From Enoplosus armatus (lineage: Eukaryota > Chordata > Actinopteri > Centrarchiformes > Enoplosidae), in assembly GCF_043641665.1 (NCBI RefSeq), contig NC_092195.1, positions 19,442,774 through 19,506,773 of the forward strand: a DNA stretch of 64,000 nt. Reading direction: 5' to 3'. Below the pieces are notes generated by a model. It made no database searches and was not told the origin of the DNA. It worked only from the letters and a program-made list of their open reading frames with translations. Made by a program: the position numbers and the translations under genes. Shown here in pieces: positions 1-64,000 of the stretch. Position 1 is the stretch's first letter, and the number at the start of each line of letters is the position of its first letter.

Positions 1-235
1 TGGGGTACACTCCGGACGGGACGCCAGTCAATCAGAGGGCTGACGCATAGACAACAACAACAACAGACAACCGGTCACACTCACAGTCACACCTACAAGC
101 AATTTAGAGTCATCAACATAACCTGCATGTCTTTGGATTACGTGAGTACCTGGATACCTGTACCCACCTGTACCCCTGAGAACCCACGCAGGCGCCGGGA
201 GAACGTGAACTCCACGCAGAAGGGCCCCCAATTAA
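1..235 (+). repeat. Widespread interspersed repeat fragment (LINE/L2-type tail)
   Basis: The stretch opens with GGGGTACACTCCGGACGGG and CGCCAGTCAATCAGAGGG, then a CACACTCACAGTCACACCTA segment, CAATTTAGAGTC, ATGTCTTTGGATTA, GAGAACCCACGCAGGCGC and finally GAACTCCACGCAGAAGGGCC. This order of phrases is that of a very common fish interspersed repeat. I recognise it from memory and cannot assign a family name. The element begins before the window. Confidence 0.7.
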
Positions 236-3200
236 ATTATTATGTTTATTATTTATGTTTTAAAAGGTGCAATCAGGGATCTGAAAGTAAACAAAAGGGT
301 ATATATTTTTTTAGCCATGAATGGTTATGGTTTGTTCTTACTGCCAATTAAACAGGCTGAACTGAGATAGTGAACATTAAATCTGTCTTGGTTAAAAGGC
401 TTTTAAAATGTTAATATACTGGTTTATTATTCATGGTTTAGCAAAGAAACGTGTGTGTGTCCTCCGGAAGCGTCACTTGAGGACAAACAAACTTTCAACA
501 ATTCAACAAGATGCTGGTTGTTCGACAGTTTTTAATTTTGAGTTTTAAATTTTGAAGGTTAGTATTCTATTGTTAAAGCAGAAGCTAAGCTTAGATCTGG
601 AATTAAAAATAAAAAAACAACAGCTCTAATTTAAACAGTTCAGATGTTCTACATGTCACATGTATTTTCAGTGACGCTATTAATGCACGTGTGTCCTCTC
701 CACCCCGTCAGAACCAAGATGAAAACCTATAATTAGGGATCTGCCTTCCTGACTGCTAATTGCGGATGAGTCATTCATGTAATAGGAGAGATGTAATGGG
801 TCAGTCTTTTCCACTGAGCAACAGTTACGAATGTTTGCTTTGCCAACACTGGACCAATATTAGTGTCATAGCTACATGGACACAGTTCCACAGTTTGATG
901 AGGTGGTTCGACAGCCTGTACGTTAATTAGAGAAAGTGGAATCTCCAGCTTTTTAAAGAACCTGCCTGAAACTTTCAACCTCACTTCCAGTTACTGTGTT
1001 TTGGCCTCAGGGGTTGTGCAGTATCTCTTGATGAAAATGTTTGTAATTGTTGGCTGTCACAGTGATCATTTCTCAGAATTACATTTTTGTTCCTGCACAC
1101 GCTGACATGTGAAAACTTCAAAGCGAGGACAGTAGTTAAAATATTAGAAATACCGATGAGTCCAAATTCCCCCAGCACAACCGCTCCCTCCTAAGACATG
1201 TTTGACTAGACACGAAACAAAACTCTCTACATTTTATTGCTGTTTTATTTTTCACATTATATTTACTAATCTATCAGTTCTGTTATATTCTCTTCAAATG
1301 TTCGTCTAAGTGCTGTTTCAAAGAATTTTCTGCTCATTCTGGTGCTTAACACTAAAAATCCATTCTCTTAATTGTAATTCAACTTATTGTACTGCTCAAC
1401 ATCAGTCACGCCGACAGACACTGATTCTAAAAGATACGAGAAGTAGGTCATTTGTCTGTAATTGTAGAATGATAAAACTTCTCACAAATAATACTGATGA
1501 GTACCGACTGTGACCTGATTTTACAATGACAAGAACGTGACGCCTTTAATTGCAGAAAGACTTACATGGAAGAAAAGTGTTCTCATTAAAGCTGGTACAC
1601 GTGAGAGACAGCCGGTAAAATCACAGAGAGGTCTATAAGCTGTTTTATTAAATATGTTTTACCAGTTCTGTGTCTATGTATCCCCTTATATGAAGAGAAT
1701 ATTGAAATCCTAATTATTACCATGAAACCCAAAATACAAAACTGTTAAAGGGACGGTACTGAAGACACTTCTTTTCTTCCTTCCTTTTCCAAATCAAACT
1801 CCTTTATCAACTGAGACGCTGCGGCTGCAGTGACTCACAGCTGCATTTCTGTGACCCTGCAATCCAATTGATGCTGTAAGTGTTACAGCATCTAAATACA
1901 GCTATTTAGTATTGTATGTAAAGTTTGAGAACTCACAAGTGGTTTTCCCAGTTTGGCCTGGCCGGCACAGAACAACTCTTACTGTTACGGTGGTCTCCCC
2001 AGCCCGATGTTTTGTTGACCCATCTATTCACCCCGACCCCTTCCTATGTGGACTTTGTTGCTCTTTATCAACATCACTTTACCTCCACCCTTGTGTGGTG
2101 AGGGAGAGGTGCGTTCCTAAATCCCGTAGCTCTGTGTTTAAAACAAAGAGGCAGAAACTTTAGCTTCCGTTCAGCTAGCGCGCCGCCAGCCTCTTGGTGG
2201 TTTTAAGTTCCTCCAAAACTCTACGCCTCATCTAGTGACACTTGTTTTAAGCATTACACTAACACAGGAACAAGCAGAATGAAATGTATTTGGCATTCAA
2301 TTGCTATGTGAGACAACATACATTTTTTAAAAATATATCGGAGTACCTGTTTTTAAAGCATTTAACTTATGATTTTAGCCCCATAATGAACTTTACTATA
2401 GATCCAATGACTTTTAAACATATTTATGCCATTTTTAACTCCTGCTGATAGATTTTTTTTTTCCACCCTTTTTACTTTAACCCTTTACACTTGCTCCTGT
2501 CATAATTACTACAGCCAGTAGAGGGCTTTGTCACCTGAATGTAAACATATATCATTTTGGGGCACCGGCTGAAACTACAGTCGCTACCTGGCTCATGTGT
2601 AGTTTGTTTTTACAGCGGCCCTCCTTGTTTTTCATTTACATCCCTTCTTAATATGTTTGATGCTTCTGTTTACTGGGGGATCAATACATCTTGACTGTCA
2701 GTCATCCAAGGTTATTGCTGCCTCCCTGTTTGCTTGCAGTAGCATAAAATCCCTGGATCGGTTGCAAGTGGTGCAGAGCATCTCAGCAAGGCTTTTTGAC
2801 CACCAGGTCCTCCAGAAAGATTCATGTGACTCAAAATCAGAGTTCAATTCAATCATTACTAGAGCTCAGCACGGTCAGGGACGTACATCAGTGAGCTGTA
2901 CAGCAGCTCTTGGGTCTCTGAGGTTTTCCTGACTGGTCCTTTGAGACTTTGCCTTTGTGGTTGTGTCACCTGAACTTTGAAACTGACACACCTGTTTAGA
3001 CTAGCCTTTCCCACCATTCACTCTCATATTATGTCATATTTTTAGGCATGTTACTTTTGTATTTTTGTGTAATGTCTGTTTGAGAAAGGTATGACATAAA
3101 TAAACATACCTTATTTTGTTTCTGTGGTTACACCATCGCTGGAATTTTCCTTTGAAATGTTCTTGTAACTGTTCTTCCAAAAGGCAAGTTTTCTGTTGGA

Positions 3201-3780
3201 AGTCACGGCGCCGAGTGGCTTCATAAATTTAAACACTTGTTGTTAGCCCTAAGCGAAAGTCGAAGTTTATGTTTGTGAAACAACCCCTGCAGACACCTGA
3301 TACGGCAGCGGCAGTAGCAGTGGTATTAGATCACAGGGTAACACTTTACAATATGGTACTTGCAACTAAATCAAAGGCATCTTCTCTTTGCTTTACATTT
3401 TAAAGTGGTACTCCAGCTATTTAGTATTGTATATAAAGTTTGAGCTTTGAACTCCATCGTCAGTGTGTGTTTTTTCCACCCATCACTTTCATGTTATGGG
3501 GCGAAGTGAACACTGCAGCCTCGAGAAAGAATAGAAGAATAGATTTCTATTGTTGTTCCCAGCTGAGCACATTATTTATGAGTGATGAATCTCTTTCTAC
3601 ATTTAATACAGTACAGTCCTAATAATAACAATGATGATAATAATTAGCACAGGGACAGGCTGTTACATGTGCCATATGTTTGTCGTTCCCTCCTTTGCTT
3701 ATATGTGCAGCTGTACTCACTCTGGGTGTCTCCCTGACACGACCGTGCCCTGTTCGGCTGTCAGAGGGAGTCATGCACTT
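236..3780. other. Intergenic DNA, no gene recognised
   Basis: AT-rich DNA with only short open frames, none with a recognisable domain or a consistent exon structure. A motif of about 33 bp (AGCTATTTAGTATTGTATGT followed by AAAGTTTGAG) at 1900-1932 recurs with one change at 3415-3445, suggesting two fragments of the same dispersed repeat. A few AATAAA hexamers are present, but no upstream coding exon was found to go with them. Confidence 0.5.
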
Positions 3781-3827
3781 TATATACAGATGTTCAACCG
3801 CAGGGCTGATCATTTGCAACAGCCATC
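3781..3827 (+). promoter_or_regulatory. Candidate TATA box and short 5' leader of the first chitin synthase
   Basis: TATATAC lies at 3781-3787, about 47 bases before the ATG at 3828. That would leave a very short 5' leader of roughly 15-20 bases. The spacing fits a core promoter, but TATA-like strings are common in this AT-rich DNA and a further upstream non-coding exon cannot be excluded. Confidence 0.35.
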
Positions 3828-6800
3828 ATGGAGAAAGACAGAGATGTGCCCAAGTAAGTAATACTATATATTCTGTTAGTTTTTTATTTGTCAGTAATAG
3901 AAGTTAATTCAAGCTATTAACAAAAACTGTTTATTTAATTAGAAATAATTTGAAAAGAATCAACAATTAGTTCAACAATCGTTTTATTTTGTAATTTAAT
4001 ATTTTTCTGTAATTGCAGTTATTTATGTTTTCATGTATACAGTTGTTGATTGTTTAGGTCATTAGGTCTTTCTTATTAATCATTTATAAGCAGTAGATAA
4101 ACATGTAATAAATTATTTATAACATGTTATATTGTAGTTATATACATGTATAATGATATTATTAGTAATTTTGACAATTATCAATTATTATTTCAACTTA
4201 TTCTATAGAGACATTATCTATCAATCTATGTCATTCTTCTTTAATGTATTACATCATATTTTTGCTGTATATGTACTATATTTCTACTTCCCGCCTCAAT
4301 AGTTTTCGACCTGCCTTCCTTCTTCAGACTTTGACGTTGTGGTGTCTTTATTTAGGAGGCCGTGGGATACCTGTGAAGAGGTCCCGGTCATTGCAGATGA
4401 ACAGACGCCATGGAAAATGATCAAACTACTAAAGATCATCACTCTGTATCTCGTCGCTGTGATTGTGTTTGGATTGGCTTTCTGTAGCAAGGTTTGCTAA
4501 TTATTATTATTATTATTATTTTTTATGCATACATAGCATTAATACTATGAATATGTAATACTACAGCTAAACACTACAGAAGTAACCATTGAATTTGTGA
4601 TTTCATTAGAATCACTCAACTCTAGCTGCTGATTCTACATTGCCCTCATATCACGGTATTAAATAACTGATTAACTCCTTTTCCCAGACTTCTTTCCTCC
4701 TCCTCATCACCTTGTCCAACGAAGGCACAAAGACCCTCCGAGATGAGCAGAAACCTGTTGCTCTGCTGTGTATCGGCTGCTCTCTCATCATTTCCAGTGT
4801 CTTTCTATTTCTCAAAAGCATCTGGAAATCATGCTACAAAACATCAAAGCTGCCAAGAAAAACAACTACAGCCCTGGTAAGACAAGAGTCAACATTTCCT
4901 AACTTTATGTCTTCTGTTGCTGATGCCAAAAACAGAGCCTGGTAGGTATCTTGACGCTTTTCTTTACCATGTTTCTAAATTTTCTTCTGCTTCTTCTTCA
5001 GGTTCTGTTCTTTGAGTTCATAGTGGCTCTGGGTGCAGCGATTCTCACGATCGTGGCAATGCCACACCTGGACATCGTGACCAACGTGACGATACTGAAC
5101 GGCGTTGCCGTCTTCTCTGCACTCCTACAAGTGATCACTCAGTGCACTGCCAAAGAAAGGAACCGCTTCCTGGTGCCGTCCATCACCGCCTTCATCCTCA
5201 TTTTGCTCGGTTACATCCTGTTCCTCGTCTTATACATCACGAAAGACCCTTCTGATATCAAAATGATCATTTGGGTGGGTCTGGCTGTTGGTGGCTCCTT
5301 CTTGGTGTCTTTCAACTGGTGGGAGAGCTACTTGAGACTGATCAGTGAGAACAGCAGCTCCGTCTTCCTCAAGAACCTGTGCAGAGATGTGAGAAAGTGC
5401 CAGAATGTGCTGCACATCCTCTCCAGCCTGCTCAGGATCGCGGTGACCGCCTGTGTGCTCGGAGCCTACGTCCCTCTGGCCAAGATGGACTGGGACATAG
5501 TGACCTCCATCCCGAGGCGTGAGACAAAAATTATAGCCATCATCATTGGGGTCCAGCTGGTCTCCTCTGCACTCTGCCACTGGTTTTCATTGGTAGCCTG
5601 CAAGATGCACGCCCTGCGACGATGCTTCATCCTGCCTTTGTACCTGGCCTCTCTGGCTGTCATGGTTCTGCTCATCGTCCCCGTTATCGTTTACTATCAG
5701 GACTACAGAACAAGTCTGAACGGGACCGCAAGCATCAACTTCACAGGCTACTGCAGTGAAGTTGTAGACGGAAGAAACCACAGCTTGAGCGGCGGCGTGT
5801 TCCCACATCTGGTTTTGGATGTTACACACACTCTGTGCTTCCTGGACATGTCCAAGATAACTGACGTTGGCATACTGACAGGTAATAAAGTAGACTCTGG
5901 TATAAGTTATACATATTATGCACAAAAATATGGTTAAAGATACTGTACTGTCTTTAGGGTCACCAGACCCAAACAAATAGAGTACAGTTTGTTAGTATGT
6001 CAGCCAAATGCGGAGGTCCTACATACCTGTCAGCCCCAGTGCTCAGGTGTGTACAGGAGCCATTGCTTTAAACTTTGGATCATGATGTATTTTTTTTTTT
6101 AAACAAAATTGGGAATGATCAATCATGCTCCATACGTATTACCAGTTAACCCTGCATGCTTATTTCATTATTTAGTGCTGCATTTTGTGGATACACTTAA
6201 CAACTCGGTACTTTGATTTGTTCGTCAATCGTCCTTCAGGTTCAGCAGTGTCCTGGTGGCTCGGTCTGGTGTTGGCCACTCTCCATCTGTGGTACCTCAA
6301 CCTGTATCGTATCCAGAGGACCCAAGACCTGTTCACCAGGAGGCTGTATGAAGGAGCCTTTATCGAGCAGTCCCTTCTCCTCAACACCCGATTCGACATC
6401 CAGACCAAAAACAGGGTGAAGACGTAAGTGTTTGTGGTGTTTGGGTAGGAGAAGTCCTCCAATTCGGTCCTCACAAGAATCATCTAAAACATTTTAGGCT
6501 GGTTAGGCTATCAAGTTACAGTTACATTGTCTCTTCTCCAAACAAAATTATGTTTCTCAAATTTGCGCATCTTGTCATATCAAGTTTTCGGGCATTTGAA
6601 ACAGCGATGGTGTATCTGTGCGCGACCATGTGGCACGAGACCTACGATGAGATGATGAACATCATTATCTCAATATTCAGGTGAGTTACACGGACTCCTT
6701 TTTTTGCAGAGAAATTCTATCATCTTCTACATCTGTTGCTGCCCAAAATTCACTCACAGTGGAGTTCCTCACTGTTCCTCTGTATGTTTCTCTGAATACT

Positions 6801-9800
6801 GCAGGCTGGACAAGTACAGACCGAAGACAGAGCAAAAGTTCACAGATTTCACTTTTGAAGCTCATATCTACTTTGATGATGCATTCAAAAATGTGGAGGG
6901 GAGTCGGGGGCGTCACCTCAACGAGTACGCAGAGAGCCTTGTGGAAATCTTCACAGAAGTTTATGGGTAAGAACCATGTTAAAGATGGTCTACACAGTTA
7001 CAGTGCATTTAGTGAGTCTCAAAAATGACCATAAAGTCCAGTTCTGACCTGACAGTAGCCATCGGCACACCACCAGAGGAACACATTTTTCTCTCATTCT
7101 GTGTCATCAGCATCTTCACAAACATCGATAAGACGTTCTTCAGAAAGCAGCAGCACATCCCTGATCAGAAGATCATAAGGACACCGTACGGAGGTCGCCT
7201 TGTGGTCACCATGCCTCACGGGAACAATATCGTGGTTCACTTCAAGGACAAAGAACTCATTCGTCACAAGAAGAGATGGTCTCAGGTAGGAAAATAATGA
7301 CCTGTAGACTCCAGAAGGTACATTTACATGTACCGTTTACAGTTCACTTCATATTAAGAAATGTTTTTAATATATTGGAACATTTTTCTATTTCAAGCTC
7401 AACAATGCTTGAACACTTGAATCGGGAGAACATTTTGTTAATTGTTATTTCTTATTTTCCAGGTCATGTACCTTTACTATCTTCTGGGCTGGAAACTCAT
7501 GACCAAATATTACGCACGCTGGCAGAAGGGAGAGGATGAGAAGGAGCTGAGAGCGGCGGTGCGGGTGAGACCAGAGAAACACTTTTGTTGATGTTTTTGA
7601 TGAGTTTGAACACGCAGTATTTCTAAATAAAGCCTAAATTTAAAACAGAGCAAACTGTGCCTGTTCTTCCAGAAAGAGAAGCACAACACCTACCTCCTGG
7701 CTTTGGATGGGGACACAGACTTCCAGCCGGCTGCTGTGATGCTGCTCATCGATCGTCTGAAAATGTACCCACGTGTCGGGGCAGCATGCGGCAGGATTCA
7801 CCCCACTGGATCAGGTTGGCACATTGTACAATTTAAATAAGCTAAGAGAAGACAGGAAATCATCAATCATATGAATAAATAGCTCAAAGATCCACCATTG
7901 AAGCTGAAAAACCAACAGTGACTGGCACTAGACAGACATTTGTGTTGAGGTTTACATTAGCTCTGTATTTCCTCCGCAGGTCCTGCGGTGTGGTTCCAGA
8001 AGTTTGAGTACGCCGTCAGTCATTGGCTGCAGAAGACAGCGGAGCACGTGATTGGCTGCGTGCTGTGCAGCCCCGGCTGCTTCAGTCTGTTCAGAGCGGA
8101 GGCGCTGATGGACGACAACGTGATGAAGAGATACTCCACCAAGTCCATGGAGGCGAGCCACTACATCCAGTACGACCAAGGTAAAGGACGATGGTTAACA
8201 GGACTTCCTGTTTCTTTCACTCTTGGTCTCTCCCTCCTCCTCTCACATATAAATGCATTTTGTGTTCCCTGCAGGTGAGGACCGCTGGCTGTGTACTCTG
8301 CTGCTGAAGCAGGGATGGAGAGTGGAGTACAACGCAGCATCTGATGCTTACACCAACGCACCTGAGGACTTCAAAGAACTCTACAACCAGGTGAGTCCTG
8401 CAGCTGATCAGAACCTTTCCACTAATATCATGATGGCCATAAAGTTCCCACAAATAATTCATATATTTCCTTCCGATATTCAGAATCTGCATATCAGAAT
8501 CATATATGAATGTGGATCTCATTGCTTGCAAGTTGTCATTAAGCCAAAAATCACATCAGTCATGCTAATGATTATTTGCCACCTTCAGCGTCGGCGATGG
8601 GGACCATCCACAATGGCCAACGTGGTGGATCTGCTGGGTTCCACCAACGTAATTTCCAAGAGGAACCCATCCATGTCCAAACTCTTCATGTTCTACCAGC
8701 TCTTCGCCATCACCTCAGCCATCCTGGCCCCTGCCACTATCTGCCTTTTGATCGCAGGTCAGTGTTTTGAGTTTGAGCACATGATCTCTGCACGTACAAC
8801 TTTTCGTGAACTTTTGAGATCAGCTAGACTTCACTGGACGTATGATTATCTTACAAATATTACATTTGAATGAATGCAAAAATAAAAGGCAAGAAGAACA
8901 TGTAATACTAATATGTATGCACGTTCCTCCTCTTTTGTGATCTCCAGGTAGTTTGTCTTTCATCTTTAACATGAATGCCAGCGGTGCCCTGGTCCTGGCT
9001 GTGATACCTCCTGTCATTTACCTGATTCTTTGCTTCAAACTCAAGTCAGACACTCAGATCACTATTGCAGCAATCTTGAGTGTCATATATGCATTCCTCA
9101 TGTTGGTGGTGACGATGTCTATTATTGGTAAGTTATATTCAAACAAGTATAACTTGTCTGCTTTATTTTGACTAAGTAAAATCATTTTAGAAGCACTGCT
9201 TGAACCTGCTTTAATTCCCAAAACTCTCCATACTTTTATCTTTCTTCAGGTTCAATGGTGAAGGACCGAACCATCCTGACACCCAGCAGCATTTTCGTCA
9301 TCTCCATGGCCATCATTTACGTCATCACTGCGATAATGCATCCTCAGGAAATTCAGCTGGTGTTCCACGGCTTTCTCTACATTATATGCATCCCCAGCGC
9401 CTACCTCCTGCTCACCATCTACTCCATGGTCAACATGAACAATGTGTCCTGGGGCACCCGGGAGACAAAACCTGCAGCTGGAGCCGCAACGCCTGCAAGC
9501 ACCCCACAAACAACAGCCCAGAAAGGTAGATACCAGGTTGAAAGTAAAAAAAGAGTCTATTGTCATGCCACTCACAGTGCAACACTAGACCAGTATTGTT
9601 CATGCTGACTGAACTGAAGCTGATCTTCATCCTTGCAGCTAAAAGCACCTTCCACCGACTCTTCTCGTGGGCCAAATGTTGTAAAAAATCCAGCCAGAGA
9701 TCTGGAGGCGGGCAGCTCAGTGTCAACCAGGAGAATCTGATGCCAGAGTTTGCACAGCCTGAACCCCAGCCCCAAAACACTATTGTGGAGGACATAAGGA

Positions 9801-12041
9801 TCCCTGAGGAAGAACAGAGGTAAGTTCAGGAGGTGGAACATCGATTGAAATGTACTGTGTCAGTAAGGTGTGCGATGATACTAATGATTTTCCTGATTGT
9901 GTTTCAGGCAAGTGGAGCCTGTGTTCGACTGTCCTGCCCAATGTAAGTTCAAACTATTTTGCAAAAATCAGGATGAAGTTTTGTTTTGCAAAAAATTCCG
10001 TTTTATACCCCCCCGTCTCGCTCTTTTCTCCAGGTTGGGTCACACAACTGCAGAATGCATCCAGTGACATGCGACTGCAGGAGGACTCACTCGACCAGGT
10101 GTGCATGTCTCGTTTTAGCAGCTTTTCATGATTATCTGCCTCTAAATCACATTATAATTGTCTGAAAATGATGCTCACCCTGTTCGGTTTCCCAGTGCAG
10201 GCGAAAACTGACCTTAACATGAAATTGAGGCATTTGTAGTAGTTTTTGTTATTTGCTGTATCTAAACATGCACAAATATAATGATGATTATTACAAATAG
10301 GACGGTTGATGCTCGTTACACAAATATTTCATTGTCCGAGTGGGTTTATACTGTTGCTAAACTCAAACACTAAGAGTGATGGTGAATTTTGGGATACACC
10401 AGTAAATGTGTACATACAGATTGTTTCCTGTCCTATCTGTGTGAGTTTTAAGAAATGTCAACATGAATTACATTTATAGGCTAATTAATTGAAAGGGTTT
10501 CTCTGCAGGAGGAGGAGCACTTCTGGAATGAGCTTCAGGAGAAGTACCTGCAACCTCTGGTTGATGACAAAGAGAGACAGAAAAAGATTGCCAATGACCT
10601 GCGAGAGCTTCGAAACAAGGTAGCTGTGGGGAGCTGAACTACGGTACATGTCTAACAGGAAATCACTGCGCAGTTCATCTTAAATTCATCCTATCACTTT
10701 TCATCTCACACAGATAAACTTCGCCTTCTTCATCATGAATGCCCTGTGGCTGGTGGCGACATTTACCCTCCAGCTCTTCGAGGCCTCCTTCTCCATCAAG
10801 CTCCCCAAGGTCGGCCTCGACCTCGTGTCCACCGGAGAATTCGTACAAATCGATCCCATCGCCTTCATGTTCATTCTGGGATTTGCCGTATCGGTTGTGA
10901 TCCAGTTCTTGGCCATGTTTTACCACAGGTGACCACTTTGTTTTCCCTCAACAGGGTTTTGATTTTGATAATGTTCATATATCTGTTTGTATAAAATCTA
11001 ACTTTCTTGTTCTGTGTTCATCCAGAATCTACACTCTGATCCATTACGTAGCCTTTCTGGACACAGAGCCCAAAGAGCAAAAACCTGAAAAAGAAGAATC
11101 TTTCCTGCCAAGCAAAAAGGTATTTACAACTGTTGCTGTTGTTTCTACCACTGCTACTGCTTCTACTAATAGCGTTGCTTATTTTAATACACCCGCTGCT
11201 GCTGCTGCTACTAGTCTACAGTTAGTATTGTAACAACTTGCAATGATACCAGAACTATTGATAAAAAAATATGTTCTTTGTTTATTGCAAATGTCCAAAA
11301 TACTAAATGGCACGCAACTTTTCTCATGAAAGTTAACTTATGAAACAGTCAGAACTTTTTGAGGCTGACATGCTCAAAAACATCAAGGGAGGTGTGCAGC
11401 ACTGCTGAAGACAAGACATGACTCGTAAAGATTCAATTAATTCTTCTACTAAGCACTGAAGAAGGTATATTAGTAGTAAAGTACATATACAGCTAAAGTC
11501 TACGCTGCACAACCGTGAGTCCTCATGCCTTCTTTTTATACTTGTTTTTACAGAAACATTTTATTATAGTTTGGGTTGAAAAGCAGTGAACCTGTGTGTT
11601 GACATTCAATCATGTCCAAGACCAATCAGCATTCATTGTTATTCTTATTTGATTTTAATCCACACAAAGGACAACAGCACTAGGATTTACCTCACTCTAA
11701 TTGTTCAGGTTACGTAAGATGCAAAGACAGAAAATTAAATTTAAATTGCCTTGAAAATACTTTGGCTTAATAACTGAAGCCAGCAGGTACTTATTGTAAT
11801 GACCAGCTGCGCCCTCCTGCCATTGCGGTTTCACTGGAACAAATATCTGAATCATCTGTCAGAAGTGTTCCAGGTGTGGTGGCAATTATGTGCGCTGATG
11901 TTCCTTCAATCTGCTCCCACCCAGGTCGATTCTGTGACTAACCCTGACTCCGACTCCCAGGACGAGTGGGAACCTGACAGCGATGATGAGTTCCCCTCTA
12001 GCTTGTACAACAGAAGTAGTGATGGAGGCACTATGGTGTAA
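3828..12041 (+). CDS. chs1: Chitin synthase, tandem copy A (22 coding exons, ~1283 aa)
   Basis: Membrane glycosyltransferase (GT2 family) that polymerises UDP-GlcNAc into chitin. Exons: 3828-3853, 4356-4491, 4688-4876, 5002-5881, 6240-6423, 6585-6680, 6805-6966, 7111-7285, 7463-7564, 7673-7814, 7980-8180, 8275-8390, 8589-8757, 8948-9127, 9250-9525, 9639-9819, 9908-9942, 10034-10098, 10509-10619, 10714-10928, 11026-11119, 11925-12041. All junctions are GT-AG and keep phase (3852 nt with stop). Visible: multi-pass N-terminal region (exons 2-5); DGDTDF from residue 662; SPGCF from 728; EDRW 766-769; QRRRW 803-807; membrane cluster in exons 13-15; WGTRE 987-991; heptad-like exon 19 (residues 1106-1142); another membrane region in exon 20; acidic tail rich in D/E/S. 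The architecture matches animal (insect-like) chitin synthases. The start gives MEKDRDVPK, parallel to copy B. Exon 4 is almost identical to that of copy B. The paralogue name is uncertain. Confidence 0.95.
4978..5889 (+). repeat. Near-identical block shared by chitin synthase copies (member 1)
   Basis: This 912-base block contains exon 4 (880 nt) plus 24 bases of the preceding intron and 8 of the following one. It matches 20685-21596 with a single visible difference (ATT versus ACT codon, Ile versus Thr). Adjacent exons 3 and 5 and the surrounding introns differ at many positions, so the identity is local. A gene conversion tract is the simplest reading. Confidence 0.9.
7641..7819 (+). repeat. 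Second homogenised block, exon 10 (member 1)
   Basis: The block contains the last 32 bases of intron 9, all of exon 10 (DGDTDF catalytic exon) and 5 bases of intron 10. It matches 24221-24399 with three differences clustered near the 3' end, one of which changes Arg (copy A, YPRVG) to Leu (copy B, YPLVG). The identity inside the intron, with unrelated intron sequence just upstream, argues against coding constraint alone. Confidence 0.8.
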
Positions 12042-13056
12042 ACACAGACTCTGCGCACACTTTGTTTAGCACTTTGAAATATCCACTGCATGTGAGATTT
12101 TACCAACAAATGTCTTTATATGTATTATTTATGTTTTGTTATTTATAAAAAGCTCTTATTGAACCAAATGTCATAAAGTCCAGAAAACAAATGACACATA
12201 TTCTAGATGACAATGTATAAAGAAGGATATAACTCATGAACAAGAACAAAACAACCTCTGAAAACTATTTGTGTGTATGTGCATATTAAAAGACCCAGTT
12301 TAATGAAACCGTAATGTGAAGAGGGATGAATGAAGTTTAGAAACAATTTTGACAATGTGAAGAGAAATGACACTGTCTGCGTCTACCGTCACAGACTAAC
12401 TCATGAAGTTTGTTTCATGGTGAACAAAGTCAGAGAAATCATCGCTTGAATCCTGAAGATCAGGAAAGTCTTAAATCAGTGATGAATTGATAAGTGATGA
12501 ATTGATAAACTTCGTTTTGTACTACATGATCAGGACAGCACACAGTGTAATATTTTCTACTGTGGCATCACTGCTGTCCTCATCAAGTATATTTATGTGT
12601 TACACTGTGTTCAAAACATCTTGGATGTTGGAGAAATGTAGAAGTTCAGCTATTACTTTTTTAAAAATGTCTTTATCTTTATTGCTCTAGATATAATACG
12701 ATTTTTGCCATGAATAAGGCCGCAGACAGCCATAGAATGAAAAGAAAAGAACTTTTATATATTTGTTATGTATTTCCCTTATTGTCAATTGCTTGTAATT
12801 ACGGTAAAAATGCCTGGATGGTGGAAAAACTCTGGAAGAAAAGAAGCTCTCCTGTTATGTGTGTCAGAGGAGGCAACGAGCACTAGCACATATCAGATCA
12901 TGATCTTTGTTTATATCTATTTTTGAATGGAGAAAAAAGTTTAACTAACTAAAGTAAAGTTATGTTTTTGTGTTTATGTTATGTGTGATTTGACCTTTTT
13001 ATGCAATATTAGTCTGTTAGAGGCTGTTTTATTTTGTGTTGTTATGTGTGTTTCTC

Positions 13057-13062
13057 AATAAA
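13057..13062 (+). terminator. Polyadenylation signal AATAAA, chitin synthase copy A
   Basis: AATAAA lies about 1 kb after the stop codon at 12041 and is followed by a T/G-rich stretch (CTCTGTGATGAAGTTTTT), as expected of a cleavage site. This implies a 3' UTR of about 1.0 kb. Earlier weaker variants exist, so alternative ends are possible. Confidence 0.5.
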
Positions 13063-13385
13063 GCACTCTGTGATGAAGTTTTTAAATCACCAGCCTCTTT
13101 GCTGTGTTTAATAAGATCATCTCGACACCCTCTAATTGTAACTTAACACGAATTCCTCTGGCTGTCTAACTTGTAAGACCAGAATAAGTGTGGACAGGCA
13201 TCATGCACCTACTATTGTCCAGCCACCTCAGGTCGATAATTATCTTTAATCACTCTCAATAAGCCCCCAGCAAAGGACAAACACCTACCAGTACAGGTGG
13301 AGCTCCTGTGCTGTATGACAATAGAGTTGTAGTCATAATTCAGAACACACATGACTTATAATTAAAATATATTTACTTTCGGCAC

Positions 13386-13390
<5 letters not shown>

Positions 13391-13429
<39 letters not shown>
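13391..13429. repeat. (CA)n microsatellite
   Basis: Uninterrupted CA dinucleotide run of about 39 bases, continued more irregularly on the left side. Confidence 0.95.
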
Positions 13430-13432
<3 letters not shown>

Positions 13433-14599
13433 TCTGTACTTGTCTGAACATGTTTGGCCCTGACTGATGACTGATGACTGATGTGAACTCTGAAATAGTC
13501 ATAAAATATGTGATAAAAATAAGGGCATGTAATGAAAAACAAAAATGTCATTTGAACGTCAAACATTTATTATCTATACGATAGAAAAACATATGCATGT
13601 TAAAAGCCTTGGGTATTTTTGACTCCTGGATTGGATCCTGATTCATGTTCTTCAGTTTGGGTCCCTGCTGATTAAAAACGATGTCGCTGCACGGCGAGCC
13701 TTCAGCAGGCCTAACTGACTCTCTAATATCAATTTAAAGGACTACTGCAACGATTTGGAGTTTGGATTTTGTGGGCGTCAGGGATGTAACATTATTAATG
13801 TTAAAGTTCAGTTTTGTTTGACTGAATTTTACTTTCTTATGCACTTGTTCTTTTGACATGTTTGCAGAAGCATGCAGTCTCCTGCAACATTGATGGCTGA
13901 GGTTGGTTCAGCTCAACGGCTCAAACAGAACAGTGTAACACACAGCGTTGAAACAGTTTTATTGGTTGCAATGTACACTGTGTGACGATGTCCTCTTTGA
14001 TTGGATTAAAATGTAAATATTCTTCCCGTTGGCCTGCTTTATTTCATCTAATGTCTCGGAGTGGAAGGAGATGATTGAAATGTCTTTTTTATAAGTTAAG
14101 TGTTTCAAAATAAGGGCATTTGCGGCTCAGTGTGCTTCACGGCTGCCAGGACAGCTTCCCATCAGACTATTCTTGTCACTGTTTCTCTCATTAGCCTATT
14201 TCTTTATTGGCATGCGTTGTGTTGGCAGTGACGAGGTAATAACAGGACAACTGTGATGTGTGAAAAATAGCAACGATATAAAACCCTCAGTGCCGTAATG
14301 AACAGCCATGCTACCGGCTCTGTGAGGCTGTACTTCACGTCATATGTGACGGATGGTAGTGGTGGGAAAGATTGTCATGTTCCCATCATCGAGACAGTTG
14401 TATGATTACAGAGTCGGCGTTGTGAGGAATAAAATACTGTCTAATCATATTGAACGACGGTCTTTGGTGGATGAGAGGCGTCCATATTTGTTTTGTTTTC
14501 TGGCACTTCCTTATTATTTAGTACAGAGTCGGAGCTGTTCCCCAGTCAGAATTACACCTTGGAAGTTTACGTGAACCTTATTTACAAGACTCCAATACG

Positions 14600-14780
14600 A
14601 GCAAACCAGAGTTAAAGAGAGCGAATATTGGACTTGCATTCTTCAGGTGGCCAGAAACACGACTCCAAATAATGTTCCTCCATGTTTTCTCAATGTGTAA
14701 ATAAACCACTGTTTGGTAACATGTCATATGTCAACTTTATATGTCAGTGTTGTGTTTACAGCTTGTTGCATTTCCTCCAA
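14600..14780 (+). repeat. Dispersed repeat family R1, copy 1 (partial)
   Basis: Contains GCGAATATTGGACTTGCATT, CAGGTGG, GAAACACGACTCCAAATAAT and CAGTGTTGTGTTTACAGCTT. Related phrases in the same order occur near 62490-62580 (+) and, reversed, near 59520-59690; weaker relatives lie near 40180 and 47080. It is a degenerate interspersed repeat of a family I cannot name. Confidence 0.6.
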
Positions 14781-16290
14781 GCAGCCAAAACAAATCAGTG
14801 AGTGCAGGATTAAATGGGGACAGAAAAAGGGACTAATGGTTCGATGGTCCTGGGCCTTTCCTAGCCCCATTACATAGTTTTAAGTGACGTCCGTAAAGCA
14901 GGAACAATAAACACACCCTGGAGAAATGATTGGGTGGTTAAGACACAAAGGTGAGGCCAGTGCAAATCCTAATGATCCTAATCCTAATATAAAACTATAA
15001 AGTTATACAGCAGTTTCTTCTGGGCTAACCTGGTCTTGTATTTAGTGCTAAGAGCTTCTTGAATTACTCAGGAGTCATGCCTATGATGTGTATTATTTGA
15101 TACTAATAAAGAATATTATGTAAAAAGTCAGTATCAGCGGAGTTTCCTTCCATCATCGGATCATCGCCTACATCTGGGGAATGAAGAAGAAATTGACAAC
15201 ACCAACATTTTTTGGATGACGCTTAGTGAAGCAATCAGAAGATCTTCTTTGCCTCAGGGTGTGTCATTAATACCAGATGCTGTATGCAAAGCAGCTGACA
15301 AAAGCAGTACAAATGTGAACATGCAGAACAAGACAAAAAAACTGAATGTATGTGCATTTAAAACACATTCACTGGCTCCATCACATACTGTAATAATCAC
15401 CTGTATACATGTTCCCTCTGAGCCACGCGGACTGATAATTAGGTTAGGTTGTGCATGTAGCAGTCATAGTTCATTTAAGAAGAAGCGTTTTATGAGGGGA
15501 TGGGATGTTGCAGAGGCACAAGCTGAAATGACAGTGACACCTTAATTAAGGGATGTGTATCTAAGGCCACGACAACACCTAAAGTTCAACGATGCCGCTC
15601 ACACGAAAGGCTTCAGATCTCTTTAGGCAGCTAAAGTATCTTCTGAAGATATATAATAGATCACAACATCTCAGTTTGTCCGTAGCTTACCTGGAGCGGC
15701 TAACAAGCTTTGTGCGGTTGGTAAATTACTTTGTGATGCATAAAATCATTGGATCATTAACAGAAAAACACTTCCTGTCTAAAGCATGTGAGGAAGAAGT
15801 GCTAATGCATGTTACGTTAGCATTAATCTTAAAGTAGCTGCAGGGGATTACTATCTTTCAGGCTTTACTCAAATCAAACAAAGTCACCAACAATATATCG
15901 AAGTTCATCAAATGGAAGATAAATTGGCGGTTTATGTGAGGTGAGTATGTACGCATGTGAAAATGTATTCTATCTTCGTCCAACGCTCCATAAACAGACT
16001 AGACAGACAGCTAATGAAGTATGTATACATATACCGGAGCTGAATAACTGAACTTAGACATGGACACACATTTGCATTCAAGCTCACACAGTTGCATGCC
16101 ACTAGAGAGCAGCAGCAGCACATAAGAGAAACAATAACTTGTTGCAAGGCACTGTTTCACATTACAACCACATGATGACTGACATGTCCACTCATGCGCA
16201 TTGGTGTCCTATAAAACCTGACAAGATGTTTCTACTTTCTACTACAGAAACACACTTTAAGCCTATAAAGGTTTCCGAGTGTTGTCACGA

Positions 16291-16440
16291 CCAATCAAAA
16301 TCTTGTAATTGCACAGACACCGTGTGCCGTTATAAACAGCGGGACATCAGTTTCAACCAATCAGAAGTGCTGAGTTACTTAATCTCTATAAAAAAGATAT
16401 CTGCATATGAGTCCGTTTGTAGTCCCAGCGGTCATGTTCG
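16291..16440 (+). promoter_or_regulatory. Orphan promoter-like cluster: two CCAAT boxes and a TATA box
   Basis: CCAATCAAAA at 16291, CCAATCAG at 16357 and TATAAAAAA at 16387-16395 are spaced like a replication-dependent histone promoter. About 40 bases after the TATA box an ATG at 16434 opens eight codons, ending in CAG followed by GTAAAC, a possible splice donor. No histone reading frame or stem-loop follows. It may be a promoter relic, a non-coding RNA start, or chance. Confidence 0.35.
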
Positions 16441-18584
16441 GCTTTAGTTGCATGCAGGTAAACAGTCAGTGTGGAGAGCAAAAGAGGACACAAGAAAACA
16501 AAATGTACGACATATTGTATTTATAATCCTGGCTTGTTCCCTGATGCCATCATTTGACTGACCTGAATCTGTCTGTGCAGTCAGAACATCCGTAGTATTA
16601 TGACACAGTACAATCAAAGACAATAGATCCTCGGTGTAAAGATTACGTGGAATGTTCTGAATGTTTGCCAATAGCAGCTGATTTCAGAGATTAAGAAAAG
16701 CGATGATTAGAGGGTTAAGTATCTGACATTATATATGTCACGGAGGTATTTTGAGGTGACTCATTAACAGCTCAACTTAAACAAAACTCACAACTCCGCA
16801 TCCCTCTGTGTCAAACTAGCCAAACAAGGCGACACAAATCAGTTTACGTACATTGAATACGATGTACAGACTGCCAACAATACTTTTTCTGAAAATGAGT
16901 TTGGTGTTTTGGTGTTTTACAGTTCACAGACACACAACCAAAATGTTTTCTGAAAACCTAAATCTCAAAATGAAAGGATGAGCCGGGTGATATTCTGTTT
17001 CTTATCGCGAACAAATCGCATGAAATGAAACCAATAATGAATATATTCTACTGACAATTATTGTCTGTGTATGAAAAGCCTGATATATAATATATATATA
17101 TATTAATATAATAATAACGAATACACTCCCTCCTTAAAAACACTGTGCATTCGATCTGCTTAAAAGTTATGTGTCTTCAACCTGAAGTACAGGTCTCTCT
17201 GCAGTCCAACGTGTTTCATTCATTCATTTGGGTGTGGTCCCATTTTCACGCCGCTTGGTATTTATTGGAAGAGATACTGTACGATTGGTTGCTAAGGCAC
17301 TTAGTTTTGGAGCCTCGATCAGCCAAAGTTTCTCCACTGTTGATGTATTGAAGCGTGTGAACAGGCTACAGTGGAATAACTGATAAGTGTGAGACAATAA
17401 ACTGTACTTTGGATAATGACTTGATATCTAGTTTGTCTCGTTCCTCCTTCAACCATCGTGACCTACAGGTGTCCCAGAAGCCAGAGGTTAACTGGAAATG
17501 TACTTAACTGTTGATATTTGAGGGAATTGCACAATTCTTGCATTATGAGCCAATGTTGTGGCCCCGCCTTTTTGAGGGGCCCGGTGACAGAATCTAGTTT
17601 TACAGTAAGATAATTATTATTCGTTCTGTGGTCACATGGTGCATATGTCTAGATAAATACTGTATGGCTTTAATCAAATTGCCATAAACTAAACCTGAGG
17701 CCAGGTAGTGTTAATACGGCACATGAGAGCTGGTGCTGGTGTGTAACTCAGAAAACTATATATATACTATATAGTTTTTTTTTCTGTGTACAAATAAAGT
17801 ATAAAAAAGACTCACAATTCATATTTTCACCCTTGGAATTTGACATTTATCTAGTGAAATATTCTCCTTTTTTTTTTTTTAAAGAGTAACTGCGCGAGCA
17901 CAAGATGTATTTTACAGTGCATAATACACATTTGTGACGAGGGCATCGTTTCTCAAATATTTTCTGCTTAATGCTTTGTGACAATAACCATATGTGTAAA
18001 AAATACTGTGAATGGAAATAAAAGACATGAATTGTAAGCAGACACACTAAACTTTTTTTAGAAGGAGAATGAAAGTACAAATACGTAAATAACATTCATC
18101 CATTTGACCGAATATGAATATTTTTCTATTATTTTTTCCTGATTTAATGGAACTTGATCCATAATTGCTGATGAGTTGCAGTTTTTTAAAGACTGTAACG
18201 TTTCAGTTTCAGTTTCAGCCTCTGAATAATACAGTGAGGAGTTTGAATCAGCTGGTGAAAACCAAAAGCATGCTTATTGTCTTATTTCTTCGTTAACCCT
18301 TTGAGGCCAGAGTGTTCATGATATCAGCAGTTTTATATTGAAAAAACCCCCAATATTTTACAACAACAATGAAAATGTTAAATTAGATTTGGGAGGAAAT
18401 GACTTATAAAGGCATGTGATCCAGTCTCTCAGGTCTTTTCACAGAGTTTGGGTGTTGCCTTTTAAAGACGGGTTTAACGTAGTTGGGATTCTGCTGATGA
18501 CGATGACATCTGGACGAAACGCATCATGTTAAGTAGTTTGTTATCTGCAGAGCTGCAGTCAAGGTGAACACATTAGGCAGAAAC

Positions 18585-19362
18585 ATGGATGAAGACAGGA
18601 GCTTGCCCAAGTGAGTAGACGTGTTCTTAAAATGCATAAACTTTTTTCATCTATTATTACTAATATGTATTATTTATTAGTTGATATTTAAAGGAGGAAT
18701 CAATTACAAGAGGCGTTAAGTAAAAGTACTACAGTATGACTTTTAGTGATTAGCAGTTTAACCTCCTTGGTTACCAACATTTTACCTCTTCAGGTAGAAA
18801 ACAAGAAAATATTTCATTATTTTTCAGTAAGTGGATTAAGTCAAAAATGGGTAAATACATCTATGTTCATAAACTACCTTAAAATAATATATTTTTTATT
18901 TATATTTATTATTCAAAGTTATTATTTAGTAGTTTGGTCTTTTAGAGTGCACAAATCAATTAAATAAATTATGGGACATTTATAAAAAATTTTTTTTTAC
19001 AAGATATATAAAGAGTGGACAAAAAATAATGAAAACCTGTACACGTCTATGTGATCCAGTCCAGCAAGTCTGCCTTTGTGATGCCAATAAAGTTCAGTTT
19101 TTGTTGACCATGAAGTCATTTTTGAGGCTTTGGTTTGTGGTTTTGTTGTATTGGATTGTAAATTCTATTGTGACCTCATCCTGTCCATCATCATCATCAT
19201 CATCATTCATATTCACATTCATGTTTAAACTTCATTACAGGAGCAAGTGTAGTTTTAGATATCCTTTAAGTACTGCATCAAATAAAGTAAATGAAAAGAG
19301 CAAAAAAGAAATTAAAAATTAAAACATTATCAAGATATACATATATATAAAATATATTTCCA

Positions 19363-19401
<39 letters not shown>

Positions 19402-22400
19402 TTATCATATTTACACAACATTTTGGACATTTTATAGATTTGTTTAAACATTTCTTTGTCCATTTTCTTAATTTCTTTAGTAATTTCCTAAATGATCTAA
19501 CCACACCTATCTGAGGAGATCTCGGTCTTTCACTTTCTAATGTATCTAATAACCAATCCTGCTTCCTACCGTTCTGCTCACCCAACAAACTCTCCCCCTC
19601 CCTCCTGCCTTCTTACCTTTCGTTCATTACTTCCTACCAATATCAGCTTCTACCTGCAGCCACCTCAGAGTTTGACATGTTTGCTGTCTTTAACCAGGAG
19701 GCTGTGGGATTCCTGCCGAGAGGTCCCCATCATTGAAGATGAACAGACGCCGTGGAAGATGATCAAACTACTAAAGACCATTTCCCTCAGTGTAGTCGCT
19801 GTGATTGTGTTCGGATTGGCTCTATGTAGCAAGGTTTGTTCTATATAAATAAATAAATATAAATATATACATAGTTTGTTTCAGTTAGAAAAATTAAATC
19901 AACCATTGGTCTTGCATGGGGATTATAACTTCAATTAAATCTAGGTTTTTAGTGGGACAGCTTTGATATATTTTGGGAAACCTGGGAAACTGTTTTACAG
20001 GGCAGTAGTGTAGTAGTGGTAAAAATTAACATTTAAAATAAAAGTTATTTCGTCTCCAATTTTGATTCTCTGTGTTTTCCTTTCTCATTCTCATTCTTAT
20101 ATCTTTCTGTCCTGCCGCGACTTTGTTCTCTGTTCCAGACGTCCTTCCTCCTCCTCATCACCTTGTCCAACGAAGGCACCAAGACCCTCCCAGATGAGCA
20201 GAAACCCGTCGCCCTGCTGTGCATCGGCTGCTCTCTCATCGCCTCCAGTGTGCTGCTCATACAAAAGAGCATCTGGAAGGCGTGTTACAAATCCTCAAAG
20301 CTGCCGGCTAAAAAGACTGTAGCATTGGTGAGTTACAGTTTACATATATCACATGTGTTTCCTGGTAGAAAACTGCAACGTGGTGAATCTTTCAATAAAT
20401 TGAGTGATAAAAACCAAAAGACTCCAGTTTCTCTAAGTGAAAAACAGTCATGAGGTTTTCTCCTTCCTTTGGGTCTTATTTGATATTATTTCTAATATTG
20501 AAATTTGATGTTTTCAATATAATGTTGCAAACCAGGACAGTCCAAATACTGCCTGCCTTTATGTTTATGTCTGCCTTTAACAGTTTTAATGTAAAGCTGA
20601 AATGATGCGTAAACAAAAAATGTGCACCTAGAAACTCTAATAAGAGTGAATGACGAAAAATGTTTTCTTCAATGTAAATTCTTCAATTTTCTTCTGCTTC
20701 TTCTTCAGGTTCTGTTCTTTGAGTTCATAGTGGCTCTGGGTGCAGCGATTCTCACGATCGTGGCAATGCCACACCTGGACATCGTGACCAACGTGACGAT
20801 ACTGAACGGCGTTGCCGTCTTCTCTGCACTCCTACAAGTGATCACTCAGTGCACTGCCAAAGAAAGGAACCGCTTCCTGGTGCCGTCCATCACCGCCTTC
20901 ATCCTCATTTTGCTCGGTTACATCCTGTTCCTCGTCTTATACATCACGAAAGACCCTTCTGATATCAAAATGATCACTTGGGTGGGTCTGGCTGTTGGTG
21001 GCTCCTTCTTGGTGTCTTTCAACTGGTGGGAGAGCTACTTGAGACTGATCAGTGAGAACAGCAGCTCCGTCTTCCTCAAGAACCTGTGCAGAGATGTGAG
21101 AAAGTGCCAGAATGTGCTGCACATCCTCTCCAGCCTGCTCAGGATCGCGGTGACCGCCTGTGTGCTCGGAGCCTACGTCCCTCTGGCCAAGATGGACTGG
21201 GACATAGTGACCTCCATCCCGAGGCGTGAGACAAAAATTATAGCCATCATCATTGGGGTCCAGCTGGTCTCCTCTGCACTCTGCCACTGGTTTTCATTGG
21301 TAGCCTGCAAGATGCACGCCCTGCGACGATGCTTCATCCTGCCTTTGTACCTGGCCTCTCTGGCTGTCATGGTTCTGCTCATCGTCCCCGTTATCGTTTA
21401 CTATCAGGACTACAGAACAAGTCTGAACGGGACCGCAAGCATCAACTTCACAGGCTACTGCAGTGAAGTTGTAGACGGAAGAAACCACAGCTTGAGCGGC
21501 GGCGTGTTCCCACATCTGGTTTTGGATGTTACACACACTCTGTGCTTCCTGGACATGTCCAAGATAACTGACGTTGGCATACTGACAGGTAATAAACTGG
21601 CGCTACAGTGTGACACCACACATCAAGAGATAATCAGGAACATGTTTGAACCTTAAACATTTCCCCCTTCAGAAATGGTCTTTTGGTGATCTAACTTGCA
21701 GGATGTCCAATAAACTGTGGTAGCAGATTAATTCTTTGCGAGCACTGTTGGTCACCATCTTTATGTAAAGCGTTCACCCATTCTGTTGTGGTGAGGCATC
21801 ATGGGAAATGTATGGAATAACTAAGTCATTCCTTTCATTCGTCTTCGTTCAGGTTCAGCAGTGTCCTGGTGGCTGGGCCTTGTGTTGGCCACTCTCCACC
21901 TCTGGCACCTCAATCTGTTTCGCATCCAGAGGACTCAGGACCTCTTCGTCAGGAGGCTGTATGAGGGAGGATTTTTAGAGCAGTCACTGCTTCTTAACAC
22001 TCGATTTGACATCCAGACGTCTGACAGGCTGAAGAAGTAAGTGTGGGTGTTGTGTGTGTGTGTGTTGGGAAGATCAGCAATACCCTACAAAGTGAGGTTC
22101 AAGTTTGGACTTCTTAAAGTGGTTATGGCGCAATTAGTTTAGGTTTTTGGTTTTGGTTAGTTTAAGACTGGGGTTAGACTGGGGTAAGGTTGAGTTGTTT
22201 GTCATTGTTTCCAAACCTTCTTTTTTCTTCCATGACACTTTATATACGAACTTACATAAATAAAAAGTTCAAAAAATCCAAAGTTTACAAACACAGTCTC
22301 ACTCACACAATATGGGGCTTCAAAAATAAATTCCATGACGCTTAGTGTTCAACCAAACGACTTCAAAATGACACAATGGATCTTAAAACCTCTCAGGTAT

Positions 22401-25400
22401 CACCATGTCTAACTATCATTGTATGAATAGGCCGAAACGTCCCTATTTTAACTAAATTAAAATAGATTGAGATAAGTGTGAAGGTTAAGATTATCTTTGT
22501 ACTGTAGTGCAGAGGTTTATGGCAGTTTGAGGTCAGGATTAAGCCTCTGAGATGCATAATGTCAGTTTTACAATGTAAAACCCATTTCTCAAAAATGCAA
22601 ATCTTGTCATTTCCAGATGCAGACCACAAGAACCGGTGAAAGTGTTCCTTTGCGCGACCATGTGGCATGAAACCTACAACGAGATGTTGAAGATAATTAT
22701 TTCAATATTTCGGTAAGTCTCACACAGGTTGCCTATGAGTGCCCTCAGAAACATTAACTTCCTAATTTAAATTTTTAGGGAGTAGTTTAGTTGTTGTCAC
22801 ATTGATGTGCATTTAGGTCGGTCATGGTTTTGATCACTGTGGTCACCTGTAGACCGAAAACTGTAGCAGAAGTATATATTTAGTTTTGTGCTCAAGGGAA
22901 ATTAAGGGTGTTTGCTGTCTTGGGAGTTTAAAACTTGATGTCCAGGTGCACAAATCACGGCTGTCATCTTGGATTGTACAATTCGGTTTCATCACTTCAG
23001 TTCTCTTCAAAATCCTGAACATTCATGGAAAACATGTGCAGTCTTGGGGGATTTTAGCAAAATAAAACATCTCTATCGCAATGTAACAACCTCCAATTTC
23101 ATCATGGTCGAATTCCCATTTGATTTTTTTTTTTCAGCTTCAATTTAGCATCATCACAGTAGCTTTGTGTGATTCTTGTAACTCCCCAGACTGGACAAGT
23201 ACAGGCCGAGGAAGGAAGAACAAGAAAAAAGCGATGTGACTTTCGAGGGCCATATCTACTTCGACGACGCCTTCAGAGATGTTCCCGGTAGTCGTGGGCG
23301 CCATGTCAATGAATATGCAGAGATGCTTGTGGAAATTCTCAGAGAAGTTTACAGGTAAAAACTCCAGTTTGATTTATAGAAAAGTCAAGGAATGAGACAT
23401 CACATTTATATCACTTTCACAGAAGCTGAAATATCTTTCATCCTCTGTCCCCAGTATCTTCGTAAACATGGATAAAGGCCTCTTTAAAAAGCAGCAGCAG
23501 GTCCCTGATCAGAAGATTGTGAGGACGCCGTACGGAGGACGTGTGGTGGTCACCATGCCTCATGGAAACAGTCTGATCGTTCACTTCAAAGACAAGCAAC
23601 TCATCCGCCACAAGAAGCGGTGGTCTCAGGTGGGGAACATTATGCGATTGAGTTTGAGTTACTATCCAGTTTAAAATGTCAATTAGTGCTTAAACATGTA
23701 CGGTCGTTGCCTGAGTTGTGATTTCTTTCAAATGTTGAATTGGATGATTTCTTTGTGGAGCAAAAGTTGACACCTAAAGTTCGCTTTTTTCAAGAACATT
23801 TAATTGCTTCTGATAGTATTTCTTGGGGAACATCTTTGGGTCTTTACTTGAAAATGAATACTGCATTTTCCACCTTTGCTGCGAGTAGTGCGATAATTTG
23901 ATTTCAAATATTCCATCCATCCATATTGAACATAAACCTGTTTTTTTTAAATCAAAATTTACAATATATTCATGTAGTTTTTAAGAGATAGGGTGTGTTT
24001 GCTGAATAGTATTTTGTATTTTCCAGATCATGTACTTGTACTATCTCCTGGGCTGGAAAGTTGCGACCAAGTATTTCAAAAGGTGGGAGAAAGGAGGAGA
24101 CGAGGCTGAGCTGAAAAGAGAGTTTGAGGTGAGATGAGAGAAAACACATGAACCAGTGCACACATAGACACAAACATACAATCATACTGTATATATTTCT
24201 ATATGAAAAGTAGTCACATGTAAAACAGAGCAAACTGTGCCTGTTCTTCCAGAAAGAGAAGCACAACACCTACCTCCTGGCTTTGGATGGGGACACAGAC
24301 TTCCAGCCGGCTGCTGTGATGCTGCTCATCGATCGTCTGAAAATGTACCCGCTTGTCGGGGCAGCGTGCGGCAGGATTCACCCCACTGGATCAGGTTGGT
24401 GATCGATCAATAAAGACAAGTCAGAAGCAACAACTACTGGGATCCCAGCATCCAATTGTACAGTCCATTTTAAATCAACCTAAGTTAATTCATGCATTAC
24501 AATACCAGGCCTCGCTGCGTATGGAGAGTCTTGGCTTTAATCCTCCATTCACTTCAGACAAGTGTACTTTTTGTGGCCAGTTGCCCCACAGCTCAAGACG
24601 ATCAACACATTGCAAATCAAAGAAACTCTCCCAGACAAATACACACAGTTTCTGTAGTAACAGTCCTGTATTTCCCTGGCAGGTCCCATGGTGTGGTACC
24701 AGAAGTTTGAATACGCAGTGGGCCACTGGCTGCACAAGACAGCAGAACATGTGTTCGGCTGCGTGCTGTGCAGCCCCGGCTGCTTCAGTCTGTTCAGAGC
24801 AGCGGCGCTGATGGACGACAATGTGATGAAAAAATACACCGTCAAGCCCTCAAAGGCTCTACACCACATCCAGTATGACCAAGGTAAGAGAAAAACCAGG
24901 AGCAGAACAGAAATGAAGCATGTTTAAGTGAATTGTATATAATTGTACTGTTGCTGTATTTTCACTGCCAGAGGGTGTGTTACTTAATGTCAGGTGTTTT
25001 CTTGCATACCAGCTGAAATCCTCTAAGTGTTAATTAACTCTCAGCAGTGTCTATAGCTCAAACCAAGCTGCTTGTAAGTGCAAGACGTTTCATAAGAAAG
25101 TCAGTCGCTAAGCACAAATATTTATGCTAAATATTTAGCACCTCCTGCCTGCTGTTCTTTCCGCAGATCAATGAAGACCAATTGACTGCAGTTGCTAAAT
25201 GTCACTTTCTCTTGATTTGTGTCTGACAATCTCTATGATCGTCCCTGCAGGTGAAGACCGCTGGCTGTGTACTCTGCTGCTGAAGCAGGGATGGAGAGTG
25301 GAGTACAACGCAGCCTCTGACGCCTACACCAATGCCCCGGAGGAGTTTAAAGAGTTTTACAACCAGGTGAGCCATTCAAAGCCTTTTGTAATTCAGATGT

Positions 25401-28400
25401 ATTCAGCAGGGTGCTGTGCTAACTCTGGGCCTGCTGCTGTAGAGGCAGAGAACACTGATCTGCGCGTGTTGCCTACGGGTGACAAATACAGCGACATTGT
25501 CCTTGCAGCACTTTTTGGACCAGATACAAACTTGTTGAGTGCCGTGCCAAAGAACAGACTCATGATCATTAAAGATAATTACCAGGCATGTGTCAATATG
25601 AAAAAGTACAATTATCTAAGCCAAAACTATTCTGGCACTCTGACAATGATGGCATTGTGAAATAAGATGTAGAAGCTTAATCATTACTTTAAAAATATCT
25701 TCCTATATAACTTACCTCATTAAATGACGTTGCTTAAATGACTAAGAAAACCACAATGGAGCTTTGTCTCGACCAACAAAACACTGGATTACTGAACACG
25801 CTGGTTCTTCAGCTGAAAGTATGGCGAGCCACAGAAATACTACATCATCATCGTCTAATATTTGAACATTTTACCATGTGATTCATGATAATGTTTACTT
25901 TCCATGTTCAGCGTCGTCGATGGGGACCGTCCACCATGGCCAACATTGTGGACTTACTGGGCTCTAGCACCTTGGTTTCCAAGAGGAACCCGTCCTTGTC
26001 CAAACCCTACATGCTCTACCAGCTCTTCAGCTTGGCCTCGTCCATACTGGCACCTTCCACCGTCGTCATTATGATTGCAGGTCAGGCTTGTTTTTGAGGT
26101 TAATGTTATTTTACTGCCAAATAAAAAAAGCTTAGCAGGAAATGAAGATTTTACGGTTTTACTTTAAGCATTAGAGCCGATTTGTGGATCGTGCAATTCT
26201 TAATTTTATGCAAAAGTATTTGTTTTCATGTATATTACTTCTACAACAGGTGCTTGTTACTAGACAGCAATATCCACCAGTGCCCACTGAGCATGCAGTT
26301 AAAACAATATATCTACAGATTATCCTGTTGAAAAGTTTATTTGGTTATAAAACAAAGTTAAAATCAATTCATTATTAGATGGTGGAAGACATTTTGATGG
26401 ATTTCATGGATTACTCAATTTCCAGTACCATGTAATTTGTTGCTCAGGTGATAAAAGGTTTATTGCTAATGAATGGGTGTGGTTTATTACATTAGGTCAT
26501 GGTGACATAACTATGTGTTTTGAAAACCAGTTCTTTTGTTTGCGTCCTGTCTACCATTCAGGTAGCTTGACTGTGTTGCTTGACATCCACCCCAACGCTG
26601 CTCTGGTCATGGCCGTGATACCTCCTGTTATCTTCCTCGGTATCAGCTTCAAGCTCAAGTCAGACACTCAGATTCATGTAGCAGGGATCATGAGCATCCT
26701 GTACGCCTTCCTCATGATGATAGCAGCACTTACCATAATAGGTATGTTAGACACAAACTCGACAGTCAACAAAGCCTGTTAATACGAAAAGACTTCTGGC
26801 TTCTAAGTGTCATTTTCCATCTGTTTATCTTCCATCAGGCAACATGGTGAAGGACAAAACCATCCTGAGTCCCAGCAGCCTCTTCATCATCGCCCTCGCC
26901 TGCTTTTACATCATTACTGCACTCATGCATCCTCAGGAGGTTGGCCTGGTGTGCTTCGGCTTGCTTTACATCGTCTGCATCCCCAGCGCCTACCTGCTGC
27001 TGGCCATTTACTCCATGGTCAACCTGAACAACGTGTCCTGGGGCACCAGAGAGACAGCGCCTGCTGCCGGAGCTGCCAAACCTGCAGCCGGCCCCCCACA
27101 AACCCCAGCCCAGAAAGGTAGATACTAGTCGAAACTAAAGCTAGAATAGAATATTGTACATGTGTACTTGAAGAACGATAATAACTCCTAATATTTGTTG
27201 TTTTACAGCCAGTTATTTACACATTTCACATGCTGAGTCACACTGGACCAGTTATTGAGTAATCCAGCAACCTTCTGTGATATAATTAATCGTGTCATTA
27301 ACAAATTCACTCACCCTGTAGTGAAAACATCAAAATAGTGTCAACTGTTCTTAAAACTACTTAAGGCGCTGGGGATTGCTAGCCTGGTATCAAAAGACCA
27401 ATTCACAAATGCAAACGAGTCTGGAGCCTCTCAGTTCATTTGCGATTTCCAGGGGGGGGTTATCAACGGGCGCAGAACAAAATGCGCTTCAGCCAATCAG
27501 AGCAACGAAACATGTGATGTAGCGGCGGGCTTCTGGGCTAGGTAGCTAGTTCCAACATCCAATTCATGTGGCTTCTAGTTCAACATAATGTACGTAACGT
27601 GAGCTACCGTCCAGTTCGTTTAATACTGACGTGATAGATTCAGAACGTTCCACATCAGCGGCAGCCATCGTTGTTTATGAAAATGCCTCAGTGGCGCTTA
27701 CGGCGGTTGTGATTGTCTGAACGGGAGGGGGGCCAGACGCACCTGCCAGAGCAAATAAAACATGAGCTCGCAGATTTGTTTGGCTCCCAGGCTAGGGGAT
27801 TGAGAGTTTCCAAAACAACAAAAATTACATTTGTGAAATGACATGGTTTTTACATGGTTTTCAGTATAAAGGGTCTTCACTTAGGCTGCTCTGCTTGATG
27901 CAAACATAGGACCCTTTCCCATTTCCTCATTTAAACTACTAACACTATTAATCAGTTACACGATGCTGCTATATTTGAGATTTGAGTTGAGCTGAAACTG
28001 ATCGTTCTCCTTGCAGCCAAAAGCGCATTCGTATGGTTCTTCACGAGGGCCAAATGCTGTAGAAAACTCTGTCAGAGAGGCAGTGCAGAAGAGCTCATCG
28101 TCGCAGAGGCCGCAGAGCCTGAACCTCAACCCCAAAACACCATCGTGGACGATGTGAGGCTGCCTGAGGAGGAGCGAAGGTAAGATCTGATCAAATGTAA
28201 TGTTGGCCATATTATCAGTAAGTGGAGAAACTCCTGAAACCCATAATGTATACTGAGTTGTCAACCATGCAGTATGAAGTGTTAGATGGTTCAGTTGGTG
28301 GACACATTGATTGAGTCATTTTTTATGTTGTTTCAGGCAAGAGGAGCCTGTTCTCACCTGCCCTAACCAGTGTAAGTTCTAATATGAGGGACTTTAGCAA

Positions 28401-29753
28401 AACTTAGCTTAAAATCGGTTGCAAAAATTGATGATAGACATACTTTCATGTTGAGTAATATTTTCCTGTCTTGCTCTTTTCTTCAGGTTGGGTCACACAG
28501 CTGCAGAGTTTGTCTGATGACATGCGGCTGCAGGAGGATAAACTCAACCAGGTGCAAATTTCTCATTTTATCACGAAACGTAAATGTCTCATATTTGCAT
28601 CATAGCTGTCCTGTGTCTCTTTATTACCGCTGCTAAAGATTACGTGTGATCGCCTCTGTCCGTCCCTGATTCTGTCTCTTTGATTGGGATGAAAATGTGT
28701 CGTAACGGCCATATTGGCAAGACATTCGCTGCACTTTTAAAGTTGAAATGTGTTTAAATTATGTGACTCTGTGATTATCTGGGTCAGAGATATCAGTTTT
28801 TAATCTTGTGATGTTTAATCCAGCTCTGCAAACAGCCCCAACACTAAATAATCCAAAAAATAATGGAAAAAAGTGGAAAGTCATGATGATATTTGTGCAG
28901 TTAGTGTCAGCATGGAAAGATTTTAATAGTGAAAAAAATCCATCAAACTGCTTCATAATTGCGGATTTTGGCATGCACCTTTAAGTCAACCATATAAACG
29001 ATATGTTTTTCCAACCCTACTCCAACTTTTAAGCAGCATGATATATACATGAAGCATAACACTTTATTGAGAGAGTTTCTGTATTTCTCTGCAGGAAGAG
29101 GAGCAGTTCTTCAGAGATCTGACAACCAAATACCTGGAGCCTCTGCCTGAGAACAAAAAGAAGCAGAAGGAAATGGCTGATCAACTCAAGGAGTTGAGAA
29201 ACAAGGTAACTATGTGTCACAGTGGTGAATTAAACAAAATAAATGTTTGTGAAACCCTACAATGATGCTGTTATCAAATGAATGACAACGTAAAATTGTA
29301 ATGAAATGAATATTCTTTTCTCTTCCCCTGTGCAGATTACCTTCGTCTACTTCATTTGCAACGCCTTCTGGCTCATAGCGACCTTCACTCTCCAGCTCTC
29401 AGAGACGTCCATCTTCATCCAGGTGCCAAAGGTCGACATCAACCTGCAGTCCACTGGAGAGTACATGTACATCGACCCTCTGGGCTTCATGTTCATCCTG
29501 TCCTTCGCCCTGCTGGTGGTCATCCAGTTCATAGCCATGCTGTATCACAGGTACCCAATCACCTGTCGTATCAAATCAAAGACGACAAAGATGTTCCGGA
29601 TGCAGATAGATCAGTTACTCCTTGTTCATTTTTACCTGCTTGTTCTGTGTTTTTTTTTAGAATATGCACCCTGATCCATTTTGTGGCCTTTCTGGATACA
29701 GAGTTCAAGTCTGAAAAACAAAAACAGCCACAGCAACAGGTACATACTATTGT

Positions 29754-29791
<38 letters not shown>

Positions 29792-30896
29792 CTTTACTGC
29801 TGCTGCTGCTGCAGCCCCTACTGCTAATACCACTACAAGTAGTATTACTGTACTACTGCTACTATCACTGCTGATGTGCTACTACTAGTGCTGCTCGCTG
29901 CTACTATTGCTACTACTAGTATTTCTAGTACTACCACTATTACTAGTGCTGCTATGGCAGTATACTGCTATCATCACCGCTGTTGCTCTTGCTGGTACCA
30001 CTCATTTTACTATATTAAAAAGTGGCACTTACAGTGTGTTCTGCGTCGGTTCAAACAGTGTCTCGTTTGGTTTCTTTGAATGTGGATCATAGCAGCTGTA
30101 TTTTCAGACACTGTCAGATTTGGATGCTGGCTGTCTTTGGTCTTCAAAGCTCTAAATTGTCTCTAAAGTCGCTGGACTTGTCTCACTGTGCGATCTGGGA
30201 CTTCCGTTTTGTATTGCTGACCAAAGATTTCACTATGTTTCTCTCTGTGTTGTTTGGTTTGGTTTACTGACAACATAATAATGTATTTATAAAGATACAG
30301 CATGTCAGACTTAGTCAGGGATATAACAATAAAGTCTTGGACTTATTTGTCCACCACCTTATATCTCGTTAACTGTAGTCCGAGAGAGCACAGAATAATA
30401 AAACTAGTACAGATTTTACAATGACAAGATGAAAAAGGGGCAAGGAGGGTCTTAATTCTCATCCCTGACTACTGCAGCTATTATTGATACTAATAAATTA
30501 AACAAATCAAATGGACATATCAGTCTGAAAGTACACTCTGTGCCTCCCATTTATTAGAAATATTTCCTTAGTGACACACTCAGTGTTCATGTGAAGTTGA
30601 CATTTGCAAATTTTTGTTGTGCTTTTATTGTGGATTTATTGTGCACAGTGAGTGGGAGCAAAGCTATTTAGGAAGGGCCAATTAACTTGTCAGCTACAGA
30701 AACGCCCTTCTACGGTTATACTGGAAGAAATGCTGGCAAGTCAAGAGTGCAAGGTTATTGTTATAGGTGTGGTGGCCAAGCATTGATGTGCCCTAATTAT
30801 CTGAATTCCCTGCAGGTCGAGGATGATGAAGTCGAAGACAGCGACGACCTCTTTTTCCCAAATCTGCTCAGCGCGAGTCAGGGAACTCTGGTGTGA
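18585..30896 (+). CDS. chs1: Chitin synthase, tandem copy B (22 coding exons, ~1262 aa)
   Basis: Paralogue of the upstream gene with the same exon plan. Exons: 18585-18610, 19698-19833, 20139-20327, 20709-21588, 21853-22036, 22617-22712, 23190-23354, 23455-23629, 24027-24128, 24253-24394, 24683-24883, 25251-25366, 25912-26080, 26562-26741, 26839-27117, 28017-28179, 28337-28371, 28487-28551, 29095-29205, 29336-29550, 29661-29739, 30816-30896. Phases agree throughout (3789 nt with stop). Eighteen exons have exactly the same length as in copy A; exons 7 and 15 gain one codon; exons 16, 21 and 22 are shorter. Catalytic motifs are intact: DGDTDF from residue 663, EDRW 767-770, QRRRW 804-808, WGTRE 988-992, heptad-like exon 19 (1102-1138). 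The start gives MDEDRSLPK. The acidic tail is shorter and ends in SQGTLV. Introns are longer than in copy A and one carries a MITE. Both copies look functional; the paralogue name is uncertain. Confidence 0.95.
19360..19403. repeat. (CT)n followed by (TA)n microsatellite in intron 1 of copy B
   Basis: A CT dinucleotide run is followed directly by a TA run; both are short simple repeats within the 1.1-kb first intron. Confidence 0.85.
20685..21596 (+). repeat. Near-identical block shared by chitin synthase copies (member 2)
   Basis: Partner of 4978-5889. Reading both strands in several frames reveals only the one substitution (ATT to ACT). Flanking introns become unrelated at both edges. The encoded segment is the large N-terminal multi-pass region with N-glycosylation sites near its end. 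Confidence 0.9.
24221..24399 (+). repeat. Second homogenised block, exon 10 (member 2)
   Basis: Partner of 7641-7819: 176 of 179 bases identical by eye, including the intronic lead TAAAACAGAGCAAACTGTGC. Confidence 0.8.
27379..27795. mobile_element. MITE-like non-autonomous DNA transposon in intron 15 of copy B
   Basis: Inverted ends CTAGCCTGG (27379-27387) and CCAGGCTAG (27787-27795) are flanked by the direct repeat GGGATTG (27372-27378 and 27796-27802); the flank can also be read as 8 bp, GGGGATTG. The element is 417 bp, has no transposase frame, and is absent from the matching short intron of copy A (9526-9638). A 7-8 bp target duplication suggests a hAT-type element, but the family is inferred. 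Confidence 0.75.
29748..29950. repeat. (ACT/CTG)n trinucleotide-rich tract
   Basis: An almost pure ACT triplet run (29755-29790) grades into CTG and mixed CTA/CTG triplets. It lies in the last intron of copy B, shortly after exon 21. Copy A has a weaker triplet tract (CTGCTACTGC, GCTGCTGCTGCT) at the corresponding place near 11130-11215, so it may predate the duplication. Confidence 0.8.
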
Positions 30897-31133
30897 ACAA
30901 AGATGAACTGAAACACAACCAACACTTAGCACTTTGAAACAACCCCGTACTGAGAAGAAGATAACAAACTGACTGTTTGCGTGTTTGAATTGTGTGCTAA
31001 CTGTGGTAACACAGTGTGTCACTGTCTCTTTATCTGAAGGATCTGAACTTTTTAATTTTACTTTAAATGTCAGGTTTCTGTTATTGTTATACGTCTGCGT
31101 TGACATTTCACTGTCAATGAACACAATATGAAG

Positions 31134-31139
31134 ATTAAA
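31134..31139 (+). terminator. Candidate polyadenylation signal ATTAAA, copy B
   Basis: ATTAAA lies about 240 bases after the copy B stop, the first good hexamer downstream, followed by a T-rich stretch. It is a variant hexamer, so the assignment is tentative. Confidence 0.4.
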
Positions 31140-34125
31140 CTTTATGAAGGTCAGTAAACAATGTTAAATTTTCACTTTAATCACTTTAATCCTGATTTAT
31201 TGTTATTGTGCGTCACATGGGTGCCTCTTAAACCATCCAATAGACTGTAAAGAAGGAAAATCTTAACTCTGCTCTGAACACATTTTTAGTTTTTATGTCT
31301 GAGTAACAGTGATGAAACCCTATTTTTCTATGCTGCGTGTCAAGTGTCTCACTTATCCTGTTCTAATAATAATAATAATAATCAATAATGAATGATGGTT
31401 TGATGAGGTTTTGTGAAAAGCTGGGATATTTACTGGCTGACTGTTACATTGAACTTCTCTGATCTAATATTGTCTTGAATATTTAATGCTGTGTTTTAAA
31501 GTAATTACATTACTCTTAAAATGTAACATAATATAATATAAATACTTGTTCAACAATGGAGACAGAATAAATAATGTTTAATGTGTTACTGGTGGCGAAA
31601 AAACGAACAAATCCATACATCATTTCCTAAGATTTTTCCTAGACCTACCTATGTAACTTGCAACTAATTATAGAGAAAAACACGAATGTCCTTTAGCTTT
31701 AACAAAAAGCTAAATCTAAATTTGAATAGTTGTTTGTACACAGAATTTCTGCAACATGGTATGTATAAAAAGTTATAGTTTCTTGTCCAATCAGGAACCG
31801 TCACCAAACACTGTTTTAAAAACCGGGGACGTCTTCTTGAACCGAGCCTGATATAAACTCTCCTGTGCACTTAGATCCATTGCTGAGCTTCAGTTATTGT
31901 ATTTAAAATGTCAGTGTGCAGGTGAGAGCAAGAGAGTCCGTCCCTCTGACTAGTTCAAAAGACACAAAGGCGATCAACAACAATGATTGACAATGACAAT
32001 GATGATTTCCATGTTTTTATTTATGTTTTTATGTGATAGTTAGGACATCTCAAAAATTCAAATGTAATTTGGTGGAACGATTTGCTTTTGGTACAGATCC
32101 TGAAATTCATCAAAGGATTTTACTGTTTCCTCATGAACAACTGCACTTATCTGAGTGAAATAAAACCACCTGGCTCATGTTTTCATGCGTATTTTGATGC
32201 CAATCCAAATGCAGTTGAACATTTTTCTCATTATTTTGTTTTAAAACCATATTTTTAGTGGATTGAGAGATCTGAGTTGCCTCTAGTTGTGTATGAGCTG
32301 TAGATTTGAGGTGTGAGTGTGTGTTCAGCGTTTCCACATATAGAAACTGTGATCTACACCTTCATACACAGGTGGCAGTGTGTGCATGTGCAGTATATAA
32401 GGAGAGAGAGTACCATAACTGTCCTTTATGTCTGTTTCAATGCACTTAAACAAACCAAAAAAAACAGAGTGATGTAGAGATGTTTCTCATGTTTAAGCTG
32501 TAAGCTACCAAAAAGGATGGCTGGTGAATTCTTGTTGCTCTCATGAAAACAAAAGCAAATAATTAAAAAGCGATTGTGGTATCGTGGTTAACTGGTCCAG
32601 TTACATGGAAGAAGGTCACATCCTCTTTTCATATTTTTCATCTGTCCGTTTATATCGCGTCACATTTCAGCTTTTCAAAGGAGGAAGTTAAACGCTTCGT
32701 CACTGATATTACCACATGCTGGTGGGCAAAATGTTCTTTTCATAAAACTCCATTCAGGCGTATTGGTTTCAGTTAAAGTAAAGTCATTTCTTAAAGGCCG
32801 AGCTTCTCTGGAGGCTGAAATTGTGTCATTAGTTGAGTTGAGCCTCAACTGGCAGAGACAAATTATTTAGTATTTACAAAGTAATGTTATTGTGTTACAG
32901 ACATTTACATTTACAACCCTCAAAAAGTAGAACTAAGCTTATAATCCATCACTGCAGTTCATTTTAAATCCATGTGTAACTCTGTGAGCTTACATCCACA
33001 ACGTTCAACATGATACTGTTGCTACAATAAACAGCAGAGCAGAAAAAACCCATAAAACCTGAACAGCAGACAAGATAAACAGTGTGATTGCACAGACATG
33101 TATCCTAGTGATGTGTAAGTAATCTACAGAGCAAGTACAGCTGCGTTTTATGAGCTGGTTGCTTAGAACTGATGCTCATTATGCTGGTGGTCCAGCTTCT
33201 AGGCTAAAAGTCATAAACGCTCTGCACACTTCTGTACTGAGGTTACAGTTACACTCACTTTTCTGATGGCAGAAAGAAAACAGACATGTACATAGAAACC
33301 AAGTGACAGATTATTTGAAATGCAGTGGACTCACTGTACAGTTTCAATCCATCTACCCTTCAGTGTGACCCCTGAACACCAGACAGCGTCAGGACTAAAG
33401 TCATTACTGGCTTTCCTTTTAATAGTCTCACTTCCCTCTGCCTTCTTTCCGAACCCTCCGCACTCACCACAGTTCCACTTTTCATCTGTGACTTTAATCA
33501 CATGCATCAAAACACAACCTTACTGGAAAATGTGAATCTGACCTCAGTATGTCAACAAGTATCATGTTCATTTTGAGAACATTTATCCAATCAGTCAAAT
33601 GGCAAATGAAATCACAACAAATTGTCTATGCTGGTCGACAAATATTTCAAAGAAACGCATCTTTTGGATAAGTGCAGTTTTTTAAATGCACCTTCAAGAA
33701 TTGACTGCAGTCTGAGAAGGAAACACTCAGTGATATAAACTACTATAGAAAGAAGGATAGTCTCAGTACTTAAAGGACCACACCTGTGGTTTTGCACGTC
33801 CGCCTATTATGTGCAAATGTCTGAGAGAGATAATCCATTACACTCAACAAGTCACCGTCTTTAACAGTAAACAGACACAGACAGCATGAAAAGAATAACA
33901 AGAATATTGTTGCTAAGTGTTTGCTGTACTGATGCCAAATCGCCTTTGAACACACCAACAGGAAGTTGGCTCACAACTGCATTAACATGTGACCATAACA
34001 GAACTTTCGCACCACGAATATCAAGATGCTACCTGTATTTCTGTGTTTGAGATCTCTACAACTTTCATACCTGACTGAAATAAAAAGAGGTCAATTTATA
34101 ACATGAAAAACCACAAATATGCTCC
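31140..34125. other. Intergenic DNA between chitin synthase B and the GPCR
   Basis: No coding exon was recognised on either strand. The DNA is AT-rich with scattered short frames. This is a convergent intergenic region: the chitin synthase reads in from the left and the GPCR from the right. Confidence 0.5.
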
Positions 34126-34131
34126 TTTAAT
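34126..34131 (-). terminator. Candidate polyadenylation signal (ATTAAA on the - strand), GPCR
   Basis: TTTAAT on the + strand reads ATTAAA on the - strand, about 35 bases past the GPCR stop. It would give an unusually short 3' UTR, so a more distal site is quite possible. Confidence 0.25.
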
Positions 34132-34165
34132 GCTCGAAGATGTGTTTAGGAAACTCTGGAGAGAC

Positions 34166-35734
34166 TCAAACTTTAGCTACATCCACTGATGTCTGATTCC
34201 TTCCCGCCACCACAACGGTAGTGTGTTTCGACCCAATGCTGTCATCCACAGAGCGTTCGTTGGACTGGGTCGTCTGTCCGTCCTCGTCGTCCGCCAGAGC
34301 TCTCTTGTAAACCCCCGCCAGACTCTGCCTGAACCGTCCCCTCACGTCCAGCCCCATGCAGAAGTACAACAGCGGGTTCACACAGCTGTTGAAGTAGGCG
34401 ATGCCCGACGCCATGGGGTGCCAGATCTTCACCACCATGTTCTTATTATCCACCATCTTCACCAGCAGGAGGCAGTGGTACGGCGCCCAGCACAGGAAGA
34501 ACGCGACGACTAATGACGCTAATATGCGTAGGGGGCGGGACTTCCCGGACAAGCGGGTGCGTCGGATGCCAATTCCGGCCAGGATGTAACAGATGAGGAT
34601 GACCATGAAAGGCAACATGAAGCCACACAGGAAGCGGATGGAGTAGAGAGCCAGTTTAGTGCCGGTGTCTCCCCCCTTCTCCTTCGAGTCCACAGAGCAC
34701 TTAGTCAGGTTGTTCTTCCCCTGGTAGACTTGGCGGTAGACGAAGTACGGAGAGCTGAAGGCGATGGCGGTGGCCCAGACGCAGGCAGCCACCACCCTCG
34801 CGGCCCACAAGGTGCGTCGTCGCCTTGTGAAGACGGGCTGCCAGACGCAGAGCACTCGGTCCAAACTGATCACAGCCAACAGGAAGACGGAGCAGAACAT
34901 GTTGGCGTATTTGAAGAAGCCGTTGAACTTGCAGAGGAAGATGCCGAAGGGCCAGTGGTTGAAGAAGAGCTTCTTAGTGAGGGAGAAGACTCGTGTGAAG
35001 CAGAAGATCAGGTCTGCTATCGCCAGATTCACCAGCCACACGTTGGTGACCTTTGGCTGAGGGGGAAGACGGAAAAGAGGCAGCCATTAATTTACTCCTC
35101 CCCGAAAGAGCGATTATCCAATCACAGCTTGGCAACCGTAACTACACACAGCAGGTCTGACATGTGTACTTGGGGCTTTAATAAGAGTCTTTTTTTCAGC
35201 CTATTTTGTGCTGTTACAGTCTCGGATTGAAAAATACCTGTTCAGGACTGAAACATTGACCCTGTGGGAGTCAAGATGCTCGTATAGCAGAGACCAGAGC
35301 AACTCTCACCTGCTCTTTATTTGGTTTCAGGGAAGTTTACACTCCAGCATCTCTGGCCAAGCTTGCTTGTTTGAGTCGCTATTCAGAATGCAGAAATGAG
35401 CTCAGTCTCTATTACATTTTGAATATCACACTCCTAATTATAAAAATAGATTAGAGATAATCATGGAGTAGAGTGAATAAATGTAGTGTCTAGTGGTCTC
35501 GTCTTAAATGATAAATGTTCTGTTTAAGTAACTCATTACAGACTGTATATCCACCTTGAGCTTGAATCCGGCCACCCAGATCACCATGGAGTTCCCTGTG
35601 ATGCCGAGCACGACGGTCAGCGTGTAGAGGACGATGGAGACGTTGTCCATGATGGCGTCAACGTCCACAGTTGTCGCCTGGTCATTCTTGGAAGACTTGA
35701 CGATGTGAGGAGGCAGAGAGGTGTTGAGAGACAT
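34166..35734 (-). CDS. Chemoattractant-type GPCR (formyl peptide / chemerin / anaphylatoxin receptor group), 356 aa
   Basis: Class A seven-helix receptor at the leukocyte-type cell surface. Coding exons on the - strand: 35734-35555 (60 codons) and 35056-34166 (296 codons and stop), joined in phase 0 at GFKLK|PKVTN. Visible: N-glycosylation sites near the N-terminus, GN in helix 1 (residues 47-48), LAIAD in helix 2 (71-75), disulphide cysteines C102 and C180, DRV (126-128) in place of DRY, FFLCWAPY in helix 6, NSCVNPLLY at the end of helix 7, and an acidic, Ser/Thr-rich tail. FNHWPFGIFLCKF, SRPLRIL and MGLDVRGRF resemble formyl peptide receptors; NMFCSVFLL and RFLCGF also resemble the chemerin receptor and C3aR. 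The second extracellular loop is short, unlike mammalian C3aR. The ATG at 35734 sits 7 bases after a TTTTCCAG acceptor, so a non-coding first exon is expected upstream. Exact orthology is unresolved. Confidence 0.88.
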
Positions 35735-36736
35735 TGTGTGTCTGGAAAACAATACAAGAAAATCTAAATAGTACTCATCTTATTATTCCTGTTCCTAACA
35801 GACGACGAGCGAGAAAAGGTAACGAGAAAAATGTATTTGCGTGCACGGTGCACATTTTTAAATTTTTTGCACAAATTAACAATATTTATTTCATACATCC
35901 TTTTAAGGAATCCTTTCAAAATTGTGTTAAACAGCCAAAAAACCCGAAGTATTTTTACATACTGTATCTCAGTCCAAAGGCCATCCCAATTTAGATGTGT
36001 TGTTTATTTTGTTAGAATATGTAAGCTAAAGCTACTCATTTGAAGCAATAAATTAAGTGTTTTGAAGAAAACAGATTTGAGCGGAGAAGTTACCAGTTTG
36101 TGCACACAAGTTATTAATTTGTCTTCTGTAGATGTTGTGCTAGGAGAGTCTTAAAAAACGAATGAATGAATTGCATTTTTCAGCCAATGGCCGCACAGAG
36201 ATGTCATGTAGTTCACTCGACTGCAGCGCTGAATGGTGGAAAAGGCGTAAGATATCGTTTGCCTTCATGTTGCACTTTTGGCATTCATCAGCCCCACCAA
36301 AGTCAACAAGCAGAAGTTAAATTGTGTCTCAAAACCAACCAGACTTCAGATATCGTACCAACAAAATGTCTTGAGTGCTTACCAGTCAGTGAATTACAAA
36401 GGAAGCTTGCTGCATTTCCTTCCTGTTTTCTTTCACAGTTCAGCTCCCCGATGAGGAAAGGTCAACCAAAGATGGTTTCTATTTTAGAATGGATTTGGAT
36501 GCTTCCTCTAGTACTTTACTTACATGCTAAAACACCCCAAAAGTCTTACATGGCATGCAAGAAAAACAACAACAAAAAAAACTCCAGCTGTGATCTCAGT
36601 GTCTCTTAATGGAGAAAACGTCTCTGATCACAAGCCTTAATCTTCATATGATGCTGTGAAAATAGACACTAGTAGACTGAATGAATGAACATGGGTTTGT
36701 GAATAAACTGTGTGTGTGTGGACGAGTCATACGTAC

Positions 36737-36805
36737 CCAGCTGAGTCACTGTGCTTCAGTGTCTGAGAATGTGCGAATGGTGTCTGTGTCTGTGTGTGTT
36801 GGCTT
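36737..36805 (-). promoter_or_regulatory. Candidate non-coding first exon and promoter of the GPCR
   Basis: On the - strand a donor GTACGT begins at 36736, after CAGCTGG. About 60 bases upstream is a TATTTAAAG-like TATA element (near 36800-36810), and TGACTCA, an AP-1 type site, lies at 36742-36748. The acceptor at about 35742 would complete an intron of about 1.0 kb. This is inferred from spacing and splice signals only. Confidence 0.35.
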
Positions 36806-39800
36806 TAAATATAATCTTTGGAGAAAATGACGTCCAAAGGTTCACACACTGTGCTGCCTTAATGTTCCCTGTTTACCTTCATTGAAACTGAGACAACTGA
36901 AGGATCTTTTGCATACTTGATGAGCAGCATCTAAAGAGACTGACAATCAAAAACCTCCACAACAGCTTGAACATGTTAACATCAGACATCTTAAATGTGT
37001 TAATTTGCTGTGAAAGTTAGATCCATGTGTGTCCAGTACACAGAGACTTAACATCTGTGCAATGTCTGTATTTAACTAATGCAGTGCAGTGTCTTATTTT
37101 AATTATAATATAAAGTATTTGTTACATGTTGAAGTTCATCATTGGACCAAGATTGAAAGCCTGGACAAGAAGTCCTTCAAGTTCTCAGTAACAAATGGAA
37201 ATGTGAAAATCTACACTTCATTGACAACTAGTCAAACTCCATCTGCTGATGAAGATCACATAACATGATTGAAAGCTTCACTAAATGAATTCCGTGGTGA
37301 GATTTTCTTCACTTCTCTTCACAGACTTGTGAGTCGGTGACTTTCTGTGTTCGGCATGAAGACGTTAATGTCCGCGACAACCTCTTTATATATTTATCCA
37401 TTTAGCCACTTGTCAGCAACACGTAAAACCTTCAAGATCCCCGAGTGGGGTATCCACTGATGTATTTTAAGTTGTAGAACAAAACATGAAAATCTCTGAA
37501 GCTTGTGTTAACCACAGACCTCATTTCACGCATCGAACCAAGAAACCCACTGACTCAAGACGAGGGAACCGGACGTGTAAAAATGCGAACTTATTTCCGT
37601 GTTTTCGGACTATTCCTGCAGAACGCTATTATTATAGTGAAGTTGTCACCTTCACACGCTCTCCTAACTCTGAACAGACCCCAGCTTATTCGTGGATGTA
37701 CAGTATTAAATGTTTTATATGATGTACTTTTTAAAACCTTTGACGGAGGCTAGCGGATCAAGCTACCTCGAGCTGTGCCTCTGAGTGTACAGAGATGAAA
37801 CTGATGATTTTATATTTACTGAGACAACATGATCCTTTCATTCTACTCTCCAAAAAGATTTCCAAGTATTATTTTAATGCTCAGATCTAATGTTTTTGCC
37901 TTGAGCAAATAATGTCATAAGCATGCCTTAATTCTCACATTAATGACAAAGAAAACGGATTATCTGAATAGTCCATCACGAAAACAAATAGTCACATAAA
38001 GGACAGCGGTTGAGCAAAAGGGTGAGAAGGCCAAAAAGACAGCTGAGTCATCAGGTGTAGTAACAGAACTGTATGTGTGTGAAAAAGGAGTCAGCAGAGT
38101 GGCGTTTGCATCGAGACACATACAGCACAGTGACATCTGACACGAAAACATCAAACTGTGGCAAGATGCCACACATTAATAACGACGGCACAGTGAGAAA
38201 GCCTCAGTGGGCCAAATTAGAGCAAGAAAATCTGTTCAAGGAGGCTGAGAACAAAAAGGTGATATTTCATATATTAAAAGTGACCTTACCAGTGGTAGCA
38301 CACGTCATTGAGCTTCAAAGGAAAAGAAAACAGTCCAGCTAACTACAACAGAGGTGGTTTCTGCAGTTTACAGAAGGAAGGCTTCTGCCCTCAAAAGGGG
38401 AAATGAAGAACAAAGTGAAAGAACAAAGTGCAGAAACTGTACAGTTTCCTTCGACCTAAAAAACCCAAAAACACATCTTCTACCCCGTAGCAGCTGACGG
38501 TGTTATTGAGGGCATGATGACCCACCATATTTCCATTTGATGACACGGTGCAGGCATCAAAAACACGGAGTATCGATTGGGTTTGAATATTTCTCTGCAT
38601 GTGAACTTCATATGGCTTCAAAAAGAGTTGATACAGAATACGTGTGTGATACTGTCAAACAGACGGGACAACAAGATGATTTTACCAACTTTGAAGGAGG
38701 AAAAGGAGTTCGACAAGCCGGTTACTTGAACATGACAAAGAATGACGCGCGGTGTTCGGTTGTTTGTCATGTGCAGGTGCTCGCTGGCTGTTTCTGAGTC
38801 GTCTGTGTTTCTTCAGGGAAAAGTCTTTTGAGTGAGTTTCAGGGGGTTAAAAACAGAAAGATTTTATCGTGCTAATCTGATAAAACTGCTGCACAAGCTC
38901 TGCAGAAAAGTTCTCAAAGTAGACCCAACATTTAAAAACCTTTTCATTGTGTGACACGTGCAGACTCTAAAAGTTCAGTTTATTTTCAGTCGAGCTGGAC
39001 TTCTCAATGAGGAGAAGCTTCATTTCCTCTGACATTTGCTTTACCTTTGATTAGCCGCAGGTGTTTCCCATTTCAGTAACCTGACTCAGTGTGTTTACAA
39101 CCATCTTTCACAGAAGCTGTTCTACTCATCGCCGCCCATATTCCTGAAACAAAGCTCCACGTCTGAAACTGAAAGGGAACACACCCAAAATGTTAATTAT
39201 AATCCACTGCATTACATAATTGTGTGTGCACAGCTGCAGGAGGTAGATCAAATTCATGATAAACATTTACAGAAAGAATCTGTTGTGGTCTTTGTGTCAC
39301 TCATTGATGATTTTTACGTTGTTCCTTACGGCTTCGTTCGGACATGACAGGACATTTACAGAAAGAGCTGAAATGTTACGATAGCGGAGAAGAGGACTGT
39401 TTCCTGTTCTCTCTCAGAACTTATTTGGCCGTTAGAGAGCTTCTCACATCCACTAATATATTCTCACCAATTTTGTACACAAAAGTGACTTCCAGGCGCG
39501 CATTCGTTCAAAGGAATCAATTTACTTTCGTAATCCTTCTGGAAATACAGAAACACGAGCACACCGATGTAACGTGGCTGCACACTGCAGAGTGTCCACG
39601 TCCACCTCCCAAAGGACGCCTCAGCTGCCCAAAGTGCTTTTGAAAGTGAACATCAGATTACGAATTAGCAAAACAATAACAATACATGAGAATTTCATCG
39701 TTCAAAGTCATTATTATAGTCAGCTGTTTTACAATATCTGACAAGCATTGAGTGACAGGACGCTAAGTTGGGACTCTCGTTTAATTCCTGTTTGCTCACA

Positions 39801-40164
39801 TGCTGTATGTAAAGCATTGATTACATTTATTACATTTATTAAAAGTGCAAACAGAGAAATGTTTCTTTATTACTGTGGTTGTTTGCCTCAGTCTCACCAC
39901 GAGGGGAGAGATGGTTTTAGAATATGATTAGATATGTATCTAAGAAAGCAGAACAAGACGCGCACCTCTCTCTCTCTTCTTAACGTTAAGCTGGCAGCGT
40001 TCAATAAACCATTTTCACAGCCGATATTTTGACTTGTGAACTTTTGACTGGGACACTTGAATAGAACGCAGCCATCGTTAAAGTTATCACTAACACCTGT
40101 GCTATAGCTACGATGACGCCTCAAAATGTTTGCTGAGAAAAAGGCGGAACGATTTACAATATAT

Positions 40165-40350
40165 GGTTAAAGCTGCACTAATCACTAATTTATATTAACA
40201 ATGGACGGTATGATTACATGTAATGTGAACCCACAGAGAATTATCAGCGCTGCAAAGTACTTTAGCGCCCTTCAGCTCATTGTTTTGGCTTTTTACGACC
40301 TGGAACGTTACTGTTTTGGTTCACGTCGTTTGTATTTGCCCAAAATACAT
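40165..40350 (+). repeat. Dispersed repeat family R1, copy 2 (partial)
   Basis: Contains AAAGCTGCACTAATCACTAA, ACAATGGACGG and GCTCATTGTTTTGGCTTTTT. The last phrase recurs near 62288 (CTCATTGTTTTGGTTTCACA) and, degenerate, near 46980-47030. Confidence 0.5.
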
Positions 40351-40509
40351 TTCAAGTTTTCAGACTGAAACTTTCACATTCGTACAATAAGACGTACAGG
40401 TACTTGTGAACAAATGTAAAGTGCTGTCAGACCAGTACTGGTACAGTTAAAGCTCTAAGCCACCATAAAGTGAACCCAGCAAAAAATTTAATTATCATCA
40501 TCGGCAATT

Positions 40510-40570
40510 AATCAGAATCAGAATCAGAAATACTTTATTGATCCCCGGGGGGGGAAATTGTACAGTACCT
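40510..40570 (-). repeat. Tail of a fish LINE/SINE element
   Basis: AATCAGAATCAGAATCAGAA followed by ATACTTTATTGATCCCCGGG and AAATTGTACAG is the characteristic end of several teleost retroposon families. A second, shorter one lies at 42436-42465, a diverged one near 48692-48725, and one in the opposite orientation at 49925-49975 (TTTCCCCTGGTGATCAATAA). Confidence 0.7.
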
Positions 40571-41940
40571 TTGCTCCCATTCAAGATTAGAAAGTAGCAT
40601 AAATTTAGAGCTAAAGTATGTACAAAATATGAAAATAAGAAATACAAAATAAAAATAAAAGTGAAAATATACACATTTACAGTATTTAAGTGAAAATATA
40701 AGTAAAGTTGCTTCTTAAAAAAGCTGTTAAGGTACAGGTGATGCATGTTTCAATAAGTTACTACACACTCCCCAGTTCTTCTTCTGAGAGACATATCGCT
40801 GTTTAATCAGTGTTAACGCATCACTTCCTGTCAAACTGAAGATTTTTCCCATGAACTGCCACACTGTTGTTGGCTGTGGCAAAGCGGACATTTGTTAAAA
40901 TGAAGCATATGAGACAACAACAGCACAGAGAGAGACTGCACTGTGCACGATGAGAGGAAGTACATCATTTATGAGCCCCCTGCTGCTCGTTAAACAGCAG
41001 TCCACAAACCGCTGTGTGACCTACGTTAGTCCAACCTCACATTCAACTAATCTGATCAAATATTACAACAGCTATTTGAAAGCAGTTCCCACTGTTAGCC
41101 AGCAACACAAACATGTAAAAGTTAACCAGCAGCAAAATATAAAATTATAAAAATAAAAAGAGAATAAAAATCCACAAAATCTGAGATAATGACATTAAAT
41201 TATTCATTATTTTCAGACAGAATCACCCACAACAACACAGCAGACAGCAGCTTCAGTCTGTGGTCGAAAGAAGAGATAACCTGAGCCCAATAAAGATTTC
41301 CTTCGCTCAACCAGTTTTACTTTTTCAACAAGCCGCAGGGTTTTTTTTTTTTTTATGAGCAGCTCAAAAAAAAAACCCAGCTCCCGTTTCAATGTTCGAA
41401 CAGAGAAAACCGACAGCAACACATGAAACACTGTAATGAGTGACTTTAACAGTTTTTGGCTTTCTAGTAAGCACCTCTCTTTGGTGATCTGCACGTCAGA
41501 AGACATTAAGGCGTCTAAGTTAAAACTGGGCTGAAATTGGTTGAAAAGTGATCGTATGTATTTTTATATATTATTTCTATTGTCTGTCTGTTGTCTGTCT
41601 GTTGGGGTTTTTTTGCAAGGCAATGGAAATATGTATATAGTTTGGGTTAATTGATGTTGTATATGTGTACGGTGAGGGTATGTTACATGTAACTGTTGTT
41701 TTTTTTTAATTTTATTTCAGTCTTTATCGTCCTGCAAAGCAGAGCCTAACTACATGTTGAAGATATGGTCATCTAAATGCTGTTGAAACAGTTACATGTC
41801 ACCAACAACTAGATGTCTTTTGACCTCCAAATCACCAAATGAGTGCTGGTTGGGGAGTGATGCCTTCTCGCCATCCATGTAACTAAGTGGTACTTTCTGT
41901 TTTCCATAATGTGGCTATTTCACACTGTAATACAGTAAAT

Positions 41941-42115
41941 CAGTGGTTCCCAACCTGGGGGTCGGGACCCCTTCAAGGGGTCATGAGATAAATCTGAGAT
42001 GGACGAGATAGAATTAAAAAAAAAACATTGCTTTTGGTTTATTTTGTCAAACTTTTTTTCAAATCTTCTCTTTTTTCCTGAAATGCAGGAAGTAAAAAAC
42101 TATGAAAATGAGAGA
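41941..42115 (+). mobile_element. hAT-like non-autonomous transposon relic
   Basis: CAGTGGTTCCCAACCTGGGG followed by GTCGGGACCCC and AAGGGGTCATGAGATAAATC is the recognisable terminus of an abundant hAT-type MITE. The right end is degraded and its boundary is an estimate. Confidence 0.65.
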
Positions 42116-42336
42116 ATTTGAGGTTACAAAGTGAACAAGCTAATAACAGATATCAAATATCAAATATCAATATCAAACGACGACAGCTGCTGACGTTCTC
42201 ACTGAGTGTGTAACAAAGTCAGAGTCAGAAAAAGTCTTCACTTCTTACCTGCAGATGTTTAACGGAGATATCGCTGCACTGAGGTCAGCTGCTTCAGTCT
42301 CAGTGGTCAGAGGCACGAGTGAAGACGCGCGTGAAG

Positions 42337-42337
<1 letters not shown>

Positions 42338-42385
<48 letters not shown>
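42338..42385. repeat. (GT)n microsatellite
   Basis: Uninterrupted run of 48 bases of alternating T and G. Confidence 0.95.
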
Positions 42386-42386
<1 letters not shown>

Positions 42387-42492
42387 TTGTCTGTGTGTTC
42401 ATGCACAGAGAAGTTCCCCTGTATCACTGTTACTTCAGAATCAGAATCAGAAATACTTTATTTTGAAGTGGTTTTATGGCCAAAAACTGGAC

Positions 42493-42495
<3 letters not shown>

Positions 42496-42542
<47 letters not shown>

Positions 42543-42557
42543 TCTCTCTCTCTCTGT

Positions 42558-42596
<39 letters not shown>
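42496..42596. repeat. (GT)n and (CA)n runs facing each other
   Basis: A 45-base TG run (42496-42540) is followed, after a 19-base CT-rich spacer, by a 37-base CA run (42560-42596). The two arms are complementary and could fold back on themselves. Confidence 0.95.
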
Positions 42597-42597
<1 letters not shown>

Positions 42598-42703
42598 GTT
42601 CCTCTTTCTATCTCTCTTTTTTTATCAAGTGTGTCTGGCTTCGTCTTCCTGCTTCTCTTTTTCTCACACAGTCACGCTCACTTTGCCTCTCTGTCCTTGT
42701 ACT

Positions 42704-42705
<2 letters not shown>

Positions 42706-42744
<39 letters not shown>
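42706..42744. repeat. (CA)n microsatellite
   Basis: Run of 39 bases of alternating A and C. Confidence 0.95.
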
Positions 42745-42746
<2 letters not shown>

Positions 42747-43931
42747 TGCATAAACACACAGAGTGGATGTCTTGTGGTAATCAGACAGTTATTACTTTCC
42801 CCTTCAGTCTCCTCGGCCAATCAGATTCCTCCAAAGAGAGCAGATGACCTTGTGTTATTACAACAGATAAATTCAGATAATCATTTTTCCACAAGGGACG
42901 CATCGTCCAAATGATCCATCCTGCTGCATCTTGGACTTGTTTGACTGGAGTTGTACAAACATTTAATTCTCACGGTTATTGATTGCCACAAAACCACACA
43001 TCATAAAGTCGTTGTTGTAAACAGGGTCGTCTTCCGCTCACAGTGGAGGCTTCCAGTAATAGAAAGTAAAGATGAAAAATGACAGAAACCACAAAATATC
43101 CGCTGAGCTGCTGATGCAACTCGGTCCTCTGAAGTAATGATGATAAAAAAGACACAAACAAATGGTCAAAGTAAATAGCATCAAACTGGATTTTTAGTTA
43201 TTTTTCGTCTAGTTTTCAGCTGTTTGTATTATTTAACATGAGCAAGACATTTCAGTATGTTCCTTTGAAAAATAACAAAAGTCAAATAACGGCCCACAGT
43301 GCACAATATGTCACCCAAACTTCAGCCGATATTTAGCCTCAGGAAACAAAAGTCCTTCAGTAGGTGATTAGCTGTTCTTCGGCTCCACTCGTTCAGATTT
43401 AATTAACCACTTTTGTTTTTTCCTTCCTTCCTCGTTTCCTCTGCCTCAGAGAAAGGTTACAATGTGCAATCACTTCCTTCTTTCTTTGTCCCCTCGGCCA
43501 ATCAGGTCACTCCAAACAGGGCATCATGACCTCCTGATGTTGCAAAAGGTCACGACAGAAACATCTTCACCACGCAGAGATCATTTCCTTCAAACACATA
43601 TTTACGAGCGCGTAAACATGTTTAGTGCACATTTTACATTCAGGTGAATAAATACATAAATAACGTGTACCTTATATTTAAAGTAATTTAAGCAGTAAAT
43701 ATGCACATGCACAGATGTTTGCATGTGTTTGTGTGTGTTCTTGTACTTCTATCTTTGCAAGTTATCAATTAGAGTTTTAGACCTTCAGAGTCAAGACATT
43801 TTGTCGGCTCTTCACACTTAAAATTTGGTTTTAGGGATTAAGGTTAGATTAAAGTTTAGATTTAGATTTTAGACTTTTTGTGTTAGGAAGGAATAAGAAA
43901 TAAGAACTCTCAAGTATTTACAGTTTTTTTT

Positions 43932-44607
43932 ACAACTGGTAACCCACGTTTCTCTAAACTGAGTTCACTATTTCACTTCTCTTTACCAACATGAAGCTGA
44001 GCACAACAGATCGTCTAACAACCAAAATGCAAAACACAAACTGACAACATTTGTCTTCTCGACAGCAGCACTTTGTCACTCATTACACAATAACTTAAAA
44101 AACTCCAACGACAAGTAATTATAATATTATTACACGTGTCACTAACTGTGGATCACTTTTCAGTTCTTTTACTCAAAATGCATTCAATGATCTTTAAATA
44201 TCATGACTTGCCACCAGACCTCTGTGTATTTACACTCCATTTTGCACATGTTTACATCGAATCGAAAAAAAACCTGTAATCTCACATCCAAAATGCGCTG
44301 CACAATTGGTAACCCACACGTCTCTATACTGAGTTCACTTTTTCACTTCTCTTTACCAACATGAAGATTAGTCTAATATCCACATCACACCTTCTGTCCT
44401 CTCTTGCAATACACATGGGGAAGGTTTTTCACAGAGGTCATCAAGGAATGAAAAAAGGCGCTCGACGTTGTGTGTCCCAATTAGGAGTTTATGCATTTTG
44501 TGTAAAAGCAATGAGAAGTGATCCACAGTTTAGTCCACTGTGACCTCTATTGTGCTGACCGTGGGAGAGTTTTGAAACTCAGCATTGAGAAATGTGGGTT
44601 ACCAATT
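43932..44607. mobile_element. MITE-like inverted repeat with a duplicated left end
   Basis: AATTGGTAACCCACA at 44304-44318 is the exact reverse complement of TGTGGGTTACCAATT at 44593-44607, and similarity extends further inward through an ACTGAGTT-like stretch. A near copy of the left end (ACTGGTAACCCACG, then CTCTAAACTGAGTTCACT) lies at 43932-43998. This suggests a 304-bp MITE next to a second, partial copy. No transposase frame is present. Confidence 0.6.
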
Positions 44608-45486
44608 AGAAAAAAGAAAAAATGTAAGTGCAGACATTTGGTCAGGGTATGTGTGCAGTCAATATGTGTCCTAATGCTGCACTCTGGCGGCTCAAACGTG
44701 TGTGCAAATGTGTTTTTTTCTGTGTTGCGTCGACATATGATTCTCCTGCTTATGCTGCCCCCTAGTGGCACAAAGTGAGGTTGTTTCATTGTGATTCGCC
44801 AGATGAAGCCTTGCTAAATCTTTCTCAGTGTGCAGAACAAAAGAAAACAAACAAAACATGCTGCTCTACTTTAAGTTTGATTCAATTGAAAGTATCAGCT
44901 CCCAAAAAAACTAAATTTCGAGTTAGAACACATGTTTTGTTGTAATTTGGGTGTTTACATTCACACTTTGTTGCCACGTTTGACTGACAGACTGACTACA
45001 CATCACGCTGAGTCAGGATCTCACCACAGTACAGTTCCTAACTCCATCACTTCCTTTTTTTAAATATGAATTCCTCTTTCACCGGACAAACACATAGAGG
45101 TCTGCTCTGGATGATCTGCTCGTACTCGTTCGACAGGTACATCAGGTAGGAGTGTGTGTGTGTGTGTGTAGTCTAAAGTCAGTCTGAAGAGCTGTTTTTG
45201 TGTGAGTTAAACGTGGGAATTAGGTTTATATTTCATCACTGCTGAACTGTCTGTTCAAATCAAGAACTTTAACTTCCTTAATTCCTTATTTTAAGTGTTC
45301 TTGTAATAATATGTTAGATTTGATTTGCTTCTCCGAATTGATTTCTCTTTGAACCATTGTGTGAATTCATTTTGCTTTTTGGCATCACAGCATGTAATTC
45401 TTTTCTTTTCTCACTTTTTATTTTGTTGTTGTTAAAATGTCCACTGGTTCATCTTGGATTTAAACTCTTTATCTCATCCAGTTGAG

Positions 45487-48400
45487 ATGGGTGTTGGTCT
45501 GGCGGTTGTCGCTTTGCTCATCGCTCTGATGCAAGGTCAGTAGTTCCCTGATTGCACATTAGTGATTTTTCTAGAGGTGGAAGTACAGTTTTCTTTTGTT
45601 GTTTTGTTCCAGTCAAAGCTTCCTTCTTAGTCTTGGAGGGTAAAGCATTAAAATGAGGTTGAATGAATGTGAAGGAGAAAGACTGCCGTTGCTTTGTCAC
45701 CCAGTCTGTGTTTTAAAGACTTGCAATTCTCCCCTCCAGGTGTCTTTTGTCAAACCTGGGATGTGTTGCTGCCCAAAAGCATCATGGGAATCAGTGGCTC
45801 CTGTGTCACAGTCCCATGTCGTTTCAAGCTCCCCGTCATTGAGGAAGTAAAAATGCTAAACTGCTCAGATGGTGGTGTTTGGAGGAAGGGGAGCATGTCA
45901 GGTCCTTTCGTCCTAACTGAACGCAAACCCAAAACTAAGACCATTCAAGTAGGTCGTCCCTTTCTTTGTTTTCTTCAAAAACTCATGTGCATCGTTTACC
46001 AATTTATCTGACTGTCACCTGTGAAGCAACTTCGCATCAAAGCGTTTGAAAGTCTTACATTGGTGACTCCTAAAGAGGAGAAACCTGTAAACATACAAGT
46101 ATAAAAGAGGATGTAAAACCTTAACCCAGTGGTAATCAATCAATCATCAATCAGCTGTTTCGTAACAGAACATAAAATGTCCTTTTCACGTTACTGTTTG
46201 TGTACAGATCAAAAGCGAACGAGATATCACGTGTTAATTTGGACAGAGCCAGGTTATCCGTTTCCCCCTGCTTCCAGTCTTTATGCTAAGCTAGGCTAAC
46301 AAGACATCTTGCAACATAAAAGATGATTGTGACAAAGGTTTTGGCATTTTTTAGCCCTGTGTAACTGTCTGCAGGCTGTTAACAGACAGACGTATTTAAA
46401 TAAATGAGCAGTGCCGTCAGTGTGTGGTCATTTTACACCTGTTTCTTTCATATTTGGTATCTTTGGAAACTTCTGATCTCCACAAGATTTCTCTCACCTC
46501 TTTTAGGGGCAAATAGCCGGGGACATAATGGGGAAGAACTGCACTACAGTGTTTGACAGCTTCACACAGGAGTTCAACGACTTGTACTTCTTCAGGCTGA
46601 ACTGTCCCAGACTCAAGTACACTTTCAATGATGGAGTCAACATCACCGCTCAGTCAGGTGTGAATGGATTCAGTGATCAGAGGAAGGGCTTTGTCTTAAA
46701 AGTACAAATATTTGACTTAAGTTATTGCTCTCTCACTAAATCTTAGGCTTAGTGTGGGGAGTTTGAATGTGTGTTAGTTGTTTGTTTTCTTTAGCCACGC
46801 TGGAGATGGAAATGTATGCCACACTGAAAGATCTCAACAACTCTCGTATGGATTGCCATGAAATTTAGTTCACACCAAGAATGCTGCACATGTGCGGTCA
46901 AATAGTTGAAGATGTTGCTTTTTGTTGTCTTAAGCTGCAGTGGGTTGAGCTCTCAGTTACCCAACAAAAGGCTTCTTTCAGCTCATTATTTTGTTTTTCT
47001 TTGTCTGTAACTTCATTGTTTTGTTTCAGTTTTCCCACTTTCAGTGAAAAAGATCTTAAAACTCACTGCACACGACGGTCAGCGTCACACAGCAGACAGA
47101 TAAAGTTCAACACGTGCTGGCGAACATTTAGCAGCCAAAGAGCCGGATGTTTTTCTCAGGAGCTGACGACCGAAAACAGACACACTTTCATCCGGAAACA
47201 TGAATCCAAGTGACTGATGTGTAAAAAGAACCTGTATCTTTAACTGCATCTTTGTGATCTTTGTTATCTGTTTCCTCCTCCACAGACCCGTCTCCTCCCC
47301 TGCTGACCGACGTGAATCAGGTGTCAGAGGGAGTCCAGATGAGGCTGCAGTGTTCAGTCCCAGTGCCCTGCTCCATCCTGCCCCCCTCCCTCACCTGGAT
47401 CCTCCAAAACAACTCCAGGCAGGAGCACACACAGATGCAGCAGGTGATGGATCGCGTATTTATTCATTCAGTGGACATTACATTACATGTCACCCAGTGC
47501 GACAGTGTGCGTTTTTTAACAGTTTTGGGGGGACAGTGGAGCTCAGAAGGTCCTGATAACTCAGCTGGGGAAGGAGCAGGTTCAGTCAGAGTCTACATTT
47601 GTCTCTCGTATAAAAAGACATTTCTCGGCACAGAGGAATAAATGATATCAGGCTTTGGATGTTCACACACAACTTGTTAAACCGATCAGTTGGTTTTGGT
47701 CTTTTCGTGGGATTTGTTGAAAATAAGAAAAACATAGAATAACGCCAGCCTTATTGTTTGAGTTTGAAATGTTTATAATTGAGTTTTATGCTACTTTATA
47801 TACATACATATCGTCCATACACACACAAATATTATTACAGATTAAAACTTCCCATCTTTATATGTAAGTAGTTAAAATTAGCTTACATGAGTCATGATAT
47901 TATGATATTAATGAGCATGAACAGTTTGCAGAGTGTTTTTTATTCTTCATCATATAGACATTTTGTTGACAATACTTAGTACTTTTACTTGCAGTATTTT
48001 ATAGTGGAGTATTGCTACATTTACTTCAACTTATTTCACTTCTTCCTCCACAGCGTCTCAGTTATCATCCTTTTGTATAGATTAAAGTTTATTTCTGCTT
48101 CATTTCTTGGTTGTTTTTTGTCTCTGTATAATTCAACAGGTTAGGACATTAAAAAAAAGATATCTGCTGTGTTTTATTTCATGACGGTGACACATTGCAT
48201 GAACATTGCTGTGTTTCCTCTTTCTTTTGCTAAAGCAGAATGTGGATGGACAGATGACCATGACGTCCACAGTGACCTTCATCGCCTCAGCCGACCATCA
48301 CAACCAGACCGTCGCCTGTTCTGTCTCCTACCCGCTGACAGAAGGGGGCAGCACTCCGCCGTCTGCGACCGCTCGGAGACTCGACGTCCTGTGTGAGACG

Positions 48401-51400
48401 CTCTGTGTTTGTCTGCTTTATGTGAGCCACGCAGCGGTGGAGAGAGCACCACAGTGACCTCTGCTGAAGTAGAAGTATATGATGTTTTACTCATGTGGAC
48501 ATCAAAATGTGTTTAAATATATGTGACTAATATAATATTTAAAATGTCCTCAAGAGTGAAAAGCAAAAGAAGAGGAGAGAGTTCAAAGTTTGCTGACAAT
48601 TCACTCCAGATGGTCATTTTATAATTATCAATGTGTGAGAGCCGACAGTGTTTTCATGATCTGATTCAGTGAAACTGCAGACGTAAAGAATTTCAAAGAT
48701 TTTACTTTATCCCCCGGAGGAAATCCATAAATTCAAAAGCTGTATACATTACAGTATCTTACAATACCAATATCATACACAAGTACTGTACTTATATATA
48801 TATATATACTGTATATATACACCACACACTGATGCATCAGTATTAACAACCTAATAATGGTCTTTATAATAATAATATCAGTCATTGGGGACATTTTACT
48901 GCAGTACTTTGAGTACATTGGCTGACAATACTTATGTACTTTTACTTAAGTAGGATTTTGAATGCAGAACCTTTACTTGTGGAGTATCTGCATACTTCTA
49001 CCACCACTGATGAGGGGTCTTAAGATGATATCTACTACAAACAAGTCATTATATAGACAAGATTTATTCATACATATAAAAACTACGACAAGGCGTCACA
49101 AATAGACATGCCTTCGATTTAACGGGACAAAACGTTTTGAAGCCACTGTCTTTGACCACATGAACTGTGCAAATACTTAGTGCAGTAGTTCATTACTGAC
49201 AGCTTTATTGGGGAAACACTGTAACTGAAGTAGAAGTAAGTAACTTAAAGAAGTTGTTTGTTCAGCTACAGAAGTACTGTAAGTAGAATTTGATTGTTTT
49301 CTTTCTTAAAGCTATTGAATGAAGCTCAGATTGATTGATGATTGAGTCAGTCATTAATTCACTGACACTTTTGACAAGTTCTTCTTCCTCCTTCTTCCTT
49401 CCTGCCTGCTTCATTATGAAGAATGCACTGACACTGACATGTCGGCCATTAAGTTGATGAATGTGTTAGACACAGCATTACATACTTTGGGAACACAGTG
49501 GACAGGTTTCAACAAGACGTTTGTCTGACTTGACCTGAAGGGGATTTTTTTTTGGCACAGATGGGAGAATTTCCTTAACCAGCGTTTAAAGAGCTGAACT
49601 TGTCTTAACTTGGTGTTGACGGAAGTAACGAAGCGCTCACGTGAACGACACAAGGTGCCATTGTTACTGTATTACAGGCAGTGGTACTGTGTTGGCGATA
49701 GAGGTGGAAGAAGTACTCAGATCTTTTTGTATAAGTAGAAATATTCTTATAAGTCTAAGCCATGCATTCAAAATTAAAAAAAGTAAAATTACAAAAGTAA
49801 AATACACTTCCAGCACCAAAAAGAAAAGTATTCATTATGCAGAATGTCCCATTTGAGAATAATGTATATTATATAATTGGATTATAATTTTGATGATAAT
49901 AATTCTAATTACTTTATATACTGCTGGGTAGCTTGTGAATTTCCCCTGGTGATCAATAAAGTCTGATCTTATCTGAATGTATTTGACATGTAAGCAAACA
50001 TACGCTTGTACGCCACGTCATTAAATATCTGTGAGATATGGAGGAAGTTGTTTTGCCGGTTATGTTTTAACACCGGATATCACTGTCTGTTTCCCGACAG
50101 ATGCTCCGAGATTCACTGTGGTGACACTCAGCACGTCTGGTCCTGTTTCTGAGGGCCGTGTTGTGATGTTCACGTGTTCGAGCGACGCCAACCCCCCCGT
50201 GAGCCTCTACACCTGGTACAGAGTCGACGCTGGACAGGTATGTTTTACGTGTCCGTGACCCTTCAGGAAGGTATATTTATTTTGTCTATTCTATGGGGAC
50301 AAAAGTATGTGGACAATGAACTCCAGATATTTTATTTTTAGTCTGGAGCTGTTTGAGCTCAGCATTCAATGATATATTAGATGATATTGTTCTTCCAACA
50401 ACAGTTTAAGGGACCATGACGATACCCGTGCGGCAAAGCCAAGTCCATGAAGAAATGGTTTTCCCAGTTTGGTGGGACCTCAACCCCATCCAACACCTTT
50501 GGGATGAACTGGAACGCCAATTGCGAACCAGACCCATCACCCAACACCAGTGACCGATGTTCTGGTGGCTGAATGGGAAGAAATCCCTGCTGACACGTTA
50601 AAACCAGATGAGGGGAGGTTGTTACCAGCAGATTAATGTCCGTGGCTCTGGAACGACACGTTCAACACCTCACATACATAATGTTCGTGTGTCCACATAC
50701 TTTTGGCCACGTGGTGTTTTGTAAGGACCCCAAGTTTGATTCCTTGTAATACTAGAAAATGGCGATCCATACTGTAAGGGGTATATTTATACTACGATGA
50801 GAGACAACTAGAATTTAAGCATATCTTATTCAGTAGGAAGTACGAAAACTAGATTCTCTCAAAAACACTTTTGCTTCTGTTGGATTGAGACATGTATGTG
50901 CTGAACATACAGCATGTGTCACTTCTCCTCACCACAGCTGACTAAGAAGGGGGAGGGAGAGATGCTGGTCCTACAGGTCAGTCAGAGGGACAGCAGGGTG
51001 TATCTGTGTGAGGCCCAAACCCAGAGGGGCTCTCAGAGGTCCAGACCTGTGACTCTGGACGTCAATTCCACTACAGGTAAACTTATAGTCCTCATTCTTT
51101 TTAACCAATACTGCTCTTAATCTGGTCCTCTGTCCATGTACAGCTGTGGAGAGTCAGTCAATCAGTGAATTTGGGGAACACTGATTCATAAGGGAACAAA
51201 ATCCAATTCACTGGATGATGTTTCACCTCCTGCTGTTGTAGGAATTTATCTGAGATAAGATGTAAACAAGGAAAAAGTCTACAGTAAAATACACAGAAAC
51301 TGAAGCCTGTGTTTCTACGTTGTTGAAGGTATATTTGTCATCTTTGTCGAAAATAGATGATGTGACGAGAGGTGACATGAAGCCACAAAGCAAAACTACT

Positions 51401-53349
51401 AAGTAAAGTAAAGGAAAGTGAAATGAGGGGAAGTGAGAGAAGGTAATGTGAAGTCAAGTCAAGTCAGTCAATGAAGTACGGTGAAGTGAAGTAAAAGAAA
51501 TGAAGCTGAAAAGAGACGTAAAGTGAGGCGAGGTGGAGGAGAGAGAAATTAGTAAACAGTTTTGGTGTCCGTCGCTCAACACGAGGCAAGGTCATTTTAT
51601 TGATTTAGCATATTTCATTATGAGCACTCTCAGTTTAACATACAGAAGGACGTCTTATTATCAAACCCATGAGAGAAGGGACTCGTTTTAAAACCTACAG
51701 AAGCCTGAACAGACCAGAATGCAACATACTGCAAAGAAGGAACGACTGCTCACATTCTCTGGAAAAAGAACGGAAAGAAGAAAATGGATAACTTAATGCA
51801 AAGCGATGCAAGTTGAGGGGAAAGCGAATACACCAAATAAAAAAGTGCTTGATTGCAAAATGAGTTGCATCACAGGTGGAAGATATCGTTCATCTGACAT
51901 CACAAGGTGGAAAAAACCCCCAACAACAAATAACTTTTACTGGTTGTTTCCACAGAGATTTTCTTTTGAATGACTCTCAATAACCTGCTGTTCTGTCACG
52001 TTGTGTTTTTCAGGCAGCACAGAGTGTGTTGTGGCAATTCCTTACATTATATGTGGAGTGGTGTTGGTCCTCTACATCCTGACGGTTGTTGTGGATGTGT
52101 ACAAGTATCAAAGGTGATAATATCTCCACATTTTACAGCTTAATTATTAGACACTCTCAGTAATTAAACCCCACATGCTGGTGTTTACAATTGATCTACT
52201 GCTCTGCCAAAACAAACCCTTCCTAGTAGTTCTGGTTAACATTCCTTCTCTGTTTGTTTTTCTTCTCCTCCCAAGTCTTTCCAGGAGGCTGAAGGTAAGA
52301 GGACATTTTTGACTTTGAACAGAGACGTTGACAGGCAGCCGGACAAGAGACAGTGTGAAAATGATACTAATACTGTATAGATCTGATAAGGAGTCCTGAC
52401 GTCCTCGGCACGTCAGGGTCTAGTCACAGTCTCGTCTCGCTGACATCCTCTCGCTTTGACTGAAGCAGGAAGTCGGGGTGACTAATCTTTAAAAATGTAA
52501 AAGAAATGAGTCTCTCCCCTGCAGCATTCACAAAACAAACTATCTTTGTCTAATATCATTTTCAAAATATACAAGTACAAGAGTACAACAGTGCAATGAA
52601 TCTCCTTATTAATTGTTATTTCTTTCATTTTCTCAGCAGATTGAGCTGAAGAGTGAACACACCTCCACTGATCTGAGGGCCTGCAGTGACTATGATCAAC
52701 TTCAGGTGCCTTTTATACAATCATTTCCTAAATATATCATAATATGATCTCTCTGTTTGCCATTTAATTTCCTACCAGTGTTAAAATCACAAAACACTAG
52801 GTTCCAACACGAGGTCTCTAACTCTCTAACTGTTGTCCTACTGTACACATAACGGGTTACTTGTGAAAAGCAGGATTAATATTAAAGATGAATTGAAAGG
52901 AAGCAGGAAGAAAAGGGCGATGGAACAGATTTCTGGCATGTTGGAACATGTTCACATTATTATTATTATTATTATTATTATTGTTATTATTATTATAAGT
53001 TGTCAGAAAAGAAGGAAGCTGTGCAGGAGAAGAGCGAGAGAAACTGAAGTACCCATCATACCTAATGTCAAATACTTTTTCTGGATCTTTATTTAAATAT
53101 TTTTTTCAGTAAATGTAATTTTAATTCTTAAATTTTATTAACTTTGATGACATAAAGAGTTATGAAATTAGTGAAGTCCCATTGCATATCATTAAATATC
53201 AATCAAGAAACAGTGCATAGTTTCATATAATGATCTGTGTGTTTCTTAAGCCTCAACAACCTATGACGATGACCTCTCCTGATGTTTCCAACTATGTGAA
53301 CCTGAAAGAAGCAGGTTTAAAAAACCCACCGCAGCCAAAGTGGCCCTGA
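45487..53349 (+). CDS. Siglec-like inhibitory receptor (3 Ig domains, TM, two ITIM-like motifs), 426 aa
   Basis: Likely sialic-acid-binding immune receptor of the CD22/MAG/CD33 type. Exons: 45487-45535, 45740-45948, 46507-46657, 47286-47443, 48239-48392, 50101-50237, 50938-51076, 52014-52113, 52276-52294, 52640-52705, 53251-53349; all phases agree (1281 nt with stop). Order: signal peptide MGVGLAVVALLIALMQG; V-set domain (exons 2-3) with SCVTVPCRF and LYFFR, where R116 sits at the position of the sialic-acid-binding arginine; C2 domain in exons 4-5 (QCSVPVPC, TVACSVSY); C2 domain in exons 6-7 (MFTCSSDANPP, SRVYLCEA); transmembrane segment in exon 8 (about 338-359); a 19-nt exon 9 coding basic residues; cytoplasmic tail with SDYDQL (Y390) and SNYVNL (Y409), both fitting the ITIM consensus. 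The pattern of the V domain is closest to MAG from memory. The exon 10 acceptor could add one Gln. Exact Siglec orthology is unresolved. Confidence 0.85.
46985..47215 (+). repeat. Dispersed repeat family R1, copy 3 (degenerate)
   Basis: Phrases related to the copies near 59440-59700 and 62240-62600 appear in the same order (CATTGTTTTGTTTCAG, ACAGCAGACAGA, TGGCGAACATTTAGCAGC, CCGGAAACATGAATCC). It lies in intron 3 of the Siglec-like gene and is strongly diverged. Confidence 0.4.
47940..48060 (-). repeat. Fish dispersed repeat of the 'paired AAGTACT / TTTACTT' type
   Basis: Contains TTGACAATACTTAGTACTTT, TACTTGCAGTATTTTATAGT and GGAGTATTGCTACATTTACT. Relatives in the same gene lie at 48885-49015 (same orientation) and 49695-49860 (opposite orientation, GTGGAAGAAGTACTCAGATC). 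All are intronic. Confidence 0.55.
48885..49015 (-). repeat. Fish dispersed repeat, second intronic copy
   Basis: TACTTATGTACTTTTACTTA, TTTGAATGCAGAACCTTTAC and CTGCATACTTCTACCACCAC read as the reverse complement of the element at 49695. Confidence 0.6.
49695..49860 (+). repeat. Fish dispersed repeat, third intronic copy
   Basis: GATAGAGGTGGAAGAAGTAC, TCAGATCTTTTTGTATAAGT and CATGCATTCAAAATTAAAAA are hallmark phrases of a common teleost repeat whose family name I cannot give. Confidence 0.6.
50301..50704 (+). mobile_element. Degenerate Tc1/mariner-like transposon in intron 6 of the Siglec gene
   Basis: Exact 15-bp inverted ends AAAAGTATGTGGACA (50301-50315) and TGTCCACATACTTTT (50690-50704). 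The interior keeps a decayed stretch like the C-terminal part of a Tc1-type transposase: a frame through GACCTCAACCCCATCCAACA reads DLNPIQH-like, followed by LWDELE-like codons. It is internally deleted to about 404 bp and not coding. Confidence 0.8.
51361..51545 (+). repeat. Purine-rich degenerate tandem repeat (GTGAA/GTAAA units)
   Basis: Imperfect repeats of AAGTAAAG, GTGAAGTCAAG and GTGAAGTGAAG units make this stretch almost pyrimidine-free. It is in intron 7 of the Siglec-like gene. Confidence 0.7.
52958..52997. repeat. (ATT)n microsatellite
   Basis: An ATT triplet run with one GTT interruption, in the last intron of the Siglec-like gene. Confidence 0.9.
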
Positions 53350-56300
53350 AGGCAGAGTTGGAAATACAGGGGAGCAGCATGGAGCTCGGCTCCCCTGGAA
53401 GAGACGCATCAGCTCCCCAGGAAGACTGATCCGAGGAATTATGGTGCCAACGGACATGAAAAGTTATCTTACTATGTTTTCTGTGAGAGCAACATTTGAG
53501 GTTGTGGGCAAACCATTTCCAAATGTATCTACAACATATTCTGTATTTACTTGTTTCAAGGACTATATATTTTGTTAAATCTTTTTGTTAATCTTTTTTT
53601 TTTTTACAGTGTGTATCCTGTTATTCATCATTATATATCAGTGTGTTTAAGGCTGCTAAAGTAAGAGAAAAGAAAGTGTCCATGATAAATGATAGAGACT
53701 TTAAGAGGTTAAAGATACACTGAAGTTTTAGGAGATGTTGAGACCTTTGGGTGATATAACAAAATCAACAGGTGCAGTATTGTAAAAACACGTGGAGCAG
53801 CATCCTGCCACATGTTGCTGGCATCTGGGACTTTTGGGCTATTTTTGACATCCATCACCAGATGTGCGCCCAGGACCATAAAAACCCTTCAACAACAGAG
53901 AAGACGGACGAAGCAAAAGTGCCAAAAAACTTTTCGAGCTAACGTGGAAACGAGCAGACGCAGACAGGCGTGAAAACATACTTCTGTCCTGGTTGGAAAA
54001 AGTAACAACTGCATAACATAACTGTCCATATATGATGACATAAACCCCCTGGAACAGAACCCAGAATGAGATCAGAGACATGTCGGGGTCTCAGACAGAA
54101 CACCAAACTCCCACATCCTCAAGAAATTCCACAGGAAGCACTGACACGCCGGTTACTTCAATCTTTGCTTTGATTTCACGCCTCAGTTATTGTCTATGGG
54201 GAGATCTGGCTGTTGTCTGGCTGCCATGCTGAATTCCTGCCTAATGTGATGGTTTAAATTGGTGACAGTTTAGTCTGTGTGTTAGAAACAATGCAGCAGA
54301 GTGTTTGATCCCTAAAAATAGTCAAACAGTGTCAAAGCGTTCAGAGGCAAAACGCCAGAATGTGTCTTTTCATGCCTTTGCTGAAACTTTAGTGCGGATC
54401 CTGACTTGCATCATTTCATGTTTGGTCTTTTTCTCTGGCCGTGCTCTGTTGTTGCCAGTAATACATGTGATAATAAACACCTTCAGCAAGTTTTTTCAAA
54501 CTTTCTGTGTGCTCACATCGGATTCAGCGAGCCAAAAAAAAAAGAAAAACCTGCGTCGGTCAGTCATTTGCATGCAGCCTCCCCCACTCGCCCATTCACA
54601 GCTGCATTCCTCACATTCCTCCATTCAACAGAGGTCAGAAAGGAGAGAGAGAGAGAGAGAAGATCAAAAGTAGAAGATATCCGGAACGTGGGTGTTTGGG
54701 GAAATTATTAGTGAGTCTGTGAAAACCACTATTGAGGACAAGCCCCCCTCGACCCCCCCTCAACGCACAGCCAGACACACGGCCTCTCCATTACCCCATA
54801 TGGGTATCTTTGATGACAAAAGGAGGCCGGGCGAGTCAGCGCTGCAACCGTTATGACGTGTTTCCCTCTGTTTCCGTGCATCACTTTCACTGGCACAAAG
54901 TTCAGCAGTTCAGCATTTGATGCCAAACACCATCTGTGATCCTACTCCAGTCTGATGACAGCAGCATATATATATATTAAAAAAGAAAAAAAACCCACGA
55001 GAGTTTGGGTTTGGGAAGGCAGCTCTTGCGAATCAAGTATTGTGTATCCTGGTGGGTGGACATTTAACTATCACAAACATTTCAGAAGAAGCAGGAAACT
55101 AGTAGCTTCTTGGAAACTCTGCAACGTCATTCCTCAGATGCAGTTTTAACCCACTGACGATGCAGCTTTGACACAAGCCAAACCACCGTCTAATGAAAGT
55201 AGTGAGTAAGATAATGATGCTCCAGTTACTTACAGTTTAGTTTTTTAGCTGACACTCTCACCCAGAGTGAGTAAGTAGTGACTTATTGAACAGAAGTTTA
55301 ACCTGCTCATACTCTGCCCTCTATGAAAATTTCCATACAACCAATTTGCAGTAATGAAGCAATAGTAGGAAAAGTTCTGCTGCCTGGAATATGTTTTTTA
55401 TCATCATAACAAGGGCACGTTAATAGTAAATGTTTCTCTGAACTCTTCACTGCCATTGCAAAATGTACGAGGACACGTGGACTACTTCCCGTGCGACAGT
55501 GCTGACCACTGCACTGACACAAACTAGATCATCTATCATCATCATTAGGATTCATTGCAGGGCTGTTGTATTGGACTGGGTTCAAGGCTCATCATCATTA
55601 GGTGTACCTAACTGGCAACTGAGCGTCGGACACGTTTCCGTGCTGATCAGCTGGTTTTGGGACAGTGATTCTAAAAACCGAAGTTACTCTGCCACCTGTG
55701 AAAACAACTTTTATATCTTTGAGGAAATCAATCTTTTGAGAACCAGACATCCATCAGCTGCAGTAAATACAGAACCTTGTGATGCCACCAATATCTTTGC
55801 ACAGGTATCCATAGAAACTGGGGCATCGATATCATTTCATCGACAGCTGTGTCTCTCTGAGCCTGCAAAGCAAACATTAAAGGAATAATCCACAGAAACG
55901 TTTAATTGTCTAATATCCGCCCCATGTAGGTTTAAAGGTGACTCTGTTCCAAACAATCGTCGCTTCATTGGGAAATCACTAAATATGCTACTTCCAGCGA
56001 CGCTGCTGAGCGATGAACAGGTGATAGTGTGACATGAAAGTATTTAGTCGTTAGGAGCGTTTGGAACAACAGCGGAGGAGTTGATTATACTGTCAGAGTG
56101 GTTTCAGTTTATGTGTTTATTCACTGCTTTGACTGTCTTTTCAAATCATCGTCTTGAACGAGCAAGATACACAACGTTCAGAACCACGTGGCGCTTGATG
56201 AGCAGAACATCTTAAACCTTCACAAAGAGACCAACGTCTGCAGCAGTCGCTTCAATGCAGCTACGATACATGAAAGCTTCAGCTGTACAAACGTTAATGA

Positions 56301-57540
56301 GGCTCTAATCAATATTAACACTGACTCAAAAGGTGTCGACTCTGCAGACTTTATCGTCTTTTAACTCAGTGAAACCAATCGGGAAAGCTGCGAGTCGGAC
56401 ACATGAACAAGGAGCTGAAACTCAACTGCGGAGCTCCGTGAAGCCGAGGGGATGATCAGTACGAGCGACTTGTTTTCACGTTGTCATTTGAATCACTGTT
56501 AGTATGAACATATTGCTATAGCTGCTTCAATCAGACCACAACCAGGATCAAACTGAAACGGACGCATGACTGAAACAGAGAGTTTCCTGCCACAGAGATG
56601 ACTTTCACTGAGGGGAGGAAAAGCCTTTGGAGAGCAAAGTTTCACCTCTGCAGAATTTCACAAGTGTAACCTCAACTTCCTGAAAACAAGGATTAAGTCT
56701 TTTTTTTTTTATTTCTTTGGTAAAATCAAAATAACATTTTAAAAAATCTTCAAAACTCTAAAATTCCACAAGAGCAAAAAAAACAAAAATGAAAGTGTCT
56801 AAAACCAAAGCGAGTGACGTGTTATTAAACCACCAAATGCAATTCTGTAATTTCTGTAATTTCTGTTTCTGTTATCCACGTCACTTTTATTAACTTGATT
56901 ACTGGCAGGAAGCCACACTGGAGGCTGCCCAGTATGACCACAGACTTGTAACTGGTGGAGCAGCTGGAGGTCAAGAGCGTATTCATTGTGGCTTCAAGTA
57001 TTTCACGTCACTGTGACAGGAGGAAGGGGGGTCTTTGTTTACTTTAGTTTATCATCTTTCCTGTATTTATTATTAATGGACTGTGCTGTTGGGATGTCGT
57101 CACTTCATCTGCACGCTTGACTTTTCCCCTTTTTTCCTGTTAGTTTTACCATTTTCTGTTGTTTTCTGCCAAAACTATATACATCAGAAGACATTTGGAA
57201 ATGAGATAAGAGGTTTCAGTGTCCAAAACTTGTAAAAGATAAATGATCTTTTCTTCTACTTGTCATTTTTCTCCTTGCTGGGTCTTCATTTTACTTACTT
57301 TCTGGCATTAAGCTCAGTTTTACGTGTGAGCAAGAGACAGAAGACTAAATTAAACAGAACTAAAGTAAATGTGGTTAAACAAAAGAAGAAAGTGAGGTGA
57401 TGACACGAGGCTGCAGAGGGAGGAGGAAGAGGAGGAAGGACAGAGGGGAATTGCTCAATTTTGTATTTTCTGATTCTTCTATTTCATTTTATTTATGATT
57501 TGTTTGATTCAGAATCAACAAACAAAGAAATTTGAAGCTT
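53350..57540. other. Siglec 3' UTR and intergenic DNA
   Basis: The first few hundred bases are probably the 3' UTR of the Siglec-like gene; no canonical AATAAA was found close to the stop. The rest has no recognised exon. A GA-rich run lies near 54640-54660. Short frames here carry no domain signature. Confidence 0.45.
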
Positions 57541-57541
57541 T

Positions 57542-57764
57542 TTCAGATGAGGGGGGTTAGAGGAGGAGGGGAGGGGGGGGTTGGCTGTCCAGCGTGGGCG
57601 TGATGCTTGAATGGCGACGATGGCTGATGACTCAGGTGATGTGTCATACTCTATGCTATAAAAGGGAACTTTTACATTTTGTCCACACACACACAAACAC
57701 ACACACTTACAGTACACACACTGGACTCAGAAAGAGGTTTGTTTACTTCAGCGGCAGCAGAAAG
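57542..57764 (+). promoter_or_regulatory. Compact inducible-type promoter: G-runs, EGR1, AP-1, TATA
   Basis: In order: a G-rich run (57551-57580), GCGTGGGCG matching the EGR1 consensus (57592-57600), TGACTCA matching the AP-1 consensus (57628-57634), and TATAAAA (57657-57663). The last is 102 bases before the ATG at 57765. This arrangement fits an immediate-early or inducible cytokine promoter. AP-1 control is documented for mammalian IL11; its use here is inferred. Confidence 0.65.
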
Positions 57765-58056
57765 ATGAAATGTAAGTTTGTTTATGGTACTTTCAGAGAG
57801 TGAGTGAAGATGTGTGTTTAAGTGTGTGTGTGTGTGTGGAGGGGGGGGGGGCTTACTGCACGTGGTCTTCACTTTTACTTTGAGCCTGAGTGAGTTTGAG
57901 AGAGAGTCTGTGAGTGAGACAATCAATGAGTGAGTGTGTGACATTTGGGGCTGAAACACAATGTTAGCTGCAATTTAAAGAGCTCAGATGTGATTTTCAT
58001 TTGAATTTCTCAAATAACGCGCTGTTTGGTGTAAGGTTGGGCTGTGATTGGCTGGT

Positions 58057-58089
<33 letters not shown>

Positions 58090-58664
58090 GGGGTTCCCCT
58101 GAGTACTTTGAACTCGTCAGCAATATGCTTGTGTGCAGCAGCTTCAGACTTATTGTAGTTAAACTGTAAAACATGTTTGCTTGAATATTTACAGATATAT
58201 TATCTCAGCTTTATTGTTGCAATATTCTCATTTCAAAAGTTAATCATCAAGTATGGAAACATGCAAGGAGTGTCATGCCGGGATCAGGCTACACAATATT
58301 TATTTGGTGATCGTTTTGCCAGATTAGGAGATCATAGTCATAAATTCTTGGTGTGGCTCGGCAGAGAGACCACGACAGCCTAATGTTTGACTCCGACCAA
58401 TCAGAGCTTTCACAATCTGCGTGACGTACGCAGTACGTTTGTGCAGGTGAATGAAAGTGAAGCTGGAACCATTCGTGGTCACTGGGCAGTGAAGGTGGTC
58501 TTTTTCCTGAAGGGTGAAAGTGTGGATGGTGAGGTCATATTATGGGATTGATATTGTGTTGCCTGAATTCGACTTTCCACTCAAAGACAACTAGTCGATT
58601 ACTAACTAATTACTAACTAAGTAAACCTGGTGACTAGTAACAAAAACAGGAGCCGTTAAGCTCT

Positions 58665-58709
<45 letters not shown>

Positions 58710-61700
58710 ATGAAACACATGAGTCAGGTAGGCAGACAGTGATGTCATCATCGCACATCATCAGTGCACTTACTGTAATGTAATTTGCACTCTCACTGCA
58801 CATCGTGGATCGTGTATCAAGAGATGGAGTCGGTGTTGCTGCCAGCCTGCCCCAGTGGTCAACGTTGGTACTGCAACGCAAACCACAGACCACCTGCATC
58901 AAATATTGATGTCACACTGTCTGTCATGACACATGAGGAAATAGGACACTGCAACATGTGAAACAGCACTTATCAGCTCATTTAATAGAATATCTGATGT
59001 TATCATTACTGATACTGGACAGATGTTTTTTAGGTTAATTTCCTTAATTCTAGATACACAGGGAACAGTTTTGGGGATTTTTTATATTTGTTTTTTTTTA
59101 GCAAAGATGTAATGTTTAAGAGTTAGCGGCCTCAAAGCTTAGCATTCACACACATCAGAAAATACAAAACAATTAGCCACGATAGAGGCTGTCAAAAGGA
59201 CAATGGTACGTCTGGTTATAAACTGGTTTAAAAAGTTTCACTTCTCTCTGAACACAGTTTTCATGAGAGTGCACCAAGCCTACTGCATTTCTGTGTGACG
59301 GTAATATAATTTAAAACTGGAGTATAAAATTATATGCAATCACTGTACTTGCCAACATGCCAAAACACGACCCCGACCATCTAATATGATGATTCACAGA
59401 TGTCTTCGCTCTTGTTGTTGCCAGGTGAAAAACGCTCCTGGTTATCTTGTAAAGTTGTTTATGGCAAACATGTTAGCAAACAGTTGCCTATTTACACATC
59501 CACAGAGCAACATCAGCGTTCATTTGGAGTCGTGTCCAATATTCACTCCTCTTTTAGCTCTGTTTTTGGTCTCTACCAACTCCTCAGGGAAATATCTGGT
59601 TGTCTAGCTGCTAAAAGCTCCACTGTGTTGACAAGCCGGTCGCTAACTATGTCTGTCTGTTTGGTGCTGATTAGGTAGTAGTTTTTATTTTACCTGCCGC
59701 TGCTGGAAACAACGCTGAGGAGAGCAGTGAGAGCGCACAAAGAGAAAACATTAAATAAAACCAAAACAATATGCTGTAATACACTAAAAAGCTTTGGAAT
59801 GAAAGAGTTAGGTGATAATTTGCTGTGGGTTCGTCACATTATTCATATATTTTGAGTCTTTTCACCCCATAGATGAAGCATGGAATGAAAAACAAAATTC
59901 AGAAATACAAGATTCACATAGCATTTAAAAACACCTAAAGAAAACGCGTATCTACGTCACAGTGACCGTGTTAGAAAGTCATCTCCACATTACACTCGTG
60001 GTTTGCCAGCTGACAGTTAACAGTTTCTTGGTTAGTTTTGGTGGAAGTTGACAGGGCATGTGAAGGGCACTTCCTGCCAGACGCCATTCACTTCTGTTCA
60101 GAGGTTCATTAAAAGTTCTTGGGAGTAAAGGTCCGGTGGAGGAAATGAGACGTTCACTGTGTCAGAGAGAAAACAGGAAACTCCAGCGTTTCTGCGCCGC
60201 ATCTGACACGAACTAGAACGGAAACAGTGTGCGAGTGTGTGAGACGCTGCATGCGTGTGTTGATGTTTCGTGTGTGAGTGAGCGTGCGCTGACGAAATAA
60301 CCTGTTAAATACATCAAAGACGGCCAATTCACTCTGCTTCTTAAGCAGTTCTGCTCTGAGCCGTAATGCTGTCACAGCTGTTTACTCTGCCAAATACATG
60401 ACTGTACACTACACTGCCGGGGGATGTTTTTCTAGCATGACAGAGGCTTTTTGCTGATGTCTTTCTCAGTAAATTTCCAATAAACCTTCTGAAGTTATTC
60501 CAAATTTCCTGTTTGTGTCCTTAGCTGACTGAAAACTCTTTCTTTGGATGGAGAGAAATGGTGAAGTAATACTGGGGTGTATTGGCTGAAAGCTGTAAGT
60601 GCCCTCATTCACTGGCCAGTTTTGGATGCTTGAGTGAAAGAATGAGCTGCAAGTGAACATCTGTTTATTATCATGTGTTCAGTGTTTAAACATTGCTCCG
60701 CTTTGGAGGCAGAAATCATCTTATTGGTGCAGTTTTTCATGTTATGAGGTCATTAGAAGTGAAAGGTCTCACTTCCAGATGTTACCTCACATCAACTCAC
60801 CTGAGCTAACCACACCTGTCTGCCGTGGAGACGCAGTCAAACAGACGAGCCGTGTCACTTTTGGCTTGAAGTCGATGTCTCACTCACAGTGAGACGCATA
60901 TGATACACTATTTTATTTTTCTTTGTTGAAGAGGAGGCAGACAGAGGACGGTGCCATATTCCAGACCTGATTTTTAATCAGTGGAAAAAGATTATTTTGT
61001 CATGCTACGATCGGAAGATTTGCCATGACTCTGCTGCCGTTCATTAGAAGAATTAATTGAATAATATCAATGAAAAACTTTCTTTCTATAGCAACTTTAA
61101 AGGCATAAAGCATTTATAAAATAATTAAATCAACAACTGCATCAAAAAAACAAAACAAATATAGCAACAAGGAGGACGTGAAATAGAAACAATGAAAACC
61201 AAAAACACATCCGAAGTCTTCGTTTACTAAACAGTTTCTGTTAGTGAATGGGACGTATAGATATTCAAATTAAAACAGTTCGTGTAAAGTCAAACAGGTA
61301 CAACTATTTTTATACCAGAAACAGCCTCAGTGGACTGGACCTTTTCTCGCAGTGACCTTTGACCTTACACAAAAACAGAGAGCAGTTACTGCTGTTAGTG
61401 TTTGAATGACAGTAAAAGTGTTTAAAGAGCACCGTGTCAGACACTCATAACAAAGTGGATGTTTTCCCTCTAAAGAGAGCAGCCTGAGGCGTCTGCCCGC
61501 TGATGTCACCTCGCAGAGATTAATCTGAGTCAGACCTCCCCGCCAGCTCCCCTCTCCTTTTCCAACAGGAGGCCCAGAGCAGGCTGGGAAAAAAAACCCA
61601 CAGCATACCTCTCATTCCTTCACCCTGATCTAACGCTAACGGACACTTCATTTCTTTGTTGGCCTGTGTTATGGGATTTCTGAAGTTGCATAAACCAGCG

Positions 61701-63620
61701 GATAGATTTACAGACATGAACTAATCTTGATTAAAGTGTTATTTCCTTGAATGGAGGTCATCATTGATTAAGGAAGCTTAACAGAACGAGACAAAACAAA
61801 CACAGAGGATTTGGGGGGGAATTAATCATTCTCAGATTGAAGAGATGACAGCAAAACACAGGGAAGTGTTCAAACAAGGAGGCCCATTCATTCAAGGCAG
61901 GTTGGTTTGTAGAGCACCTTTGAATAACAAGGTAATTCAACGTTCTCCTTGCAAGACAGAAATCAGGAGAGCTTAGCTTAAAGCTTAACATTGCTGCTCT
62001 CCACGTTCATGGGCCTCCAGTCTCTGATTGACACCAAAGTCTTCAAACCAAATCATCAAAATAGGACGTGGCCCGTAGAGTGTGAGTGTTTTGTTGATTT
62101 TGCGCCTCTGTTGGTAGAACAACGACACACTAATGTTATTTTTCCAAGTTTAAAAAACTATATGATTAAAGCTGCTTATCAAAATGTTTCTATCAACCAG
62201 GGGTCACATGACTGTGCATGCAGAACTATCACTGGAGTCTGAAGTTCATCTTAACGGCTTCACGGAGCTTTTCAACGTCATTCCGCTCATTGTTTTGGTT
62301 TCACAGCCCACAACTTCTTCGTCATTAACCTCATTCAAGCAGCAGCAGCAGCAGCAGGAGACTGATTTCAGTGAAACCCAGTGTACACTACCACCTGCCC
62401 AGCACCAAACAGCAGACAGACACAGTTAGCAACCAGCTGGTGAACATAATGGAGCACTTAGCTGCTAAAAGTAGAGTGAATATGTGACTTAGATTTCTCA
62501 GGTGGTAAGAAACACGACTCCACACACATCATGACTTTATGAAGTGGAACTGTAATATGTCGGTGTTGTGTTTACAGCTTCCTCTGCTGTGATTATAGAT
62601 CATGCTACATATGTGAACTGACCTATCAACCTACTGAATATGTTTACCAGAAATACAAATGATCAGTCTACAGAAATCTGTCGGCCTATATTCTCTTTCA
62701 CATTCAGACACTGAATATGATGACTGTAAATCAGTGTCTGACCTATTTTGCTGCCTAAACCTTCATTCACACTGCAGACCTTTAATCTGAAATCTGAACC
62801 GCTGCTCTTATCTGATCTGTTCATGTCTGGATGACAGGATGCAACTTATATTTGATGCAGTGATGCTGCTTTGGAGTAAATGAGCCTTTCTTGGTTTGAT
62901 CTCATTGTTTTTCTTGTTCTTTGCGCACTGTAATCACTGCTCAGGCGGGTGCCTAAAATTATGAAAGGAAGTCAGATAGATGGTTTACAGTTTAAAAACT
63001 GAAGCATTCACCAAAAGCAGAATACAGCTGCCTCTGGGTTTATCTTGTGTGACTTGTTTGACAAGTTTTCTAGATTTAGGTTGGAGATAAAAATGTGTTT
63101 GCATGCAGCTTTGTGGTTTTCTTACTGATTCAGAGACACCAGGTTGGGTCAATGAGAGCAGAGTAAATGTGAGTTGCTACCCTCTCCCCCTACGAAGCGA
63201 GTGCAGCCCAGTAGCCACCTGCTGTGGGACTCTGTGCAGTTGTGGGTGCAGCCAGCTGTAAACACAGTGAGCAACTACTGCTGAATGTTATCCTGCTGAG
63301 TCATTCTCTTTGAAATAGAGACTCTTTACCAATTATGCCTTAAGACCTAAGAAGTGCGGTGGCCAGGAGAGGTCCACACACTGCAGCTTCAGAAAACACA
63401 TGCAAATACAGAAACACGTCACTAACAGTTTGATCTTTTTCTTGTCTTTTCAGTAATTCATGACTCCACCCCTTGTCTTCTCCACCTGCTGCTATTGGCT
63501 GAGCTGTTTGCCCATTCATCATCTCGTCCCGCCCACAGTTTGTCCCTCTGTGGCATGTTTGCATCAATGATCCCTCAGGTGGACAGGCTGATGAACTTAT
63601 CCAAAAAACTCCACGACTTG
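57765..63620 (+). CDS. il11: Secreted four-helix cytokine, probably interleukin-11 (5' part; continues past the window)
   Basis: Secreted class I helical cytokine; IL-11 would signal through gp130. Exon 1 codes only ATGAAAT (57765-57771) before GTAAGT. Exon 2 (63454-63620, 167 nt) follows a CTTTTCAG acceptor and ends in phase 0 at GTGAGA. Together they give 58 codons: signal peptide MKLIHDSTPCLLHLLLLAEL (residues 1-20, cleavage probably at about 26), then a linker and the start of an amphipathic helix A, QVDRLMNLSKKLHDL. A 7-nt first coding exon, a leucine-rich signal peptide and the AP-1/TATA promoter fit IL-11. A prolactin or growth hormone relative is the main alternative, but their first coding exons are, as I recall, longer. 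The 5.7-kb first intron is long for a fish cytokine, so pairing of the two exons is an inference. Later exons lie outside. Confidence 0.6.
58059..58088. repeat. (GT)n microsatellite
   Basis: Run of about 30 bases of alternating T and G. Confidence 0.95.
58667..58706. repeat. (GT)n microsatellite
   Basis: Run of about 40 bases of alternating G and T. Confidence 0.95.
59440..59700 (-). repeat. Dispersed repeat family R1, copy 4 (reverse orientation)
   Basis: Contains CATTTGGAGTCGTGTCCAAT, TCTAGCTGCTAAAAGCTCCA and CGCTAACTATGTCTGTCTGT, which read on the - strand like the 62395-62530 copy (CACCAAACAGCAGACAGACA, TTAGCTGCTAAAAGTAGAGT). Confidence 0.65.
62240..62600 (+). repeat. Dispersed repeat family R1, copy 5 (most complete)
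   Basis: Runs from CTCATTGTTTTGGTTTCACA through a short CAG triplet run (62338-62357), CACCAAACAGCAGACAGACA, TTAGCTGCTAAAAGTAGAGT, AGAAACACGACTCC and GTCGGTGTTGTGTTTACAGC. It joins segments seen separately in the other copies and defines the family order. Confidence 0.6.
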
Positions 63621-64000
63621 GTGAGATTTCACTGTGATTGTGATCACGTTTTATCTTCGATCTGTGCTTTTTGAAGATGTCACATACGCAGAGATCAAAT
63701 CTTTTAATACCAGATGTATCATGATGTAGTGTACAATAATATAGTAACTTTAAAAAATACTTTGCAATGAAACAAAAGCAAAGAAACAAACTTACAAAGA
63801 AGTCGATACAGTGGGTTGATAGAAAATACAAATAAACGGACAAAAATCATTGATTATTGCAATGAATGAATGTTTTTTGCCTATTTTAACCAAATTATTA
63901 AACAATATGTACAGTATATTTGTATATGAGTATTCAATTATGTAACCGTCTGTATATAGCAGACATGATTATTACTTATAAGTACAAGGTCCCTGTAAAA
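63621..64000 (+). other. Start of intron 2 of the cytokine gene
   Basis: Begins with the donor GTGAGA. The remaining 380 bases are AT-rich and no further exon was found before the window ends. Confidence 0.5.

What the first reader, a model, noticed from the sequence alone, without database searches (positions are those of the whole stretch)
4978..5889. 912-bp gene conversion tract over exon 4 of the tandem chitin synthases
The block matches 20685-21596 at 911 of 912 positions as far as I can see, including 24 bases of upstream intron and 8 of downstream intron. Exons 3 and 5 directly beside it differ at many positions and the rest of the introns are unrelated. Such a sharp edge is expected of recent interlocus conversion, not of purifying selection. 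The tract encodes the large N-terminal multi-pass region.
Basis: seen in the sequence. Interest (0 to 1): 0.8.

Follow-up and report, generated by a model that had tools for sequence, protein, structure and literature searches.

The report
Fish gene pair re-copying one exon
Two neighbouring chitin synthase genes in a fish share one nearly identical exon although the rest of the two genes has drifted far apart, and the same exon appears to have been copied between the two genes again and again in spiny-rayed fishes, which makes it a natural test case for how duplicated genes stay tied together or break free.

Summary
Confirmed and enlarged. The window is from Enoplosus armatus. Positions 4978-5889 and 20685-21596 match at 911 of 912 bases, covering exon 4 of two complete tandem chitin synthase genes. 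Exon 4 differs at 0 of 146 fourfold sites; the 19 exons other than 4 and 10 differ at 92 of 269. The published assembly rests on 103x HiFi reads, so an artefact is unlikely. In 23 percomorph species with both copies, the exon-4 proteins are reciprocal nearest neighbours within the species in 17 of 23; for exons 5-14 without 10, in 0 of 23. Copy type changes 20 times on the exon-4 tree (one clade rejected, p-AU 9e-5) and once on the rest. Other copy pairs, in a loach and in Anableps, show the same conflict, though most non-percomorph pairs do not. Exon 4 is three times longer than any other exon and is the faster-diverging part in old pairs, so constraint does not explain it. Best reading: chronic interlocus conversion of the one long homology block left; why this exon is inferred.

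The parts
3828..12041 (+). Copy A: complete chitin synthase gene, exons 1-21 at 3828-11119 plus last exon from 11925; identical to NCBI protein P0002 (chs-2-like, Enoplosus armatus)
   Evidence: spliced model; protein match; last exon; Pfam Chitin_synth_2 113 bits
18585..30896 (+). Copy B: complete chitin synthase gene, exons 1-21 at 18585-29739 plus last exon from 30816; identical to NCBI protein P0024 (chs-1-like, Enoplosus armatus)
4978..5889 (+). Conversion tract in copy A (24 nt of intron 3, exon 4, 8 nt of intron 4)
   Evidence: 911/912 identity to 20685-21596
20685..21596 (+). Conversion tract in copy B
   Evidence: a search of the 580-Mb genome returned these two places only
5002..5881 (+). 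Exon 4 of copy A, residues 118-411, N-terminal multi-pass region
   Evidence: hydrophobic segments; weak Pfam ChitinSynthase_IV_N 22.2 bits, below its 23.5 cut-off
20709..21588 (+). Exon 4 of copy B
5270..5270 (+). The only difference inside the tract (T here, C at 20977; Ile/Thr)
7641..7770 (+). Second, shorter identical tract in copy A: 32 nt of intron 9 and the first 98 nt of exon 10
24221..24350 (+). Second, shorter identical tract in copy B
5326..5433 (+). Codons 226-261 of exon 4 (copy A): stretch that keeps a weak copy-specific signal in other percomorphs
   Evidence: paired-swap test; alignment; placed from the codon numbering

Best explanation
The block is the product of interlocus gene conversion between two tandem, same-strand chitin synthase genes whose exons 4 lie 15.7 kb apart, and the conversion is chronic: exon 4 has been re-copied between the two genes independently in many percomorph lineages since a duplication near the base of the group, while the exons after it (apart from a short tract in exon 10 of this species) have evolved as two separate genes. 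Shown here: identity and edges in the window, neutral-site identity in the window, species-wise grouping of exon 4 against copy-wise grouping of the rest in proteins of other fish, and the same conflict in other pairs in a loach and in Anableps. Inferred: homologous repair (gap repair or synthesis-dependent annealing) needs a long uninterrupted match; once introns and short exons (26-279 bp) had diverged, only the 880-bp exon 4 was long enough, and each conversion renews the match that allows the next. Exon 4 is thus a self-renewing homology island that stays in concerted evolution until a lineage goes too long without an event. Confidence in recurrent exon-4 conversion about 0.95; in homology length as the main reason for exon 4 about 0.5.
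For: Window: 911/912; fourfold sites 0/146 against 92/269 in the 19 exons other than 4 and 10, dS 0 against 0.72, longest run 633 against a permutation maximum of 83. Genome: two matches to the exon found. Other fish, 23 species with both copies: the exon-4 reciprocal nearest neighbour is the own paralogue in 17 of 23, for exons 5-14 without 10 in 0 of 23; the nearest row has the same copy type in 9 of 46 against 46 of 46. Exon-4 tree: 20 changes of copy type, p-AU 9.47e-5 against B as one clade, log-likelihood loss 1531; rest: 1 change, support 98. In 15-residue windows the within-species excess is +0.02 to +0.25 in exon 4 and -0.02 to +0.04 from exon 5 on, leaving aside the window across the exon 4/5 border (+0.06); exons 2-3 show 0.01-0.09. 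0 of 23 pairs are identical in exon 4 (1 to 98 residue differences), so gene models that borrow the other copy's exon cannot explain it. In the 17 of 23 pairs for which a contig is listed for both copies, the contig lengths are equal, which points to one chromosome. Other pairs: Triplophysa dalaica exon 4 265/274 against 560/742 for exons 5-21 without 10, p-AU 1.75e-9 on exon 4 and 0.0013 on the rest; Anableps 280/293 against 556/667, p-AU 4.8e-6 and 0.0015. Against constraint: in four old pairs that stay in separate deep clades in both trees exon 4 is 36-42% identical while the rest is 59-61% (Hemibagrus wyckioides, Clarias gariepinus, Neoarius graeffei, Sardina).
Against: Comparisons with other fish are at protein level; nucleotide tracts were read only in the window, and whether exon 4 is a single exon elsewhere was not checked. 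6 of 23 species are not reciprocal neighbours: four wrasses, Anabas, Ophioblennius. Exons 2-3 show a weak version (2 of 23 reciprocal; ortholog signal +0.015 and +0.032), so the left edge is not absolute; exon 4 as a whole keeps a small but detectable copy signal (+0.002, p 0.0015). Exon 10 (142 bp) was also converted here, so length is not a strict rule. Outside percomorphs 14 within-species pairs were compared: exon 4 exceeds exons 5-21 by 0.05 or more in 3 (Triplophysa, Anguilla, one of three Chanos pairs), and in the loaches Paramisgurnus and Misgurnus it is lower (0.67 against 0.77, 0.64 against 0.73). Further percomorph same-type pairs are mixed (Oreochromis 0.87 against 0.82, Gambusia 0.99 against 0.91, Pholidichthys 0.96 against 0.98, Stegastes 0.91 against 0.95). 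The groups tested were picked after the trees had been seen; Gambusia is borderline there (0.0145 on exon 4, 0.060 on the rest) and the eel inconclusive. GC3 is only slightly higher in exon 4 (0.704 against 0.652 in copy A, Fisher p 0.10). Against a non-percomorph baseline 23 of 23 pairs are above expectation, but percomorph orthologs of different species are also 0.17 above it, which leaves a corrected excess of only 0.06 for Ophioblennius. Direction of transfer was not determined.
Confidence: 0.85

Rival explanations
1. Selection keeps the exon-4 copies matched: both enzymes need the same N-terminal membrane domain (shared partner or mixed complexes), so conversions there are favoured and those elsewhere are removed. 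Conversion is still the mechanism; selection explains the place.
For: The tract coincides with one hydrophobic region. Elsewhere the copies differ widely. Residues 226-261 keep a weak copy-specific signal inside the converted exon (p 0.0015; exon 4 without residues 225-262 p 0.046), which would fit conversion being selected against at one spot.
Against: Exon 4 is not conserved across species (cross-species orthologs 0.775 and 0.791) and several lineages let the copies drift apart (four wrasses 0.76-0.87, Anabas 0.79, Ophioblennius 0.66). The tract includes intron bases and ends where homology ends.
Confidence: 0.25
2. A long-lived recombination hotspot lies in exon 4: percomorphs lack PRDM9-directed recombination, so breaks fall at stable CpG-rich or open-chromatin sites, and exon 4 is one of them.
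For: Within the two gene spans, 400-bp windows (step 100) passing GC>0.5 and CpG o/e>0.6 occur only at exon 4 (5001, 5401, 20701). [quoted passage not shown]
Against: The CpG excess is slight (o/e 0.60 against 0.54 and 0.52 in the other exons), and exon 4 is the only exon long enough to fill a 400-bp window. A passage in PMC11600626 reports that hotspots differ greatly between two stickleback populations, which speaks against stable sites. No recombination map was available.
Confidence: 0.15
3. One single recent conversion in Enoplosus without earlier history.
For: One difference in 912 bp.
Against: The same exon groups by species in 17 of 23 percomorph pairs and in two further pairs elsewhere.
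Confidence: 0.03
4. Assembly artefact: one copy of exon 4 was pasted from the other.
For: Sharp edges and near identity look like a paste.
Against: Published assembly: HiFi 103x, mean read 10.5 kb, Hi-C, hap 1 of 579.88 Mb in 135 scaffolds (PMC12488967, passages), close to the held genome of 579.67 Mb in 134 contigs; such reads span a 912-bp block with its unique flanks. Assemblies of other species show intermediate values.
Confidence: 0.02
5. Transfer through a cDNA or other spliced RNA copy.
For: The tract is close to an exon.
Against: 24 nt of upstream intron are shared with exon 4 and 32 nt with exon 10.
Confidence: 0.01

Closest known systems
Long-lasting concerted evolution of mammalian gene pairs BMP8A/B, DDX19A/B, TUBG1/2 (PMC2720389; passages read)
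   Same: Linked duplicate pairs; only some exons evolve in concert, for over 100 million years by the paper's title, while others diverge; no clear overlap with known functional domains
   Different: There the search required two consecutive exons with their intron, and raised GC was reported for most regions; here one exon with almost no intron, and GC3 barely raised
Tigriopus GOT1Sd/GOT1Sr paralogues (PMC3728101; passages read)
   Same: Interparalogue conversion largely restricted to exons, with an intron too diverged to align; islands of divergence in the other GOT1 pair
   Different: Populations of one species and exons in general; here one exon of more than 20, across many fish families
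Primate red/green opsins (review PMC3924837; passages read)
   Same: Tandem pair, ongoing conversion, a divergence peak kept inside the converted region
   Different: Introns are homogenised and exon 5 is kept different by selection; here the reverse arrangement
Yeast whole-genome duplicates with concerted evolution restricted to coding regions (same review, citing a personal communication)
   Same: Non-coding parts dropped out of conversion long ago
   Different: Coding regions as a whole; here a single exon
Fish chitin synthase families (PMC10234404, PMC3942024, PMC1971071; passages read)
   Same: The same gene family; Atlantic salmon has three chitin synthase genes in its MHC IB region
   Different: No mention of gene conversion between chitin synthases was seen in the passages read

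Membership tests
Interlocus gene conversion | Block of near identity between paralogues with sharp edges | tested here: met
   911/912; adjacent exons 0.81 and 0.83
Interlocus gene conversion | Identity extends to neutral sites | tested here: met
   0/146 fourfold sites and 24 intron bases
Interlocus gene conversion | Tract phylogeny conflicts with the rest of the gene | tested here: met
   p-AU 9.47e-5 on exon 4; rest supports the copies at 98; proteins only
Interlocus gene conversion | Both flanks keep their own locus identity (non-reciprocal transfer) | tested here: met
   Exons on both sides of exon 4 differ between the copies in the window
Interlocus gene conversion | GC-biased tract | tested here: inconclusive
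   GC3 0.704 against 0.652 in copy A, p 0.10
Interlocus gene conversion | Donor and recipient identified | not tested
   No unconverted close relative with both copies was at hand as DNA
Concerted evolution | Paralogues of one species more alike than orthologues of different species, repeatedly | tested here: met
   18 species: within-species A-B 0.911 against A-A 0.775 and B-B 0.791; 17 of 23 reciprocal
Chitin synthase (GT2) | Chitin synthase catalytic domain | tested here: met
   Pfam PF03142 113 bits against cut-off 27; solved chitin synthases match residues 682-991, E 1.4e-16
Chitin synthase (GT2) | Makes chitin | not testable with these tools
   No experiment
Retroposed or cDNA-mediated exchange | No intron bases in the transferred block | tested here: not met
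   24 and 32 nt of intron shared

The most novel reading that the evidence does not exclude
Exon 4 of fish chitin synthases is an intrinsic conversion site not tied to one lineage: in several linked pairs of different origin this exon, and hardly any other, is captured into concerted evolution, either because it is a stable break site in fishes without PRDM9-directed recombination or because it is the last homology block above the repair threshold, and it has sat near the tipping point between homogenisation and escape for about the age of percomorphs.
Probability: 0.25. Interest if true: 0.8.

Novelty: new variant of a known kind. Interest (0 to 1): 0.6.

Why it matters
How duplicated genes escape from gene conversion is an old question, usually studied on whole genes. 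Here one exon is still tied while the rest escaped, and 23 species span a range from 1 to 98 residue differences in it. That makes the homology-length threshold and the time between conversions measurable across many existing genomes. It is also a warning: a fish tree built on this gene mixes two histories, and the names chs-1-like and chs-2-like do not follow the copies.

Tried and rejected
Purifying selection on exon 4: rejected by neutral sites and by old pairs in which exon 4 is the faster part. Chimeric gene models: rejected because 0 of 23 pairs are identical in exon 4. GC-biased conversion: no clear signal (p 0.10). A baseline from 2948 cross-species pairs that are not both percomorph overstates the excess, because percomorph orthologs also exceed it by 0.17; it is not used as main evidence. 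Eel pair: inconclusive. Exon 10 as a recurrent tract: not supported, 0 of 23 reciprocal. Structure prediction of P0090 with 48 rows gave mean pLDDT 59.0, pTM 0.44; too weak for a fold search, which was not run. Whether this genome holds further, more distant chitin synthase genes could not be asked (see below). No paper on conversion in fish chitin synthases was seen in the listings (13 of 13 papers listed; 15 of 32; 12 of 26), judged by titles and the starts of abstracts; others (no paper; 12 of 19; 4 of 4) looked for single-exon or longest-exon cases. The library holds open PMC papers only.

Rows dropped: P0037, P0038 and P0040 (further tilapia records); one search used 57 of the proteins new (left out: P0133, P0134 and P0141, which are over-long, and P0192-P0195 and P0197-P0205) plus 24 chosen percomorph rows; where a species had several rows of a copy the longest was taken; Seriola dumerili was dropped. 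Each protein search listed only its best 120 hits (of 509, 448 and 1520).

Full report
Observation. The two blocks match at 911 of 912 positions, the single difference being at 5270. Both genes could be modelled through 21 exons with AG/GT borders and open frames plus a last exon, and the models agree with two NCBI proteins of Enoplosus armatus, P0002 (copy A) and P0024 (copy B). Exon 4 is 880 bp; the next longest exon is 276 bp in A and 279 bp in B. The block carries 24 bases of intron 3 and 8 of intron 4. Identity drops to 0.81 in exon 3 and 0.83 in exon 5.

Is it more than chance or constraint? In exon 4, 0 of 146 fourfold sites and 0 of 224.5 synonymous sites differ; over the 19 exons other than 4 and 10 fourfold differences are 92 of 269 and dS is 0.72. 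The longest identical coding run is 633 nt; 10000 permutations of sites reached at most 83. With an assumed neutral rate of 5e-9 per site and year (recalled, not measured here), no difference at 224 synonymous sites puts the last event within roughly a million years or so. Exon 10 carries a second tract, 130 identical bases with 32 of intron.

Artefact? The window lies at G000:C25:19442774-19506773 in a genome of 579,668,879 bases in 134 contigs; a search with exon 4 returned two places, both in the window. The published assembly of this species is built from 103x HiFi reads of mean 10.5 kb and Hi-C and is phased and curated; hap 1 is 579.88 Mb in 135 scaffolds (PMC12488967, passages). That the held genome is this assembly is my inference from the near match. 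No reads were seen.

Other fish. 129 proteins were aligned. A tree of exons 5-14 without 10 splits them into a B clade of 43 rows (support 0.977) and an A group of 85 rows (support only 0.33 with the single catfish outgroup). With 57 outgroup rows and 24 percomorph rows both copies are clades (1.0 and 0.996), and the early branch Genypterus falls in A, so the duplication is about as old as percomorphs (an age of 100 million years or more is recalled, not measured). The exon-4 tree mixes A and B, mostly by species and genus. In 23 species with both copies, the exon-4 reciprocal nearest neighbour is the own paralogue in 17, in exons 5-14 without 10 in 0; nearest rows share copy type in 9 of 46 against 46 of 46. 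When all 128 rows may compete, the exon-4 count is 14 of 23 and the other still 0. Copy type changes 20 times on the exon-4 tree (p-AU 9.47e-5 against one clade) and once on the rest. In 15-residue windows the excess of within-species identity is high through exon 4, falls away at exon 5, and is faint (0.01-0.09) in exons 2-3.

The exceptions inform. Four wrasses, Anabas and Ophioblennius are not reciprocal; in the exon-4 tree the wrasse A and B rows form two sister groups, as if conversion stopped near the base of the wrasses. Ophioblennius has drifted to 193/291. Four old pairs that sit in separate deep clades in both trees (Hemibagrus wyckioides, Clarias gariepinus, Neoarius graeffei, Sardina pilchardus) have exon 4 at 36-42% and the rest at 59-61%: left alone, this exon diverges faster than the rest. 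Identity is therefore maintained by copying, not by constraint.

Other pairs. In loaches, the copy P0185 of Triplophysa dalaica groups with Misgurnus P0176 in the rest (support 99.9) but with its own paralogue P0178 in exon 4 (99.6); each alternative is rejected (p-AU 1.75e-9 on exon 4, 0.0013 on the rest). In Anableps the same holds (4.8e-6 and 0.0015). Gambusia is borderline (0.0145 and 0.060). The eel is inconclusive (all; groups chosen after seeing the trees). The pattern is not universal: of 14 within-species pairs outside percomorphs, exon 4 exceeds exons 5-21 by 0.05 or more in 3, is level within 0.05 in 5, and is lower in 6, among them the loaches Paramisgurnus and Misgurnus.

Mechanism. 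Shown: copying at DNA level in the window, with intron bases shared and both flanks kept, and repeated exon-4 exchange in other fish by protein trees. Inferred: homologous repair using the tandem neighbour, restricted to exon 4 because it is the only long match left and because each event renews that match. This would explain the tract ends at the limit of homology, the drift once conversion lapses, and the recurrence in other pairs. It does not by itself explain exon 10. Selection for matched membrane domains and a hotspot remain possible drivers. Inside exon 4, residues 226-261, mostly between two hydrophobic segments (203-221 and 252-272), keep a weak copy signal (p 0.0015; exon 4 without residues 225-262 p 0.046; the stretch was chosen after looking at the alignment), the sort of island ascribed elsewhere to selection against conversion (PMC3728101 and PMC3924837, passages).

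Known or new. Sub-gene concerted evolution over 100 million years and exon-restricted conversion are known (passages). What differs is the confinement to a single exon among more than 20, in the longest and fast-diverging exon, recurring across many percomorph families and in at least two further pairs. No report for fish chitin synthases was seen in the listings; these were partly capped lists of open papers.

Noticed in passing
window 27371-27802, intron 15 of copy B: Insertion-like stretch with terminal inverted repeats TAGCCTGG / CCAGGCTA flanked by an 8-bp direct repeat GGGGATTG, as in a small non-autonomous hAT-type element (type recalled); copy A's intron 15 is 113 bp against 899 bp.
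   Followed up: partly
window 34166-35086, minus strand: Open frame of a rhodopsin-family G-protein-coupled receptor (Pfam 7tm_1, 176.6 bits), also the most CpG-island-like part of the window.
   Followed up: no
P0049 (Spinachia, A), P0053 (Pungitius, A) and P0089 (Gasterosteus, B): Insertions of different length after about residue 234 in exon 4; in Spinachia and Pungitius only the A copy carries one, although much of the exon around it is homogenised.
   Followed up: no
Dicentrarchus labrax P0004, P0097, P0102, P0104, P0105: Four A-type rows and one B-type row; the exon 4 of P0097 and P0104 groups with that of the B copy, which suggests exchange within a larger array, unless some rows are alternative models.
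   Followed up: no
Ophioblennius macclurei P0052/P0121: The most diverged exon-4 pair of the 23 (193/291); [quoted passage not shown] The link is speculation.
   Followed up: no
NCBI names of the listed proteins: chs-1-like and chs-2-like do not track the two copies: copy A is called chs-2-like in Enoplosus and chs-1-like in Dicentrarchus (copies).
   Followed up: partly
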